Below are positions 1-64,000 of a stretch of DNA of 64,000 nucleotides, in pieces. Every line of letters begins with the position of its first letter. Positions within the stretch are counted from its first letter, which is position 1. The notes beneath the pieces were generated by a model, which searched no databases, had not been told where the DNA came from, and worked only from the letters and a program-made list of their open reading frames with translations. The stretch comes from Picosynechococcus sp. PCC 7003. GTDB lineage: Bacteria; Cyanobacteriota; Cyanobacteriia; Cyanobacteriales; MRBY01. The position numbers and the translations under genes are program-made. The stretch is taken from positions 2,374,661 to 2,438,660 of the forward strand of contig NZ_CP016474.1 of NCBI RefSeq assembly GCF_001693255.1. Direction: 5' to 3'.

Positions 1-1
1 G

Positions 2-2101
2 CGGCAACTCCGGCAAAAGGATCTGCTACCAGCGATTTACATCATTTTCAGTCGACGGGGCTGCGATCGCTCGGTCACCCAACTCAATGACATCACCCTC
101 GTTTCCCCAGAAGAAGCCAAATTATTAGAAGCCACCCTGCTCCACTTTTTCTTGGATAACCAAGGGAAGCTCCAGGAAAAGCTCCTTAATCAATATGATG
201 GCACCCCAGAATTTAAAGCCCTGGTGCTGGACTTCATCGCCAAAAATCCCTTTTCTACCGAAAAACTGGTGGACTATCTCCAGGCCAATCTCCCCCTGCG
301 GGAGCAACTCTGGCAATACCTTGCCCAGCAGTCAAAATTTGCCCGTCCCGAACAAGTAGAACCGCTACTGCGGGGCATCGCGGCTCACCACGCGGGGATT
401 CTGCCGGCCTGGAAGGAACTCGTCGAAAAGCTGTTTGAAATGGGCCTCGTGAAATTGGTTTTTGCGACGGCGACTTTGGCCGCAGGGATCAATATGCCCG
501 CCCGCACCACGGTAATTTCTGCCCTCTCGAAACGAACCGATGAAGGCCATCGGATGCTCACCCCCTCGGAATTTTTGCAGATGGCGGGTCGAGCGGGTCG
601 GCGGGGCATGGATAAAGTGGGTTATGTGGTCACTGTGGAAACCCCCTTTGAAGGGGCCAAGGAAGCGTCTCGGCTTGCTCTTTCTAGTGCAGAACCCCTG
701 CGCAGTTGGTTTACGCCGTCCTATGGCATGGTCTTGAACCTGTTGCAAAAACATAGCCTGGAAGAATCTAAGGAACTCTTATCCCGGAGTTTTGCGGAAT
801 ACCAGGTGCAACAACAACTCAGTCCGGAACAGGAGGCGATCGCCGAACTGACTACGGAAATTGCCCATCTTGATATTGACCTCGCAGCCTTTGACGAACG
901 GAACTTTGAACGCTACAGCAAACTCAAAGAACGGCTCAAAGAAGAAGAACGGCTATTAGGCATCCTCCGGGAACAGGCGGAACTAGAAAACCGCAAACTG
1001 TTGGCCCCGTTATTAGACCAGCTCCCCCTCGGCTCAATCTTGCACCTTAAAGGGAAAAATTTGCGGGTCAAAGAAGCTGTTCCCGCTGTCCTCGTCGAGC
1101 AAACTGAGGAACAACAGTTTTTGTGTTTGGGCACCGATAAACGCTGGTACTTAATCAAAGAAACGGATGTGGTCGCCCTCAATGAAGGTCTTTTTCCAGC
1201 CGATCAACTGGCGCAAATTCCGCTACCCATTGATCAAAATCTCACCCTTGGGAAAAATGGCAAAGTGGATCAAGAGGCGTTTCCCCTCGTGGCGGCGATC
1301 GCCGATTACCTGTTACCCCTCACCGAAGCCCCCGAAGTAGAAGCCCAAAAACAACGCCTCGTCGCTGTCCAGGCCAAATTTGCCGCTTCTCCCCTGAGCC
1401 AACAGGACAAACCCGGCAAACTGCTCAAGCGTCACCAGCGACGCAAAGACCTCCGCAAAGAATTAAACCGTCGCCAAACCCTCTACCGTCAGCATGCCAA
1501 CAAACGTTCCTATTATTGGCAAGATTTTCTAAACCTCATTGAAGTCTTACAGGAATTTCGTGCTCTTGATGGTTATACGCCAACGGTCTTAGGTCGTACT
1601 GCGGCAACGATTCGTGGGGAAAACGAACTATGGTTGGCGCTGTGTCTGCTGTCAGGCCAATTAGACCACCTTGCTCCAGAACATTTGGCCGCCGCTATCT
1701 GTGCAATCATCAGCGAACCCCCCCGGGGCGATAGTTGGACGGACTATCCTCAACCCAATGCTGTTTTAGAAGTGCTCGGTATCCGTAAAAAAGACCAGGG
1801 CCATAATCCCGTTAGTCTGTGGGAACTGCGCCGCCAACTGTACCAAGTGCAAAAGCATTGTGGTGTGACCATGCCTGTTTGGCTTGAAAGTAAATTTATT
1901 GGCCTCGTGGAACAATGGGCCTTGGGCGTCGAGTGGACAGAACTTTGTGAAAATACCAGCCTCGATGAAGGGGACATTGTGCGGATGTTACGGCGCACGG
2001 TGGATGTCCTCTGGCAAATCCCCCAAATCCCGGAGATTAAACCTGTTCTCATGCGCACAGCCAAAGAGGCGATCGCCAAAATGAAACGCTTCCCCGTTTA
2101 G
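2..2101 (+). CDS. DEAD/DEAH-box RNA helicase with DSHCT domain, C-terminal part (5' partial)
   Basis: The frame is open from base 2, so the gene begins upstream of the window; the TTG at 152 is not the true start. About 699 residues are visible. Early in the fragment, GIAAHHAGILP, ATATLAAGINMPAR and QMAGRAGRRGMD are the C-terminal RecA-domain motifs (IV to VI) of Ski2/Mtr4-like helicases. The remaining ~450 residues contain a charged coiled region (LKERLKEEERLL) and end in a helical DSHCT-type domain. These enzymes unwind structured RNA using ATP; cyanobacterial members probably act in RNA decay or maturation, but the exact substrate is not shown here. The gene ends at 2101 and faces glmU across 61 bases with no clear terminator. 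The family assignment is firm; the precise role is inferred. Confidence 0.9.
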   Translation, partial: RQLRQKDLLPAIYIIFSRRGCDRSVTQLNDITLVSPEEAKLLEATLLHFFLDNQGKLQEKLLNQYDGTPEFKALVLDFIAKNPFSTEKLVDYLQANLPLREQLWQYLAQQSKFARPEQVEPLLRGIAAHHAGILPAWKELVEKLFEMGLVKLVFATATLAAGINMPARTTVISALSKRTDEGHRMLTPSEFLQMAGRAGRRGMDKVGYVVTVETPFEGAKEASRLALSSAEPLRSWFTPSYGMVLNLLQKHSLEESKELLSRSFAEYQVQQQLSPEQEAIAELTTEIAHLDIDLAAFDERNFERYSKLKERLKEEERLLGILREQAELENRKLLAPLLDQLPLGSILHLKGKNLRVKEAVPAVLVEQTEEQQFLCLGTDKRWYLIKETDVVALNEGLFPADQLAQIPLPIDQNLTLGKNGKVDQEAFPLVAAIADYLLPLTEAPEVEAQKQRLVAVQAKFAASPLSQQDKPGKLLKRHQRRKDLRKELNRRQTLYRQHANKRSYYWQDFLNLIEVLQEFRALDGYTPTVLGRTAATIRGENELWLALCLLSGQLDHLAPEHLAAAICAIISEPPRGDSWTDYPQPNAVLEVLGIRKKDQGHNPVSLWELRRQLYQVQKHCGVTMPVWLESKFIGLVEQWALGVEWTELCENTSLDEGDIVRMLRRTVDVLWQIPQIPEIKPVLMRTAKEAIAKMKRFPV

Positions 2102-2162
2102 CAATTGTGACATTGGCTAGTTTCATAAGGGCTTACAGCCTAAGAAAAGTTGGCTTCTCCGC

Positions 2163-3512
2163 CTAAGACTGCAAGCGCCAGCCTTTAATTTCCTTCTGGC
2201 GGGCGCGGGCGACAACTAGGCAATCATTCTCCACATCCTTGGTGATTGTTGAACCTGCTGCAATGGTCACATCCTCACCGATGATTATTGGTGCAACCAG
2301 AACGCTATTGGCTCCGGTTTTACTGCGATCGCCAATCACCGTTTGATGCTTATTTACCCCGTCATAATTAGCGGTGATCGTTCCCGCGCCGATATTCACC
2401 TTTTCTCCTAGGGTTGCATCACCGATATAGGAGAGGTGGGCCATGTTAGTGCTGTTACCGATGGTGGATTTTTTGATTTCGACAAAATTACCAACTCGAC
2501 ATTGCTCCCCAACCTTAGCCTGACCCCGAATGTGCGCATAGGGGCCAATTTGGGCATTTTCCCCTACCTGGCTATCACTCACCACGCTATAAAGAATGGC
2601 TGTATTGGCTTCAATGACGCTATTTTCAATCAAACTGCCTGGCCCCAGACGGCAACCAGTCTTGATCACGCTATTGCCCCGCAGATGGGTTTGGGGTTCG
2701 ATCATCACATCTGGTTCGAGCTGTACGGTGTCGTCAATGGTTACGGTATCGGGCTGATGAATCATCACGCCAGCCTTCATCCATTTTTCCTTGATGCGAT
2801 CCTGCAAAATTTCATAGGCAGCCGAAAGCTGAAAACGGTCATTGATGCCGCTAATTTCCTGGAAATCCGCCACATCCATCGCCATCACCTTATCGCAGTG
2901 GAGAATAACATCTGTCAGGTAATATTCCTGCTGATCGTTGTTCGTGGTTAATTTCGGCAGCGCCTCGGCCAACACTTCCCACTTAAAGCAATAGACACCG
3001 GCATTGATCCGATTATTCTGCCGCTGGGCATCGTTGCAGTCGCGGTGTTCGACGATTTGAGTAACGAGATTATCGCCATCGCAAAAAACACGCCCATAGC
3101 CTGTGGGATTCGGTAACTGAGCCGTTAATAAAGTTGCGTCATTGTTATTCTCCTGGTGGGTTTTCACGAGGTCTGCAATGGTTTCAGGACGCAGTAGGGG
3201 CACATCGCCGTTGAGAATGACCACATCACCCGCAAAGTCTTTGAGGGGTTCGAGGAGTTGTTGGACGGCGTGACCGGTGCCGAGTTGTTCTGTTTGTTCG
3301 ACAAATTCTAAGTGGGGCAAATGGGCCAGGGCCGTTTTCACCTCAGCGGCACGGTAGCCAACAATGGTACAAATGCGTTCCGGTTGGATCAAGTCACAAC
3401 TTTCAATTACCCGTTCCACGAGCGATCGCCCGCCCAGGGAATGCAGCACCTTCGGGAGGTCTGATTTCATTCTTGTACCTTTGCCTGCTGCCAAAATTGC
3501 TACCGCTACCAT
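2163..3512 (-). CDS. glmU: Bifunctional UDP-N-acetylglucosamine pyrophosphorylase / glucosamine-1-phosphate N-acetyltransferase
   Basis: GlmU makes UDP-GlcNAc, the precursor of peptidoglycan and lipopolysaccharide, by acetylating glucosamine-1-phosphate and then uridylylating it in the cytoplasm. The start is placed at the ATG at 3512 because the nucleotidyltransferase motif [17 protein letters not shown] follows at once; the frame is open 35 codons further upstream, but that extension has no GlmU character. The N-terminal half carries LNGDVPLL and [11 protein letters not shown]. The C-terminal half is a left-handed beta helix of hexapeptide repeats ([32 protein letters not shown]) that forms the trimeric acetyltransferase. 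The length of 449 residues matches the family (about 456). It is convergent with the helicase and divergent from the DUF3326 gene. Confidence 0.97.
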
Positions 3513-3689
3513 TGCCTTTGCTGTGTGTGATTGACTGACATTATTTTCAGTGTGGAGTATATCGTATTGTTTGGGCCTTCCGGCATCGGTGTGCTGGAAG
3601 ATTCTTTTTTTACTCAAAAACGCTGGGGGGCTGAAGCTGTTTCCGGATTAGTGCTAAATTTCTCAAACGTTCCTTTCCAGTAAATTTTT

Positions 3690-4763
3690 ATGTCCTTTAC
3701 CCCGACCCCAAACCAAACGGCTCCCTATACCTCAATGCTGATTATCCCCACGGGGATCGGCGCGAAAATTGGTGGCTACGCGGGGGACGGGATTCCCATG
3801 GCGCGGCTCATGGCCCAGGTGTGCGATCGCCTGATTACCCATCCCAATGTGTTGAACGGGGCGCAACTGTTTTGGCCCATGGCGAATACGTTCTATGTAG
3901 AAGGTTATGGCCTCGATCAATTTGCAGCAGGAAATTGGGGCTTAAAACCGGTGCGACAAAACAAAGTAGGGTTACTTCTCGATCAAGGCATTGAAGCAGA
4001 ATTAAAAACTCGCCATATCCAGGGGGCCGAAGCCTGTCGTGCGACTTTGGGTTTACCAATCACGGATTATGTTGTGACAGATGCGCCATTAAATGTCACC
4101 CTCAAGGTTTCCGAAACGGGGGTCAGTTGGGGCACCATCGAAAATGTCGGCAGTTTGCTGCGGGCAGCGGAAAAGTTGATTACCCAAGCCAAGGTAGAGG
4201 CGATCGCCGTCATTGCCCGTTTCCCCGATGATGAAGATAGCGAGCTTTTGGCCCAATATCGTCAAGGGTCCGGGGTGGATGCCCTCGCGGGTGCTGAAGC
4301 CGTAATTTCCCACCTGCTCGTGAAAAAATTTCAAATTCCCTGCGCCCATGCCCCGGCCTTATCCCCGTTGCCCATTGAACCAGAACTTTCTCCTAAGGCC
4401 GCCGCTGAGGAATTGGGTTATACATTCTTGCCCTGTATTTTGGCGGGTTTAAGCTATGCGCCCCAATTTGTCACCAAAGGCGATCGCCAATCCGGAGAAA
4501 TCTGGGCCGATCAGGTAGATAGCCTGGTGATCCCCGCCAGTGCCTGCGGTGGGAGTGCTGTTTTGAGCCTGGCCCAAACTGAAACATTAATTATTGCTGT
4601 AAACGAAAATGACACTGCATTAAGCATTTTTCCAGAATCCGTTGGGATTAAAGCCCGTCGAGTAGACTCATATTTAGAGGCCGTCGGGATGATGGTTGCC
4701 CATCGTGCGGGTTTAGAGTTTGCCAGCTTGACCCCATCCGTGCCGCCGCTCAATGCAATCTAG
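3690..4763 (+). CDS. DUF3326 domain protein of unknown function
   Basis: A 357-residue soluble protein that I recognise as the DUF3326 family, widespread in cyanobacteria but without an established function. Visible features are the N-terminal LIIPTGIGAKIGGYAGDG segment, a glycine-rich stretch IPASACGGSAVLSLAQTE, and a C-terminal segment (LIIAVNENDTAL, then SVGIKARRVDSYLEAVGMM) that looks like a nucleotide- or cofactor-binding alpha/beta fold; that reading is only an impression. There is no signal peptide or membrane segment. It is followed after 15 bases by a CPBP-type membrane protease on the same strand, so the two are probably co-transcribed. The ATG at 3690 sits 177 bases from the divergent glmU start, leaving room for two promoters. 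Confidence 0.8.
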   Translation: MSFTPTPNQTAPYTSMLIIPTGIGAKIGGYAGDGIPMARLMAQVCDRLITHPNVLNGAQLFWPMANTFYVEGYGLDQFAAGNWGLKPVRQNKVGLLLDQGIEAELKTRHIQGAEACRATLGLPITDYVVTDAPLNVTLKVSETGVSWGTIENVGSLLRAAEKLITQAKVEAIAVIARFPDDEDSELLAQYRQGSGVDALAGAEAVISHLLVKKFQIPCAHAPALSPLPIEPELSPKAAAEELGYTFLPCILAGLSYAPQFVTKGDRQSGEIWADQVDSLVIPASACGGSAVLSLAQTETLIIAVNENDTALSIFPESVGIKARRVDSYLEAVGMMVAHRAGLEFASLTPSVPPLNAI

Positions 4764-4778
4764 GTTTTATTTATTACT

Positions 4779-5360
4779 GTGAATCAATCCAACCAACCGC
4801 CCATGGAACCACTATCCCGCCAACAGGTATTGCTCCTGATGGGGATTACGGCGCTCTTACTTTTTATTGTGGGAAATCTCTGGCGGTTAATTGGCAATGT
4901 GGAACTTTTGGCCTGGGAATTTTCTGGTCTTGCTCTCATTCAGGGGGTGGCGATCGCCTTGGGAATCATCGGCGCGAGCAGCGTCCTCTATGCCGTCTGG
5001 GCGGAATATCGTCGCAGTGTCGATACTTATCTCGAATTTGTCCTCAAACCCCTCGCAGTACCTGATTCCATTTGGTTGGGATTATTACCAGGACTGAGTG
5101 AAGAATTTTTATTTCGGGGGATCATGTTACCGGGCTTGGGTCTAGGTTGGGGTGCCCTCTGTTTATCGAGCCTAATTTTTGGGGTACTCCACATCAGCGG
5201 CGCCCAGCAGTGGCCCTATGCCGTTTGGGCAACGATAATCGGCTTTATTCTCGGCTACAGTGCGATCGCCACGGGAAATTTACTCGTACCCGTGATTGCC
5301 CACATTGTCACAAACTTTACCTCAAGCCTGATTTGGAAGCTCCGTTATGCTAACTCGTAG
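4779..5360 (+). CDS. CPBP-family intramembrane glutamic protease
   Basis: A 193-residue membrane protein of the CPBP (CAAX protease/Abi) family, which cuts peptides inside the membrane. The family signature is complete: GLSEEFLFRG with the catalytic Glu pair at residues 108-109 and Arg113, followed by IFGVLH (His138) in the next helix and a final helix with a His in VIAHIV. Hydrophobic segments fall at about residues 16-40, 48-72, 96-104, 122-138 and 145-185. Translation is taken from the GTG at 4779; an in-frame ATG at 4803 is an alternative. It lies 15 bases after the DUF3326 gene. Cyanobacteria have several such paralogues, some proposed in protein sorting or bacteriocin immunity; the substrate here is unknown. 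Confidence 0.88.
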   Translation: MNQSNQPPMEPLSRQQVLLLMGITALLLFIVGNLWRLIGNVELLAWEFSGLALIQGVAIALGIIGASSVLYAVWAEYRRSVDTYLEFVLKPLAVPDSIWLGLLPGLSEEFLFRGIMLPGLGLGWGALCLSSLIFGVLHISGAQQWPYAVWATIIGFILGYSAIATGNLLVPVIAHIVTNFTSSLIWKLRYANS

Positions 5361-5620
5361 CATTGACACCCCCAAAAATAGGCAAAAAAATACAGGATTT
5401 ACACCCGCCGCGCCGTCTTACCTCAGCTTATGACCTGGAAAATCCAGGGGGGAAGGACAGAACTCAGCTTCCGTTTCCGAGTACAAGCCCGGTCTACTAC
5501 CGCGAGAACTTAAATAGTCTTCCCAATTAGCTCAAGCATAGATCAACAAACAATATTGGTAGTCACCAACGCAGTAGGCTTTGATCCTGTTGAAAATTAT
5601 CTTAAAGGATTATTTTGCGT
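5361..5620. other. Convergent spacer with a structured, GC-rich core; possible small RNA
   Basis: These 260 bases separate two convergent genes, so they hold no promoter for either. The middle (about 5400-5520) is richer in G and C than the flanks. It contains a perfect 6-bp hairpin CCTGGA-AAA-TCCAGG at 5434-5448, and other short complementary words such as CTCAGCTT repeated at about 5422 and 5463. I could not match it to tmRNA, RNase P RNA, SRP RNA or a tRNA by their conserved motifs, and no convincing reading frame crosses it. A small RNA is possible but unproven. Confidence 0.25.
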
Positions 5621-6187
5621 TTACGCAACTGCACAAAGTTCGGCGATCGCCACTGGGCTTTCCACCTTGACAGCCAGGGTTAAACGCTCCTTGGGATTAT
5701 TTTGTACCCGCTCAATGGTGAAGGCTTTGCCACCATAGATTTGAGTTAAGGCAGTGCTGAGATCTGCTTTTACAGCGGCAAACCCTTCGTCGGTATTCGG
5801 GCCATGGAGCCGATCATTGCTGATGTAGAGAAATTCATTGCCCTTGAGGGTGATCTCCGTTTCTTGTTCAAGTAAGCTGCCAAATTTAGCTGCTGACTGG
5901 ACTAAATCGGCGATCGCCTCAGGGTGGGGTTGATTTTCTACACTGCTCCAACGGCGCTGGGCATACAGACCATAACCCCCCTGGTGCTCCATCATATAGT
6001 TGATTTCGTAGGTGACGAGCATAATTCCTGGGCCATCGGGCACATGGCGATAGTCCACCACATCGATCAGGGTGCCTTCAATTTTTTCATCCCGGATCCA
6101 TCCCTGAAAAACCCCGATTAACGATGCTTCATCAAAACTAGAGGGCATTTGGGCCGGAAATTTTACACAAAAACGTTCAATATACAC
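5621..6187 (-). CDS. Conserved hypothetical protein (188 aa)
   Basis: A 188-residue soluble protein that I do not recognise by name. It reads as a real gene: it has an even amino-acid composition and a HIP1 site within the frame, and no competing frame is as plausible. Notable words are FQGWIRDEKIEGTLIDVVDYRHVPDGPGIMLVTYEINYMM near the middle of the N-terminal half and QGGYGLYAQRRW at about residues 70-81. No signal peptide, membrane helix or known catalytic motif is visible. It sits downstream of the nitrite/sulfite reductase on the same strand, 146 bases after that gene's start-distal end when read on the minus strand in reverse order, so it is transcribed from its own upstream region at 6188-6333 or by read-through from the reductase. 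Confidence 0.75.
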   Translation of the reverse strand: MYIERFCVKFPAQMPSSFDEASLIGVFQGWIRDEKIEGTLIDVVDYRHVPDGPGIMLVTYEINYMMEHQGGYGLYAQRRWSSVENQPHPEAIADLVQSAAKFGSLLEQETEITLKGNEFLYISNDRLHGPNTDEGFAAVKADLSTALTQIYGGKAFTIERVQNNPKERLTLAVKVESPVAIAELCAVA

Positions 6188-6333
6188 GAGTTTTTTTACT
6201 TTAAGTGACGACTGAGAAACTTAGACAATAACTGTTTCGAGCAACATTAAAACAGATCAAGGTTGACATAAATGGGGTGAGCAACCCTGCCCACCCGATT
6301 TTGTCCGAAGAACCTAACGCAACATTTTGCTGT

Positions 6334-8661
6334 TTAGTTGGTTCCAAATCCTTGCTTCAGGAGCCATTGCTTAAAGCTCACCGGACTGGTGATCCCCGCC
6401 TCGATCATTCGACCGTTGCAAGCATGGGCCGCTTCGATAAAGAGACGAGATTCTTCCACTAAGCGTTGGGATTGTTCAAGGCTTGCGGCTTTGTCCTTGT
6501 GTTTCAGAGCCGAAAAGAAGAACTGGGCAAATTTCCCCTTCGCAAAGGGATCAAAGAACAGTTCCGTATCGTAGAAATACTTGCGGAATTCGGCACTGAC
6601 CACTTCGGGATCATCGCTAATGTCGATATTTTGGAATTTCAACAGGGCTTGGGCCGCACTGACCATGGCGGCGATCGCCTTATCCGCAGCCAGTTGAACG
6701 TCCCCATTTTGCGGGTTATCCAGTAACACCGTCGCATCAAAGTGGAGACTTTCCGCGTCGGCCATACTAAAGTCCGTGAGGGTGACTACTTCCCCCGCAC
6801 ATTCACCGACCCCAATATCCCCAAGGGTAAATTCGCGGGTATCCGCCCAGTCAGAATAAAAAGAAGGATCTTCTTCGTAGCTGGGAACATCTGTGAAGGG
6901 CTGCAGGCGGTCTTTCATTTCCTTACGGCCAATGCGGTTAAAGAAGTCCGTAAACTTCTCATTTTCGAGCCGCTCTTGCATGAACGTATCAATCAAAAAT
7001 TCCACCACATCGGGAATTCGCTTCGAGGGCAAAACGCCCATGGATTTACCGTAGGTAGACGCATTGTTTGCCCATTCCCCACCGAGCACAAGGTTAAAGT
7101 GGGGCACCCGGCGGCGCTGTACCTGACGACTTGAACCATAGAAACCGATTTCTGCCACCATATGTTGGGAGCAGGAGTTGAAACAGCCGCTAATTTTGAT
7201 GCGGATATCTTTCACGGTTTGGTCATACTGCCAACCCTTGACCGCCATCCGCCGTTGCAGCTCACCAGCCAGACCACGGGAACTCCCGATCCCTAGTTTG
7301 CAGGTATCTGTACCGGGGCAAGCAGTGATGTCAATGATCGAATGGGCACCGCCAGCATGCAGGCTGATCGCCTTGAGATCCGCATAGAGGGCGGGCAAAT
7401 CTGCTTCATGGACCCAACGGATCAAGATATTCTGCTCAACGGTCGTCCGTACTGTGTCATTGGTATATTTGCGGACGATATCGGCCAAACCCCGGAACTG
7501 GGGTGAAGTGGCATCCCCTAGGGGCAAAGAAACCGCAACGGTATAGAAGCCCGGTTGCCGTTGGGGATAGAGGTTAGTTGTTTTCCACTGGGTGAATTCT
7601 TCACCATGGTCGAAGGTTTGATCCGCAGTGACGGGGGCTGGTTTGCCTTTTTCTTCGTAGGTCGTCAGGCGATCAACCCAAGCTGTCCAACCGGGATCGG
7701 GTTCGAGGGTGGCCCGTTCTTCGGTCACCAGACGCTTAAATTCTTCTAGGCCCAGTTTTTGGACAAGGAATTTAATCCGGGCTTTATTGCGGTTTTTCTT
7801 TTCTCCAAGGCGGGCAAAGACGCGGAAAATGGCCTGGGAGAGGGGAAAAATTTCCTCAAGGGGCACAAAATCTTCAAAGAGCTTGGCGAGGAACGGTACA
7901 GAACCTAAGCCACCACCGACATAAACCTTGAATCCTTTGACAATTTCACCATTAATTTCTTTGGTTTTAGCGATAAAGCCAAGGTCATGCATGGAAGTAA
8001 GACCACAGGGGTGATCTTCGCAGCCAGAGAAGGCAATTTTTAATTTACGGCCAAAATCTTGAATATCGCGGTGGCCGAGGAAGAAATCCGTGAGTTCTTG
8101 GGCGTGGCCGGTGACATCAAAGACTTCGTCGTGGCAAACACCGGCAAGGGGACAAGCGGTAACGTTACGCACGGAGTTACCACAGGCTTCCCGTACGGTG
8201 ATCCCTACGGATGCTAAGCGACGGTGCATATCCGGGACATTATCGAGGGAAATGAAGTGGAGTTGAATGTCCTGGCGGGTGGTGATGTGGAGAATGTTGT
8301 CGGAGTATTCTTCGCAAATGTCAGCGAGAACATCCATCTGTTCGGCAGTCATCCCGCCGTAGGGAATTTTGATCCGCTGCATCCCTGGGGCCTGCCATTT
8401 GGTATCGGGGCCTTTGGTGAGTTCTGTTTTTGGAAAAGGAATTGCTTTGGCTTTGACCCCATCATTCCGGAAGCCGTTATCGTAACGCTGACCATAGGCT
8501 CCCCGACGAAGACGCAGTTCGGCAAAAACTTTTTCGTCGAGTTTGTCCTGGCAGCGGAGGGCCATTTGGTTTTCAAAGGTGTCAATTTCTTCGGCCATCT
8601 GGGGCGGAATGCGATCGCCAAGGACCTCTTTCCAAGTTTTGGGAGTTGTCGTCGTGGTCAT
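6334..8661 (-). CDS. Ferredoxin-type nitrite/sulfite reductase with C-terminal helical (HEPN-like) extension
   Basis: A 775-residue siroheme and [4Fe-4S] reductase, which would carry out six-electron reduction of nitrite or sulfite in the cytoplasm using reduced ferredoxin. The catalytic half has the cluster and siroheme cysteines C448-x5-C454 (ACPGTDTCKLGI) and C493-x3-C497 (SGCFNSCSQH). The pseudo-symmetric N-terminal half carries a similar pair set, C170-x5-C176 and C214-x4-C219. Typical ferredoxin NirA is about 510 residues and Sir about 640; here about 130 extra residues (about 645-775) form a helical region rich in Ala, Leu and Phe, resembling the HEPN-like tails found on some reductases. 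No nitrate transport or reduction genes lie nearby and no NtcA box is evident upstream, so nitrite versus sulfite is left open. Confidence 0.88.
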   Translation of the reverse strand: MTTTTTPKTWKEVLGDRIPPQMAEEIDTFENQMALRCQDKLDEKVFAELRLRRGAYGQRYDNGFRNDGVKAKAIPFPKTELTKGPDTKWQAPGMQRIKIPYGGMTAEQMDVLADICEEYSDNILHITTRQDIQLHFISLDNVPDMHRRLASVGITVREACGNSVRNVTACPLAGVCHDEVFDVTGHAQELTDFFLGHRDIQDFGRKLKIAFSGCEDHPCGLTSMHDLGFIAKTKEINGEIVKGFKVYVGGGLGSVPFLAKLFEDFVPLEEIFPLSQAIFRVFARLGEKKNRNKARIKFLVQKLGLEEFKRLVTEERATLEPDPGWTAWVDRLTTYEEKGKPAPVTADQTFDHGEEFTQWKTTNLYPQRQPGFYTVAVSLPLGDATSPQFRGLADIVRKYTNDTVRTTVEQNILIRWVHEADLPALYADLKAISLHAGGAHSIIDITACPGTDTCKLGIGSSRGLAGELQRRMAVKGWQYDQTVKDIRIKISGCFNSCSQHMVAEIGFYGSSRQVQRRRVPHFNLVLGGEWANNASTYGKSMGVLPSKRIPDVVEFLIDTFMQERLENEKFTDFFNRIGRKEMKDRLQPFTDVPSYEEDPSFYSDWADTREFTLGDIGVGECAGEVVTLTDFSMADAESLHFDATVLLDNPQNGDVQLAADKAIAAMVSAAQALLKFQNIDISDDPEVVSAEFRKYFYDTELFFDPFAKGKFAQFFFSALKHKDKAASLEQSQRLVEESRLFIEAAHACNGRMIEAGITSPVSFKQWLLKQGFGTN

Positions 8662-8744
8662 AGGGTGTTCTTCTTCTGTAGGAGCTAATTCGGATTGGCC
8701 TGGAATGATTTAAGGGTCAGGCCCGCAATATAGATAAAAAATTA

Positions 8745-8785
8745 CTCGGATGTACTATGGTGACACAAAATTTCGGTGATCCGAG
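8745..8785 (-). promoter_or_regulatory. Inverted repeat upstream of the nitrite/sulfite reductase gene, candidate operator
   Basis: CTCGGAT at 8745-8751 and ATCCGAG at 8779-8785 form a perfect 7-bp inverted repeat with a 27-base spacer. It lies 84-124 bases upstream of the reductase start at 8661, within the 160-base spacer that separates it from the RND permease stop. Spacing and position would suit a regulator that binds two half sites, or a hairpin in a long leader. No regulator gene is adjacent and I cannot name the factor. Confidence 0.3.
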
Positions 8786-8821
8786 CAAGTCCGATAAAAT
8801 CTGTAATTTTGTGGAAAGAAA

Positions 8822-11800
8822 TCACAGGGGCGCAGATTGAGCATTCTGAAAAGGTTTAACAAGCCAGCGGACAAATCGATAAATGTAGGTAAAAATCACA
8901 GGCACCACAATCAGAGTTAAAACGGTGGAGGTACTAAAACCCCCAATCACGGCGATCGCCATCGGACTCCGGGTTGCACCATCGGCCCCCAACTCCAAGG
9001 CAATGGGCAACATCCCGGCAATGGTTGAGAGGGAGGTCATACAAATGGGCCGTAACCGAGAAACCCCAGCTTCGACGAGGGATTTTTTCAGAGTTTTGCC
9101 TTCCCGCAGACCAGAGAGGGTAAAGTCCACCAACAAAATGGCGTTTTTTGTCACCAAACCCATCAACAGCACAATGCCAATGAGGGCAAATAACCCCAGT
9201 TCCTTTTGGGTAATCATCAGACCCAACAAAGCCCCCCCAATGGAGAGGGGTAAGGCGGTCAAAATGCCAAAGGGATAGAGAAAATTATTGTAAAGCAGCA
9301 CCAGAATTGCATAGATGCACAGGACAGCCGCCCCCAACGCTGTGAGGAAACGGCTAAAAATATCGCGCATAATTTCTGCGTCGCCCGCGGGTTCAAGGGT
9401 TACCCCAGGGGGTAAAGGACTCATCACTGGTAAGGCATTCACGGCAGCAAAGGCATCTCCTAAAGAGGTTCCTTCTAGGTTGGCGCCCACTTCCACTTGA
9501 CGGAAGCGATTAAATCGGTCGATCTGGGCCGAACCACTGCCAAGTTTTAATTCAGCCACGGCAGCTAGGGGAACTAATTCACCGGTGTTACTTGGTACTT
9601 GGAGATTTTTGAGGGTTTCAATGTTGCTGCGTTGATCGGGATCGAGTTGAACGCGGATCGGGATTTGGCGATCGCTCAAATTAAATTTGGGCAAATTGAA
9701 ATCATTATCACCAATTAACGCCAGGGAAGCGGTGCGGGAAATGGCCGCCACAGAAACACCGAGATCGGCGGCCCGTTGGGGATCAGGCTGAATAATCAGT
9801 TCGGGTTTAACCAAGCTCGCACTGGAGGAAATGTCCACTAACCCAGGTATACTGCCCATTTGTTGCTCTAAGGTTGTCGCTGTTTCCAAGAGTAGCGGTG
9901 CATTTTCACTTTTGAGCACAATGGAGAGATCTTTAGAATTGCCTGTCCCGCCCGTACTCCGGAAAGACACCCTTGCTCCCGGAATGGTTTGGAAATCACG
10001 CCGCAGGGTTTGTTCAAACTCCGCCTGGGAAACTCGTTCTGCTTGGGGCACAAGGTTGACATAAATGGTGCCACTGTTGACGCTAGTCGCCGTTGCCAAA
10101 ACACTACTCACGGCGGCATTGGCCTGGAGGCGATCGCTCACCTCAGTCATTACCTGTTCACTATCGGCCAGGGTTGCACCGGGGGGCAGATCAAAGGCGA
10201 TCGTACTAATCCCCGTATCGCCGCTGGCAAATAAGCCCTTCGGAATGAAAGGGACCAACTGGAGGCTGCAAATAAAAAAGACCAGGGCAATGAGGAGAGT
10301 TGTTAGACGATGACGCAGCGCCCAACCGAGCAGATTCCGATAAAAACCCGGTTGTTTTTGGCCATTAAAAGCGCCCAATTTTGATTTCAATAGGTAGGCA
10401 CTCAGCATCGGGGTCATGGTGGTGGCCACCAGGGTCGAGAACATCGTTGAGACGGCGACGGTGACCCCAAAGGGCTGGAAAAATTGCCCCGGCACGCCCC
10501 CCATAAAGGCTACAGGCAGAAAGACAGCCACGATGGTTGCAGTTGTTGCCACCACGGCGAGGCCAATTTCCCGGGCGCCGTCAATGGCAGCCTGGAAAGG
10601 TCTTTTGCCCATTTGCAGGTGTTGGTCAATATTTTCAATCATGCAGATGGCATCATCGACCAAGTTCCCGATCGCCAGGGCCAAAGCGAGGAGGGTCATC
10701 CCGTTGAGGGTATAGTCGAGGGCCTGCATCACAAAGAAAGTCGGCACAATGGAGAGGGGCAAGGCGGCGGCGGTAATTAAGGTAGCACGCCAGTCCTTGA
10801 GGAAAAAGCCCACCGTGATCACGGTTAAAATACAGCCAGCCCACAAAGCCATAATGGTGCCGTCATAGGAGGCTTGGATTTCTGTGGCGCGGGTAAAGAT
10901 TAAATCAAAGCGGAGATCCTCTGGGAGGGTGGTTTGCAACTCGGCGATCACCTTTCGGATCCCTTGATCAACCCCGACGACGGTGCTACCCGGACTCCGG
11001 AGTACTGAGAACGCCACCACCGGCTCATTATTGAGGGTTGCTGCCACCCGAGGTTCCCGGAAGCTATCCTCTACACGGCCCAGATTTTCTAGGGGGACGA
11101 GATCCCCATTGGGCAAGGTGATCGGGTATTGTTGCAACTCTTGAATACTTTCTGCACTGCCGAGGGTGCGGACATTTTGCTCATTGCCCCCCAGTTCGAG
11201 GCGGCCCCCGGGACGGTTGAGATTAAACTGGGCAATCTGGTCATTCACCTGGGTTGCGGTGATCCCCAAGCCTTGTAACAAATCAGGGTCAAGATCGACG
11301 CGAATCTCCCGGTCAACCCCCCCCAATCGCTGAATTTCGGCCACCCCTTCTACGTTTGTGAGTTCTCGGCCAATGCGACGGTCAATGAGATCACTGAGTT
11401 CTTCGACGGTGCGCTCCCCAGACGAGAGAGCATAGGTCATCACGGCTCCCCCAGCAAAATCGAGTTTTTGGACAATGGGATCGGTGATGTCCTGGGGCAA
11501 GGATGAGCGAATTTGGGCGATCGCATTGCGCACATCATTGGTCGCCTGGTCGGTGTCGGTGCCCAGCTCAAAATTCACAACCGTCTGGGAATTGCCATCG
11601 GTCACGGTGGAGGTGATTTGGTCAATATTGGCGAGGCTGGCGACGGAATCTTCGATTTTTTTGGTGATTTCCGTTTCAATCTCTTCTGGGGCCGCCCCTG
11701 GCTGGCTCACACTCACCGTTACGGCGGAAATATCGATGTTTGGCGTATTATCGATGCCAAGGTTTAAAAATGAATAGATCCCCACGATGGTCATAATCAT

Positions 11801-11860
11801 GAAGGCCACGAGGGTCGGCACTGGATTTTTGATGGACCAGGCAGAGAGGTGAAAGGACAT
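8822..11860 (-). CDS. RND-family multidrug/heavy-metal efflux permease (AcrB-like)
   Basis: A 1012-residue inner-membrane proton antiporter of the AcrB/MexB type. The N-terminal helix (PVPTLVAFMIMTIVG) leads into a periplasmic porter domain (VSVSQPGAAPEEIETEI). A block of helices at about residues 330-540 contains the charged proton-relay residues in LALALAIGNLVDDAICMIEN. A second porter domain follows, then a second helix block ending in LIGIVLLMGLVTKNAILLVDF. Length and two-fold symmetry are normal. RND pumps work with a periplasmic adaptor and an outer-membrane channel; neither is encoded beside it, so partners must lie elsewhere. It follows sbcC by 67 bases on the same strand. The substrate cannot be predicted from sequence alone. 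Confidence 0.94.
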   Translation of the reverse strand: MSFHLSAWSIKNPVPTLVAFMIMTIVGIYSFLNLGIDNTPNIDISAVTVSVSQPGAAPEEIETEITKKIEDSVASLANIDQITSTVTDGNSQTVVNFELGTDTDQATNDVRNAIAQIRSSLPQDITDPIVQKLDFAGGAVMTYALSSGERTVEELSDLIDRRIGRELTNVEGVAEIQRLGGVDREIRVDLDPDLLQGLGITATQVNDQIAQFNLNRPGGRLELGGNEQNVRTLGSAESIQELQQYPITLPNGDLVPLENLGRVEDSFREPRVAATLNNEPVVAFSVLRSPGSTVVGVDQGIRKVIAELQTTLPEDLRFDLIFTRATEIQASYDGTIMALWAGCILTVITVGFFLKDWRATLITAAALPLSIVPTFFVMQALDYTLNGMTLLALALAIGNLVDDAICMIENIDQHLQMGKRPFQAAIDGAREIGLAVVATTATIVAVFLPVAFMGGVPGQFFQPFGVTVAVSTMFSTLVATTMTPMLSAYLLKSKLGAFNGQKQPGFYRNLLGWALRHRLTTLLIALVFFICSLQLVPFIPKGLFASGDTGISTIAFDLPPGATLADSEQVMTEVSDRLQANAAVSSVLATATSVNSGTIYVNLVPQAERVSQAEFEQTLRRDFQTIPGARVSFRSTGGTGNSKDLSIVLKSENAPLLLETATTLEQQMGSIPGLVDISSSASLVKPELIIQPDPQRAADLGVSVAAISRTASLALIGDNDFNLPKFNLSDRQIPIRVQLDPDQRSNIETLKNLQVPSNTGELVPLAAVAELKLGSGSAQIDRFNRFRQVEVGANLEGTSLGDAFAAVNALPVMSPLPPGVTLEPAGDAEIMRDIFSRFLTALGAAVLCIYAILVLLYNNFLYPFGILTALPLSIGGALLGLMITQKELGLFALIGIVLLMGLVTKNAILLVDFTLSGLREGKTLKKSLVEAGVSRLRPICMTSLSTIAGMLPIALELGADGATRSPMAIAVIGGFSTSTVLTLIVVPVIFTYIYRFVRWLVKPFQNAQSAPL

Positions 11861-11927
11861 ACCAGGGGCAACTGTTGCGATTTGTTACGGTTTCTATTCT
11901 AGGCACAGTTGTCGGAAATATGGGGGG

Positions 11928-14900
11928 TTAGTTGTTGACCTGGAGTTGGGAGCCTTGCTGATCTTTATAGACTTCGATGCGGCTTTGAAAGGCTTCCTTG
12001 AACTGGGGAATGTGAGTCACAGCGAGAATACAGGCAAAGTCAGCGGCGATCGCATTGATGGCTCCAATCAAGCGATTACAGCCTTCGGTATCCTGGGTGC
12101 CAAAGCCTTCATCAATGACCAGCATTTGGAGCGTTGTACCGGAACGGTAGGCTAAGAGTTTCGCGAGGGCGAGGCGGATTGAAAAGTTGATCCGGAATGC
12201 TTCCCCCCCGGAATAGGTTTCGTAGGCGCGGGTGCCCCGGGCATCGGCAATGACAATATCGAGGGTATCGATCATCTGGGCGCTAGTTTTTTTGCTGCCT
12301 TTCTTAGCCTTTTGGGTGAGAAATTGCACATGGAATTGGTGCTCGGTGAGGCGACCGAGGATTTGATTGGTTTCGGCTTCTAGTTGGGGCAGGGCATTTT
12401 CGATCATTAGGGCCTGAATGCCGTTTTTCCCGAAGGCTTGACCGAGTTCGTGGTGGATGCGGTATTGACGCCGTAGTTCTTTGAGTTCTGTTTTGCTGTT
12501 TTTTTGCGCAAGGGCGATCGCCCGGAGATTTTCTAAAGATTGCTGTCGTTGGCCGCGCTGGGTGATTGCTGTTTCCAAGGCTTGGCGACAGGTTTGCAAT
12601 TGACTTTCCAGGTGGTTGATCTCCCCTTGATCGGCGTGGATATTATCTAAATTTTCTTGTAACTGCGCGATCTGTTGTTCGAGTTGCGCTAGTTCCGTTT
12701 GGGCAACCGTTTGGCGCTGGTTTACCTCCTGTAGTTGAGTTTCCAGGCTGGTCTGTTGCCGTTGGGCTTGGCTCAGTTCGAGGTGACGTTGTTGCCAAAT
12801 TTGCCCCTGTTGGAGTGCCTGGCGGAGTTGTTGGTGGGTGCTGCGGTCGTAGTTGAGGGCGTTTAACTGCTCCTGAAGTTGCGCAAGACGGACTTGCCAG
12901 GGAGATGTGTGCCTATTTTGGTCGAGTTGATGGCGCTGGGCCTTCAGTTCTGCTTCCCGTTGGGGCAGTTCCCGTTGAAGGGCCTCCAGGCGTTGGCGCG
13001 CTTGTTTTAATTCCACCTCTTTTAGTTCTGCCCCACGGTATTTTTTTTCGGTTTCTCTGGCGATCGCCAACTGGGATTCATCGTATTGCAGGGTGTCTAA
13101 CTGGTGTTGCACTTCTGCCAATTCTGCCCGCAGATCCTCAGCGTAGGCTTCTAGGTGGAGGGCCCGCTCTAGGGTTAATAATTCCTGCTCTACCTGTTTC
13201 AGTTCTTTTTCGAGGGCTTGGTTGGTTTCAATGGCCTGCTCAAGGCGGATCATTTGTTGGTCATAGCTTTCATAGCGGCTCCGGACTTGATCGACAGCTT
13301 TCAGTTCCTGGTGGTAGTCACGCAGCAATTGACCACAACGCTTAAGTTCATTTTGAAACGTCAGAATTTCTGCTTCAATGGCACTGTACTGGGCCTGGGT
13401 TTTGGCCATCACATTTTGGTGGTGGTCATGGTCAAGGTTTTGTTCGCAGAGGGGACAAGTGGCCCCCGGTTGTTGCAGCAGGGCGAGTTTTTGTTGGAGC
13501 TCCTGGAGTTGTGTTTGGCAGTTGCGCTCGGCGTCCTGGAGACGGACTTGTTGGGTGGAAATATCAAGGTGTTGTTGCTGAATCTGGTCTAGATGTTTTT
13601 TCTGGTGGTCTAGATCGGCCATGGTTTGATCGAGGCGCTGCAATTCCGCCCGCTGCTGGGGAATTTGGGCAATTTTTTCAGCGAGGTTTTGCTGTTGTTG
13701 TCGAGATGCGGCCAGTTGCAACTTTAGTTTTTCGGCGGCCTGGCTGATTTGGTTTTCTAACTGTTGCCGTTGCTGGAGTAGGGGTTGGGCTTGGTGGTGG
13801 GCCGCTTCCAGGTGCTTGATCTGGTTACGGGTGCGTTCTAATTGGTCTAGGGCGCTGGTCAGGTCGGGGGCGATCGCCAAGGTTTCTTGGACTTCTGCTT
13901 GCTGCTGGATGAGGGTCTGGATCTGCACTTCTAGCTGCTGAATCTGCCGTTGCTGCTCATTTTCTTCAGCTTGGATATTTTGCTGAATGGTTTGTTGCTC
14001 CTGCTGGAGGTCTTGGTATTGCTGGGATTTTTGGTTGAGCTGTTCTTCCTGCTGCTGGAGGGTTTGCCAGCGTTGGTATTCGGCTTCGATGGTGTCGGCT
14101 TGGTGCAGAATCGCTGTATTTTGCGCTAACTCTTGCTGGAGCTGTTGGGCCTGGGTACTGAGGCGAGTGAGGTCTTGGTGGCGGCGCTGGTGCTGTTGCT
14201 GGAGCGTTTCAGCTTGGCTTTGCAGGAGTTGCTGTTGTTGGGCGATCGCCTGAATTTTTTGGAGCTGATCCTGGAGTTGATTTTCTTGTTGCTTACCCTC
14301 GCTAATGGTCTGTTCGATGGCAGCGAGGTCTGCTTCTAGCTGGGGTTTTGCCCGGAGTTGCTCGGTTTGGGGGGCGAGGCTTTCTTCGAGGAGATCGGCC
14401 TTGAGTTTAAAAGATCTCGCTTTGTCCTTCGCGAGTTGGGCGAGGCTTTCGTAGCGGTCAAGCTTGAGGAGATCGCTCAAAATCTTTTTGCGATCCGCAG
14501 GTTTGGCCACCATAAATTCATCGGCATGGCCCTGACGTAGATAGGCGGAATTAATAAAGGTGTCGTAGTCTAGCTTGATCTCTTGATCGATGAGTTCTTG
14601 GGTTTCCCGGATCCCCTTACCTGTAATTGCGGTAAAGTCCCCCGTCGGCGATCGCACTTGGAATTGCAAAGTCGCCCCTCGCCCCCGTGATCGCATCCGA
14701 ATAATTCGATAAACCTGCTGGTGACAAAGCAACTCAAAATCGACCCGCACATCCATTTCGCCCATGTGGATCACATCATCGGCACTGCTGGTGCGGCTTT
14801 TGCCCCAGATCACCCAGGTTACTGCTTCTAACAAGGATGATTTTCCGGCCCCATTTGGGCCACAAATACAGGCCGTGTGAAAGCCCGTGAAATCTAAAAC

Positions 14901-14951
14901 GGCATCACGGTAACTGAGGAAATTTTTCAGGGTGAGTTTTAGGGGCGTCAT
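11928..14951 (-). CDS. sbcC: SbcC nuclease subunit (SMC-like ATPase)
   Basis: The ATPase partner of the SbcD nuclease, which opens DNA hairpins and processes double-strand ends. The 1007-residue protein has the Rad50/SbcC plan: Walker A GPNGAGKSSLLEAVTW at about residue 34, a long Gln-rich coiled coil, a zinc hook CPLC (about residue 497), the returning coil, the ABC signature YSGGEAFRINFS and Walker B LQMLVIDEGFGTQD near the end. The ATG at 14951 is preferred over the upstream GTG-type start because MTPLKLTLKNFLSYRD is the family N-terminus. No sbcD is adjacent. The long coiled coil is unusually Gln-rich, which produces long open frames on the other strand that are not genes. Confidence 0.95.
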   Translation of the reverse strand: MTPLKLTLKNFLSYRDAVLDFTGFHTACICGPNGAGKSSLLEAVTWVIWGKSRTSSADDVIHMGEMDVRVDFELLCHQQVYRIIRMRSRGRGATLQFQVRSPTGDFTAITGKGIRETQELIDQEIKLDYDTFINSAYLRQGHADEFMVAKPADRKKILSDLLKLDRYESLAQLAKDKARSFKLKADLLEESLAPQTEQLRAKPQLEADLAAIEQTISEGKQQENQLQDQLQKIQAIAQQQQLLQSQAETLQQQHQRRHQDLTRLSTQAQQLQQELAQNTAILHQADTIEAEYQRWQTLQQQEEQLNQKSQQYQDLQQEQQTIQQNIQAEENEQQRQIQQLEVQIQTLIQQQAEVQETLAIAPDLTSALDQLERTRNQIKHLEAAHHQAQPLLQQRQQLENQISQAAEKLKLQLAASRQQQQNLAEKIAQIPQQRAELQRLDQTMADLDHQKKHLDQIQQQHLDISTQQVRLQDAERNCQTQLQELQQKLALLQQPGATCPLCEQNLDHDHHQNVMAKTQAQYSAIEAEILTFQNELKRCGQLLRDYHQELKAVDQVRSRYESYDQQMIRLEQAIETNQALEKELKQVEQELLTLERALHLEAYAEDLRAELAEVQHQLDTLQYDESQLAIARETEKKYRGAELKEVELKQARQRLEALQRELPQREAELKAQRHQLDQNRHTSPWQVRLAQLQEQLNALNYDRSTHQQLRQALQQGQIWQQRHLELSQAQRQQTSLETQLQEVNQRQTVAQTELAQLEQQIAQLQENLDNIHADQGEINHLESQLQTCRQALETAITQRGQRQQSLENLRAIALAQKNSKTELKELRRQYRIHHELGQAFGKNGIQALMIENALPQLEAETNQILGRLTEHQFHVQFLTQKAKKGSKKTSAQMIDTLDIVIADARGTRAYETYSGGEAFRINFSIRLALAKLLAYRSGTTLQMLVIDEGFGTQDTEGCNRLIGAINAIAADFACILAVTHIPQFKEAFQSRIEVYKDQQGSQLQVNN

Positions 14952-15145
14952 GGATAGACTGTCGGCGACAAACACTAATCCCCATCATATCCCCGTTATT
15001 TCGTTCCCCAACCCCAAAGAATTTTATGGATCTGTTACCTCGCAAGGAAGTGACTGCTACCATGGACGCAGAAAAATCGGTGGTAGCCGGAAACGTTTTG
15101 CCCTGATTGATGGTCTACAGTTCCAGTTCTCCCCCCCCATTTCCG

Positions 15146-15907
15146 ATGAAAAAGCTATTCTTTACCGCCTGTTGCTTGCTGCCTTTGGCGATCGCCCCCC
15201 AGGTACGAGCCGAAAACCTGACCCACCTCAGCCAACTGCTTTCGAGTCGTCAATGTCAGAATTGTCAACTGACCCGGAGCGGCCTCGCTAATGCCCGTTT
15301 AGATGGGGCTGACCTACGGGGAGCGGATTTACGTCAAGCGAACCTGAGCCGGGCCGACCTGAGCCTTGCGGATTTGCGGGGGGCCAATTTAACCGGGGCG
15401 TCCCTGGTGGGGGCCAATTTAGCTGGAGCTGACCTCGAAGGAGCTATTTTAGACGGTGCCGATCTCCGGGAAGCCTATTTAGCCGGGGCAAATTTTACCA
15501 ATACTTCCCTACGGACGTTCTACATTGCGCGGGCGGTGGGCCTGTTAGATGCTCCCGTTTCGGCTGAGCAGCTTTATCAATGGGGCTTTGTGGAAGGGGA
15601 AAATAAAAATCACCGCATGGCGATCGCCTACTATGATGCCGCCGCCAACCGAGAACCCGACAATGGAGCCATTTATCTCTCCCGGGCGATCGCCCGCTAT
15701 CAACTGCGGGACTTTGGCCAGGCCCAACAGGATGCCACCTTCGCCCAAACCCTATTTACCAGCCAAGGATCGACCGTTGGTGTGGATGCGAGCCAGAGGT
15801 TACTCGACGAAATTGACCTCGCCCTCAACCCGAAACAAGATTCTGGAAATACTGCCGGTAACATCCTCAGCGCCATTAGCTCCGTGCTGTTGCGTTTCTT
15901 CTTTTAA
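15146..15907 (+). CDS. Secreted pentapeptide-repeat protein with C-terminal TPR-like segment
   Basis: A 253-residue protein starting at the ATG at 15146, which gives a typical signal peptide (MKKLFFTACCLLPLAIA, cleavage near VRA-EN); the frame extends 13 codons further upstream without signal-peptide character. Residues about 45-125 form pentapeptide repeats A(D/N)LxG (GADLRGADLRQANLSRADL), which fold as a right-handed square beta helix. Residues about 150-220 (AYYDAAANREPDNGAIYLSRAIARYQLRD) look like a TPR pair. A short hydrophobic, phenylalanine-rich C-terminus (SSVLLRFFF) may anchor it. Such proteins are common in cyanobacterial thylakoid lumen and periplasm and are mostly uncharacterised. 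An intrinsic terminator follows at 15930-15952. Confidence 0.85.
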   Translation: MKKLFFTACCLLPLAIAPQVRAENLTHLSQLLSSRQCQNCQLTRSGLANARLDGADLRGADLRQANLSRADLSLADLRGANLTGASLVGANLAGADLEGAILDGADLREAYLAGANFTNTSLRTFYIARAVGLLDAPVSAEQLYQWGFVEGENKNHRMAIAYYDAAANREPDNGAIYLSRAIARYQLRDFGQAQQDATFAQTLFTSQGSTVGVDASQRLLDEIDLALNPKQDSGNTAGNILSAISSVLLRFFF

Positions 15908-15929
15908 AAATCCCTAGGCTATTTCGTTA

Positions 15930-15952
15930 CCAAAGCTTTTGGCCTCTTTTTT
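15930..15952 (+). terminator. Intrinsic terminator after the pentapeptide-repeat gene
   Basis: CCAAA-GCT-TTTGG (15930-15942) is followed by a CT-rich tract with six Ts (to 15952), 22 bases after the stop codon of the pentapeptide-repeat gene. The stem is short (5 bp), so efficiency is uncertain. Confidence 0.5.
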
Positions 15953-16000
15953 GCCTCGGCCCAAGCGGCTATATGATCAAGTCAATGAATTTCTTAATTT

Positions 16001-16040
16001 GTCCCCTAAATCTCCCCCAAATTGGGGGCAGGGGGGCTTC
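16001..16040. repeat. Cyanobacterial C-rich dispersed repeat element
   Basis: GTCCCCTAAATCTCCCCC followed by AAATTGGGGGC and a G tract. It includes the inverted pair CCCCCAA/TTGGGGG at 16014-16028. The first part resembles, in reverse orientation, the repeat at 50061-50118 (GGGGGATTTAGGGGGAT). Both occur between convergent genes, here between the pentapeptide-repeat gene and nadK. Confidence 0.6.
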
Positions 16041-16057
16041 ATAAATGGACTCTAAGC

Positions 16058-16978
16058 TTAATTGCGGTGGTTATTCTGGTAGCGGATCCGTGATCCGGCC
16101 CACTGGAGCTTATCGCGAATGGTTTGATAAAACGAATAGGTTTCCCGCAGGATAATAAATTTGCAGTCGCAATGGGCCTTTTGGACATTGACCCATTGGC
16201 CTGGCCAAACGGAAGTTGCCAAGGCCCCATCCATCCAGAGCTTGTTATTCAGGTCATAGTCTCCGAGGGGCCAGATATCCACATTAGAGCGAGCGGGCAA
16301 GACAATCGGGCGACTCGACAGACTCAAAGGACAGATGGGCGTCACAACGATCGCCTCTAAACCAGGGTGCATAATCGGCCCATTCGCAGAAGCGGTGTAA
16401 CAGGTTGACCCAGTGGAAGTGGCCACCAATAATCCGTCCCCATGGTATTGATCCACGATGGTGCAATCGACCTCCATTTCAAAGACGGCGGTGGGCATCC
16501 GGTCAATGGCGGCGGGTTTGACGCACATTTCATTGAGAGCATAGAAGGTTTCGCTGACAATTTCTGGATCTTGGCGATCGCCTTCACAGATTTTGGCCTC
16601 TAACATCATCCGGGTTTCCACTGCATAGGCGTCGTTACGGAGTCGTTCCCACAGGGCCTGGCTATTTTCAAGCTGCTCAAAGGGTTCGGTCAAAAAGCCC
16701 AGGTGGCCGCCGACATTCACCGCCAGAATCGGAATATTTTCCTTGGAAAGGTGGCGGGCTGCCGCCAAAACGGTGCCATCTCCCCCCAGGACAATGGCGA
16801 GATCGATGGGCTCACTAACTGAGGCCAAAAATACGGGATAGGGATTATCTTTAAAGCCGCTGGGGCCGAGCAGAATGCGACTCCCCTGGGCTTCTAATTC
16901 GCGGGCACAGCGTTCGGCCCATTTCTTGGCAAAGGGATCGCCCGCTTTATAGGCAATGATGACTTGATCAAGGTTCAC
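16058..16978 (-). CDS. nadK: NAD kinase
   Basis: Phosphorylates NAD to NADP in the cytoplasm. The 306-residue protein contains the kinase signature VLGGDGTVLAAAR, the following VNVGGHLGFLTE, and the substrate loop region ATSTGSTCYTASANGP. The start chosen is the GTG at 16978, which leaves a 7-base gap after the upstream lipoprotein gene and gives an N-terminus NLDQVIIAYKAGD typical of the fold; the open frame runs back to 17065 but would overlap the upstream gene. It is the last gene of a probable sixA-gltA-lipoprotein-nadK transcription unit. Cyanobacteria commonly carry two NAD kinases; which paralogue this is cannot be decided here. Confidence 0.93.
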   Translation of the reverse strand: MNLDQVIIAYKAGDPFAKKWAERCARELEAQGSRILLGPSGFKDNPYPVFLASVSEPIDLAIVLGGDGTVLAAARHLSKENIPILAVNVGGHLGFLTEPFEQLENSQALWERLRNDAYAVETRMMLEAKICEGDRQDPEIVSETFYALNEMCVKPAAIDRMPTAVFEMEVDCTIVDQYHGDGLLVATSTGSTCYTASANGPIMHPGLEAIVVTPICPLSLSSRPIVLPARSNVDIWPLGDYDLNNKLWMDGALATSVWPGQWVNVQKAHCDCKFIILRETYSFYQTIRDKLQWAGSRIRYQNNHRN

Positions 16979-16985
16979 GGCATTT

Positions 16986-17585
16986 CTAAGATGACTCGGG
17001 GCGCACCTGAAAACTTTGTTGGCTTTGCTCGACCCCAGCCGTAAAGGCAGCGGTGGGTCTATCACTACTATAGGTAATTACCCAAAAGGTGGTCGCTTGC
17101 GGATACACATAGCTCACCTGTTTGAGGTCGCCACGGTTCAATTCTAAGCGCCCTTGCTCCGCCGTTTGGGTTAGGTTCACCGTAATGCCAGCGGCCTGGA
17201 GTTTGGCCACCTGTTGTTGCAGATAATCTTCTAAGGTCAGGGTTTCTGGACGTTCTTCTTGGACGATGGTGATGCTGTTTAGGCGATCGCCCTCTGCTTG
17301 AAAAGCGAGCAGTTCTAGGGTTTCGGCATTTTGATTAAGCCACTCAAGGCGATCGCCTTTATCCCAGGCCTCCAAGGTCGCTACCATGGCGGGAAGATCC
17401 AAGCCTGGATTGCCTCCCACATAGCCCGGCGGAATCGCCAACTGTACCTGTTCCGTCGTGAGGGTTTGCCACTGGTCACTGGGGGTCAGCGTTTCTGTTT
17501 CCATCCCAGGGGGATTTGCCCCACACCCCCAAAGAAAGAGCAGCAAGATCCCAAGCCCCAAGCCGCACCATCGGCGTAATTTCAT
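16986..17585 (-). CDS. Small lipoprotein of unknown function
   Basis: A 199-residue protein whose N-terminus is a lipoprotein signal: basic MKLRRW, a hydrophobic core, and the lipobox LWGC with the lipid-modified Cys about residue 21. The mature part contains VQLAIPPGYVGG near residue 50 and a predicted alpha/beta domain (YPQATTFWVITYSSD) reminiscent of small cyanobacterial stress lipoproteins; I do not recognise a named family. The ATG at 17585 is chosen over a GTG three codons upstream. It lies 16 bases after gltA and 7 bases before nadK, so co-transcription is likely, though no functional link to either enzyme is evident. Confidence 0.75.
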   Translation of the reverse strand: MKLRRWCGLGLGILLLFLWGCGANPPGMETETLTPSDQWQTLTTEQVQLAIPPGYVGGNPGLDLPAMVATLEAWDKGDRLEWLNQNAETLELLAFQAEGDRLNSITIVQEERPETLTLEDYLQQQVAKLQAAGITVNLTQTAEQGRLELNRGDLKQVSYVYPQATTFWVITYSSDRPTAAFTAGVEQSQQSFQVRPESS

Positions 17586-17601
17586 CGTGAGCACCGTTCC
17601 T

Positions 17602-18744
17602 CTAGCCGCGTTTTTCTACTGGAATATAGCTTTGATGATGCACACCGGTATAGACCTGGGTCGGCCGGAAAATCCGGTTGACACCCAGTTGTTCTTTCCA
17701 GTGGGCGAGCCAACCCGCAACCCTGGCGATCGCAAATAGAGGTGTAAACAAGTCACTAGGAATCCCCAACTTGCGATAGACCAAACCTGAATAGAAATCG
17801 ACATTGGCGAAAATACCCTTGTGGCCGTATTTTTCCTCAACAATTTTTTCTAATTCCAGGGCGATCTTGTAGTAGGGATCTTCCCCTTCGAGTTCAAAGA
17901 GTTCTTCTGCTAACCCCTGGAGGATCACCGCCCGGGGATCTTTAACCTTATAAACCCGGTGGCCGAAGCCCATAATCTTTTGCTTATTCGCCACACAGGT
18001 CTCGACATACCCACGGACATTTTCTACGGAGCCAATTTCTTCGAGCATTAAGAGCACTTCTTCGTTCGCCCCCCCGTGCAACGGCCCAGCCAAGGTGCCA
18101 ACAGCGGACGCAATCACCGCGTAGGGATCTGTCAAGGTTGAAGCCGTCACCATCGCCGAGAAGGTCGAAGCATTGATCGTGTGTTCCGCGTGGAGCATCA
18201 AGCAAATATCAAAAATCTTTGCCTGGAGATCGTAGGGACGACGCTCAGTCATCATATAGAGGAAGTTCGCCGCGTAATCAAGGCTATCGTTGGGCTGGAC
18301 GGGATCATTCCCCTTGCGCATCGAATTGGCTGCCGCGACCATGGTAGGGATTTTGGCCAACAAGCGGACAACGGCATGGCGAATGTACTCTGGATCATCC
18401 AAGGCACGACGGGAATAAAATAGCCCCAGGGCTGCTGCCGAGGTTTGCAAAGCATCCATTGGGTGACCGGTTTCGGGAAAACATTTCATCATGTCCCGGA
18501 TGCGGTATTTGATCCGACGGTGATAGAGAATATCGTTTTTAAAATCTTCAAGTTCCTGATAGGTCGGCAGTTCGCCCCAGATCAGGAGGTAGGCAACTTC
18601 GAGGAAAGAACTTTTTTCGGCCAATTCTTGGATCGGAATCCCCCGGTATTCGAGGATGCCATTTTTTCCATCGACGAAGCTAATGCTGGATTGGGCTGCA
18701 GGAATTCCTTCTAAGCCGGGTTTAAATTCGCAACCAGTCGTCAT
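17602..18744 (-). CDS. gltA: Citrate synthase
   Basis: Condenses acetyl-CoA and oxaloacetate to citrate, the entry step of the cyanobacterial TCA cycle and of 2-oxoglutarate supply for nitrogen assimilation. The 380-residue length fits the short, Gram-positive/archaeal-like citrate synthases. Catalytic and binding motifs are all visible: HAEHTINAST, GPLHGGANEE, MGFGHRVYK and ANVDFYSG, supplying the two His and the Asp of the active site. The N-terminus MTTGCEFKPGLEGI and the ISFVDGKNGILEYRG segment are typical of 2-methylcitrate/citrate synthases, and those two activities are hard to separate by sequence. The gene follows sixA by 83 bases and is followed closely by the lipoprotein gene and nadK. 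Confidence 0.96.
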   Translation of the reverse strand: MTTGCEFKPGLEGIPAAQSSISFVDGKNGILEYRGIPIQELAEKSSFLEVAYLLIWGELPTYQELEDFKNDILYHRRIKYRIRDMMKCFPETGHPMDALQTSAAALGLFYSRRALDDPEYIRHAVVRLLAKIPTMVAAANSMRKGNDPVQPNDSLDYAANFLYMMTERRPYDLQAKIFDICLMLHAEHTINASTFSAMVTASTLTDPYAVIASAVGTLAGPLHGGANEEVLLMLEEIGSVENVRGYVETCVANKQKIMGFGHRVYKVKDPRAVILQGLAEELFELEGEDPYYKIALELEKIVEEKYGHKGIFANVDFYSGLVYRKLGIPSDLFTPLFAIARVAGWLAHWKEQLGVNRIFRPTQVYTGVHHQSYIPVEKRG

Positions 18745-18798
18745 ACTGTGTACCTTGATTAGATCCTAAAAATAATATTGAGGCTAATTTTCTTGATG

Positions 18799-18825
18799 CC
18801 CGTGGCTAACTTAGCCTATCACGGG
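18799..18825 (-). other. Strong hairpin between sixA and gltA
   Basis: CCCGTG (18799-18804) pairs with CACGGG (18820-18825), and an inner GCTA/TAGC adds 4 bp with a small bulge. It lies 3 bases after the sixA stop (minus strand). No T tract follows, so it may be an RNA stability or processing element rather than a terminator. Confidence 0.35.
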
Positions 18826-18827
18826 GA

Positions 18828-19325
18828 TTATGGCAGTAGCCATTTTGGCGAGGTCAACAAAAATAGCTCATTATCGGTGTGGGCTTGGATCCGGGCGGCA
18901 CCCGAACGAAGGCCAATGATGCCTGCTTTTTTGAGGTTGAGGTGGTGCCCCGTTTGACCAAAGGCGATCGCCTCGGCCCATTCGCCCAAGTCTGGTTGAT
19001 GGCCCACAAGGACTAATTTCGCATCCGGAGCTGCTTCCCAACGTTCTAGCCAAGCTAAAAATGACCCCAGGGAACCTCCGGGGGCTAGGCTCTGGAAGAC
19101 CTGGGGGTGGGGGCCTAGTTCTGCGGCGGCCAAAATTTCTGCGGTTTGTCTGGCCCGCAATAAGGGACTCGTTAAAATTCCCTCAAAGTACAGCCCAAGC
19201 TGCTTTAGTCGTTGGGCCACCAGTTTTGTCCGGGCTTCACCTTTGGCGGTCAAAGGGCGATCGCCATCCTCTGCATAATCAGCCCGGTCGGCGGCGATGC
19301 CGTGGCGAAAAAAATATAATTCCAT
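18828..19325 (-). CDS. sixA: SixA-type phosphohistidine phosphatase
   Basis: A 165-residue histidine-phosphatase-superfamily protein of the short SixA type, which removes phosphate from His residues of HPt domains in phosphorelays. The catalytic RHG is at the N-terminus (YFFRHGIAADRADYAEDGDRPLT), and the second catalytic His is in LVLVGHQPDLGEW. The start at 19325 is supported by a good ribosome-binding site, AGGAGG, seven bases upstream; the open frame continues upstream to 19463 but those codons look non-coding. It is probably the first gene of the sixA-gltA-lipoprotein-nadK unit. HPt partners are not adjacent; PilL in this window carries an HPt domain, but any link is speculative. Confidence 0.9.
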   Translation of the reverse strand: MELYFFRHGIAADRADYAEDGDRPLTAKGEARTKLVAQRLKQLGLYFEGILTSPLLRARQTAEILAAAELGPHPQVFQSLAPGGSLGSFLAWLERWEAAPDAKLVLVGHQPDLGEWAEAIAFGQTGHHLNLKKAGIIGLRSGAARIQAHTDNELFLLTSPKWLLP

Positions 19326-19541
19326 TGCTTTTCCTCCTAGGAGATGACGGGGCGAGAACGCCCAGCGGCTCTTGTCTATTCTTAACGACAACGGCCAAGA
19401 ACGTGCCAAGCTTGCCCCGATCCCAGGGTGCCATACCCTAAAAACAATTCCCCACACAACCACTATCTTGGTGCATGGGGAAATTGAGAGTCACATTAAA
19501 TGTGAAGTAAATTACTGAGGCGATCGCCCCGAATTTTTTGT

Positions 19542-19658
19542 TTAAGCGTCAGATTCAATGTAGTTAAACAAAAGTCCCATCGCTAAAGCCGGGAAAACAA
19601 CACCCGCCAAGGGGACAAGAATTACAGGCAGAAAAGAAGCTGCGTAGGCGCCGTTCAT
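19542..19658 (-). CDS. psaI: Photosystem I reaction centre subunit VIII (PsaI)
   Basis: A 38-residue single-helix thylakoid protein translated from the ATG at 19658: it begins [19 protein letters not shown] and ends in FNYIESDA. This is the PsaI pattern, a short lumenal/stromal tail around one hydrophobic helix. PsaI helps hold PsaL in place and so supports trimer formation of photosystem I. An AGGA ribosome-binding site lies about nine bases upstream of the ATG. The gene is divergent from psaL, with 247 bases between the two starts. It is too short for most automatic ORF filters. Confidence 0.93.
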
Positions 19659-19743
19659 ATTAAATCTTTCCTAAATGCTATTAACAAACTGGTTTTCACA
19701 ATACCTTGGATATTACTGCCAGAGGTCTTGGGAGGGAACAGAC

Positions 19744-19761
19744 ATTACGATTCTTAACATA
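19744..19761 (+). promoter_or_regulatory. Possible HLR1 (RpaB-binding) site between psaI and psaL
   Basis: ATTACGAT-TC-TTAACATA resembles the HLR1 motif (two KTTACAWW repeats two bases apart), with three mismatches. HLR1 is the binding site of the response regulator RpaB, which controls photosystem I genes according to light in other cyanobacteria. It is about 75 bases upstream of the psaL -10 box, within the psaI/psaL divergent region. Confidence 0.35.
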
Positions 19762-19836
19762 AATGACCGAAATTCCCAGGACTTGCCTTAAATGTTGCCA
19801 AATACTAAGAAAGCCAGTAAATCTAGCAATATCTCT

Positions 19837-19842
19837 TATAAT
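19837..19842 (+). promoter_or_regulatory. Predicted -10 element of psaL
   Basis: A perfect TATAAT at 19837-19842 would place the transcription start near 19849, about 57 bases before the psaL ATG. No good -35 hexamer is found at the usual spacing, which is common for activator-dependent photosystem promoters. Confidence 0.5.
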
Positions 19843-19905
19843 CCGTAACAAGTGTTTATCTGAACTTAAATTGTAAGTTTGTTTTGAGAGGAGCTTAAAC
19901 ATTAA

Positions 19906-20364
19906 ATGGACATTATTCAACATGGTGGAGATCCTCAAGTAGGAAACCTCGCGACTCCGATTAATGCTTCTGCATTTAGTAAAGCTTTCATTAATAATCT
20001 ACCGGGTTATCGTCAAGGGCTTTCGGCACAGCGGCGTGGTCTAGAAATTGGCATGGCCCATGGTTATTTCCTCTATGGCCCCTTTGCTCTCCTCGGCCCA
20101 CTGCGGAATGCAGACTTTGCTGGGGTTGCTGGCCTATTAGGAACCGTTGGCTTGATTTCCCTATTGACCCTTGCCCTTTCTCTTTATGGAAGCGTCGGCG
20201 TCAGCACACCCACTGCAACTTTGACGACGCCCAATCCTCCTGAGAATCTTGGGACAAAGGAAGGCTGGAGCGAGTTTGCGGCTGGCTTCTTAATTGGCGG
20301 CTGTGGTGGTGCCCTGGTTGCCTATGGTCTTTGTGTTGCCTTACCGATGATGTACACCATCTAG
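19906..20364 (+). CDS. psaL: Photosystem I reaction centre subunit XI (PsaL)
   Basis: A 152-residue thylakoid membrane protein at the centre of the photosystem I trimer. The N-terminal stromal part contains GDPQVGNLATPINAS and FINNLPGYRQGLSAQRRGLEIGMAHGYF, which binds chlorophyll through GMAHGYFL. Three hydrophobic segments follow: ALLGPLRNADFAGVAGLLGTVGLI (about 60-83), a middle stretch to residue 97, and FAAGFLIGGCGGALVAYGLCVALP (about 125-148). The ribosome-binding site GAGGAG lies upstream of the ATG. An intrinsic terminator occurs 140 bases after the stop. psaL is divergent from psaI here, whereas some other cyanobacteria have them in one operon. Confidence 0.97.
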   Translation: MDIIQHGGDPQVGNLATPINASAFSKAFINNLPGYRQGLSAQRRGLEIGMAHGYFLYGPFALLGPLRNADFAGVAGLLGTVGLISLLTLALSLYGSVGVSTPTATLTTPNPPENLGTKEGWSEFAAGFLIGGCGGALVAYGLCVALPMMYTI

Positions 20365-20692
20365 GGATTGGTTTATAAGTTTTTATACAGGGTGTTCTGT
20401 GCGGTGATCTGAGTTTTGATTTAGTTATCCGACGGCCACCACAATATATGACTTTAAAAATTACAAATTGGTAGATCTGGTCAATTGAGTTTGTTGTTTG
20501 TAAAGCCCGGTGAAAATTCACTGGGTTTTTTTGTGTCTAAGAGAAATCAGTGCCTAAAATTTAGGGGGCTGTAGGGAAAAGCTCGGTGGGGTTAATCGGC
20601 GCAGTTTAAAGGTAAGTTAGTTTCGGTGGCGATCGCCCTTGGTTTATCCTAGAGCCTAAAAGATACGCACAATTTTTGGAATAATTTTAAAA
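20365..20692 (+). other. Spacer between psaL and psb32
   Basis: No gene is supported in these 328 bases. They hold an AT-rich psaL 3' untranslated region, the terminator at 20506-20532, a HIP1 site near 20627 and presumably the psb32 promoter; I saw no clear -10/-35 pair. Confidence 0.6.
20506..20532 (+). terminator. Intrinsic terminator downstream of psaL
   Basis: CCCGGTG (20506-20512), loop AAAATT, CACTGGG (20519-20525), followed by seven Ts. The 7-bp stem includes one G-T pair. It is the best terminator of the region and gives psaL a roughly 140-base 3' untranslated region. Confidence 0.8.
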
Positions 20693-21391
20693 ATGATATC
20701 TCAACCCAAAAGCTTGCAATGGTGGCAAAAACTGGGGGTGTGGCTCGCAACGGTATTGTTTACCTTTGGGGGTTTTGTTTCGGCAGCCCAGGCCACTGGT
20801 GTTTATGATGTGCCCTACGCCACGGGGGATCAACCGATCTGGATTGTGGATCAAGCAGAAGCAATCAGTCGTGCCAATGAAGGGCGTTTAAATCGAGAGC
20901 TCAGTGAGTTAGCGGAAACAACGGGCAAGGGTCTTCATTTGATCGCGATTCGTCGTCTCGATTATGGTCAGACCATGGAAGAATTTACCGATAAGGTGTT
21001 TGCGAAGTGGTTTCCGACACCGGAGGCCGGCGCTAACGAGGTGGTCGTGGCGATGGATGTGCTGACGAATAATGTGGCGATCGCCCTGGGGGATAATGTC
21101 CAGGACTTGATCCCACCGGAGACAGCCGAGAGTATTACTGGGGAAACCATCGGTTACCCCCTGCGCAGCAGTTCCTATAACCAAGCCTTCCTTGATGCTG
21201 AGGCCCGCATTGGTACCATTTTGAACGGTGAAGCAGATCCCGGCCCCCCAGACATCGCCGAAATTAATATCGAAAGCACTTTCACCAAGGCCGAAGACAC
21301 AAAAACAACCAGTTCAACGATTTGGGTCGTGGTGCTGCTCCTCTTGGCGACAATTATCCCTATGGCCACTTACTGGTGGTATGTGCGCTAA
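20693..21391 (+). CDS. psb32: Photosystem II repair protein Psb32 (TPM domain)
   Basis: A 232-residue membrane-anchored protein of the TPM (YgcG/TLP18.3) family. In Synechocystis and plants this family protects or repairs photosystem II. After a basic N-terminus, a hydrophobic segment (about residues 15-35, LATVLFTFGGFVSAAQA) acts as signal. The TPM domain covers about 40-170: WIVDQAEAISRANEGRLNRELSELAETTG, then LHLIAIRRLDYGQTMEEF and the conserved NNVAIALGDNVQDLI. A C-terminal helix (IWVVVLLLLATIIPMATYWW) anchors it in the membrane. The stop codon directly abuts the stop codon of convergent tspO. Confidence 0.88.
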   Translation: MISQPKSLQWWQKLGVWLATVLFTFGGFVSAAQATGVYDVPYATGDQPIWIVDQAEAISRANEGRLNRELSELAETTGKGLHLIAIRRLDYGQTMEEFTDKVFAKWFPTPEAGANEVVVAMDVLTNNVAIALGDNVQDLIPPETAESITGETIGYPLRSSSYNQAFLDAEARIGTILNGEADPGPPDIAEINIESTFTKAEDTKTTSSTIWVVVLLLLATIIPMATYWWYVR

Positions 21392-21865
21392 TTAACCTTT
21401 GCCCGGATTGAGCCAGATCATTTCCCAGGTAATGTAGGTGCCGACTGGGCTCCAGAGTAGAAAAGGAAACAATAGCCAAAAACTAATTTTCGAGACGGGA
21501 AAAACGGCGATCGCCAACAATAAACCCACCAAAAAACCCGCTGCCCCAATAATGGTTCCCACCGTTAGGCTGCGGGTTTTGCACATCACAGGGGTATAGG
21601 CCAAGATTACCAACTCCAACAGGCCATAACCTGCCATCAACAGCCAGGTACGAAATCCTTGGGGATCCGCATGCCAAACATAATTCGCCGAAATAATGCC
21701 GCAGATAAAAATACTCGTCCACACCACCGGGATAATGCCCTCAAAGGTGAGCCAGGCAGGACGGCGCAATTGGAAAAACCAGCGTTGATCCGCGCGAATC
21801 GCTCGATTTAGACCCACTCCTAAGGCGATCGCCACCAAAGTGATCAATAATCCCGTTCCCAGCAT
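21392..21865 (-). CDS. tspO: TspO/MBR family tryptophan-rich membrane protein
   Basis: A 157-residue protein with five predicted transmembrane helices, matching the TspO/translocator family that binds tetrapyrroles and takes part in stress responses. Family landmarks are LRRPAWLTFEGIIPVVWTSIF at about residues 33-53, the helix ending AYTPVM, and the final LLFPFLLWSPVGTYITWEMIW. It is somewhat shorter in tryptophan than the bacterial archetype but the arrangement is clear. The gene is convergent with psb32, stop codon to stop codon with no gap, and divergent from the membrane protein at 21947. A role in tetrapyrrole handling fits a photosynthetic cell but is inferred. Confidence 0.85.
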   Translation of the reverse strand: MLGTGLLITLVAIALGVGLNRAIRADQRWFFQLRRPAWLTFEGIIPVVWTSIFICGIISANYVWHADPQGFRTWLLMAGYGLLELVILAYTPVMCKTRSLTVGTIIGAAGFLVGLLLAIAVFPVSKISFWLLFPFLLWSPVGTYITWEMIWLNPGKG

Positions 21866-21946
21866 GTCTCTCTCCCCCAGAATTTCAACCCAATTCTATA
21901 CTGGTAGAAGAAGCCCCCCAGATTATTTCTAGCGACCCGTATAGCC

Positions 21947-23269
21947 ATGACCTTTTCGCCCCAACTAATGCGCGCCGTCGAAACCCTCCAATATCGAGCG
22001 ACTGTCGGGGAAGTGGCGACCCAGGCCGGCCTAGAACTCAGTGTGGCCCAAAATGGTCTTTATAATCTGGCTGCTGATGCCGGCGGGCACCTCCAGGTGG
22101 CAGAAACGGGTGATGTTGTCTTTGAATTTCCCAAAAATTTCCAAACAATCCTCCGTAATAAGTATTTCAAAATTCGGCTCCAGGAATGGCTCGATAAAAC
22201 CTGGCAAGTGGTCTTTTTCCTCATTCGGATCTCTTTTGGTATTGCCCTGATCCTGTCGATTCTCTTGATGACGATCGCTATCTTGGCTCTAGTTGCCGCC
22301 GCCAGCAGTCAGGATAATAACAACTCCTCTCGTCGCCGTAGTTCTTTTAATATGCCCTGGCTTATTTGGTGGGGCCCTGATCTGTTCCGCGTCTTTAGCC
22401 CCAATTACTACGGCTCCCGACGCGACGGCACTTCAATTGCGCCCCGCAAGAACACGACGGGCAAAACAGAGAAAGGGGGAATGAATTTCCTCGAAGCCGT
22501 TTTTTCTTTCTTGTTTGGTGATGGTGATCCTAATCCGAACCTGGAGGAACGCCGCTGGCAAACCATCGGTCAAGTGATCCAAAATAACGATGGGGCTGTG
22601 ATCGCCGAGCAACTTGCGCCCTATTTCGACAAGTTATCGCCCACGGAACAGACGGAAGAAAGTTACATGTTACCGGTCTTGGCCCGGTTCAATGGCTACC
22701 CGGAAGTGTCCCCCACGGGAGACTTGGTTTATTACTTTCCAGAACTACAGGTCAAAGCCCAGGAACGCCGCCAGAAATCTGTTCCTGAATATTTAGAAGA
22801 ACAGCGCTGGACCTTTACCCTTGCTCCTACGGGACAAAAATTTTTGGCGATCGCCCTTGGGGGTGTCAACTTAGTCTTGGCCCTGATGCTAGGCGTTTTA
22901 TTGCAAGATTCAGCCCTGGTGGCCGAACTCGGTGGCTTAGTGGGTCTTGCCCAGGCCCTTTATCCGCTTCTCTTTGCTTATGCGATCGCCTTTTTGGCCG
23001 TTCCCCTCGGCCGCTACTTTTGGCTCCAGCGCCGCAACCAAACCATCGAAAATCGCAACGCCCAGCGACAAGAACGGGTAGTCTTACTCAACACTGGCGA
23101 ACCTGAGTTGCAACAAAAACTAAGCTATGCCCAGCAATTTGCGACCCAGAAAATTCTCACCGCCGAAACCATCACCTATGGCACCGACCAAGATCTCCTG
23201 GATCAACAACTGCAAGGGCGCGATGACCTCGCCAAAGATTGGGAACGACGCCTAGAAGAAGGTCAGTAA
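21947..23269 (+). CDS. Conserved cyanobacterial membrane protein of unknown function (440 aa)
   Basis: A 440-residue protein that I do not recognise by name. The N-terminal 85 residues (ETLQYRATVGEVATQAGLELSVAQNGL) look like a winged-helix or repeat domain; a similar, weaker copy recurs at about residues 195-265 (IAEQLAPYFDKLSPTEQTEES, then GDLVYYFPELQ), as TGDVVFEFP and TGDLVYYFP show. Hydrophobic segments fall at about 88-120, 298-325 and 334-356. A Ser/Arg/Asn-rich linker sits at 124-135. The C-terminus is charged and coiled. The paired soluble modules flanking membrane helices are the most distinctive feature. It has its own start 82 bases from the divergent tspO gene. Confidence 0.8.
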   Translation: MTFSPQLMRAVETLQYRATVGEVATQAGLELSVAQNGLYNLAADAGGHLQVAETGDVVFEFPKNFQTILRNKYFKIRLQEWLDKTWQVVFFLIRISFGIALILSILLMTIAILALVAAASSQDNNNSSRRRSSFNMPWLIWWGPDLFRVFSPNYYGSRRDGTSIAPRKNTTGKTEKGGMNFLEAVFSFLFGDGDPNPNLEERRWQTIGQVIQNNDGAVIAEQLAPYFDKLSPTEQTEESYMLPVLARFNGYPEVSPTGDLVYYFPELQVKAQERRQKSVPEYLEEQRWTFTLAPTGQKFLAIALGGVNLVLALMLGVLLQDSALVAELGGLVGLAQALYPLLFAYAIAFLAVPLGRYFWLQRRNQTIENRNAQRQERVVLLNTGEPELQQKLSYAQQFATQKILTAETITYGTDQDLLDQQLQGRDDLAKDWERRLEEGQ

Positions 23270-23347
23270 CGGTTTTTTAATCCACACGAATGGAAATGTC
23301 AGTTAATTCTGAGGATTTTGGGGATTGAATCTATCCGGCGATCGCCA

Positions 23348-24631
23348 CTACAGATCTCGGTGGGTAAAAGGCTTGGCATCGGGACCACTGTAGGTTGCGG
23401 CAATTTGACCATTGCCGACCAGATGATATTTGTAGGTCACAAGCCCTTCTAAACCCACGGGGCCACGGGGCGGTAAGGTTTGGGTGCTGATGCCCACCTC
23501 TGCGCCAAAGCCGTAGCGGAAACCATCGGCAAAACGGGTCGAGCAATTATGGTAAACGCCCGCTGCCTTCACTTCATTGAGGAAAATCTGGGCCGTGGCT
23601 GCATCTTCTGTGATGATCCCGTCGGTGTGTTTGGAGCCATAGGTATTGATGTGGGCGATCGCCGCTTCGACATCGGTTACAACTTTAATTGCCAGAACTA
23701 AATCGCTATATTCTGTGCGCCAATCTTCTGTCGTCGCGGGTTGGACAGGAATAATCTTTTGGGTTGTCTCATCGCCAATGAGAGTCACTTGTTTCGCCGT
23801 TAAAGCTGCGGCGATCTGGGGGAGAAATTCTGGGGCAATTTTTTCGTGAATCAACAGCGTTTCAACCGCATTACAAGCCGCCGGATACTGGGTTTTCGCA
23901 TCGACAACAATCGGAATGGTTTTGCTTAAATCTGCCGCCATATCAACGTATAGGTGACAAATACCGTCGGCGTGGCCCAGCACGGGGATATTTGTGTTTT
24001 GTTGCACATACTGCACAAAGGCATTAGAACCACGCGGGATGATCAGATCCACATATTCATCGAGGGACAGGAGGGTTTTAATTTCTTCGCGGGTGGTCAG
24101 AAGGGTGACAGCCTGGGGCGAAACGGCAGTGTCCTGGAGGGCGGTTTGGATAATTTCTGTCAACACAGTGCAGGATTGAATTGCTTCTTTACCCCCTTTG
24201 AGAATCACACCATTACCCGATTTAATTGCGAGGCTGGTGATCTGAATCAGCGCTTCTGGGCGGGCTTCAAAAATAATCCCTAAAACCCCCAGGGGACAGG
24301 TGACTCGCTTGAGGACTAAATCTTGATCTAACTCTCGGTGTAACTGGAGATGGCCAATGGGATCAGGGAGGTTAATTACATCATAGATACCGGCGATCGC
24401 CCCTTGCAATTTGCTCTCTCCCAACTTCAGACGGGCATAGAGGGCTGGTGCAATCCCATCTCGCTGGGCTGCTTCACAATCTGCTTGGTTTGCCGCGACG
24501 ATTTTCGCCTGATTTGCCGCGAGGGCTTGGGCCACTTTTTCTAAAGCATCATTACGCTGAGCCAAGCTTAACGTGCCGAGTTTTTGGGCCGCGGCCCGAG
24601 TTTGCTGTGCCAAGTCAATCAGATTCGCCAT
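23348..24631 (-). CDS. proA: Gamma-glutamyl phosphate reductase (glutamate-5-semialdehyde dehydrogenase)
   Basis: Reduces gamma-glutamyl phosphate to glutamate-5-semialdehyde with NADPH, the second step of proline synthesis. The 427-residue protein shows the ProA pattern: [49 protein letters not shown], and the catalytic cysteine in [15 protein letters not shown]. It ends [20 protein letters not shown]. The ATG at 24631 is chosen because GGAGGG lies five bases upstream; the open frame extends four codons further to a TTG. The gene stands downstream of ccmK4 on the same strand, separated by a terminator at 24699-24724, so it probably has its own promoter. Confidence 0.96.
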
Positions 24632-24698
24632 GATTCCCTCCAAATTTATTCAGTCCTATGTTCTATTTAACATCACCTATCGCCCTGACCCAACAACG

Positions 24699-24724
24699 AA
24701 AAAAGCCCATCAAAATAGGCTTTT
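24699..24724 (-). terminator. Intrinsic terminator after ccmK4
   Basis: Read on the minus strand, AAAAGCC (24724-24718), a 10-base loop and GGCTTTT run into further Ts (to 24699). It lies 35 bases after the ccmK4 stop and 68 bases before the proA start, so it should separate the shell-protein unit from proA. Confidence 0.7.
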
Positions 24725-24758
24725 CTGTGATGAATCTGCGGATTTTAACAAGGTTAAT

Positions 24759-25094
24759 TTAAACGCGAGTACCTTCTACGGCAGCCCGGTAGGGTTCAAC
24801 ATCTTCGCCGTAGTCGATGGGGAGTACCGCACAAACGTTGGGGTGGGGCCGGGGAATAATCACCCAGGATTCTAAAACACCACCATGGGCTTTCTCGACG
24901 GCTTCGATCCCGGCAGCCATGGCGGTTTTAACTTCCGAGACGTCGCCACGAATGTTGATATTGAAGCGGGCACTACCCACCCGAATGTAGCCCACTAGGG
25001 TTACACGACCGGCTTTCACCATCGCATCTGCAGCGGCAAGTACTCCGGGAAAGCCTTTTGTTTCAAGTGATCCAACCGCAGATTGAGCGGGCAT
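24759..25094 (-). CDS. ccmK4: Carboxysome shell protein CcmK4
   Basis: A 111-residue single-BMC-domain protein whose hexamers tile the carboxysome shell facets. The sequence follows the CcmK4 pattern: SAVGSLETKGFPGVLAAADAMVKAGRVTLVGYI, the pore-loop segment VGSARFNINIRGDVSEV, and the C-terminal ESWVIIPRPHPNVCAVLPI. The pore loop region RVGSARF is typical of CcmK4 rather than CcmK2. It lies 108 bases after ccmK3 on the same strand, the usual pairing of these two genes away from the main ccm operon. CcmK3/CcmK4 are thought to adjust shell permeability by forming mixed hexamers. A terminator follows. Confidence 0.94.
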   Translation of the reverse strand: MPAQSAVGSLETKGFPGVLAAADAMVKAGRVTLVGYIRVGSARFNINIRGDVSEVKTAMAAGIEAVEKAHGGVLESWVIIPRPHPNVCAVLPIDYGEDVEPYRAAVEGTRV

Positions 25095-25202
25095 AGGGGG
25101 TCTCCTTTATCTTTGTGATTAGTAAAACTTATTTATATTTGGTTCTTCACCCAAGCACATATTATTCTCTAAACTGGGCAAAACACCAAGATCTTCGCGG
25201 CA

Positions 25203-25511
25203 CTAAGAGCGAAATTCGAGGGAAGCCTGGGTATATTCCAGGGGTAAAATCCCGACAACATTATCGGGGGGGTTGGGGACGGTGTAATGGCTCATCACTT
25301 GACCACCGACAGTTTCTTCGGCGGCCCGTAAACCGGCTTCCATGGCAGGGCGCACTTCTGAGGTACGACCCCGAATGACAACGATAAAATTACCTCTTTC
25401 GGCTTTGTCAAAAAACACAATGGTGACACGGCCCGCTTTGACCATGGCATCAGCGGCGGCAAGGACGGCGGGAAAACCTAGGGTTTCAATGACTCCCACG
25501 GCTTCTTGCAT
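25203..25511 (-). CDS. ccmK3: Carboxysome shell protein CcmK3
   Basis: A 102-residue BMC-domain protein of the CcmK3 type: QEAVGVIETLGFPAVLAAADAMVKAGRVTIV, then FFDKAERGNFIVVIRGRTSEV and SHYTVPNPPDNVVGILPLEY. The pore-loop region differs from the canonical lysine-containing loop of CcmK1/2: the AERGNF segment replaces the usual small-residue loop, which is the hallmark of CcmK3 and is thought to prevent it forming homo-hexamers. The start is the ATG at 25511; the frame opens upstream but that extension lies in the promoter shared with the divergent kinase-fold gene. It is first in a two-gene unit with ccmK4. Confidence 0.93.
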   Translation of the reverse strand: MQEAVGVIETLGFPAVLAAADAMVKAGRVTIVFFDKAERGNFIVVIRGRTSEVRPAMEAGLRAAEETVGGQVMSHYTVPNPPDNVVGILPLEYTQASLEFRS

Positions 25512-25589
25512 AATCTCGACTCCTGGGGGCAAGGGATAGGGCTATATTCTCCCACATTGGTTCCCTTCTGCTATAGGAAATTTTTTGGA

Positions 25590-26348
25590 ATGGTCTTGAC
25601 TGGTTCTTTACTGCCACTGTCTCCAGAGATTTTAGGTTATCCCCAGGCGACAACAACGGAGATCGCACGGCGGCGATCGCATTTGGCAGAGTGGGGCATT
25701 GAGGCCATGGTTGCGGTGGGGCCGAAAAATCTAGGGGCCTTACCCATTCTCGGCCTTGGTTATGTTGGCGCGGTTGTGCTGGTGCTTTGGGAAGGGCGGC
25801 CCTGTGCCCTAAAAATTCGCCGCTTAGATAGTAATCACGATAGCTTGTTGCCAGAAATTGATTGTTTAGCAAAGGCCAATCAGATCGGCATTGGCCCCCG
25901 TTTGCTCAAGGGATCAGCGGATTTTCTCTTAATGGAATTTGTGCCGGGGCGATCGCTCCTGACTTGGTTACAGACTCACCAAGGTCAAGAACACCAAATT
26001 TTGAGACGGACGGTGATGGAAAATATCCTCTCCCAAGCCTTTGCCCTCGATCAGTTGGGGTTAGATCGTGGCGACATGGGCCGTTTGACCCAGGATGTGA
26101 TTGTTAACGAACAAGGCCAGCCCGTGCTCTTGGATTTTAGTGGCGCCAGCCTGAACCGTCGCCCCCAAAACCTGACCAGTGCGCTCCAGGGACTGCTGTG
26201 GGGAAGTGCTTTGGCAGACTATTTTGCTCCTGATTTTCCGGCGAACCAGCGACAACTATTAATGCTGCATCTGAGGCTCTATAAACAAAGGCTCAATTCT
26301 GAGCGATTTCAGGCGATTATGGCGGCCCTGGGTTGCAAACAACGGTAA
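25590..26348 (+). CDS. Kinase-fold protein (RIO/Bud32-like) divergent from ccmK3
   Basis: A 252-residue protein with the outline of a minimal eukaryote-like kinase. CALKIRR (about residue 73) resembles the VAIK lysine strand, LLMEFVPGRSLLTWL the hinge, GDMGRLTQDVIVNEQG the catalytic loop, and LLDFSGAS the DFG metal-binding motif with Ser in place of Gly. The catalytic loop lacks the standard HRD, so activity is uncertain, as in RIO, Bud32 or aminoglycoside-kinase-like families. The start is the ATG at 25590, 78 bases from the divergent ccmK3 start, implying a shared regulatory region. No signal peptide or membrane helix is seen. Substrate unknown; a tie to carboxysome genes is only suggested by position. 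Confidence 0.7.
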   Translation: MVLTGSLLPLSPEILGYPQATTTEIARRRSHLAEWGIEAMVAVGPKNLGALPILGLGYVGAVVLVLWEGRPCALKIRRLDSNHDSLLPEIDCLAKANQIGIGPRLLKGSADFLLMEFVPGRSLLTWLQTHQGQEHQILRRTVMENILSQAFALDQLGLDRGDMGRLTQDVIVNEQGQPVLLDFSGASLNRRPQNLTSALQGLLWGSALADYFAPDFPANQRQLLMLHLRLYKQRLNSERFQAIMAALGCKQR

Positions 26349-26417
26349 TAATCGACCCTGGGATAAAAAATTTTTGTCATACTCAGAGGACAGCCTGTTG
26401 CAGTTGGGGCCTTTGAT

Positions 26418-28730
26418 ATGACTTCCCGTTCTCTTTCTCCCGAATCGCGCCTTGCGCCGCAAACCACGACGACCTTTGATGTCCAGGGGATGCGCTGTGC
26501 GGGTTGTGTCAAAGCTGTAGAACGCCAGTTAACACAACAGCCTGGGGTGCTCTCGGCGGTGGTGAATCTGATTACGGAGGTAGCGGTGGTCACCTATGAA
26601 CCAGAGAAAATTCAACCAGAGGCGATCGCCAACCGTTTATCCCAAGCTGGCTTTCCGAGCGAACCCCGCATAGCGAAAGTCGAAACCTTTAACCAATACC
26701 AAGAAAAACGCGCCCAATCCCAGCGAGAACAATATTGGCGTTTGGGGGCGGCGATTGTCTTGCTCCTCGCGTCGAGCCTGGGCCATTTGCATCATCTGAC
26801 GGGCCTCAAAATTCCTCTGCTTCATTTGATGGGTGTCCATTGGGCGATCGCCACCTTGGCCTTATTTATTCCGGGGTTGCCGATTTTGCGGGACGGTTGG
26901 ACGGGGCTGATTAAAGGCCATGCCAATATGAATACTCTGGTGGGTCTCGGAACATTGAGCGCCTACCTGACAAGCTGTGTGGCTTGGCTGATGCCCCAGT
27001 TGGGTTGGGAATGTTTCTTTGATGAACCCGTGATGTTACTGGGTTTTATCTTCCTTGGCCGCACCCTCGAAGGTAATGCCAGACTTAAGGCGATCGCCGC
27101 CCTCGAATCTCTCCTCGCTCTGCAACCCCAGGGGGCGCGCCTGATGGGTCGAGAACAAAAGGGCGAAACTGAAGAAATTACAATTCCCGTGGCCCAGGTA
27201 CAGATTGGTGAATGGGTGCGCATTTTACCCGGCGAAAAAATTCCCGTGGATGGAGCGATTATTCGGGGTGAAACCACTGTGGATGAATCGATGTTGACAG
27301 GGGAAGCGATGCCCCAGGAAAAAACGGTCGGCGCAGCCGTGAAGGCCGGCACCCTCAACCAACTGGGGGTGATCATTGTGCAAGCGACGCAAACAGCCCA
27401 AAACACCATTCTCGCCCAGATTATCCGCACCGTAGAGGCGGCCCAGACCCGCAAGGCTCCCGTGCAAAAAATGGCGGATACCATTGCAGGATATTTTGCC
27501 TATGGGGTAATGGCCTTGGCAGTCTTGGTCTTTTTGTTTTGGGATCTGATCGGCACCCAACTCTGGTTAGACCCAGGGACGATGAACTCAGAAATATTAA
27601 GCCTCAAATTGGCGATCGCCGTTTTGGTGGTGGCCTGTCCCTGTGCCTTGGGGTTGGCGACGCCGACAGCCCTCCTGGTGGGCACAAGCCTTGGCGCTGA
27701 ACAAGGCATCTTGATCAAAGGGGGGGATATTCTCGAACGCCTCAATCAACTGACCACCGTTGTTTTCGATAAAACGGGCACTCTCACCCAGGGCAAACCG
27801 CAGATTGTCGAGTGGGTGAGCTTTGAACCTTGGTCGGAACCTGCCCTGTTGCAATGGGCCGCGAGCCTTGAACAGCGCAGCACCCATCCCTATGGCCAAG
27901 CGTTTGTGGCGATCGCCCAGCAGCAAAACCTAGAACTCTTTGCCCCCGATCAAGTTGAAACTGCCTTGGGTAAAGGCATTGTCGGTCAGGTGAACGGCCA
28001 ACAGGTACACATTGGCAACCAAGCCTGGCTCACAGCGGCCCAAATTACGATCCCTGAAGCCTGCCATCACCATCTCGAAACCTGGTCAGCCGCGGGTAAA
28101 ACCACCATTTTCATTGCAGTCGATCACCAGGTGGCGGGTTTAGTGGCGATCGCCGATCCGACTCGTCCCGATGCCGCTGCCCTAATCGAAAATCTGCGTG
28201 CGAGAAATCTAGAAGTAATCCTTCTCAGCGGTGATCAAACGCCCGTCGTGAAACATCTCGCCCAGACTCTCCAGCTTGATCACTACAAAGGCAGCCTTTC
28301 CCCCATCGAAAAAGCCGCAGAGCTCCGTACCCTCCAGGCCCAGCAAAAAGTAGTCGCGATGATTGGCGATGGCATTAATGATGCCCCGGCCCTCGCCACC
28401 GCCGATATTGGCATTTCCCTCCAGGGGAGTACCGACGTTGCCCTCGCCACCGCCGACATTATTCTCATGGGTGATCGCCTGATGGATTTTGCCCAGACTC
28501 TCCATCTCAGCCAAACCACCGTTAAAGTGATTCGTCAAAATTTGATCTGGGCCTTTGGCTACAATCTCATTGCAATTCCCTTGGCAGCAGGGATTCTCTT
28601 ACCAGCATTTAACTTTACCCTCAGTCCCGCCGTGGCCGCAGGCTTAATGGCCATGAGTTCTGTGCTAGTTGTCACCAATTCTCTCACCTTGAAAAAGTCG
28701 TTCCAAAAACCAAATCAGAATGTCCAATAA
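26418..28730 (+). CDS. ctaA: Copper-transporting P1B-type ATPase (CtaA/PacS family)
   Basis: A 770-residue heavy-metal P-type ATPase that pumps Cu(I) using ATP. An N-terminal metal-binding domain has GMRCAGC (Cys27 and Cys30). Membrane helices begin at about residue 105. The actuator loop has VDESMLTGEAMP, the transport-site motif is C407-P-C409, the phosphorylated aspartate is D451 in DKTGTLTQG, and the hinge is MIGDGINDAPALATADIGI. CtaA and PacS supply copper to thylakoid plastocyanin and cytochrome oxidase; the start and the extended N-terminus lean toward CtaA, but separating the two needs a tree. The gene follows the kinase-fold gene by 69 bases on the same strand. Confidence 0.9.
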   Translation: MTSRSLSPESRLAPQTTTTFDVQGMRCAGCVKAVERQLTQQPGVLSAVVNLITEVAVVTYEPEKIQPEAIANRLSQAGFPSEPRIAKVETFNQYQEKRAQSQREQYWRLGAAIVLLLASSLGHLHHLTGLKIPLLHLMGVHWAIATLALFIPGLPILRDGWTGLIKGHANMNTLVGLGTLSAYLTSCVAWLMPQLGWECFFDEPVMLLGFIFLGRTLEGNARLKAIAALESLLALQPQGARLMGREQKGETEEITIPVAQVQIGEWVRILPGEKIPVDGAIIRGETTVDESMLTGEAMPQEKTVGAAVKAGTLNQLGVIIVQATQTAQNTILAQIIRTVEAAQTRKAPVQKMADTIAGYFAYGVMALAVLVFLFWDLIGTQLWLDPGTMNSEILSLKLAIAVLVVACPCALGLATPTALLVGTSLGAEQGILIKGGDILERLNQLTTVVFDKTGTLTQGKPQIVEWVSFEPWSEPALLQWAASLEQRSTHPYGQAFVAIAQQQNLELFAPDQVETALGKGIVGQVNGQQVHIGNQAWLTAAQITIPEACHHHLETWSAAGKTTIFIAVDHQVAGLVAIADPTRPDAAALIENLRARNLEVILLSGDQTPVVKHLAQTLQLDHYKGSLSPIEKAAELRTLQAQQKVVAMIGDGINDAPALATADIGISLQGSTDVALATADIILMGDRLMDFAQTLHLSQTTVKVIRQNLIWAFGYNLIAIPLAAGILLPAFNFTLSPAVAAGLMAMSSVLVVTNSLTLKKSFQKPNQNVQ

Positions 28731-28790
28731 AGCCTCACATCAATATTTTTAAACCACTGGACTTGCATCTAAATATTCATCCCATAATGA

Positions 28791-30017
28791 ATGAGATGCC
28801 AAACAAAAATAAACATCATCATGCTTAAAATGCTAGCTTTAGCCTTCTTGGGAATTACCAGTTCCATGACCTTCCCAACCATTGCTAAGGCGCTTCCCCA
28901 TCAAAAAATCAATCAATATTTAGAAGAACACCATACCCAATATCAAGCATTAGAATATTTCTCTGGGATTCAATTATCCGTTAAAGTCAGCGATCGCCAA
29001 ACCCAAACTTATGTCATCGGCCAAGAAAGTCATGACCCCAATAGTTCACCCATTACAGCCGAAAGCCTATTTCACATCGGTAGCATCACGAAATCTTTCA
29101 CAGCGACGTTACTTCTCCAAAACGAAAACAATCAAATCCTTGATCTAGATACTGATTTCACCCAATATCTACCCGAATATTCTCACTGGTCTGGAATTAC
29201 GACCACACAGCTTCTGAATATGACATCCGGTTTACCCAATTATTCAGATAGTCCTACGGTTAATTATTTATTTTCCCAAGACCTAGAACAATTTTGGGAA
29301 GAACGCAGTTTAATTGATCTCGTTTATCCACAAAATTCTGCCGCTAAACCACCCCTGAGAAGCGGGTACGACTACAACAATACAGGCTATCTATTAAGTG
29401 CTCTGCTTTTGGAAACAGTTACCGGAGAATCTTTTGCCGATCTGATCACAAACCAGCTTTTGCAACCCTACCAATTGGAAAACACATTTTATCCTGTGCC
29501 TAACCCCAGTGCCGCTGTTCAGCAACGTCTCGTCAGGGGCTACAATTTCAATCCATATACCAACCCGGAACTTGCAGGACAAGATGTTAGCCGTAACAAT
29601 TTGTCTTGGGCCGGGGCTGCAGGAGCCTTAATTTCCAATACAGAAGATATTATCCACTGGGTACAAACATTATTTATTGAAGATCAGCTATTGTCTGCTG
29701 TAGAAAAAGAGAAAATGCAGCAAGTTGTTTCTTTAAAAACAGGTGAACCGATTGCCAAAACTACAGCGGCGGATCCCTATGGTTTTGGTTTGGGGATTAT
29801 TCAAGGTTACGATGAGACCTGGGGGAATTATTGGTTTTATCAGGGAGAAACCCTGGGCTATCGCTCATTTTATGTTTACTTCCCTTGTAATCAAGTAATT
29901 ATTTCTGCTTTATTTAATAGCGCTGTGGACGCTCAAAATAACCATGCCCGCAGTTTAATCCAGCAGGTCTACGGTGCCATTTTAGAAGACGATCCCACCT
30001 TGACATGCCGGACTTGA
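28791..30017 (+). CDS. Secreted serine hydrolase (beta-lactamase / D-Ala-D-Ala carboxypeptidase family)
   Basis: A 408-residue protein of the class C beta-lactamase-like serine hydrolases. The nucleophile motif S-x-x-K is in GSITKSFTATLLL, the second motif Y-x-N is in YDYNNTGYLLSALLL, and a C-terminal G-containing turn (YQGETLGYRSF) takes the place of HxG/KTG. An N-terminal hydrophobic stretch with a plausible cleavage near AKA indicates export. The ATG at 28791 is listed, but in-frame ATGs at 28821 and 28830 would give a more typical signal peptide. The gene is clearly richer in A and T and poorer in HIP1 sites than its neighbours, which may mark later acquisition. The natural substrate is unknown. 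Confidence 0.85.
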   Translation: MRCQTKINIIMLKMLALAFLGITSSMTFPTIAKALPHQKINQYLEEHHTQYQALEYFSGIQLSVKVSDRQTQTYVIGQESHDPNSSPITAESLFHIGSITKSFTATLLLQNENNQILDLDTDFTQYLPEYSHWSGITTTQLLNMTSGLPNYSDSPTVNYLFSQDLEQFWEERSLIDLVYPQNSAAKPPLRSGYDYNNTGYLLSALLLETVTGESFADLITNQLLQPYQLENTFYPVPNPSAAVQQRLVRGYNFNPYTNPELAGQDVSRNNLSWAGAAGALISNTEDIIHWVQTLFIEDQLLSAVEKEKMQQVVSLKTGEPIAKTTAADPYGFGLGIIQGYDETWGNYWFYQGETLGYRSFYVYFPCNQVIISALFNSAVDAQNNHARSLIQQVYGAILEDDPTLTCRT

Positions 30018-30128
30018 GTCTTGAAAAAAAATCATTGGCCAATCATGAACAAGTAAATTTAGCCTGAGTTTAGACTCAAGTAGATTTTGTTTGTTTGATG
30101 TCGTCTTTAACTATCTTTAGCCAGGGGT

Positions 30129-30196
30129 AAAAAAAGCCTCCCGATGCTTAAACTTTGTGGTGTTTTCTCGTTAGAAAGCTTAAACATGAGGGAGGC
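30129..30196 (-). terminator. Composite hairpin terminator after the repeat-domain gene
   Basis: On the minus strand GCCTCCC (30196-30190) pairs with GGGAGGC (30142-30136) and runs into seven Ts. The 47-base interior contains a second small hairpin TTTCT-AACG-AGAAA and two copies of GTTTAAGC. It lies 33 bases after the stop of the gene at 30230-30952. Confidence 0.55.
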
Positions 30197-30229
30197 AGAA
30201 ATTCATGATTGTCCTAGATTTGTTGCTGG

Positions 30230-30952
30230 TTAGCGCACCGTAAAGGCATAACGATCTTGGACGACATAACCACCCGCAGACCAGTTGTAATAGACCCGTA
30301 CTTCATAGTTGCCGGGGGCGAGACCTCTGAATTGGCGGGAACCAGAGCGTTGTCCTTGGGTATAAAACCATTCACCGTAGCTATCGTCAGGGGCATTGGC
30401 CGCAACAATGGTGATCCAATCCTGGCGATTACCAGGGAGATTAGCATAGTTCACCATAATTGGTTCATTGGCTTGGTAGACAGTCTTATTTGTCGAGATA
30501 TGACGGTTGTTAATTGGTGTTACCGTTTGCGCTCCGACAGTGAAGCGATACCGATCCTGGACGACATAACCACCATTGGGCCAGTTGTGGTAAACCCGCA
30601 CTTCGTAGCTGCCAGCAGCGAGACCTTTGAATTGACGGGAGCCAGAGCGCTGACCATCGGTATAAAACCATTCTTCGTAGCTATTGTCTGGGGCATTGGC
30701 CGGAACGATGGTAATCCAATCGCCAGAGTTGCCCGGTAGATTGGCGTAGTTCACCATAATTGGCTCGCTGGGGGCGTAGGTTGTTTTTTGGGTGGCAACC
30801 TGTCGTCCCACTGGAACTTGACTCACTAGCACAGGGTAAGCGCTAGGGGTTGTGCCAGGGATAGTGGGACTGGGATTGGCGATCGCCCCCTCAACCCAAA
30901 AGCCGAGGAGGACAGGCAAACAAGAGAGCAGGGGCCGTAATGTGGATTTCAT
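30230..30952 (-). CDS. Secreted protein of two near-identical 100-residue repeats
   Basis: A 240-residue exported protein that I cannot assign to a named family. Residues 1-25 form a signal peptide (cleavage near AIA-NP). Residues about 56-140 and 156-240 are two copies of one beta-rich domain with an exact offset of 100 residues (300 bases); about 66 of 84 aligned positions are identical. Each copy reads EPIMVNYANLPGN, DWITIV, EWFYT, GQRSGSRQF, YEVRVY and GYVVQDRY. The domain looks like an immunoglobulin-like or carbohydrate-binding fold with many Trp and Tyr. A single-domain ancestor probably duplicated recently. Flanked by spacers on both sides, it is probably monocistronic, with a terminator behind it. 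Confidence 0.8.
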   Translation of the reverse strand: MKSTLRPLLSCLPVLLGFWVEGAIANPSPTIPGTTPSAYPVLVSQVPVGRQVATQKTTYAPSEPIMVNYANLPGNSGDWITIVPANAPDNSYEEWFYTDGQRSGSRQFKGLAAGSYEVRVYHNWPNGGYVVQDRYRFTVGAQTVTPINNRHISTNKTVYQANEPIMVNYANLPGNRQDWITIVAANAPDDSYGEWFYTQGQRSGSRQFRGLAPGNYEVRVYYNWSAGGYVVQDRYAFTVR

Positions 30953-31175
30953 GGGAGTTTTTAGAGGGAAAAATTAGGGAAAAAGCAGTGTGCGAAGTAT
31001 GTTCAGTTGGGTCTTGGGCAAACAAGTCCGTTAAATAGAGATAGTTGCTGAGGCCAAGAACTGATGCAGATTTTCTCGGAATAGCCGACTCTAGCTGAAT
31101 TATAGGCAGCTCTTGGGGAGGTGACCTAGGTTTTCTGGCTGATTACAAGAAATTTTTCCCCCAAAAAAGTATTGA

Positions 31176-32534
31176 TCAATCTCGGTAATTCCGGGTTGGG
31201 GGATATTCCCCATCAAAAAACCGGCGTTCTAGGCGATGGAGCTGCCACCAAAGTCCCGCTAAGAGGATGATCACCGTGGCGATCGCCCCAAGGCTCCAAG
31301 TTGGCAAACCATAAAAAATTGCGAAGGGCAAACCCAACCACAGGAGAAATCCGAGGCCAATTACAATCTTTTGACCCTGTTGAATTCGATTGAGAGCTTG
31401 GGTGCAACTGGCACAATTTTTGGTGTGGGAATGGTAGCGCTCTAGTAACTGACTTTGTTGTGGTTCTGCGGGTGAAAAATCTTTGTCCGGGAAAGGTTCC
31501 CCGTACCGCTCTACCCACTGGCGATAGGCCAACACAAACAAATCTGAACTAGTCGGCAGATAACAGGTTTTGGCGTAGTTTTGGGTTGATTTTGCCAGTT
31601 CCCGTTCCTGGAGGTGCAAAAAGATTTGATCATCTTCGAGGATGCCCATTTGATTGAGATGGGAAAACCAGCGGGGGGTAAATTTAAATGCCAAGCGCGG
31701 TATGGCGGCTTTAAAGCGGAAGGGTAAGCGCACAATCGCCCGGCAGCGACCTTTTTCGGTGGGGGTCGCGTAGACAACGGTCATCACCTGACCAAAGGGA
31801 CTTTCGGGGATGTCGTGCCACATGGCAGCCGGCGCAAAAAAGGTTGTTTTCTGGGAGCCGAGGGTGCCGCGTCGGGGGCCTTCCTCCCAATTGCCCGTGA
31901 AGCCGGTTTTCTCAATGTCAGAAACATCCAGGATAAATTCTTTAGCATTTTTACGGTTGCCGACCCGGGGATGGTGGGTAAAGGCCACATGGCTAGTATC
32001 CAGGACATTTTCTAATAGGGTTGTCGCATCATAGGGAATATCGCGAAACACATCGGCCATCACCCATTCGCCCGGATGTTGGTCTAACTGGGGCACCGTC
32101 GGAACAGGAGTTTGGGCTGCCTGATGGCGATCGCCACCGTAGACAAATAACAGCCCTTGTTTAACGCAACTGGCATAGGTTTTTACCTGGGCTCTGGGGC
32201 TGTGGTGGGCTTCACCGTCTGGGGCTTGGAAGGGAATTTTGCTACAGGCCCCGGTGTCGGCAAATTGCCAGCCATGGTAAGGACACTCTAAACAGCCATC
32301 GACAATGCGACCTTCGGATAAAGGAGCGAGGCGGTGGGGACAGATATCACTAAAGACTTGCCATTGTTGGGTTTTAGGCTGCCACCAAATGACGAGGGGT
32401 TCCCCCAGCAGCACAAAGCGAGTGGGTTTGGTTTTGTCGAGATCCTGTACAAAGTGAATCGGATACCAAGCCTCATGCCAATCAAAGGCAGGGGTCGTAT
32501 CGGCAGTTGGCTCAGGGAGGGGCGTTGCAACCAT
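31176..32534 (-). CDS. Rieske-type oxygenase, pheophorbide a oxygenase / Tic55-like
   Basis: A 452-residue member of the PaO/Tic55/chlorophyllide oxygenase family, which uses a Rieske cluster to feed electrons to a mononuclear iron. The Rieske ligands are C65-P-H67 and C84-P-Y-H87 (SDICPHRLAPLSEG and LECPYHGWQF). The iron ligands appear in LENVLDTSHVAFTHH. A redox CxxC (KNCASC) and two hydrophobic segments near the end (IVIGLGFLLWLGLPFAIFYGL; ATVIILLAGLWW) are characteristic of the thylakoid-bound PaO group. Cyanobacteria lack the land-plant chlorophyll breakdown pathway, so the substrate is uncertain; a cyanobacterial homologue has been linked to stress tolerance. It is divergent from the prohibitin gene. 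Confidence 0.92.
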   Translation of the reverse strand: MVATPLPEPTADTTPAFDWHEAWYPIHFVQDLDKTKPTRFVLLGEPLVIWWQPKTQQWQVFSDICPHRLAPLSEGRIVDGCLECPYHGWQFADTGACSKIPFQAPDGEAHHSPRAQVKTYASCVKQGLLFVYGGDRHQAAQTPVPTVPQLDQHPGEWVMADVFRDIPYDATTLLENVLDTSHVAFTHHPRVGNRKNAKEFILDVSDIEKTGFTGNWEEGPRRGTLGSQKTTFFAPAAMWHDIPESPFGQVMTVVYATPTEKGRCRAIVRLPFRFKAAIPRLAFKFTPRWFSHLNQMGILEDDQIFLHLQERELAKSTQNYAKTCYLPTSSDLFVLAYRQWVERYGEPFPDKDFSPAEPQQSQLLERYHSHTKNCASCTQALNRIQQGQKIVIGLGFLLWLGLPFAIFYGLPTWSLGAIATVIILLAGLWWQLHRLERRFFDGEYPPTRNYRD

Positions 32535-32708
32535 AGATAGAAAAGAAAACTTCAGACGAAATGATTGGGGTCAGTATCTTTAGCTTAACGAATTGTTACA
32601 TTTCCTTGGGGCGATCGCCTTGAGCTTAACCCTTTGCCTCCTGGTTGGCTTCACTACAATGGGATGGGTAACTGAGTCGCTTGAACTGAATTTGGAGACC
32701 AAGACCGC

Positions 32709-33551
32709 GTGCGTAACATTACACCCAACCAAAATTTTTCCCTCTCACTGATTGGGGTGGCGATCGCCCTGTTATTTTTCATCGTGCTCAATGCATTTAT
32801 CATCATCAACCCCGGCCAAGCCGGCGTGTTGAGCGTCCTTGGGAAAGCCCAGGACGGTGCTCTCCTCGAAGGGATCCACTTTAAACCGCCCCTGATTGCC
32901 AGCGTGGATGTTTATGATGTGACCGTCCAAAAATTTGAAGTCCCGGCCCAAAGCTCCACCAAGGATTTACAAGATTTGACGGCCCGTTTCGCCATTAACT
33001 TTCGCCTCGATCCCGTGAAAGTCGTCGAAATTCGTCGCACCCAGGGCACATTGCAAAATATCGTCTCGAAAATTATTGCCCCCCAAACCCAAGAATCCTT
33101 TAAAATTGCTGCCGCCAAGCGCACCGTCGAAGAAGCAATCACCAAACGTACCGAGCTTAAGGATGACTTTGATAACGCCCTCGAAACCCGCCTCGAAAAA
33201 TATGGCATTCTTGTCCTCGATACCAGCGTCGTTGATTTAAACTTCTCCGCAGAATTTTCCCGCGCCGTCGAAGAAAAACAAATCGCCGAACAGCGTGCAC
33301 AGCGGGCCATCTATGTCGCCCAAGAAGCAGAACAACAGGCCCAAGCAGATATCAACCGAGCCAAAGGGAAAGCCGAGGCCCAACGCTTACTCGCCGAAAC
33401 CCTCAAGGCCCAGGGGGGTGAACTGGTGCTCCAAAAAGAAGCCATCGAAGCTTGGAAAGAAGGGGGATCACAAATGCCCAAAGTTCTCGTTATGGGCGAT
33501 CAACGCTCAAGTGTCCCCTTTATCTTTGATCTCCACGATATGCCGAAATAG
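32709..33551 (+). CDS. Prohibitin-like SPFH/band 7 protein
   Basis: A 280-residue membrane-anchored SPFH-domain protein. A single N-terminal helix (LIGVAIALLFFIVLNAFIII, about residues 14-34) is followed by the band 7 domain: GVLSVLGKAQDGALLEGIHFKPP, then RFAINFRLDPVKVVEIRRTQG. A long Ala/Glu-rich coiled helix (about 180-250) includes RAIYVAQEAEQQAQADI. Prohibitin-like proteins form ring assemblies and influence membrane protease activity; in cyanobacteria they occur in plasma and thylakoid membranes, but knockouts often show mild effects. Translation is from the GTG at 32709. A HIP1-based terminator follows at 33591-33618. Confidence 0.92.
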   Translation: MRNITPNQNFSLSLIGVAIALLFFIVLNAFIIINPGQAGVLSVLGKAQDGALLEGIHFKPPLIASVDVYDVTVQKFEVPAQSSTKDLQDLTARFAINFRLDPVKVVEIRRTQGTLQNIVSKIIAPQTQESFKIAAAKRTVEEAITKRTELKDDFDNALETRLEKYGILVLDTSVVDLNFSAEFSRAVEEKQIAEQRAQRAIYVAQEAEQQAQADINRAKGKAEAQRLLAETLKAQGGELVLQKEAIEAWKEGGSQMPKVLVMGDQRSSVPFIFDLHDMPK

Positions 33552-33590
33552 TTCCCTAACCCAATCAAACTTGCCGCAAGATTATCATCG

Positions 33591-33618
33591 GGCGATCCAG
33601 AGGCGATCGCCTTTTTTT
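33591..33618 (+). terminator. Terminator built from a HIP1 palindrome
   Basis: GGCGATC (33591-33597), loop CAGAGGC, GATCGCC (33605-33611), then seven Ts. The 3' arm is part of a HIP1 octamer, so a repeat motif of this genome has become half of an intrinsic terminator for the prohibitin gene. Confidence 0.75.
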
Positions 33619-33787
33619 GCGTTTTACTACCTGGAAACATTTTTTAAGTAGGGCTAGTCTTCAATAATCCCTGCATAAATTTAGTAATCCCCATTATTGT
33701 TCAGAACATTTCCAAGCAGTTGAAAACGGAAAAATCAGCGGAACATTTGCGGGAACAAGTCGTCTTAAACTCTAGTAAATTTAGCTT

Positions 33788-33812
33788 AAATGCTTTAATT
33801 TAAGCATTTTTT
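33788..33812 (+). other. AT-rich hairpin with T run upstream of the SLH gene
   Basis: AAATGCTT (33788-33795), loop TAATTT, AAGCATTT (33802-33809), followed by further Ts. It lies about 75 bases before the SLH start. It could be a leader attenuator, or a second terminator for read-through from the prohibitin gene. Confidence 0.4.
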
Positions 33813-33887
33813 AAGTGAGAAGTGACGGTAACAACGCTAACCTGAAGTTAAGCAGTCATCCTAATCTGAAACGCAAGGAAAAATAAT

Positions 33888-35144
33888 ATGCCTTCTATGA
33901 AGCGAGCCCAGCAATCCACCGCTCTTCTTTTAGCCTTATCCCTCGGACTGGGGAGTACATTACCCTTCCAAGGATCATTGTTGCAACCCGCAGCAGTAGT
34001 CGCCCAAACAAGCCAATTTCCCGATGTGCCGAGTAACTATTGGGCCACAGGATTTATTAATGAATTGGTCAACCGGGGAATTATTGCCGGTTTTCCTGAC
34101 GGTTCTTTTCGGCCTGACGCCCCAGTGACCCGCGCCCAATTTGCGGCCATGGTGCAGAAAGCTCTCCCCAAGAGTCAAGACCGCAATGCCATTGCTTTTG
34201 TGGATGTCCCCAGCAGCTACTGGGCCTTTAATGCGATTAATAATGCCTACGAGATGGGCTTTCTTTCGGGATATCCAGGCCAGGTTTTTCGACCCGAACA
34301 AAATATTCCCCGGGAACAGGTTTTAGTGGCCTTGGCCAATGGTTTAAATTATTCAGCCCGTAACAATATCAATACTACCCTCGGCTACTACCAGGACGCG
34401 GCGAATATTGCTGACTTTGCCCGCAGTCCCATTGCTGCTGCGACGGAGCAAAAGATGGTGGTGAACTATGCCAATTTGCAACAACTAAATCCAAAGCGTA
34501 ATGCAACCCGGGCCGAGGTGGCAGCGTTTATTTATCAGGCCCTCTTTTCCCAGGGTCAGGTACAGGCGATGAATTCTCCTTATATCGTCACCCAGGATGT
34601 GGTGTCTGTGGACTATCGCATCACAGCCGGCACGATTATTCCGATCAGCTACACCGCCGACAAAATCCTCTTAACCCAGGATGAAATTTTACCGGTGACT
34701 CTCACGGTGGATGCCAATATCGTCAATACCCAAGGCTTGGTACTGATCCCCCAGGGCAGTGAAATTCAAGGGGAATTCCAACCGTCAGGGAATGGGACCC
34801 GCTTTGTTGCCCAGCAGTTAGTGTTACCCAACGGCCAAATGTACAATATCAACGCTACCTCCCAGGTGATTACGGATACAGAGAGTGTGCGCCGGGGTAC
34901 GGATGTGGGTAATCTGTTGAGAAATGCTGCTTTAGGGACAGGGGCAGCCGCGGCGATCGCCGCCATTACCGGAGACCGGGCGATCGCCACAGAGGAACTG
35001 TTAATTGGCGCTGGGGCCGGCATCCTCGCCACCTTGATTCCCCAATTTTTGGGCCTTGATCGGGTAGATCTGTTGGTCGTAGAAACCAATACAGATCTTG
35101 ATCTCACCCTGAATAATGACCTGATTCTGCAAGTCAATCCCTAG
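33888..35144 (+). CDS. Envelope protein with SLH domains and a C-terminal membrane/beta region
   Basis: A 418-residue exported protein. After a signal peptide (to about residue 39, VVAQ-TS) come three S-layer-homology repeats: FPDVPSNYWATGFINELVNRGIIAGFPDGSFRP (about 43-75), a second beginning AFVDVPSSYWAFNAINNAYEMGFLSGYPG (about 104-135), and a degenerate third to about residue 225. SLH domains tie proteins to the cell wall. The second half (about 230-418) has LVLIPQGSEIQGEFQPSGNGTRFVA, then a Gly/Ala-rich segment, LLRNAALGTGAAAAIAAITGDRA, resembling the beta-barrel domain of TrbI/VirB10-like proteins. It is not a classic SLH-OprB porin. Its role in the envelope is inferred. Confidence 0.85.
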   Translation: MPSMKRAQQSTALLLALSLGLGSTLPFQGSLLQPAAVVAQTSQFPDVPSNYWATGFINELVNRGIIAGFPDGSFRPDAPVTRAQFAAMVQKALPKSQDRNAIAFVDVPSSYWAFNAINNAYEMGFLSGYPGQVFRPEQNIPREQVLVALANGLNYSARNNINTTLGYYQDAANIADFARSPIAAATEQKMVVNYANLQQLNPKRNATRAEVAAFIYQALFSQGQVQAMNSPYIVTQDVVSVDYRITAGTIIPISYTADKILLTQDEILPVTLTVDANIVNTQGLVLIPQGSEIQGEFQPSGNGTRFVAQQLVLPNGQMYNINATSQVITDTESVRRGTDVGNLLRNAALGTGAAAAIAAITGDRAIATEELLIGAGAGILATLIPQFLGLDRVDLLVVETNTDLDLTLNNDLILQVNP

Positions 35145-35232
35145 GAAAAAGATTGTTTTAGGGTTTTTGAAAATTTGGCGATCGCCAGGGGAGATAATGG
35201 GGCTGGTTGGCTAGGGTTTGAGAAACATCACC

Positions 35233-36060
35233 ATGCTCGCACTTTTACAACAGTCCGGTTTGCTGGCGATCGCCTTTATTTTTCTATTCATCTGGGGAGC
35301 CTGTTTCGGCAGTTTCCTCAACGTGGTGGTTTATCGGCTGCCGGCGGGTTTATCCCTGGCACATCCCCCCTCCCGCTGTCCCCAGTGCGGCCACCAACTA
35401 GGGGCACGGGAAAATATTCCGGTGTTGGGTTGGCTCCTGTTGGGGGGTAAATGCCGCTGGTGCAAAACGCCTATTTCACCCCGGTATCCCCTCGTCGAAG
35501 CGCTGATGGGCTTGCTTTGTGTTGCCACAGTGGTTCAATTCGGGTTGACCATAGAGGCGATCGCCGCCTTTACCCTGCTGTTTTGGTTGGTGGCCCTGGC
35601 TTTAATTGATTACGACACCTTTACCCTGCCCAACCCCTTGACCCAATCGGGTCTCGTGCTCGGTTTACTCTTCCAGATGGGGCTCGGCTTCCAGGCGAAC
35701 GGCTTCACCGGGGCGATTTATAGCCTCCTGGGTGGCATTGGGGCGGCAGTATTGGGGCTTTGGCTACTAGATGGCATTGGTGTCATTGGTTCGGCGATGC
35801 TGGGTCAAGAGGCCATGGGCGGCGGCGATCCGAAGCTTTTGGCGATGATTGGCGCTTGGTTGGGCTGGCAAAATGTCCTCTTAACTGTGATTTTGGCCTG
35901 CGCCCTGGGCACGATGATTATTGGTGGTGCCATGGGTCTCGGCAAACACCAGCGGGGGCAACATTTACCCTTTGGGCCGTTTCTTGCCTTGGGGGCAATC
36001 ATTAGTCTGTTTTGGGGCGATCGCCTGATCGAACTCTACCGAAACGCGTTTTTGGGTTGA
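35233..36060 (+). CDS. pilD: Type IV prepilin peptidase
   Basis: An integral membrane aspartic protease and N-methylase that processes type IV pilins and pseudopilins. Landmarks in the 275-residue protein are the N-terminal GACFGSFLNVVVYRLP, two CxxC pairs forming a zinc site (CPQC and CRWC at about residues 57 and 79), the catalytic ALIDYDTFTLPN and GGGDPKLLAMIGAW, and eight hydrophobic segments. The ATG at 35233 is chosen; the open frame goes five codons further upstream to a TTG. The gene is followed after 49 bases by an ABC1 kinase gene. The PilG-PilL regulatory cluster lies 2.2 kb downstream, consistent with a shared role in type IV pili. Confidence 0.95.
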   Translation: MLALLQQSGLLAIAFIFLFIWGACFGSFLNVVVYRLPAGLSLAHPPSRCPQCGHQLGARENIPVLGWLLLGGKCRWCKTPISPRYPLVEALMGLLCVATVVQFGLTIEAIAAFTLLFWLVALALIDYDTFTLPNPLTQSGLVLGLLFQMGLGFQANGFTGAIYSLLGGIGAAVLGLWLLDGIGVIGSAMLGQEAMGGGDPKLLAMIGAWLGWQNVLLTVILACALGTMIIGGAMGLGKHQRGQHLPFGPFLALGAIISLFWGDRLIELYRNAFLG

Positions 36061-36109
36061 AGCTTTTCTGTATGATGAGGGATGGTCGAAATCTAGGGCA
36101 AAATCAATC

Positions 36110-37777
36110 GTGAAAACTCCCCGCTGGCAACGGCGCAAACTGAGTCTCAGGCAACGGCAACTGGAAATCTTTACCGTGGCCGCCCAGTTTATCTTCCGGC
36201 TCGGCAAAGACCGACTCCCCGGTGGCAACCCCGCCCGCAAACGCCATCGCCAAGCCCGCTGGCTCGTGAATCACCTTTTGGATTTGGGGCCAACTTTCAT
36301 CAAAATTGGCCAGGCCATGTCCACCCGCCCGGATCTATTTCCCATCGAATACATCGAGGAACTGAGCCAACTCCAAGACCGGGTGCCGCCCTTTCGGGGT
36401 CAAGCGGCGATCGCCGTCATCGAACAAGAATTTAACAAATCCATTTACGCCCTCTTCAAGGATTTTGAATCAGAACCCCTTGCCTCCGCCAGCCTGGGCC
36501 AAGTCCACCGGGCCACCCTCTACAGTGGCGAAGAAGTGGCCGTAAAGGTTCAGCGTCCCGGCCTGAGTCGCCTGTTCCAAGTGGATATGCAAGTCCTCGA
36601 AAAGCTCTTGCATTGGGCCAGTTATTTTTTTAAAGACCTCAAGAAATATAATCTCAAGCAAATTTACCGGGAATTTTTCGATCTTCTCCACCAAGAAATT
36701 GACTACATCCACGAAGGCAAAAATGGCGATCATTTCCGGCAAAATTTCGCCGACGATCAGCAAATTCTCGTGCCCAAGGTTTATTGGCAATACACCACCC
36801 GCAAGGTCTTAACCCTTGAATATCTACCGGGCATTAAAATTGATGACCGAGCCGCCCTCGAAGCGAGCAATATTGACCCAGACCACGTCATCAGCCTCGG
36901 CATTTCTTCTTATCTTAAACAACTGCTCCAGGATGGCTTTTTTCAGTCCGATCCCCACCCCGGCAATATGGCCGTCGATGCCACAGGGAGGCTGATTTTC
37001 TATGATTTCGGCACGATGACCGAAGTCAAATCCATGGAGAAAACCCAGATGATGCGCACCTTTTTCGCGGTGCTGCGCAAGGATACAGACGAGGTAGTCG
37101 AAACTTTGGTTTATATGGGTCTCATCGAGCCGATGGCAGATATGACCCCAGTAAAGCGGATGATTGCGTTTCTTTTAGACCGCTTCCGCGATCGCCCCAT
37201 TGATCTCCAGGAATTTGAGCAGATTAGTAATGAGATCTACCTGATGTTTGAGCAGCAACCCTTTCGTCTGCCGCCCCAAATGACTTTCATTATCAAGGCT
37301 CTCACCACCCTCGATGGCATTGCCCGCGCCCTCGACCCCCAATACAATCTCATGGCGGCGGCCCAACCATTTATTCGCAGTTTAGCCGTGAGCGCTAAAC
37401 CTGGGGAAAATCGCCTGGGGAGCCTGGCCCAACAAACCAAAGAATTCGTCCTGTACCAATTTCAGAAACCCAGCCGCACTGAAATGGCCATTAAGCGCCT
37501 CGAATCACGCATCGAGTTAGGGGAACTGCAATTTCGCGTTAAATCCGTCGAAGGCGATCGCCAATTGCGCCGCATCTACCTCGCGATCAAAACTATGATG
37601 TACGGCATCCTCTGGGGTTTCAGCAGTGTAGTGGGGATTTTAGTCTGGAGCCAAGCAGCCTCTCTATTTCTCATTGGGGCGATCGCCCTCACAATATTTT
37701 TCTTTGGCCTCCAAACCCTCCGCGCCCTCCTACAACTCATCATTCAAGAGCGCCTCGATCACTTAATCCGTCGTTAA
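36110..37777 (+). CDS. ABC1/UbiB-family atypical kinase
   Basis: A 555-residue member of the ABC1 (AarF/UbiB/ADCK) family, which supports quinone and prenyl-lipid metabolism in membranes. The family signatures are present: FIKIGQAMSTRPDLFP (KxGQ motif), the alanine-rich loop LASASLGQVHRA replacing the glycine loop, AVKVQRPGL, the catalytic QSDPHPGNM, and LIFYDFGTM for metal binding. Two hydrophobic segments at the C-terminus (SSVVGILVWSQAASLFLIGAIALTIFFF) anchor it. Several paralogues occur in cyanobacteria and plant plastids. Translation is from the GTG at 36110. Whether it modifies protein or small molecules is unknown. Confidence 0.93.
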   Translation: MKTPRWQRRKLSLRQRQLEIFTVAAQFIFRLGKDRLPGGNPARKRHRQARWLVNHLLDLGPTFIKIGQAMSTRPDLFPIEYIEELSQLQDRVPPFRGQAAIAVIEQEFNKSIYALFKDFESEPLASASLGQVHRATLYSGEEVAVKVQRPGLSRLFQVDMQVLEKLLHWASYFFKDLKKYNLKQIYREFFDLLHQEIDYIHEGKNGDHFRQNFADDQQILVPKVYWQYTTRKVLTLEYLPGIKIDDRAALEASNIDPDHVISLGISSYLKQLLQDGFFQSDPHPGNMAVDATGRLIFYDFGTMTEVKSMEKTQMMRTFFAVLRKDTDEVVETLVYMGLIEPMADMTPVKRMIAFLLDRFRDRPIDLQEFEQISNEIYLMFEQQPFRLPPQMTFIIKALTTLDGIARALDPQYNLMAAAQPFIRSLAVSAKPGENRLGSLAQQTKEFVLYQFQKPSRTEMAIKRLESRIELGELQFRVKSVEGDRQLRRIYLAIKTMMYGILWGFSSVVGILVWSQAASLFLIGAIALTIFFFGLQTLRALLQLIIQERLDHLIRR

Positions 37778-38282
37778 CGAGCCTCCCTGGCCTAATTTAG
37801 ACTTCCCTTGCAAGATCACTAGGTTAAAAAACGAATGCCTTGCTACGTATAGATTTGAACCGTATCAGTTGGCGGTCAAGAGAGGTGTAATCAAAGTTTT
37901 TTCGTAGCTAAACATACTACTTTTAACCAATTCTTTATGGTAAGAAAATAATCTCTTTCTGTGGCATTAGTATTGCTCAGATTAACTAATAGAGTTGCCC
38001 CCAAGCACCATGAATTTTCAATCTTGCCCTAGCCCCATTTATTCAAGCTCTTTGTCCTGCGGTTCGAGCCTAATCGTCATATTTGACGCGACTATCAGGC
38101 AGCCCGATAAAACTGATGAAACTTATATTTTTCAGGCGATAAAGTCGATCTAGAATAAATTGTCCCTGACATATTTCGCCGCTGTGTTTATCCACTACCC
38201 TCCCTAATGATTTTTCCCAGCCGTGGGTAGAGACCAACAGCGCTAACGCCTGTCCAAATCAATTCCCGCTAGTGTGTTTCAT
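37778..38282. other. 505-base spacer upstream of the pil chemosensory cluster
   Basis: No gene is supported. An AT-rich stretch at about 37830-38000 is followed by a balanced region just before pilG. A 47-codon open frame at 38010-38153 has no ribosome-binding site or familiar composition. The region most likely holds the promoter and a long leader for pilG; I could not name specific sites. Confidence 0.55.
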
Positions 38283-39407
38283 ATGAAAGTGCAAGATGCA
38301 ATCACCAAAAACGTTGTTATTCCGGGCCAAGTTCTCCAATCCCTGATTCACCGTCAAATGTCGGGGACAATGACCATTTACGATCCCTTAGATGAATCGA
38401 TATTTTGGCAGCTTTATTTTGGGGGCGGGAAATTGCATTTTGCCACCAGCGGCATGGGCAAACGGGAGCGCTTAACGTATCTCTTGGGGCAGTTGTTTCC
38501 AAAAGCGAAATTTCCCATGGGGGATACCTTCTCCCAAGATTACGATTACATTTGTCAAATTTGGAAAGCCGGAAAATTATCCCTCCAGCAGGTCCGCCAG
38601 GTTTTGTTTTTTACCACCCAAGAGGCGATCGCTCAATTTTTATCCCTGCCCCGGGCCGCCGTTAAATTTGAACGCTCCCTGAACCTTGATCCCCTGCTAT
38701 TGTCCCTGTCCCTCAAAGAAATGGTGCGTCCCATCCAGCCTACCGTTCGCCAATGGGTACAGCTCCGACCGGAGATCGCTTCCCCCTTCCAGCGCCTCCA
38801 AATCAAAGATTTCCGTGAAATCCGGAGCCGCTCCTGGCTTAACCTCCAGGACTACCAACTGATGGAAAGCCTCCGGGAGCTCCTCGACCAAAAAGTCACC
38901 CTCTATGAGCTGAGTCACCACACCCGCCGCTCCACCCTCGAACTTAGCCAGCTTTTCCATCCCCTCGTCAAAACGGGCTTAATTGAAGTTATTCCCTATG
39001 CCGCTGTTCCGCAAAAACCCAAGCCCCGCATCGCCTGTATTGATGACAGTAAATCAATTCAACGGGTTGTCAAGATGACCCTAGAAGCCAGTGGGTTTGA
39101 GGTCATTGGCGTCACCGAACCTGCTTTGTCCCTCAGTACCTTCGCCCGCCAAAGACCAGAATTAATTTTGATGGATATCAACATGCCCGAAATCGACGGT
39201 TACGAGCTTTGTCGCCTGTTTAACCAATCCGAAATGCTTAGGGATATCCCCGTGGTCATGCTCACGGGGCGCGATGGAATTATTGATCGCCTCCGTGCCA
39301 AGATGGTGGGTGCTTCTGACTACATCGCTAAACCGTTCAATCCCCAAGATTTGATTCGGATGGTGCAGTCCTATGTGGAGCAAACATCAGCGCAATCTAC
39401 GCCCTAG
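38283..39407 (+). CDS. pilG: PatA-like response regulator, PilG/TaxP type
   Basis: A 374-residue regulator of type IV pilus motility. The N-terminal ~220 residues form the PatA/DUF4388-like domain found in cyanobacterial PatA, PixG and PilG (LQSLIHRQMSGTMTIYD, DESIFWQLYFGGGKLHFAT); then comes a helical linker. The C-terminal receiver has the acidic patch IDDSKS, phospho-Asp in LMDINMPEIDGYELC, Thr in VMLTGRDG and Lys in YIAKPFNP. The ATG at 38283 is chosen over a GTG three codons upstream. It is the first gene of a pilG-pilH-pilI-pilJ-pilL cluster in the same order as the Synechocystis pilus-control locus, on which the gene names here rest. Confidence 0.92.
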   Translation: MKVQDAITKNVVIPGQVLQSLIHRQMSGTMTIYDPLDESIFWQLYFGGGKLHFATSGMGKRERLTYLLGQLFPKAKFPMGDTFSQDYDYICQIWKAGKLSLQQVRQVLFFTTQEAIAQFLSLPRAAVKFERSLNLDPLLLSLSLKEMVRPIQPTVRQWVQLRPEIASPFQRLQIKDFREIRSRSWLNLQDYQLMESLRELLDQKVTLYELSHHTRRSTLELSQLFHPLVKTGLIEVIPYAAVPQKPKPRIACIDDSKSIQRVVKMTLEASGFEVIGVTEPALSLSTFARQRPELILMDINMPEIDGYELCRLFNQSEMLRDIPVVMLTGRDGIIDRLRAKMVGASDYIAKPFNPQDLIRMVQSYVEQTSAQSTP

Positions 39408-39486
39408 AGATTGCATTTCATAATCTCTAAACTAAATTTTCAAAAGAAATTGCGCTAAGTTCTCGTACTGAATCAAGGAAAATAAG

Positions 39487-39852
39487 ATGAAAAAAGTTTT
39501 AGTTGTTGATGATTCTAAATCAGAACAAACCCTTGTCCGGGCACTCCTGGAAAAAATGAGCCTGGAGGTGAGCCTCGCGGACAATGGTGATGAGGCCTTA
39601 ACTTGGCTGCGCAACCATGATCAACCGGATCTGATTTTCCTCGATATTGTGATGCCTGGGCTCAATGGCCTCGATTTATGCCGAGAAATTCGTGAAAGTC
39701 TGGGTTATGAAGAAGTGCCGATTATTTTTTGCTCAAACAAAAGCCAGGACTTCGACCGGTTTTGGGCGTTACGCCAGGGGGGTAATGCTTATTTAACCAA
39801 ACCCTACAGTCCAATGGAATTCATGAAAACGGTCAAAGAGTATTTGGCTTAG
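39487..39852 (+). CDS. pilH: CheY-like response regulator, PilH type
   Basis: A 121-residue single receiver domain. It has the acidic pair in VVDDSKSEQT, the phospho-accepting Asp53 in IFLDIVMPGLNG, the Ser/Thr switch in IFCSNKSQD and the Lys in YLTKPYSP. It should receive phosphate from the CheA homologue PilL downstream and act on the pilus motor. An AAGGAAAATAAG ribosome-binding site precedes the ATG. It lies 79 bases after pilG and 39 bases before pilI. Confidence 0.94.
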   Translation: MKKVLVVDDSKSEQTLVRALLEKMSLEVSLADNGDEALTWLRNHDQPDLIFLDIVMPGLNGLDLCREIRESLGYEEVPIIFCSNKSQDFDRFWALRQGGNAYLTKPYSPMEFMKTVKEYLA

Positions 39853-39891
39853 ATAGTGCTGTTTTTTCTTCGATAAAGGTCTGATTTAGCC

Positions 39892-40392
39892 ATGGTCACT
39901 TCCTCTACTCAAGCTGATTTCTTCCGGGTTCAACTGTATCCTGCTGGGGCTAACTCCCTTGCCCAAACGCGACTGTTGATTCCCCTAGACAATATGTTGG
40001 AAGTGATGACGCTGCCTCGCCAAGCTATTTGTCCGGTACCGGGGGTCGCTCCAGGGGTGCTGGGGGTCACGAACCAACGGGGGCAGTTGATTTGGGTGGT
40101 GGATCGGCGATCGCCAAAGGGATTAGGGACATCGGCAGCGCGGCCCAATCCCCAGGAAAAGTTAACGGTGGTGCTATTAAGCCAAGGGGATGGAGGGCAA
40201 GTGGGCTTTGTGGTAAGCCAGCTTGAGGGCATTGCTCCGTTTGACTTGGGGGTGGCGGCTCCGGTGGCGACGGCTTGGCAGGGATTTTATCCCCATTGCG
40301 ATCGCCAACTGGTCAGGGGGCCAGAGAAGGGATTTACGTTGGCCATGGCCCATTTATCCCAATACCTCCAGGGCACCCTGGTCAATCAATAA
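39892..40392 (+). CDS. pilI: CheW-like adaptor, PilI type
   Basis: A 166-residue CheW-domain protein that couples the receptor PilJ to the kinase PilL. The domain is recognised from [46 protein letters not shown] and later [16 protein letters not shown]. No catalytic motif or membrane segment is present, as expected for an adaptor. The stop codon is 41 bases before pilJ. A second, longer open frame overlapping this gene's 3' end belongs to pilJ's non-coding upstream region and is ignored. Confidence 0.93.
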
Positions 40393-40433
40393 GCTTTGAG
40401 TTTTTCAACGTCAATTTCACCGAATCACTACCT

Positions 40434-43400
40434 ATGGGCACAACAGAACAGACCATGAACACGGCAACTTCTCCGGCTTTTTCTGAGGAAATTAAAGAAC
40501 TCCAGGCGGCGATCGCCCTTGACCCCACGGACATCGTGATGAAAATCAGTCTGGCGAGTCAACTGGAAACGGAAGGCTTTTTGCCGGAGGCGGCGGAAGT
40601 TTACCGCGACATTATGGCCTCGGATCAAGACGGTGTCTTTGCGGCCAGTGCCCACCAAGCGCTCCTTGCCCTAGGGGAAACAATTGAGTTACCGACTAAT
40701 GGCAACGGGAACAATGGCGATCGCCCAGCAGAAGCAACCAACGGGAACGGGACAGCGGCGACAGCAAGCCCGCCGGAACCCGCAATTGCAGAAGTCTCAG
40801 AGATCAGGGAATACAGCCCAGAGATTTTGGCATTGCAAGGGGCGATCGCCGCTGACCCCACGGACATGGTTGCCCAAATTAGCCTTGCCAGTGCCCTCGA
40901 AAGTGAAGGCTTTTTTGCAGAGGCGATCGCCACTTACCAGCAAATTATTGATCAAGATTCCGAAGGCATTTTTGCAGCCAGTGCCACCAAGGCCCTTGCG
41001 GATCTCCAGGATCAGGTTGCCTCCCAGGCAGATCTAGATGCAGATGAACTAGATACAGATGGCAATGAGACCGCCGCGATCGCCCTCCCAGACCAGACGC
41101 CCAAGCCCGTCTCCCTGGTTTACGACGATGTTGACTACACCAATGTTGATGTCACTTCCCCTCCCCTCAAGCGGCTACAAAACCTCTCCATTGCCCAGAA
41201 ACAATTCATCGGTATTTTTGTCTCCAGTGCCGTTGCCATCGCTGGGGTTGTGGCCGCAGGGGCGGTGATTATCGTCACTTCCGGGCGATCGCAGCTCCGG
41301 GAACAGGCCACCTCAGAGCTAGCGGTCAACGACATTAACTACAACGTCAAAATTGACCAGATGGGTTTCGGGTTCCGGGGCCAATCCGATAACGCCGCGA
41401 TCATTGCAGCGGCGGCGGCCTACCAAAGCACAGGCACCGTCCCCCCTGAACAGCTCGCCCAAGTGCAAGCCATTCTCCAAAACGAAATCCAAGCCCGCAA
41501 CATTGAATATGCCACCCTGGTCAGTACAAATCTCCGGATTATTACCAATGGCAATGGCGATCGCCAAGGGGAAGTGTTTGACCCCAATGGCCTCGTGACC
41601 CAAGCCCTCCAGACCAGACAACAACTCAAAACCAGCGAATTACTCTCTTGGGATGATCTCAATCGAGAAGTCACAAAATTCCCCATTGGCACCAAAAAAG
41701 GTGGATTTGCCCTTGTTCGTTATACCGTCACCCCCGTCATCGGCAGCAACGATAACCTCCTTGGAGCCTTAGTTTCAGGGGATGTAATTTTCAATGCCAA
41801 ACTGGATATTGCTGCGAATACCGTCAGCGCCTTCAATGGTGGTTATAGTGCGATTTATCAAGTCAACCCCGACGGCGGTTTCCAGCTCGCCAGTGCTCTC
41901 TACCAACAGGATGCCCAGGCAGAAGGGGAAGACAGTGACCGTAAGGTGATCCAGACCTCCCTCAATGCCCCTGATCTGCTCACCCTACCGGATTTCTCCT
42001 TCCTGACAGCCGCCGTTAATGCCAAGGGCGAAACCGTCGTTGATACCCAGGTGATCGATGGCATCCCCTACACCCTCGCGGCTGAATCCATTCTCAATAG
42101 CGCCGGGGAACCCGTGGCGATCATTGTCCGGGGCACCGATGAAAATACCCTCAATGCCCTAATCCAGGACAGCTTACTGCTCCAGACAACGGTGGGTTTG
42201 ATTGGGGTCTTTGTGGCGGCGGGTCTAGCGTGGCTCCTGGGACGAACAATCACAAGACCGATCAAGCGTCTGCAAAAAGTAACCACCGAGTTTGGGGCCG
42301 GGAACCTTGATGCGCGGGCCGAAATCTTTGCGGAAGATGAAGTGGGTCAACTCGCCACCACATTTAATAATATGGCGGCCCAAATTCGTTCCATTACCGA
42401 CGCCGTCGAAGCCCAAGCCCAGGCAAAAGATCAAGAGGCGGCCTTCCAACGCCAGGAACGGGAACGTCTCCAGGAAGGGGTAATTCGGTTGCTGCTCCAA
42501 ATTGAGGAAGTGCGCCAGGGGAACCTCACGGTACAGGCGATGGTAGACGAAGGGGAAGTCGGCTCCATTGCCGATGCGTTTAATGCCACCCTCCGGAGTC
42601 TGCGGGCCTTGGTCTCCCAGGTAAAATCCTCGGCGGATGAGGTCTATGATTTGGCGATCGTGAACAATGACCTGATCACGCGCCTCTCCACGGAAGCTAC
42701 AGTCCAGGAACGGGCGATTCAATCGGCAGAACGGTCGGTGCAAGGTATTGCTCAATCCATTCAAGCGGTGGCGAAATCGGCCCAGGGGGCGGCCCAAATT
42801 GCGCGGAAATCCCGTTTAGCGGCCCAGGAAGGTCAGGCGACGATGGACGAAACGGTGACGAGCATTGATCTGATTCGGGGGTCTGTGGCAGATACCTCGA
42901 AGAAAGCGAAACGTCTGGCGGAATCTTCCCAGGAAATTTCAAAGATCGTCAACATTATTTCTGACATTTCGGAAAAGACGAACCTCCTGGCGTTTAATGC
43001 CTCCATTGAGGCAACGCGAGCCGGGGAAAATGGCCAGGGTTTCCGGGTGGTTGCCGATGAGGTACGACGCTTGGCAGAACAGGTTACCACAGCGGCCCAG
43101 GAAGTGGAACAGTTGATCGGCGGGATCCAGGAAGAAACGGCCCAGATGATGCAGATGATGGAGGAAAGTACTTCCCAGGTAGTCACGGGGACGGAATTGG
43201 TGAAAAAGACGAAAACAACGCTCCAGAGTGTGTCCCGCATTAGTGAGGAAATTGATAAGGTGCTGGCGCGGATCTCGAAGGCGATGGTCTCCCAGCGGGA
43301 TGTGTCTGGGAAGGTCACTAAAATTATGCAATCGGCGGCGGAGGTGGCCCAAAAAACGGCGGCGGAATCCCAAACGATGTCTGGCCAATTAGAATCGCTG

Positions 43401-43454
43401 ACCCAGGTGGCGATCGCCCTGAAGGATTCTTCGTCCCGCTTTGAGATTGAGTAA
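40434..43454 (+). CDS. pilJ: Methyl-accepting chemotaxis-type receptor, PilJ
   Basis: A 1006-residue membrane receptor for the pilus-control pathway. Translation is placed at the ATG at 40434 (an ATG at 40455 is possible); the frame is open back to 40275 but overlaps pilI. The cytoplasmic N-terminus has two related 60-residue TPR-like modules, [20 protein letters not shown] and [21 protein letters not shown] first helix at about 258-280 and a second at about 586-606 flank a large periplasmic sensory region. A HAMP domain (about 607-660) and a second HAMP-like segment (about 695-740) follow. The signalling hairpin [20 protein letters not shown] at about 845-865 is highly conserved. Confidence 0.93.
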
Positions 43455-43499
43455 CGCTTGTATTTTTTGGATCTTTAATGTTCTTTTATTATCTTTGCC

Positions 43500-46274
43500 A
43501 TGTTGGATGCCGCTAGTTTAAAGGCGATCGCCCTCGAAGCCCGCCACTGTTTTTTGCTGGAAGATGCCCCGGATTTTGTTGAGTTGTTCCACCAAAGTAT
43601 GGGGCTGTTGCAGGCAGAATTCCAACAACCCGGAGGTCAGGATAAGGCAAAGCTATATCAAGATTTGGTGCGTGCGGCCCATTCGATCAAAGGGGGGGCT
43701 GGCATCGCAGAACTGACAACGTTGCACAATCTGGCCCACCAGATGGAGGATCTCCTTGAGGCGATCGCCGCTGGCCGCATTGAACAAGAACAAGTTGGCC
43801 TAGATTTGATCAGTCTCGCCATGGAGGAGGTGCAACATTGCCTCGACCTAGCCGCCCGGGATGATGACCACCCAGGGGATAGTCCAGAAGCCGCCAAAAT
43901 GGCCACCACTCTCCAGGAATTTCTCGGCCAAGCCCAGTCTGCTGACCCCCAAGCCATGGCCCCCGCTGGCAATGCTCCCAGTAAATTTGTCGCCACGGCC
44001 CTCAAGGTGGACCTCGAAGCCTGTGTCCAACGCCTCGAAAAACTACTCACCCACGATCCCACCCCCCGCAGTGCCGCCCGCCAACTCAAAACCCTCGAAG
44101 AAGAATGCCGCCTCCTGGGGGATGCCCTTGGGGTGCCCTGGCTTAAGACCCTGGCGAGTCTCCTCCAAACAGCCCTCGCAGACAGCAAAGTGGATCCTGT
44201 TACCCTCAGCCAAGGGGCGATCGCCGAGATCCGTCGTCTGATCCAGGCATACCTAGCCAACCCTGACGAGGCAAACATTAGCGAATCATTCCAAGCTCTC
44301 CTGGCGGCTCCAGAACCACCAAAACTTGATACGCCCCCTGAGGCTAACCTCAGTCCTGATCCTGATCCGGTTCCCCCCACGCCAGTAAGGGCCACGCCAC
44401 AACCCGTTCCTAAACAAACCTCTAGCCTGCAAATCCGGATGCCGATCCAACAACTCAACCGCATGGGCAATGCCGTTGGGGAACTCTTTATCGGCTACGA
44501 AAAGCTCACCCGGCACCAAGAGCAACTCCTCCGGGCCAGCCGCAATCTCAAAAAAAGAACCCAGCAACTCAACCCGATTCGCGATGAAGTGACGGCCCTC
44601 TATGACAAATTGGCTGTGGCCACCGCTGGTTCCGGGCAAAATGGTGGCAGTCAGAAACCCTCCCTAGAATTGGCCACCACGACCCACACGGAATTTGACA
44701 CCCTCCACTTTGACCAATACACCCAGGCCCATTCCCAACTCCAGCAGTTCCAGGAACTAATGGTACAGGTGCAGGAGATCCAGGAAGATCTAGAACTCAT
44801 GCGCTGGGAATTCCAAGAATCTTTAGAAGGGGTGCGGCAACAGTTAGAGTATCTCAACCAGGATCTGACCCAATCGCGCCTGATGCCCTTTGGGAACTTG
44901 GCCCGCCGCTTCCGCCGGTCCCTTGAGACCCTAAGTAAACGCTATCCCCAGAGAGCTCAGCTCGTTATTGAGGGCGAACAAGTCTTGGTGGATCAAGCGA
45001 TCCTTGAACAATTGCGTACGCCCCTGACCCACTTAATCCGGAATGCCTTTGACCATGGTATTGAGCCGCCCCAGGAACGCCGCCAAGCCCAAAAAATCGA
45101 GGTAGGCACAATTCGCCTCAGTGCCCAACTGCGCGGCAATATGGTGGAAATTTTAGTGCAGGATGATGGCCGGGGCATCGATCTAAAGCGGGTTCAACAA
45201 AAGGCGATCGCCAAGGGACTCTGTGCGCCAGAGCATCAACCAACCGAGGCAGAAATCCTTGAATATTTGTTTTCTCCAGGCTTTTCGACCCGGGATACCG
45301 TCAGCGATCTTTCGGGTCGGGGGCTGGGCCTGGATATTGTCCGGCTAGAACTGGCCCAACTCAAGGGCACCATTACCGCCAGTAGTCAGCGGCACCAGGG
45401 GACAAATTTCACGATCCGCATTCCCCTGAGCTTCAATATTTTGCCCTTGCTCCTCTGCCGCTGCCAGCAACAGGCGATCGCCTTTCCTTCGGTCACTGTC
45501 CAGGCGGTACTCTCACTTGTTAATAAAGACAATTTAGAGTATCCAGAATTTCTCGATTGGCAGGGCACCCCCCTCAAACTCCATGCCCTCGATCAACTGC
45601 TGCCCTATCCCCAAAGCAATCTCCTCTTGCCTCCGGAACAGCGGCCCGCCCCTACCATTGGTCTGATCGTGCGCCAGGGGAAAAAATCCTTGGCGATCGC
45701 CGTAGATGAAATCCTTGGGGAACGGGAACTGGTGCTGAAATCCCTGGATAACGCCGTGGCTTATCCCCCCTACGTTGCGGGGTGTACCGTCTTGGGTTCT
45801 GGAGAGGTAATTCCGGTGCTTTTACCCGATGCCTTTGATCAACTCTTGGCTAGCCCAGACCAGCCCCAAACTCCCAGTTCCACCTCTGAACAGCCGAAGC
45901 GTCAACCAACGATTCTGGTCATTGATGATTCGGTCGCCGTTCGCCGTACCCTCAATAAACTGTTGAGTCAAGTAGGATACCAGGTGCAACAATGCCGTGA
46001 TGGGAAGGAAGCCTGGAACCTCCTCAACCGCTCGAAGCAAACCTTTGAACTCGCCATTTGTGACCTGGAAATGCCTGGCTATGATGGCTTTACTCTATTG
46101 CAAATGGTGCGGGGCCAAAGGCAATGGGATCAGCTACCCTTCGTGATGCTTACCTCCCGCGACAATGATCTTCACCGTCAGAAAGCGCAGGATCTCGGCG
46201 CCAATGACTATTTCACAAAACCATTTCACCCGGTGCGCTTCCTCCAGGCGATCGCCAAATATGTTGAAGCTTAA
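43500..46274 (+). CDS. pilL: CheA-type hybrid histidine kinase, PilL
   Basis: A 924-residue kinase for the PilG-PilL pathway. It has an N-terminal HPt domain with the phosphorylated His61 in RAAHSIKGGAGIAEL, a linker and dimerisation region, an ATPase domain with the N box LTHLIRNAFDHGIEPPQERRQ at about residue 507, G1 (VQDDGRGID, about 553) and G2 (LSGRGLGLDIV, about 603), a CheW-like domain, and a C-terminal receiver (VIDDSVAVRRTL at about 803; phospho-Asp855 in CDLEMPGYDGF; KPFHPV). In Synechocystis the equivalent kinase is split over two genes; here it is one uninterrupted chain. Confidence 0.94.
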   Translation: MLDAASLKAIALEARHCFLLEDAPDFVELFHQSMGLLQAEFQQPGGQDKAKLYQDLVRAAHSIKGGAGIAELTTLHNLAHQMEDLLEAIAAGRIEQEQVGLDLISLAMEEVQHCLDLAARDDDHPGDSPEAAKMATTLQEFLGQAQSADPQAMAPAGNAPSKFVATALKVDLEACVQRLEKLLTHDPTPRSAARQLKTLEEECRLLGDALGVPWLKTLASLLQTALADSKVDPVTLSQGAIAEIRRLIQAYLANPDEANISESFQALLAAPEPPKLDTPPEANLSPDPDPVPPTPVRATPQPVPKQTSSLQIRMPIQQLNRMGNAVGELFIGYEKLTRHQEQLLRASRNLKKRTQQLNPIRDEVTALYDKLAVATAGSGQNGGSQKPSLELATTTHTEFDTLHFDQYTQAHSQLQQFQELMVQVQEIQEDLELMRWEFQESLEGVRQQLEYLNQDLTQSRLMPFGNLARRFRRSLETLSKRYPQRAQLVIEGEQVLVDQAILEQLRTPLTHLIRNAFDHGIEPPQERRQAQKIEVGTIRLSAQLRGNMVEILVQDDGRGIDLKRVQQKAIAKGLCAPEHQPTEAEILEYLFSPGFSTRDTVSDLSGRGLGLDIVRLELAQLKGTITASSQRHQGTNFTIRIPLSFNILPLLLCRCQQQAIAFPSVTVQAVLSLVNKDNLEYPEFLDWQGTPLKLHALDQLLPYPQSNLLLPPEQRPAPTIGLIVRQGKKSLAIAVDEILGERELVLKSLDNAVAYPPYVAGCTVLGSGEVIPVLLPDAFDQLLASPDQPQTPSSTSEQPKRQPTILVIDDSVAVRRTLNKLLSQVGYQVQQCRDGKEAWNLLNRSKQTFELAICDLEMPGYDGFTLLQMVRGQRQWDQLPFVMLTSRDNDLHRQKAQDLGANDYFTKPFHPVRFLQAIAKYVEA

Positions 46275-46293
46275 CCAACCAGACCAGACTTTC

Positions 46294-46851
46294 TCAGATG
46301 GCGGGAATCAAAATGGTTTGCAATAGCTCCTCTACCCGTTGCCGGAGCTTGCGGTTGTGGGGATCAGCCAGGAGTGCTTTGTGGAGATAGGTGCGGGCTT
46401 TGTGGTGCTGCTTCTGTTGGAGTAAATGGCGGCCCCAACTGAGGTAAGTAATCCCTTGCCATTGGCGCACCTCTAGATCCTGGGGAAGACGCTGGGCCAA
46501 CCCTTCCATTAAGGTGATCGCCCTGGCATAGCGTTGTTGTTGTAGACAGTCCTGGAGCCGCTGGTAACTTTCCCACTTCAGCCGCTGATCCAAAGGAGAA
46601 AGGATCGCATTCCCCTTGGGTTGACTCGGTTCTGGGGAAGGGAGCCAGGTTTGTTTGTCCGGGGAACGGTGGATTTCGGCTAGGACTTTATAGGCTTGGG
46701 TAATTTGGATAAATTTATATTCTGCTTGGCGATCGCCGCGATTAACATCCGGGTGACATTGCCGCGCCAAACGACGATAGGCCGCCTTCACTGCCCCCAG
46801 CTCTGCATCAACCCGTAACCCTAAAATTTTGTAGCACTCAAGGAGATTCAT
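46294..46851 (-). CDS. J-domain (DnaJ-like) protein
   Basis: A 185-residue protein with an N-terminal J domain (about residues 1-65) carrying the HPD motif in LARQCHPDVNRGDRQ; the rest of the domain, YRRLARQCHPDVN and FIQITQAYKVLAEI, is typical. The C-terminal half (about 90-180) has two helix pairs of the TPR type (ALLADPHNRKLRQRVEELL). Gly/Phe and zinc-finger regions of full DnaJ are missing, so it is a specialised co-chaperone that stimulates an Hsp70. It is convergent with pilL, 19 bases apart. The partner chaperone is not in the window. Confidence 0.9.
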   Translation of the reverse strand: MNLLECYKILGLRVDAELGAVKAAYRRLARQCHPDVNRGDRQAEYKFIQITQAYKVLAEIHRSPDKQTWLPSPEPSQPKGNAILSPLDQRLKWESYQRLQDCLQQQRYARAITLMEGLAQRLPQDLEVRQWQGITYLSWGRHLLQQKQHHKARTYLHKALLADPHNRKLRQRVEELLQTILIPAI

Positions 46852-47000
46852 CGATGGTTGTTATCTGGAAGGAGGCGAAATTTAACCCAAGGATACCCCA
46901 AAAAAATCCTGTCAGCGTGATTCCTTTGGCGAAACCCCAGCAACACCGCTATGATCCTCTGAAACTATCCCAACCACTCTCCTTAGTCCGAAAAAATTAG

Positions 47001-47255
47001 ATGTCTGCGTTCCAAATCACCATCAAGCTCTTCGCGATCTACCAAGAAACCTACGGCACCGAAGTTTTACATTGGCAAGTTGCTCCTGGTAGCACTGTCG
47101 CAGATGTTTTCCAGCGCATTTTAGATGAACATCCCAATTTGGCAGAATGGCAGTCTGTCACCCGGTTTGGGGTCAATTTAGAATTTGTCTCCCCAGAAAC
47201 AGTACTCCAAGAAGGCGATGAAGTGGTTTTGATTCCCCCCGTCAGTGGTGGTTAG
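47001..47255 (+). CDS. moaD: MoaD/ThiS-family sulfur carrier protein
   Basis: An 84-residue ubiquitin-like protein ending in the diglycine VSGG needed for thiocarboxylation. The fold is recognisable from ITIKLFAIYQE, VAPGSTVADVFQRILDEHP and EGDEVVLIPPVSGG. It most resembles MoaD of molybdopterin synthase, which donates sulfur to the pterin dithiolene, rather than ThiS. No moaE is adjacent, so the partner lies elsewhere. It is followed 109 bases later by pdxH. Confidence 0.85.
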   Translation: MSAFQITIKLFAIYQETYGTEVLHWQVAPGSTVADVFQRILDEHPNLAEWQSVTRFGVNLEFVSPETVLQEGDEVVLIPPVSGG

Positions 47256-47364
47256 TCGTTGAGTACACCACCCCACTTGAAAAAATTCCACTACAATACA
47301 AAACGACTTTTGTTCTGCTTTTTTTAAGCCTATTACCGTTATTTCGTTGGTGCCGCCGATGATT

Positions 47365-48006
47365 ATGCACGTTGCCAATCTCCGCCAAAATTACACCAAA
47401 GCGGGTCTCCATGAAGATGATGTGAGCGATGACCCAATGGCGCAATTCGCCACCTGGTTTCAACAGGCAACGGAAATTGATGAAATTCGCGAACCCAATG
47501 CAATGGTCCTCAGTTCAGTTGGCTCTGACGGCAGACCCAGTTCACGGGTCGTGCTTCTAAAAGATTTTAGTGAAGCTGGATTTACTTTTTTTACCAACTA
47601 CACCAGCCAAAAGGCCACAGAATTAGTCGCTTCCGGTCACACAGCCTTAGTCTTTTGGTGGGAACCCCTAGAACGGCAAGTGCGCATCGAAGGCACCGTC
47701 GAAAAACTACCCCCAGAGCGCTCCGATGAATATTTCGCCAGTCGCCCCCGCAAATCCCAAATTGGGGCCTGGGCTTCTCCCCAGAGTGAGGCGATCACCA
47801 ACCGTGAAGTACTCGAACAACGTTTCAAAGACCTCGAAGCTGAATATGCCGACAAAGATATTCCCCGGCCAGACCATTGGGGCGGTTTTTTGGTGAAGCC
47901 CGAAAAAATTGAGTTTTGGCAAGGGCGTCCCAGTCGACTCCATGATCGCCTAGTCTTTACGCTGCAAGATGATGGGAGTTGGCAACGGCAACGGTTAGCG
48001 CCTTAA
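47365..48006 (+). CDS. pdxH: Pyridoxamine/pyridoxine 5'-phosphate oxidase
   Basis: A flavoprotein that oxidises pyridoxamine or pyridoxine 5'-phosphate to pyridoxal 5'-phosphate with O2. The 213-residue protein has the family sequence: NLRQNYTKAGLHEDDVSDDP near the start, NAMVLSSVGSDGRPSSRVVLLK, FFTNYTSQKATEL for FMN binding and RLHDRLVFTLQDDGSWQRQRLAP at the C-terminus. The ATG at 47365 fits the family N-terminus best; in-frame ATG at 47359 and TTG at 47347 are alternatives. It lies 109 bases after moaD. Confidence 0.95.
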   Translation: MHVANLRQNYTKAGLHEDDVSDDPMAQFATWFQQATEIDEIREPNAMVLSSVGSDGRPSSRVVLLKDFSEAGFTFFTNYTSQKATELVASGHTALVFWWEPLERQVRIEGTVEKLPPERSDEYFASRPRKSQIGAWASPQSEAITNREVLEQRFKDLEAEYADKDIPRPDHWGGFLVKPEKIEFWQGRPSRLHDRLVFTLQDDGSWQRQRLAP

Positions 48007-48069
48007 ATTTCGATCTTCCCCCCGAAGCGACTTAAGATTTGTACTGAGTGATTTAGCGGAACCCAGTAC

Positions 48070-50043
48070 ATGAAAAGCCTTTGGAATGATCAAGAAGCAG
48101 CCACCTACCAGGGGGATTTAGCCCTGCGGGTTTATACTTCTCGTCTGTTGGGGCGGGATCCCTCTTTGGTGCTTCACGGCGGCGGTAATACCTCGGTCAA
48201 GGTCACGGAAACCAACCTCGTCGGCGAAGCAGAAGAAATTCTCTATGTGAAAGGTAGTGGTTGGGATTTAGCGACTATCGAGGCGGCAGGTTTTGCCCCT
48301 GTGCGGATGAATCATTTGTTGAAATTGGCCCAACTTCCCAGCCTGAGTGACCCCCAGATGGTCAACGAACTGAAGACCCAAATGACCGTCGCCACGGCCC
48401 CGACCCCCTCGGTGGAAACGATTTTACACGCGATCCTGCCCTATAAATATGTCGATCACACCCACGCCGATGCGATTGTGACGATTACCAACACACCAGA
48501 AGGACTGGATCGAATCAAGGAAATTTATGGCGATCGCCTGGTGATTATTCCCTACATCATGCCGGGGTTTGATCTGGCCCGTCTCTGTGCCGAAAGGTTT
48601 GCCGCCGAAGCCAATGCCCAAACCGAGGGGATGATTTTGCTAAACCACGGCATTTTCTCCTTTGGGGCGACGGCCAAAGAATCCTACGAACGGATGATCG
48701 CCCTCGTCCAGGAAGCAGAAACTTATCTTCAGAATCAAGAGGCTTGGGAAATTCCCCAACGTTCTGTAAAAACTAGTGATGCTCCCATCGCGAAAACCCT
48801 AGCGCAGCTCCGTTACGACGTTTCCCAGGTGGCGGGTTTCCCGGTGATTCTCAAAGGCGATCGCCGCCCGGAAATTTTGAACTTTACCCAACGGGAAGAT
48901 TTAGACCGCATCTCCCAACAAAATCCAGCCACCCCTGACCATGTGATTCGCACCAAACCTGTGCCTCTGATTGGCCGCGATGTGCAAGGGTTTGCCGCCG
49001 CTTACAAAGACTATTTCGCCAACCAAGTACCCCAGGCCAAGGAACCGAAAACCATGCTCGATCCAGCGCCACGGGTAATCCTCGATCCAGAATTAGGCTT
49101 GCTCACCGTCGGCCAAACCGCCAAAGCCGCCAACATTGTCGCGGATATTTATCGCCACACCATCGAGATTATTTCCCGCGCCGAATTGCTCAGTCGTTAC
49201 CAAGCCCTTTCCCAAAAGGACATTTTTGACATGGAATATTGGGATTTAGAACAAGCCAAACTGAAAAAAGGTGGCAATCCGCCAGAATTTACTGGGGAGA
49301 TTGCCCTGGTCACAGGAGCGGCCTCTGGTATTGGGCAAGCCTGCGTCGAATCCCTCCTGAAACGGGGGGCAGCGGTGGTCGCCCTAGATATCAACCCAAC
49401 CATTGAAACCCTCTGCGATCGCCCCGATTTTTTGGGTCTGACTTGCGATCTCACAGACGAAACCCAAATCAAAAACGCCCTAGAGCAAGCTGTGCAATAT
49501 TTTGGCGGCCTGGACATGGTGATCCTCAACGCTGGCATTTTCCCCCCCAGCGAGGCGATCGCCAATCTCGCCACCGACCATTGGCGACAGGTACTCGGCA
49601 TTAACCTCGACAGTAATTTAATCCTGTTGCGGGAATGCCATCCTTTCTTGAAACTTGCTCCCAATGGGGGTCGAGTGGCGATCATCGGCTCAAAAAATGT
49701 TGCTGCTCCAGGCCAAGGGGTCGCTGCCTATTCCGTCTCAAAAGCGGCCCTCAACCAACTGGCACGGGTGGCCGCCCTCGAATGGGGTTCAGATGGAATT
49801 CGGATCAATACCGTCCATCCCAATGCCGTTTTTGATACTGGGATTTGGACAACTGAAGTGCTCAAAAAACGCGCGCAAGCCTATGGCCTGACCATTGAAG
49901 AATACAAGAAAAATAATCTCCTCCAAGTGGAAATTACCAGCCAGGATGTCGCCGAATGTGCCGCAGCCCTTTGTAGTGATTTGTTCGCCAAAACAACAGC
50001 CGCCCAAATTCCCCTCGATGGCGGCAACGAGCGAGTCATCTAA
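48070..50043 (+). CDS. Bifunctional class II aldolase / short-chain dehydrogenase
   Basis: A 657-residue fusion. The N-terminal ~405 residues are a class II (zinc) aldolase of the rhamnulose-1-phosphate aldolase type: LHGGGNTSVK, the zinc-binding HTHADAI and MILLNHGIFSFG. The C-terminal ~245 residues are a short-chain dehydrogenase: nucleotide-binding TGAASGIG at about residue 415, an SDR active-site S followed by YSVSKAAL (Tyr-x3-Lys), and a C-terminal TTAAQIPLDGG. The gene resembles RhaD/YuxG fusions that act on L-rhamnose-derived or related sugar phosphates; the true substrate here is not known. It is convergent with hemH, with a small repeat array between them. Confidence 0.9.
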   Translation: MKSLWNDQEAATYQGDLALRVYTSRLLGRDPSLVLHGGGNTSVKVTETNLVGEAEEILYVKGSGWDLATIEAAGFAPVRMNHLLKLAQLPSLSDPQMVNELKTQMTVATAPTPSVETILHAILPYKYVDHTHADAIVTITNTPEGLDRIKEIYGDRLVIIPYIMPGFDLARLCAERFAAEANAQTEGMILLNHGIFSFGATAKESYERMIALVQEAETYLQNQEAWEIPQRSVKTSDAPIAKTLAQLRYDVSQVAGFPVILKGDRRPEILNFTQREDLDRISQQNPATPDHVIRTKPVPLIGRDVQGFAAAYKDYFANQVPQAKEPKTMLDPAPRVILDPELGLLTVGQTAKAANIVADIYRHTIEIISRAELLSRYQALSQKDIFDMEYWDLEQAKLKKGGNPPEFTGEIALVTGAASGIGQACVESLLKRGAAVVALDINPTIETLCDRPDFLGLTCDLTDETQIKNALEQAVQYFGGLDMVILNAGIFPPSEAIANLATDHWRQVLGINLDSNLILLRECHPFLKLAPNGGRVAIIGSKNVAAPGQGVAAYSVSKAALNQLARVAALEWGSDGIRINTVHPNAVFDTGIWTTEVLKKRAQAYGLTIEEYKKNNLLQVEITSQDVAECAAALCSDLFAKTTAAQIPLDGGNERVI

Positions 50044-50055
50044 CTACAAACAAAG

Positions 50056-50078
50056 TCCCCCTTCCGAAGGGGGATTTT
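50056..50078 (+). terminator. Hairpin terminator after the aldolase-dehydrogenase gene
   Basis: TCCCCCTTC-C-GAAGGGGGA (50056-50074) is a 9-bp inverted repeat with a one-base centre, followed by TTTT. It lies 12 bases after the stop codon and overlaps the first unit of the 29-bp repeats. In RNA the loop would open to about three bases. Confidence 0.5.
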
Positions 50079-50118
50079 GGGGGATGTCACTTCCGAAGGG
50101 GGATTTAGGGGGATGTCA
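50061..50118. repeat. Two tandem 29-bp repeats
   Basis: Two back-to-back copies (50061-50089 and 50090-50118) of a 29-base unit starting CTTCCGAAGGGGGATTT and ending GGGGGATGTCA; they differ at one base (T versus A). The second copy ends one base before the hemH stop codon. A related C/G-rich element occurs at 16001-16040 in the opposite orientation. Such short repeats are dispersed between genes in many cyanobacteria. Confidence 0.8.
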
Positions 50119-50119
50119 A

Positions 50120-51280
50120 TTACATAATGCCCACAAAATGGAGGGGACCTTGGCCGCTAATAAGCTCTAATAACAACGCCAAAAAGCCGATCATCGCGAG
50201 GCGACCATTTAAGACCTCGGCGCTGGTATTCATCCCCCAGGACAATTCTTGGGGGTACATTTTCATATTTTCTTTGGGGTGGGTCACTTGGGCGAAGGTG
50301 CGCGGACATTGCTCAAGGGACTCAGTCACCAAATTAGCAAGGGACTCAATAAACAGAGGATGGGTATTCAGGGCCGGGACACGGCGGAAATTTTCGATGC
50401 CAGCTTCCTCGGCCACCTCACGGTATTCAATGTCGATTTCCTGGAGGGTTTCGATGTGCTCAGACACAAAACTAATGGGAATCACCACCAGATCTTTGAT
50501 GCCTTTTTCCCCTAGGGCAATGAGGGAATCTTCGGTATAGGGTTGGAGCCATTCCACGGGGCCAACACGACTTTGATAGGCCAAGGTGTAGTCATTGGGA
50601 CGACCAAGAGATTCCATAATTAACTTGGTGCATTCCTCGATTTCCCGTTGGTAGGGATCCCCCGCTTCGTCCACATAGCTTTGGGGTACCCCATGGGCAC
50701 TAAAGAAAATGTGGGCCTGGTCGGGATTTTCAAATTGGTCGAGTTCCTGGCGAATCAGATCCACCATCGCCGCAACGTACTGGGGATGGTCATACCAGGA
50801 GGGGATCAGAGTGTAATCGAGCTGACTGAGGTCTTTGTCGGTGCGCCACATTTCTTCGAGCACCCGGAAGCTAGACCCACTGGTACTAATGGAAAACTGG
50901 GGATAAAGGGGCAATACCACAAGCTGATCAAGGTCATCTTGTTTGATTTCGGCGATCGCCTCTTCGGTAAAAGGGTGCCAGTAGCGCATCCCCACATAAA
51001 CTTTGACCTCTTGACCCCAGTCCGCCAACTTTTGGGCGAGGGCTGCCCCTTGGGCTTCGGTGATCTGTCGGAGGGGCGAACCGCCGCCAATTTCTTTATA
51101 GTTTTCTTGGGATTTGCCGGCCCGGAGCGTGGAAATGAGCCAAGCAAGCGGCTTTTGCATCCATGGCGCGGGTAAACGAATAATTTCGGGGTCAGCAAAC
51201 AAATTAAACAAAAAAGGACGAACATCCTCTAATTTGTCTGGCCCACCTAAGTTAAGTAATAAGACCCCAACACGACCCAT
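50120..51280 (-). CDS. hemH: Ferrochelatase with C-terminal chlorophyll-binding (CAB) helix
   Basis: Inserts ferrous iron into protoporphyrin IX to form heme. The 386-residue protein starts [19 protein letters not shown] and has the catalytic region [20 protein letters not shown] with the active-site His. After the catalytic core a proline-containing linker leads to a C-terminal extension, [22 protein letters not shown], which is the HLIP/CAB motif ([12 protein letters not shown]); it binds chlorophyll or carotenoid and is a cyanobacterial and plastid hallmark. The extension ends PLHFVGIM. The enzyme is thought to sense or respond to photosynthetic pigment status. It is convergent with the aldolase fusion. 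Confidence 0.96.
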
Positions 51281-51440
51281 AGCTGATACAAATTAAATTT
51301 ACTGGTATTTTCTTTAAGTTATTGTAACAATATATCTCTTTGGGACGGCTTGCCTGTCGTGGTGGCTACCAGAAAGTCGAAAAAGTTTACATTTCACCAC
51401 TTTGTTTTTCAGGTTTTTGGGCAGCCCAGGGAGTGTCTTT

Positions 51441-54023
51441 TCAAACGACTCGCTTGAGGCCTTCGGCGGAGAATCGATGTACCTGTTCGGCCCTTTGGGG
51501 ACGTCCCAAAAAATATCCTTGGGCAATGTCGCAGCCCATTTCTTTGAGTAAATCCAGGATTGCCTGATTTTCCACCCCTTCTGCCACGACTTCTAGGCCG
51601 AGGCTATGGGCTAAATTAATCGTCGAGCGGACAATCACCAGGCTTTGTTCATTAGTGAGCATATCCACCACAAAGGATTGGTCAATTTTTAGGGCATGTA
51701 CCGGAAACCGCTGGAGATAACTCAGGGAAGAATACCCGGTACCAAAGTCATCAATGGATAAATGCACCCCTAGATTAGCGAAGCATTGCAATAGCTCTAG
51801 GGCATAGCGTGGATCGCTCATGAGGGTGGTTTCGGTAATTTCGAGTTCAACTTGCCCAGGGATGATGTCATATTGCTGGAGTAGGGATTCAAAGGTGGTG
51901 AGACAGTTTGGGTCTAACAGGCTACGGGCCGATAGATTAAGGGCGATCGCCAAATCCAGACCTTGGTTCTGCCAGATTTTTTTTTGCTGAAAGGCTTCTT
52001 CCCAAATCCAGTAGGTCAGCGCGTGGATCGCATCGCTTTGTTCGGCGAGGGGGACAAATTCAGCGGGGGGAATCAGCCCAAACGTCGGGTGATGCCAACG
52101 GGCCAAAGCCTCTACGCCGATGAGCTTTTTTTGCCGGAGATCAAACTTCGGTTGATAGCACAAAAAGAATTGTTGGCGGGCACTCGGTTTCCCCAGGCTA
52201 GACAAAATGGCGAGGCGACGCGGGGTGTAGTGGTCAATATCTTCGTGATAAATCTCATAGGTCGTGCGTTTTTGTTTCGCCGCATACATCGCGACTTCGG
52301 CACTGCGGAGGGCGGCATGGCTGTCTGTACCGTGGTTGGGGAACATCGCAATCCCCAGGCTCGCCGTAATATGAATCACATTGCCCGCCGTGACAAAGGG
52401 TTGTTGGATCGCCGCTTGTAAAATATCCGCTAGTTCCACCGCATGCTGACAAGCTTCTTCCCATTCACTGTGCATCATCGGACAGGCAACCGCGAATTCG
52501 TCTCCCCCCAAACGACAGACGATCCCCTGGTAGGGACTGAGGGCCGAGAGCAAGCGCAGGGCAATTTGTTGTAAGAAGGTATTACCGAGCTTATGGCCTA
52601 GGGTGTCATTGAGATCCTTGAAGCGGTCTAGGTCAATGAGCATCACAATGATTAATTCGTACCCCAAGGACGGCGCATTTAACCATTCCTGAATCGTGTC
52701 ATGGAATAAATTGCGATTGCCGATGGTGGTCAAACTATCGTAGCGGGCTTGGTAGCGCAGTTCTTTGAAATGGTGCGCATTGGCGATCGCCAAAGAAATC
52801 GATTGACCCAGGGCGCGGAGGGTATCAACTTCATAGGAAGCTAGGGTTTTATCCTCCTCGAATAGCATCAATAGCAAGCCAAACTGTTGTTCATGGAAAA
52901 CCAGCGGAATCGTCAACACCTTCGCTGCATTACCCAGGGCAATACTTTGGGGACTGAGATCATCACAAAAACAAGCCAACTCCGCAGCGTCTAAAATTTG
53001 TAACGTTTTGTCCTGCAAAGCATGGCGAAAGAGACGATGGGTTGTTGTCAGTTGATTGAGAGCAACGCGCCTTTCCGACGAAAAACCCGCATGGCTCTGC
53101 AACTTAAGTAAGCCATCTTCAAAGGTTGTGCCTTCTAACAAATAAAAACCGATACAGGTTTCCGCATAATGTTGATGTAGGGTTGCAGTGGTTTCCCGGG
53201 CGATATCTTCAATTTCTAAGGAGCCATGTAAACGCTGGGTGAGGGCATGGGCCAAGGTCAAGAAGCAATTGTGCATCTGCAAAGACCGCTGGGAGCGCCG
53301 CAGTTCCGCTTCAACCTGCTTAAGGGCAGAAATATCAACTGCAATGCCCGTAAACCCCGAAGCATTTTGATCGAGATCAAGCTCGACCCGAGACGCAAAG
53401 CCATATAGCCTCAAGGTGTTGCCCTGTTTTGTCCGGACACGAAATTCCCCTTCCGCATAGCCTTGACTAAACACTTGCAGTAACTGTTGCTGCACAAAAT
53501 CTTGATCTTCGGGCACAACTGTATCGATCGCCTTCAGACAGGACATATCTGTATCACTAAACCCAAGCACTTCTTGATAGAAACGGTTCCAACGGATAAA
53601 ATTTCCCGCACCATCACAGACAAATAAGGCTCCTTGGAGGCTATTAAATAATCCTTGCAGAATATTGCGTTCAGATTCTAAGGCTTCACTGGTCTGTCTG
53701 TAGGCAGAGGCCCGCCGCTGGAATGCGCTTAAAGTTGGTAACCACCGCACCAGTCCAACGCTCACAAAGATCAACCCAAAACCGTCACCAATGAATCGCT
53801 CACCAAACTGCCATACCATTGCTAAGGATTGCCACTGGGCGCCGAGGTATTGGGAGACCTGAAAAAAAGATAACCAACGTCCTAAAGCTAACAGGATGCA
53901 ACCAACGATAATGTAGCGATAGTCCCGTTGCCGAATCGCGATTTTCTGATCATGTTTGACTAGGACATAGACAATGCCCGTTAACATCAAAGCGGCACAT
54001 AGGGCAGCAAAGGACTGGTACAT
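51441..54023 (-). CDS. Membrane GGDEF-EAL cyclic-di-GMP signalling protein with PAS and GAF domains
   Basis: An 860-residue protein that may both make and break cyclic di-GMP. Two N-terminal hydrophobic segments (about residues 4-24 and 36-57) and a third near 75-95 anchor it. A PAS domain follows (about 108-225: GNFIRWNRFYQEVLGFSDTDM). A GAF domain covers about 250-410. The GGDEF domain has an intact GGDEF motif at about residue 503. The EAL domain has EAL in GVEALARWHHP (about 637), with EITETTLM, DDFGTGYSSL and KIDQSFV, all expected for an active phosphodiesterase. Both catalytic motifs look functional. Signal and partners are unknown. Confidence 0.93.
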   Translation of the reverse strand: MYQSFAALCAALMLTGIVYVLVKHDQKIAIRQRDYRYIIVGCILLALGRWLSFFQVSQYLGAQWQSLAMVWQFGERFIGDGFGLIFVSVGLVRWLPTLSAFQRRASAYRQTSEALESERNILQGLFNSLQGALFVCDGAGNFIRWNRFYQEVLGFSDTDMSCLKAIDTVVPEDQDFVQQQLLQVFSQGYAEGEFRVRTKQGNTLRLYGFASRVELDLDQNASGFTGIAVDISALKQVEAELRRSQRSLQMHNCFLTLAHALTQRLHGSLEIEDIARETTATLHQHYAETCIGFYLLEGTTFEDGLLKLQSHAGFSSERRVALNQLTTTHRLFRHALQDKTLQILDAAELACFCDDLSPQSIALGNAAKVLTIPLVFHEQQFGLLLMLFEEDKTLASYEVDTLRALGQSISLAIANAHHFKELRYQARYDSLTTIGNRNLFHDTIQEWLNAPSLGYELIIVMLIDLDRFKDLNDTLGHKLGNTFLQQIALRLLSALSPYQGIVCRLGGDEFAVACPMMHSEWEEACQHAVELADILQAAIQQPFVTAGNVIHITASLGIAMFPNHGTDSHAALRSAEVAMYAAKQKRTTYEIYHEDIDHYTPRRLAILSSLGKPSARQQFFLCYQPKFDLRQKKLIGVEALARWHHPTFGLIPPAEFVPLAEQSDAIHALTYWIWEEAFQQKKIWQNQGLDLAIALNLSARSLLDPNCLTTFESLLQQYDIIPGQVELEITETTLMSDPRYALELLQCFANLGVHLSIDDFGTGYSSLSYLQRFPVHALKIDQSFVVDMLTNEQSLVIVRSTINLAHSLGLEVVAEGVENQAILDLLKEMGCDIAQGYFLGRPQRAEQVHRFSAEGLKRVV

Positions 54024-54174
54024 AGATATGGCTAGAGATGTAAGAAATGGTGTGCAGAAAAAAGTTGCAATCTACATATATTTTATCGGTGACAAACTCC
54101 CCAGATGATAGAAATAATCCTTTACAGGTTAACGGAATTTCACTGAACCTATTTCTGAATTTTGGGCCATTTTC

Positions 54175-54612
54175 CTAGGGTTCAAGCAGGTGCCGAGGCA
54201 TAACAATCAAAGTTGTGCCCTCTCGACGTAGAACATAAACGGTCTGGTGGGGCTCAATGGTGACGGTTTCGTCGGCGCAGCGGGCTCGCCAGGAGTTACC
54301 TTCGTACAAAACGCGGCCAGCTTCACCGGGGGCGATCGCCGTTAGGGTTTCTGCATCGGCGGCATCACTGAGGGTACGAATAGAAGTTTTTGGTGTAAAA
54401 AAACGACGGGAACTCACAATGGCGATGGTGGAAAACAGCAGCCACAGAAAAATTTGTATATTTGGATTTAGGCTCGGAATGAGATACACAACGATGGCCA
54501 CCGCCACGGCCCCAAGCCCCAACATAAATTCCATGAAGGCGGTGGGAAAAATAAACTCTAGGGAGCAAAGCACCGCGCCAATAATTAGCCAGATCATTAA
54601 AGGATTGAGCAT
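54175..54612 (-). CDS. NfeD-family membrane protein
   Basis: A 145-residue protein. Two or three N-terminal helices (about residues 4-22, 28-45 and 52-66) are followed by a soluble OB-like fold (TLTAIAPGEAGRVLYEGNSWRARCADETVTIEPHQTVYVLRREGTTLIV), which is the NfeD C-terminal domain. These proteins are often paired with SPFH/stomatin proteins; no such gene is adjacent here, although a prohibitin-like gene lies about 20 kb upstream. It is divergent from the PP2C phosphatase with 146 bases between. Confidence 0.88.
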   Translation of the reverse strand: MLNPLMIWLIIGAVLCSLEFIFPTAFMEFMLGLGAVAVAIVVYLIPSLNPNIQIFLWLLFSTIAIVSSRRFFTPKTSIRTLSDAADAETLTAIAPGEAGRVLYEGNSWRARCADETVTIEPHQTVYVLRREGTTLIVMPRHLLEP

Positions 54613-54758
54613 TCACCGAGACCCTAATACTGGGATTTTTCGCCATATAATTTCGATCAGGGATGGCCTCCGTTGGTCAGCACCATCGACCGCTGACTTC
54701 ATCATAGCTTGACTACTGGGCCTGGGCTGTTTGTGCGCTGTACTGTTTTATAAAGTTT

Positions 54759-56564
54759 ATGTCTATTACTCTTCCTTATCTCCGAGCATCGGGTTCCTTG
54801 GCGTTAACCTTTCAGGCAGCGGATCTCGTCGGCGATCGCTACTGGGTGGTAGCGCCGCAAATTTGGCAAGACACCAAGCCCGAAGCCCCCCCGGACTGTG
54901 CAGACCCCAATGACCTAGCCCAACGCTATGGCAAGCTATACCTCCGTCAACTACACCTACCCCGAATTTACGACATCCTGTCCCTACCGGAGGGGGAAAT
55001 TTTACTCCTCGACAATATCCCGATCAATGGCCAAGGGGAACTGCTGCCCGCCCTCGGATCGTTATGGGGAAAAGCTTCTCCCCTGCAACAGTTAAATTGG
55101 CTGTGGCAAATGCTCGATCTCTGGGAAGATCTCGCGGCCGTTACCATGGGCACCAGTCTTTTACCGTTAGAAAATATCCGGGTCGATGGTTGGCGGCTCC
55201 GACTGATGGAATTGTTAGCAGATCCCCCTGGTGAACCCGTCACTTTGGCGGCCCTGGCAACCCCCTGGCGATCGCTCCTGGCCGAAAGCACGCCGCCAGC
55301 CCAAGCAATTCTGACGGAACTAATTGAAAGTTTCAGCGAACCGGATGCTGATCTAGAGATTATTTTGCCCCGGTTAAATCAGCTCCTTTTAGAGCAGTCT
55401 AGCCAGCAACATCTGCAAATGGCGATCGCCAGTGCCACCGCCCAGGGAGAACTTCCCACGAGCAACCAAGATGCCCACTACCCCACGACCCAGGATTTAG
55501 CGGCTCCCCCTACAGCGACCCTGGCGTTGAGCGATCATTTATTAATGGTGTGCGACGGGGTGGAAGGCCATGGCCAGGGGGAAGTGGCGAGTCAATTGGC
55601 GATTCAATCCCTCAAGTTGCAACTGACGGGTTTTTTCCAAGGGCTATTTGATACCAATGAAGTGGTTTCCCCGGAAGTCATTGAACAACAATTGGCGGCC
55701 TACATTCGCATTACGAATAATCTGATCGCCGAACGTAACGATCAAGAAGGACGCACGGGGGGCGATCGCATGGCCACCACCTTGACCCTCGCCCTCCAGG
55801 TACCCCAAAGACCTCAAGCCGACGAACTCCAGGATCGCCACAGCCATGAACTTTACATTGCCCAGGTAGGAGACAGCCGGGCCTATTGGCTCACAAAAGA
55901 TCAATGCGTTTGTCTAACCGTAGATGATGATGTGGTCAGTCGAGAAGTCCAGGCGGGCCGGGCTATTTATCGTCAAGGGTTACAGCGTCCTGATCACATG
56001 GCCCTCACCCAAGCCCTTGGGATCAAAGCAGGCGATCGCCTCCATCCTGCGATTCGTCGTTTTGTGTTCGCTGAAGATGGGGTTTTGGTGGTGTGTTCCG
56101 ATGGCCTGAGTGACCATGAATTTTTAGAATCCCAGTGGCAGACCTTTGCCCCGGTGATTATCCAAGGTCATTTGCCTCCAGGGGCGATGCTCCAGAGCTT
56201 GATCGACCAGGCGATCGCCAAAAATCCTGGGGATAATATTACGGCGGCGATCGCTTTCTACCGTTTCACAACGGATACCTTCACCCAGGCCCCAGAAGTT
56301 GAAATGGCTCCCTCCCCTGAAGACTTTGAGCCAGAATTTGTCCCCCCGGATCTGGCCCTAGACACGACCCTTGAAGCAGAATTAGAGTCGGAACCAGAAG
56401 CGGAAAATAGTCTGTCCCAATTCACCCTGATTCTGGTGAGCTTAGTGGCAATTCTTGTGATGTTAGTTTTGGCGGCCTTCGGCTTGAACTGGCTGTTAAA
56501 CCGTGAACCTGGGCCGACGCAACCGGGTGATCCGAATTTTGAAACCCCTACAAGCGGAGAGTAG
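54759..56564 (+). CDS. PP2C-family Ser/Thr protein phosphatase with N-terminal domain and C-terminal membrane anchor
   Basis: A 601-residue protein. The N-terminal ~220 residues contain no motif that I can identify (a possible sensor or FHA-like domain). The PP2C domain (about 225-520) has DHLLMVCDGVEGHGQGEVASQLA, TGGDRMATTLTLALQ, IAQVGDSRAYWLT, VLVVCSDGLSDHEF and NPGDNITAAIAFY, which bind the two metal ions. A C-terminal helix (FTLILVSLVAILVMLVLAAFGLNWLL, about 560-585) anchors it. It probably removes phosphate from Ser/Thr in membrane-associated signalling, perhaps opposing a Ser/Thr kinase; the partner is not identified. Its last 17 bases overlap the convergent murG gene. Confidence 0.9.
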   Translation: MSITLPYLRASGSLALTFQAADLVGDRYWVVAPQIWQDTKPEAPPDCADPNDLAQRYGKLYLRQLHLPRIYDILSLPEGEILLLDNIPINGQGELLPALGSLWGKASPLQQLNWLWQMLDLWEDLAAVTMGTSLLPLENIRVDGWRLRLMELLADPPGEPVTLAALATPWRSLLAESTPPAQAILTELIESFSEPDADLEIILPRLNQLLLEQSSQQHLQMAIASATAQGELPTSNQDAHYPTTQDLAAPPTATLALSDHLLMVCDGVEGHGQGEVASQLAIQSLKLQLTGFFQGLFDTNEVVSPEVIEQQLAAYIRITNNLIAERNDQEGRTGGDRMATTLTLALQVPQRPQADELQDRHSHELYIAQVGDSRAYWLTKDQCVCLTVDDDVVSREVQAGRAIYRQGLQRPDHMALTQALGIKAGDRLHPAIRRFVFAEDGVLVVCSDGLSDHEFLESQWQTFAPVIIQGHLPPGAMLQSLIDQAIAKNPGDNITAAIAFYRFTTDTFTQAPEVEMAPSPEDFEPEFVPPDLALDTTLEAELESEPEAENSLSQFTLILVSLVAILVMLVLAAFGLNWLLNREPGPTQPGDPNFETPTSGE

Positions 56565-57609
56565 TACGCAGGAAATAAGCAATTTTTTCGGCACTTTCTG
56601 GCATCCCTAAAGCGGCGACATTGGCGGCGATCGCCTCCCGTTTCCCTGGTGCTTCCAATAGACCCAAGACCATCGCTGTGAGGGATTCGGGAGTTAATTC
56701 AGCTTGGGGCGCTAACAGTGCGGCTTCATGTTTCGCAAAAACCTGGGCATTGAGGGTTTGGTGGTCCTCGGCGGCATAGGGATAGGGAATAAGAATAGCG
56801 GGCGTTTTGGTAATAGTTAACTCCGTCAGGGCGCTGGCACCAGAGCGACTAATCACCACATCGGCCCGTTGCAGGAGGGGAGCAATATCTTCAACAAAGG
56901 GCAAGGTGAGATAGTTCTCGGCTTGGAACTGCCCCACGTCAGGGTCATTTTTCCCGGTGATGTGGACGATAAAGGCCCCGGCTTCGAGCCAGCGGCTTGC
57001 ACATTGACGCACCAATTGATTAATCCCCACGGCCCCCTGGGAGCCTCCCATCGCCAAAATCAAAGGGCGATCGCCCGGAATATCCAGATCTAGGGGTTGG
57101 GGCGTGAGAAACTCTGAGCGGACGGGGGTACCGAGATGAATGGTTTTCGCCTTGGGTAAATATTGGGCCGACTCCTGAAAGCCCACAATGACAGCAGTGG
57201 CATATTGCCCCAACAGGCGGGTCACTTTACCGGGGAGGACATTCGACTCATGGAGAACCACCGGGATGCGCCGCAGTCGCGCCGCCAGGATTGCCGGGGC
57301 CGCAATGTATCCCCCGGTGGTAAACACCAGATCAATGTGGCGATCGCCCAAAATTTTGTAGGTTTGAAAGATAGATGCCAGCAACTGCAATCCATTTAGG
57401 AGCTTTTGGAGGGGGTTGCCCTGGAGTCCTTTTGCCGTGACCGCATGGCGGCGATATTGATCCGGCACCAAGTCCGTTTCGAGGCGATCGCGGACTCCCA
57501 ACCACTCAATCTCACAGTCCGTTAATTTTTCTGCCACCGCCAGGGCCGGAAAGAGATGTCCCCCGGTGCCGCTGGCCGCCATCAAGATTCGGGTCACTGC
57601 CTTTGCCAC
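56548..57609 (-). CDS. murG: UDP-N-acetylglucosamine-N-acetylmuramyl-(pentapeptide) transferase
   Basis: MurG adds GlcNAc to lipid I to give lipid II at the inner face of the plasma membrane. The 353-residue protein starts with the donor-binding loop ASGTGGHLFPALAVAEKL and has LAMGGSQGAVGINQLV, VISRSGASALTELTI and LIPYPYAAEDHQTLNA, all conserved in MurG. It is a GT-B fold enzyme. Its 3' end overlaps the PP2C stop by 17 bases, an unusual tail-to-tail arrangement. GlmU, which supplies the GlcNAc donor, is in the same window. It is divergent from a secreted hypothetical gene. Confidence 0.95.
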   Translation of the reverse strand: MAKAVTRILMAASGTGGHLFPALAVAEKLTDCEIEWLGVRDRLETDLVPDQYRRHAVTAKGLQGNPLQKLLNGLQLLASIFQTYKILGDRHIDLVFTTGGYIAAPAILAARLRRIPVVLHESNVLPGKVTRLLGQYATAVIVGFQESAQYLPKAKTIHLGTPVRSEFLTPQPLDLDIPGDRPLILAMGGSQGAVGINQLVRQCASRWLEAGAFIVHITGKNDPDVGQFQAENYLTLPFVEDIAPLLQRADVVISRSGASALTELTITKTPAILIPYPYAAEDHQTLNAQVFAKHEAALLAPQAELTPESLTAMVLGLLEAPGKREAIAANVAALGMPESAEKIAYFLRTTLRL

Positions 57610-57704
57610 AATTTCAGTCGTTTTTCGTCTCAGGTTCTAGAATAGATTACACGTTCTGATCAACTGATGGGAACTTGTCCGCTTGAAGGAGTGATAAAAA
57701 ATTT

Positions 57705-58511
57705 ATGGGCTACTGGCAATCTTGGCAACGGTTTTTTGGCGTGGCGATCGCCACGGGAGTTTTAACCCTGGGATTTGGTCTACGCAGCGAGGCTCGCACT
57801 CCGGCCACCGCCCCAGCCTCCCTCACGGATCTTTTGGTAGACATTGACCAAACCGCCAATGATCAACAACTAGAGCAACTCTTGAATTTCTACGGTGACA
57901 ATTTCACCCATAGCGATGGACTCACTAAAACTGACCTTCAGGATCTGTTAACGCAACTGTGGGAAGAATATCCCCGCCTGAGCTACAACACCAAGCTCCT
58001 TAATTGGGAACAAACAGGCGATCGCCTCGTGGCCGAAACCGAAACCCAAGTGCGGGGCCTCAAGAAACAAGCAGGCCGCTGGGTTCATTACGAAAGTACA
58101 ATTCGTTCCCAACAGACATTCCAAGGGGACAAACTGATTAGCCAAGATATTCTGTCTGAAGCTTCAACCCTCACCAGTGGCGATAACCCCCCGGCTCTGA
58201 AAGTCCTGATCCCAGAAACCGTCGCCCCAGCCGCTGATTTTGGCTTTGATGTGATTGTGCAGGATCCCTTAGGGGAAGAAATTTTATTGGGTGGTGCCCT
58301 CGAAGAGCCGATCACCAGCAGCACCTATACCAATCCTGAGGCTTTTGACTTAGATATTCTCCCTGCTGGCGGTATTTTTAAACGGGTAGAAGCCCCCACC
58401 GAAACGGGTGACATGTGGTACTCAGCCCTGGTGGTTCGCAGTGATGGCATGGTGCTCACCACCCACCGGGTCAAGGTTGAGGCAGCGCCCCTCCAGGCCA
58501 ACGGTCTATAG
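57705..58511 (+). CDS. Secreted hypothetical protein, possible NTF2-like domain
   Basis: A 268-residue exported protein. An N-terminal hydrophobic stretch (about residues 8-30, FFGVAIATGVLTLGFGL) with cleavage near SEA-RT is a signal peptide. The first half (about 40-150: SLTDLLVDIDQTANDQQLEQLLNFYGDNFTHSDGLT) resembles the NTF2-like fold; the second half (about 160-268) is beta-rich and ends in TTHRVKVEAA. I know similar proteins as conserved in cyanobacteria but not their role. An AAGGAG site lies upstream of the ATG. It is divergent from murG, and a terminator follows at 58546-58593. Confidence 0.8.
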   Translation: MGYWQSWQRFFGVAIATGVLTLGFGLRSEARTPATAPASLTDLLVDIDQTANDQQLEQLLNFYGDNFTHSDGLTKTDLQDLLTQLWEEYPRLSYNTKLLNWEQTGDRLVAETETQVRGLKKQAGRWVHYESTIRSQQTFQGDKLISQDILSEASTLTSGDNPPALKVLIPETVAPAADFGFDVIVQDPLGEEILLGGALEEPITSSTYTNPEAFDLDILPAGGIFKRVEAPTETGDMWYSALVVRSDGMVLTTHRVKVEAAPLQANGL

Positions 58512-58545
58512 TTTATCGGGCTAATATTCAATCTCAACTAACGCT

Positions 58546-58593
58546 AAAACCGCTCCATGTTCAACTTTTTGGGACGCTAATGGGGCGGTTTTT
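58546..58593 (+). terminator. Terminator between convergent genes near 58.57 kb
   Basis: AAAACCGCTCC (58546-58556) pairs with GGGGCGGTTTT (58582-58592), including one G-T pair, and is followed by Ts. The stem spans the psiE-like stop codon on the opposite strand. It should end the secreted hypothetical gene's transcript; in reverse it has an A/T tract too and may also end the psiE-like transcript. Confidence 0.7.
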
Positions 58594-59035
58594 GATCTTT
58601 GCTTGGGTCTGGGTCGGCAGGTAAGGCATCATCGGGGTGGCTTTGTTTCATAAAGTAATAGCCCACCGTGAGGGAGAGAATAATCGCGGCGATGCCAAAT
58701 AAACTCACGCTATCGGTAGTTTTGATGTCTAGGATGATCACCTTCCGGGCAATCGCAATAATAGCGACGGATAAAACCACCTCAAAATGGGGACGTCCTT
58801 TCGACAAGTAGGTGTTGATAATGCTCTCTAGGAGTTCGATGCCGATGATGATCAGCATAAAGAGACTAAAGACCTCTAGCAATTGGTCCGCGTTTAACAG
58901 CAGTATCGGGGGAGCGGCGATACTTTGGAACAGGAACCAGCCAAAATCCAGGGTTGCTAAGCCAATGGCGATCGCCATCATCGCCAGCAGAACTTGAATC
59001 ATTAATTTTTCGTAGCGTTTAAAAAGCTTGAGCAT
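58577..59035 (-). CDS. PsiE-like membrane protein
   Basis: A 152-residue membrane protein with four hydrophobic segments (about residues 12-38, 48-70, 82-100 and 110-128), matching the phosphate-starvation-inducible PsiE family (FEVVLSVAIIAIARKVIILDI). The function is unknown in any organism. The C-terminus (PDPSKDQKPPH) is charged and hydrophilic. It lies 72 bases downstream of mutS2 on the same strand, so it may be co-transcribed. No Pho box was recognised upstream, so phosphate control is not supported by what I see. Confidence 0.85.
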   Translation of the reverse strand: MLKLFKRYEKLMIQVLLAMMAIAIGLATLDFGWFLFQSIAAPPILLLNADQLLEVFSLFMLIIIGIELLESIINTYLSKGRPHFEVVLSVAIIAIARKVIILDIKTTDSVSLFGIAAIILSLTVGYYFMKQSHPDDALPADPDPSKDQKPPH

Positions 59036-59107
59036 TGAGTCCCTAGGGCTAGAGTGGTGTTCTGGTACAGAATGGTTCCCAGGGAAATATTGTAGTATGC
59101 GGCCTTC

Positions 59108-61411
59108 CTAGGAAAAATAAGCCAGGGTGACGCCAGCCCCTCCTTCCTTTTGCTCGGCGAGTTCGTATCGCTGAATTTGGGGATGGTATTTCAAAAACTC
59201 ATGGACGCCTTCCCGGAGCTTGCCGGTACCTTTACCGTGGATGATCCAAATGACCTGGGATCCCGCAGCGGTGGCAGTGGCGATCGCCTGTTCGAGACTA
59301 CTTTCTGCTTGGTGCATCCGTTGCCCCCGGATATCGATGGTATTGCGTGTGGTGCGCACCGTCACGGTTTCGGGGGTTTTGGCTTTGGGGGGCGCTTGTT
59401 TTTTCGGAGGTTTTTGCTTGGGTTCTGCTTCGACTTTTTGGCCCTGGAGTGATTCAATTTCCGTCCAATCGAGGGACATTTTCATCACCCCAAACCGGGC
59501 AACGAGGGTTTTATTTTCAGGATCCAGTTCAATGACCTCGGCAGTTTGTCCCAGTTTAGAAATGCGGATTTTTTCCCCCAGTTGCGGTTGGTAACCCGGT
59601 TTTTTTCGTTTGGGTTGACTCATTTTGCTGGCGGCAATGCCTCCCAGGGCTTCGGTGGCGGCCTGGGCTTTTTGGGCGGTGGGCTGACCCTTTTGCAGGG
59701 TACGGATCACCTGGGCGATTTCGGATTTGGCTTCGGCGATCGCCGCTTGCACCTGTTGGTCTTGGGCCAGTTTGAGTTCTGCTTCCCGGCGTTGGAGATC
59801 GGCGGCCTTACTGGAGACTTCCGTATAAAAACGTTCGGTCTGTTTCAGGAGGGCTTCGGCTTCCTTTGCTTTTTGTTCCTGTTCCCGCCGCTGGGCTTCG
59901 AGGGCGGCAATCACTTCGTTCACGTTGGTATTGGTATTTCCCAACAAATCCTGGGCTGTTTCGACAATCTCTGCATCTAAACCTAAACGCTGGGCGATCG
60001 CCAGGGCATTGGAACGCCCTGGAATCCCCCAGAGCAACTTGTAGGTGGGCCGCAGGGAATATTCATCAAATTCGACCGAGGCATTTTCAAAGCGCTCATC
60101 CTCGTACTTCAGGGCCTTTAGTTCTCCGTAATGGGTGGTGGCCACCGTGAGCTGGGTCTGGTCTGCTAAATATTTCAACAGGGCGATCGCCAGGGCGCTG
60201 CCTTCGGTGGGATCGGTGCCGGCCCCCACTTCATCGAGGAGCACAAGATTATTTTGATTATCCTGGTCTAAAGCTTCGATAATCCGACCCACACGGCGGA
60301 TATGTCCGGAAAAGGTTGATAAACTCTGCTGGAGAGATTGTTCATCGCCAATATCGGCTAAGACCTGGTCAAACCAAGGAATTTCTACCGGGGCGATCGC
60401 CGGGATAAACAAACCCACTTTCGCCATGAGCGCAGCCATTCCCATGGTCTTCAGGGTGACGGTTTTACCGCCGGTATTGGGGCCTGTGATTGCCACAACG
60501 CGGATTTCTGGGCGGATTTGCACATTAATCGGTATCACTTCCAGGCTTGCTTCTTGTTTCTCTTGCCACACCAGCAGAGGATGGCGCAACTGGCGCAGTA
60601 CCGTCGGTTGATCTGGGGCAATGAATTTGGGCGGGTGTCCATCGAGCCAAAGGCTATAGCGGGCGCGGGTCATGGCTAGATCGAGGGTGGTGGCGATCGC
60701 CAAGAGTTTTTCGAGATCCTCGACCACCTCAGCTACTTTTTCAGTGAGTTGCCGCAGCACAATTTCAATTTCTCGCTCCTCTTGTTTGACGGCCTGACGG
60801 AGACGATTGCCCAACTCCACAATTCCTTTAGGTTCGATATAAAAGGTCGAGCCAGTGCTAGAAATGTCGTGGACGATGCCAGGAATCTGTTCTTTTTGTC
60901 CTGCTTTAACGGGCAACACAAAGCGATCGCCCCGTTGGGTAATCACCGCTTCTTGGATCGAACCACTGTGCCGCTGCATGATCCGCTGCAGGGTTTGGTA
61001 AATCTGCTCCCTGGCCCCTTTGATTTTGACGCGAATTCCTTCGAGCTTCGGGCTAGCTCGGTCTGTAACATCCCCCCGGTCATCGATGCAATGGTGAATG
61101 TCTTGTTCTAATTCTGGGTAGGTGCGTACCTGTTCTACTAGGCGCGTCAATTGGGGGAGTTCTAATTCGGCATTTTCCACCAAGCGCCGCAAACGACGCA
61201 CTCCAGCTAAGGTGGTGGCAATGAGCAATAGATCTTTCCCTGCGATCAGCCCGGTCGGCAGCTTCTTCCGTGGTCGCTTGCTGCTGGGCAAACCAAGTGT
61301 GGAACTGCTGTTTAAGGGAATCAACAAAAAGAGGCGCCATGGCATTGTTGGGGAAAAGCTGCGGGGCGATCGCCTGCCACTTCCCGGAGAAAGGATCGTG
61401 ATCAAGCCCAC
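59108..61411 (-). CDS. mutS2: MutS2 endonuclease with an apparently disrupted N-terminus
   Basis: MutS2 is a branched-DNA-binding ATPase and nuclease that limits homologous recombination and helps rescue collided ribosomes in some bacteria. From the residue coded at 61252 on, about 715 residues match the family: GLIAGKDLLLIATTLAGVRRL, Walker A GPNTGGKTVTLKTMG, Walker B NLVLLDEVGAGTDP, the coiled clamp region and the C-terminal Smr domain IDIRGQRMHQAESSLEQAI with HGKGTGKLREG. The usual first 80 or so residues are absent; the 53 codons preceding 61252 (Pro/Ser/Arg/Leu-rich) do not resemble the family, whereas another minus-strand frame there reads more like protein. The start at 61411 is thus uncertain. 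Frameshift, deletion or sequencing error are all possible. Confidence 0.8.
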   Translation of the reverse strand: MGLITILSPGSGRRSPRSFSPTMPWRLFLLIPLNSSSTLGLPSSKRPRKKLPTGLIAGKDLLLIATTLAGVRRLRRLVENAELELPQLTRLVEQVRTYPELEQDIHHCIDDRGDVTDRASPKLEGIRVKIKGAREQIYQTLQRIMQRHSGSIQEAVITQRGDRFVLPVKAGQKEQIPGIVHDISSTGSTFYIEPKGIVELGNRLRQAVKQEEREIEIVLRQLTEKVAEVVEDLEKLLAIATTLDLAMTRARYSLWLDGHPPKFIAPDQPTVLRQLRHPLLVWQEKQEASLEVIPINVQIRPEIRVVAITGPNTGGKTVTLKTMGMAALMAKVGLFIPAIAPVEIPWFDQVLADIGDEQSLQQSLSTFSGHIRRVGRIIEALDQDNQNNLVLLDEVGAGTDPTEGSALAIALLKYLADQTQLTVATTHYGELKALKYEDERFENASVEFDEYSLRPTYKLLWGIPGRSNALAIAQRLGLDAEIVETAQDLLGNTNTNVNEVIAALEAQRREQEQKAKEAEALLKQTERFYTEVSSKAADLQRREAELKLAQDQQVQAAIAEAKSEIAQVIRTLQKGQPTAQKAQAATEALGGIAASKMSQPKRKKPGYQPQLGEKIRISKLGQTAEVIELDPENKTLVARFGVMKMSLDWTEIESLQGQKVEAEPKQKPPKKQAPPKAKTPETVTVRTTRNTIDIRGQRMHQAESSLEQAIATATAAGSQVIWIIHGKGTGKLREGVHEFLKYHPQIQRYELAEQKEGGAGVTLAYFS

Positions 61412-61622
61412 TTGCTTACAATTTGTCCGCCATTCTAGGGGATATTTGCGGGGTAGCCGACTTTTTCATCAAGACTGCGGCGTTTTATCCCATGATCCCC
61501 TAGGCGATCGCCACTACCCAGTTTCTGAAATTAATATCTTTGTCGTCTTTAAGAAATATAGAAAAAAACCCTGATCTTCGGCGTCATTCGTTATCACAGA
61601 AGATAGAATCCGAGGTCATCCC

Positions 61623-64000
61623 ATGGGATCTCAGCGCCGCTTTCTCAAATTTTTCTTATTAGCTTGCCTCACTTGTTTTTTGACAATTACAAGCCTATCC
61701 GGCTGCAACCCAATCCTCCAGATCAGCCAGGTCACAAACCAAGTCACCCCTTTTCCCACCGTTGCCGCCCTCCCCTTACCGGAACGACCCGACTGGATCA
61801 CAGAAATTAGCCCCACCGGAGATGCCGCCGACCTCGCTCAAATTCGGATTCTGTTTAAACATCCCCTGATCCCCGTTGAACGCATCGATACCCCCAAACA
61901 AGAAGATATTCTCAAGCAAATTCAAATTATTCCGCCGATTTCAGGGCAATTTCGCTTCTTAACACCGAAAATGATTGGTTTTCAAGCAGATCAGCCCCTC
62001 CCCAAAGCCACCCGTTTCCAAGTCACCTTAAAGGCTGGCCTCCAAGACTTAGAAAATCACCAACTTGCCCAAGACCTGGCCTGGACATTTCAGACAACCC
62101 AAATTCGCCTCAGTAATTTACCCGGTGTGGTCGGCACTTTACCTGAAGAGGCAGAACCCCTGGGCCTAGAAGAAGAAAGCACGATCACTAGCAACACCCA
62201 ACTCGATCTCGATTCCCTGAAGCAACACACCGTTTTTGTGAGCGGTCAAAGCAGAGTGAAAGCGGTTGTGACGCCTCAAACGCCTCCAGAAGATCCCATT
62301 GCAGACGGTCAATTCGATCCCGAAAAAACCTGGCAATACATTGTTAAACCCCGTCAACCTTTACAGAAAGCAAGTCAATACACCCTAGAATTTCAACCCG
62401 GCATCGCCCCTGACCAAGGTAATCTACCCACGGAAAAAAGTTTTCGCTCTGTCTTTAAAACCTATGCACCACTGCAATATGAAAAAATCGCTTTCTACGG
62501 ACAGCCCGACGCGGGGGGAGCCTATGGCAGATTTGAAAAAGGGAGTGCGCAACTGGTTTTTAATAATGGTTTGGATGCCGATTCTGCCGTGGAAAATATT
62601 AGCCTCAGTCCGAAACCGGAGGGGGATGATCTCGCCATTCGCACCTATCCCGGTAGCCGTTCGGTGGATCTGAATCCGTGGGTATTGAAACCGAATACCG
62701 ATTACACCATTACCATCAGCAAAAATCTTAAGGATCAATACGGACAAACCCTCGGCAAGGATCAAACCCTTACCTATAACCCCGGTGATGTGGCGGCGGA
62801 TATTTGGGCGCAACGGGATCTCAATATTTTTCCGGCGGGGACGGATTTAAATCTTGATATTGAAACAATTAATTTACCAGAAGGAAAATTTCAGGCGGGT
62901 TATCGGGTCGTCCAACCGACGGATTTGGTTTACGCGGACACTGCTTATCCGCAAAGTAACAGCACTGATTTAGTGCCGCCAGAAAGCAATTGGGAAACCA
63001 TTACGGTTAAACAACCGAAAAATCAGTTGGTGAAAACGCCGATTCCGATTCAGGAAAAATTGAAAGGGAATACGGGTTTACTCGCCTACGGGATTACGGC
63101 AAAAACGAACACCTACAAGGATCAGAATAATCAAACCCAATGGCGATCGCCGCAATATTATGGCTTGGTGCAGCTCACGAATTTAGGGGTGTTTGCCCAG
63201 TGGTTTCCGGAGTCGGGGATTGTGCGGGTACATCATCTGGATACGGGGGAAGCGGTGCGTAATGCCAGGGTGGAAATTTATCAGTCGCAGTTAGACAAGA
63301 AAACAAAGGGCAATCCCACCGCTTGTTTTACGGGACAGACCGATGGGGGTGGCAATGTGGTGGTGACGGGGCGCGGTTGGCGCAGTTGTTTGCGGGGTCA
63401 GGATTACGCGCCGAAATTACTCGTGATTGCCCGCGAAAACTCAGATTGGGCATTTACGCGCACCGATGAATATAGCGGTTCCTATGGTTACGGGATTTAT
63501 GCCGATTGGGATAATGGGGAAAGCCAAGCGCGGGGCACAATTTTTAGCGATCGCCAACTCTATCAACCGGGCGAGAAAGCCTATTTTACGGGGGTTGCCT
63601 ATTATTTGAAAAATGGGAAATTGCGGCAGGATATCAACCAAAATTACAAGGTAATCCTGAGTAATCCTGAGGGGAAAGAGACGACGTTAGGGACGTTTCA
63701 GACGAATCGTTATGGCACATTTACCGCAGAATGGGATGTGCCCAAAACGCAGGATTTAGGCAATTACTACCTCCGCGCCGAAGCGTCGAATGGGGTGAAT
63801 ATTTACGGGGATTTTCGGGTCGCTGAATTCCGTCCGCCCAATTTCAAAGTGGATCTCAAGCTGGATCAAAAATTTGCCACGCTGGGCGATCGCCTCACTG
63901 CCACCACCCAGAGCGATTATTTGTTTGGTGCGCCCGTGAGCAACAGCAAAGTGAATTATTACGTCACCCGCAGTCGCGGTTATTTCCAGCCAGAGGGGTG
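61623..64000 (+). CDS. Alpha-2-macroglobulin-family lipoprotein (3' partial)
   Basis: The frame is open from the ATG at 61623 to the end of the window, giving 792 residues of a longer protein; it continues past base 64000. The N-terminus is a lipoprotein signal with lipobox SLSGC. The visible part has beta-rich domains of the YfaS/A2M type: an N-terminal MG1/bait-like region (IVKPRQPLQKASQYTLEFQP), and the MG2-MG3 pattern DRQLYQPGEKAYFTGVAYY with ENSDWAFTRTDEYSGS before it. Bacterial A2Ms are periplasmic protease traps that work with penicillin-binding protein 1C; the thioester motif CxEQ, if present, would be downstream of the window. It is divergent from mutS2 across 211 bases. Confidence 0.85.
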   Translation, partial: MGSQRRFLKFFLLACLTCFLTITSLSGCNPILQISQVTNQVTPFPTVAALPLPERPDWITEISPTGDAADLAQIRILFKHPLIPVERIDTPKQEDILKQIQIIPPISGQFRFLTPKMIGFQADQPLPKATRFQVTLKAGLQDLENHQLAQDLAWTFQTTQIRLSNLPGVVGTLPEEAEPLGLEEESTITSNTQLDLDSLKQHTVFVSGQSRVKAVVTPQTPPEDPIADGQFDPEKTWQYIVKPRQPLQKASQYTLEFQPGIAPDQGNLPTEKSFRSVFKTYAPLQYEKIAFYGQPDAGGAYGRFEKGSAQLVFNNGLDADSAVENISLSPKPEGDDLAIRTYPGSRSVDLNPWVLKPNTDYTITISKNLKDQYGQTLGKDQTLTYNPGDVAADIWAQRDLNIFPAGTDLNLDIETINLPEGKFQAGYRVVQPTDLVYADTAYPQSNSTDLVPPESNWETITVKQPKNQLVKTPIPIQEKLKGNTGLLAYGITAKTNTYKDQNNQTQWRSPQYYGLVQLTNLGVFAQWFPESGIVRVHHLDTGEAVRNARVEIYQSQLDKKTKGNPTACFTGQTDGGGNVVVTGRGWRSCLRGQDYAPKLLVIARENSDWAFTRTDEYSGSYGYGIYADWDNGESQARGTIFSDRQLYQPGEKAYFTGVAYYLKNGKLRQDINQNYKVILSNPEGKETTLGTFQTNRYGTFTAEWDVPKTQDLGNYYLRAEASNGVNIYGDFRVAEFRPPNFKVDLKLDQKFATLGDRLTATTQSDYLFGAPVSNSKVNYYVTRSRGYFQPEG

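Follow-up and report, generated by a model that had tools for sequence, protein, structure and literature searches.

A probable 13-kb deletion has removed the 5′ end of mutS2 in Picosynechococcus sp. PCC 7003

In the genome of Picosynechococcus sp. PCC 7003, mutS2 appears to lack a proper beginning, which raises the question of what happened to its 5′ end and whether the strain still makes the protein. The locus was analysed within a stretch of 64,000 nucleotides (the window), which belongs to an assembly of 3,345,085 bp in 3 contigs with a completeness of 99.98% (G000). Very probably, a single deletion of approximately 13 kb with both breakpoints inside genes accounts for the present arrangement, and the strain most likely makes little or no working MutS2.

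The mutS2 remnant and the gene fragment upstream of it

The mutS2 remnant is located on the minus strand at 59108..61253 and comprises native codons 86–799 and the last base of codon 85, i.e., 714 codons without a stop or frameshift when numbered from the likely TTG start. It kept the MutS_V, MSSS, and Smr domains, with matches to the MutS domain V ATPase (PF00488, E 5.3e-32) and the C-terminal Smr domain (PF01713, E 1.1e-21). The fusion in the window scored 831 bits against the endonuclease MutS2 profile TIGR01069 (cut-off 400) and resembled this family over profile positions 77–790, which include the three domains. What set it apart was the lack of positions 1–76 (native residues 1–85), in whose place stands sequence from another gene, out of frame; the N-terminal part was thus incomplete compared with PCC 7117, where the match began at position 2. 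The original prediction had placed the onset of homology at 61252, at about residue 80, and this agreed well with the alignments: GLIAGKDLL at 61252 aligned to TIGR01069 position 77 and, in the solved MutS2 chain 7qv3_v (presumably that of B. subtilis), to residue 82; the loss corresponds to the first 81 residues of this chain.

An N-terminal MutS2 motif, (E/D/S)xLxLL(E/D)W or a close form, was present in frame in all 72 evaluable relatives and absent in the window. These loci represented 5 other genomes of the genus and 67 of 70 further loci, with L075 and L077 (N-terminus not covered) and L014 (same genome as L003) left out of the count. The suspicion that the 5′ end is broken was therefore confirmed, since the first 85 residues were missing relative to 72/72 relatives, none of which shared the N-terminal residues found in the window. 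The only second MutS-like match in the same genome was distant (28%, in an 886-codon frame) and was taken as a putative MutS1.

Upstream of 61252 the MutS2 frame remained open for 71 codons, back to a TGA at 61468. As had been suspected of the 53 codons next to the homology, which looked out of frame, the alignment revealed no resemblance of this stretch to the MutS2 N-terminus of relatives. The more protein-like second frame noticed in the same region turned out to be real: it contains the first 29 codons (MAPLFVDSLKQQFHTWFAQQQATTEEAAD; 61254..61340, minus strand) of another gene, which encodes 410 aa in PCC 7117 and whose ATG at 61340 is conserved in that strain. In the window, these 29 codons read on into mutS2, but out of its frame, until a stop at 61080 closes an 86-aa ORF (61080..61340, minus strand). 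The leader of the upstream gene (61341..61622, minus strand) is collinear with PCC 7117 and is now the sole sequence upstream of the mutS2 remnant. It is flanked by a divergent gene on the plus strand (61623..63998) with Big_5 and MG2 domains, bacterial alpha-2-macroglobulin-like, which is likewise collinear with PCC 7117 and runs off the window. The 410-aa protein of PCC 7117 (L091:4535-5767) had no Pfam or NCBIfam match; family-less as it is, its gene directly precedes a small MscS-type gene in PCC 7117 and in three other genomes of the genus.

The junction and the missing segment

Alignment of the window to PCC 7117 located the join at 61253/61254, with each side matching directly up to the junction; this is the exact switch point between the two frames, which the earlier reading could join only by a shift near 61250. 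From 61254 upward, the window DNA aligned to PCC 7117 (G002:C1) up to 2713120, and from 61253 downward it aligned from 2726175 on. Between these two bases, 13,054 bp of PCC 7117 (G002:C1:2713121-2726174) are absent from the window. Following the order in PCC 7117, the left cut falls after codon 29 of the 410-codon gene and the right cut inside mutS2, in codon 85 if numbering begins at the likely TTG start. Both flanks were collinear with PCC 7117, one as a 15.7-kb block with 89% identity and the other, from 61253 down to 2153, as four blocks with 90–91% identity, and the intervening segment was absent from the genome, as expected for a large deletion. The overall identity of roughly 90% was in line with the ANI figures given in a passage of PMC7205611, where PCC 11901 shares 97.48% with PCC 7117 and 90.03% with PCC 7003.

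When PCC 7117 stood in for the parent, the join had 0 bp of microhomology, the value most often obtained with random pairs as well, and no repeat >12 bp was shared between the 300-bp regions around the breakpoints in that strain. None of the segment proteins scanned (seven in one scan and two in another, all from the larger ORFs) matched a transposase or integrase family. Judging by the sequence, nothing foreign to the genus is added at the join. Of the earlier suggestion that a deletion had fused foreign sequence to mutS2, the deletion was thus supported and the foreign origin was not, as the fused codons derive from a gene on the same strand 13 kb upstream in PCC 7117.

In PCC 7117, the segment contains most of the gene for the 410-aa protein, genes for a small and a large MscS-type channel, a GAF histidine kinase, a 113-aa protein, an M16 peptidase, and an 858-aa protein of no family, followed by parD, parE, and 84 codons plus two bases of mutS2. 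When the PCC 7003 genome was searched at the DNA level with the whole segment, and 40 of 166 candidates were scored, nothing came up beyond its two retained edges and a pair of weak matches (77–80 bp). At the protein level, searches of all three contigs, with all candidates scored, covered the 410-aa protein, M16 peptidase, kinase, both MscS proteins, and the 113-aa and 858-aa proteins; no orthologs were found, only distant paralogs. Relocation or inversion of the segment was consequently not supported by either the DNA or the protein searches.

The individual proteins were compared between PCC 7003, PCC 7117, and the other four genomes of the genus (G001, G003, G004, and G005). For the 410-aa protein, only residues 1–33 aligned in the PCC 7003 genome, 29 of them left of the join; the complete or almost complete protein occurred in PCC 7117 and in three further genomes, and was absent from G004. 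The best-scoring match of the M16 peptidase had 29% identity (main stretches ≤30%, short fragments up to 42%) compared with 74–82% in the other four genomes, where the G005 copy is cut at a contig end. Among the matches listed, the histidine kinase reached 34% vs. 46–65%, while the large MscS reached 35% over part of its length vs. 63–77%. The 113-aa protein had no match in the PCC 7003 genome and 59–87% identity in the other four. The kinase, M16 peptidase, large MscS, and 113-aa protein were therefore each present in 5/5 other genomes of the genus and missing here. The small MscS had a best match of 26% in PCC 7003 and 71–73% in G001, G003, and G005, and was also missing from G004. The 858-aa protein was uninformative on loss, because its best match (49%) is a paralog of which PCC 7117 has the same second copy, also at 49%; G004 had a match of 44%, and three of the six genomes had none (G001, G003, and G005).

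Only PCC 7117 showed the 13-kb order in full, the genes being scattered in the other four genomes. However, the small MscS gene follows the 410-aa gene within about 75 bp in PCC 7117, G001, G003, and G005, and a DNA match in G003 spans parDE and the start of mutS2. These pairings indicated that both of the lost neighbourhoods are older than PCC 7117.

Between 2153 and 64000 the window differed from PCC 7117 by more than 1 kb at four sites, including the mutS2 site. At 46276-46298, PCC 7117 has about 6.6 kb extra, in which several ORFs resembled, by eye, a secreted-pilus cluster (chaperone-usher, spore-coat-U-like). At 23302-23348, about 2.8 kb (two ORFs) in PCC 7117 corresponds to 46 bp here, and at 29253-29559 about 1.4 kb corresponds to 0.3 kb; the extra DNA at the latter site has one ORF resembling, by eye, a TnpB-type protein. 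Judged on the window ORFs alone, the neighbouring ORFs at 46276 and 23302 end at or outside the gap, in contrast to the mutS2 site, where both ends cut genes.

Expression, conservation, and function of the remnant

The proposed deletion would have removed everything between codon 29 of the 410-codon gene and mutS2 codon 85, and with it the native mutS2 start, a −10-like sequence, and the 85 N-terminal residues. The rest of mutS2 would now be preceded by the other gene's leader and its first 29 codons, with which it does not share a frame, and any transcript of the remnant would have to come through that leader. Translation from 61340 would lead to the 86-aa dead end, and translation from an ATG at 61345 or a GTG at 61411 would yield MutS2 fusions of 745 or 767 aa, respectively. 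The ATG (61343..61345, minus strand) is the candidate start of a fusion that begins with MPWRLFLL and continues as MutS2 from native residue 86, and is positioned 5 nt ahead of the ATG with which the other gene starts. The GTG (61409..61411, minus strand) is the first ATG, GTG, or TTG in the MutS2 frame after the stop and opens the 767-aa ORF. The earlier statement that the MutS2 frame has no start with a good ribosome-binding site needs correction: ATG 61345 does serve this frame, and an absent Shine-Dalgarno sequence says little here, because none was visible by eye in the intact mutS2 genes of the cyanobacteria sampled, most of which have apparent TTG starts.

In the genus, native mutS2 has no ATG at its start, TTG being the simplest candidate, and a TATAAT was seen by eye on the alignments 31–34 nt upstream in 4/5 relatives; both elements are gone from the window. 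A promoter scan of 61180-61700 gave 0 sites (0.6 expected), as did the native region of PCC 7117 (also 0.6 expected). In structure models, residues 1–31 of the fusion had a predicted pLDDT <50, as had residues 1–40 of the native protein when it was modelled from those same 19 sequences, so the models do not separate the two. The native model, itself of low confidence over residues 1–40, predicts five helices in the N-terminal part that is gone.

The remnant differed from its PCC 7117 counterpart by 162 synonymous and 17 nonsynonymous changes (dN/dS 0.026). At sites equal in three other sequences compared, 3 replacements were private to the window and 3 to PCC 7117. When neutral decay was simulated (200 simulations each), ≤17 replacements were obtained with P 0.80 for decay over 10% of the branch and with P 0.01 for decay over 20%, a threshold that is generous, as it counts both branches. 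The low dN/dS and unbroken frame, without sign of decay, spoke against an old pseudogene. Since the 714 codons are intact and conserved, either the loss was recent, possibly in culture, or the remnant is still in use.

Several explanations were weighed against a single recent deletion. A simple frameshift, as proposed earlier, was rejected: searches of the genome did not recover the missing codons, and what lies upstream of the join is DNA of a different gene. A sequencing error, the other option raised, fared no better, since a point error cannot remove 13 kb. Misassembly is possible and not favoured: that both the 13 kb and an unbroken mutS2 exist in the strain, with the contig misjoined, is improbable in our estimation. 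Such an artefact would equally explain the absence of the four genes found in all five other genomes, and the cuts inside two genes set this site apart from two other large differences in the window. On the other hand, misjoins usually need a shared repeat, whereas the junction has no microhomology relative to PCC 7117 as proxy, and a segment that was not found on any of the three contigs, in a nearly complete assembly, is not merely misplaced. The reverse event, a 13-kb insertion in PCC 7117 with the window as the ancestral arrangement, would fit the occurrence of the whole order in PCC 7117 only. It was rejected and can be regarded as virtually impossible, given that the insertion must have created both the MutS2 N-terminus present in 72/72 relatives and the C-terminal 381 residues of the 410-aa protein, which three other genomes of the genus share with PCC 7117. 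Loss in several steps in place of one deletion is possible, in view of the scattered gene order in the other four genomes; the absence of the small MscS and the 410-aa protein from G004 as well is a further point against the preferred explanation.

A further reading accepts the deletion and concerns only its consequence, so that its probability overlaps with that of the preferred explanation: a shortened MutS2 may still be made, as a fusion from ATG 61345 or GTG 61411 or from an inner start, and be selected through its ATPase and Smr domains. The uninterrupted 714 codons with their low dN/dS, a TIGR01069 score far above the cut-off, and an ATG adjoining the start of the other gene are all consistent with this. 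A recent loss, however, predicts the same signature of conservation, and the predicted N-terminal helices (weakly modelled over the first 40 residues), the native TTG, and the −10-like sequence are gone, and the scan found no promoter-like sites in the new leader (nor in the native PCC 7117 region). Continued production and selection of a shortened protein is considered unlikely. Its specific form, in which a natural isolate uses MutS2 minus the first 85 residues from an ATG borrowed from a neighbouring gene, is a quite doubtful proposition; if true, the N-terminal part would be dispensable for the function selected in cyanobacteria. We infer instead one event that was real rather than made by the assembly, recent, and accompanied by loss of function, with MutS2 activity lost or strongly reduced as the likeliest outcome.

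The site resembles known gene-truncating deletions that produce a pseudogene or hypomorph, in that two fragments are joined out of frame, the intervening genes are lost, and relatives are intact; nothing special distinguishes it from them, and its join has no microhomology (PCC 7117 as proxy). It is very probably a strain-specific structural variant of an ordinary kind and not a new kind of gene. If the deletion is real, PCC 7003 would be a natural mutS2-deficient cyanobacterium that also lacks four genes common to the five other genus members examined, and could readily be compared with close relatives that serve in biotechnology. Its usefulness follows from passages in earlier reports, according to which a mutS2 knock-out raises recombination in Helicobacter (PMC3200294) and Bacillus MutS2 rescues collided ribosomes (PMC12292046); mutS2 is also named among cyanobacterial repair genes in part of PMC5101192. 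The literature searched, in a search not designed to prove absence from print, contained no paper on a mutS2 deletion here. Any annotated MutS2 start in PCC 7003 may be meaningless.

Start codon of mutS2 in cyanobacteria

The nearest start codon upstream of the N-terminal motif was TTG in 69/72 loci, and 66/72 had no in-frame ATG back to the stop; the loci counted (L003-L007 and L015-L083 minus L075 and L077) are related and thus not independent. Exceptions were L071 and L067, with an ATG next to the motif, and L076, with none of ATG, GTG, or TTG. The TTG was 9 codons upstream of the motif in L042 and L046 and within 6 elsewhere. Among 62 mutS2 frames from L014-L083, 49 had their first ATG >60 codons after the stop that precedes the frame, compared with 17 of 130 other long frames from these loci; this is a rough control, based on where the first ATG falls in long ORFs and not on true starts. 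A literature search on a TTG start codon of MutS2 returned no cyanobacterial paper by title. No Shine-Dalgarno sequence was visible by eye in the intact mutS2 genes sampled. From these sequences, mutS2 apparently starts at a conserved TTG in most of the cyanobacteria sampled, and conservation of such a weak start codon may reflect deliberately low expression.
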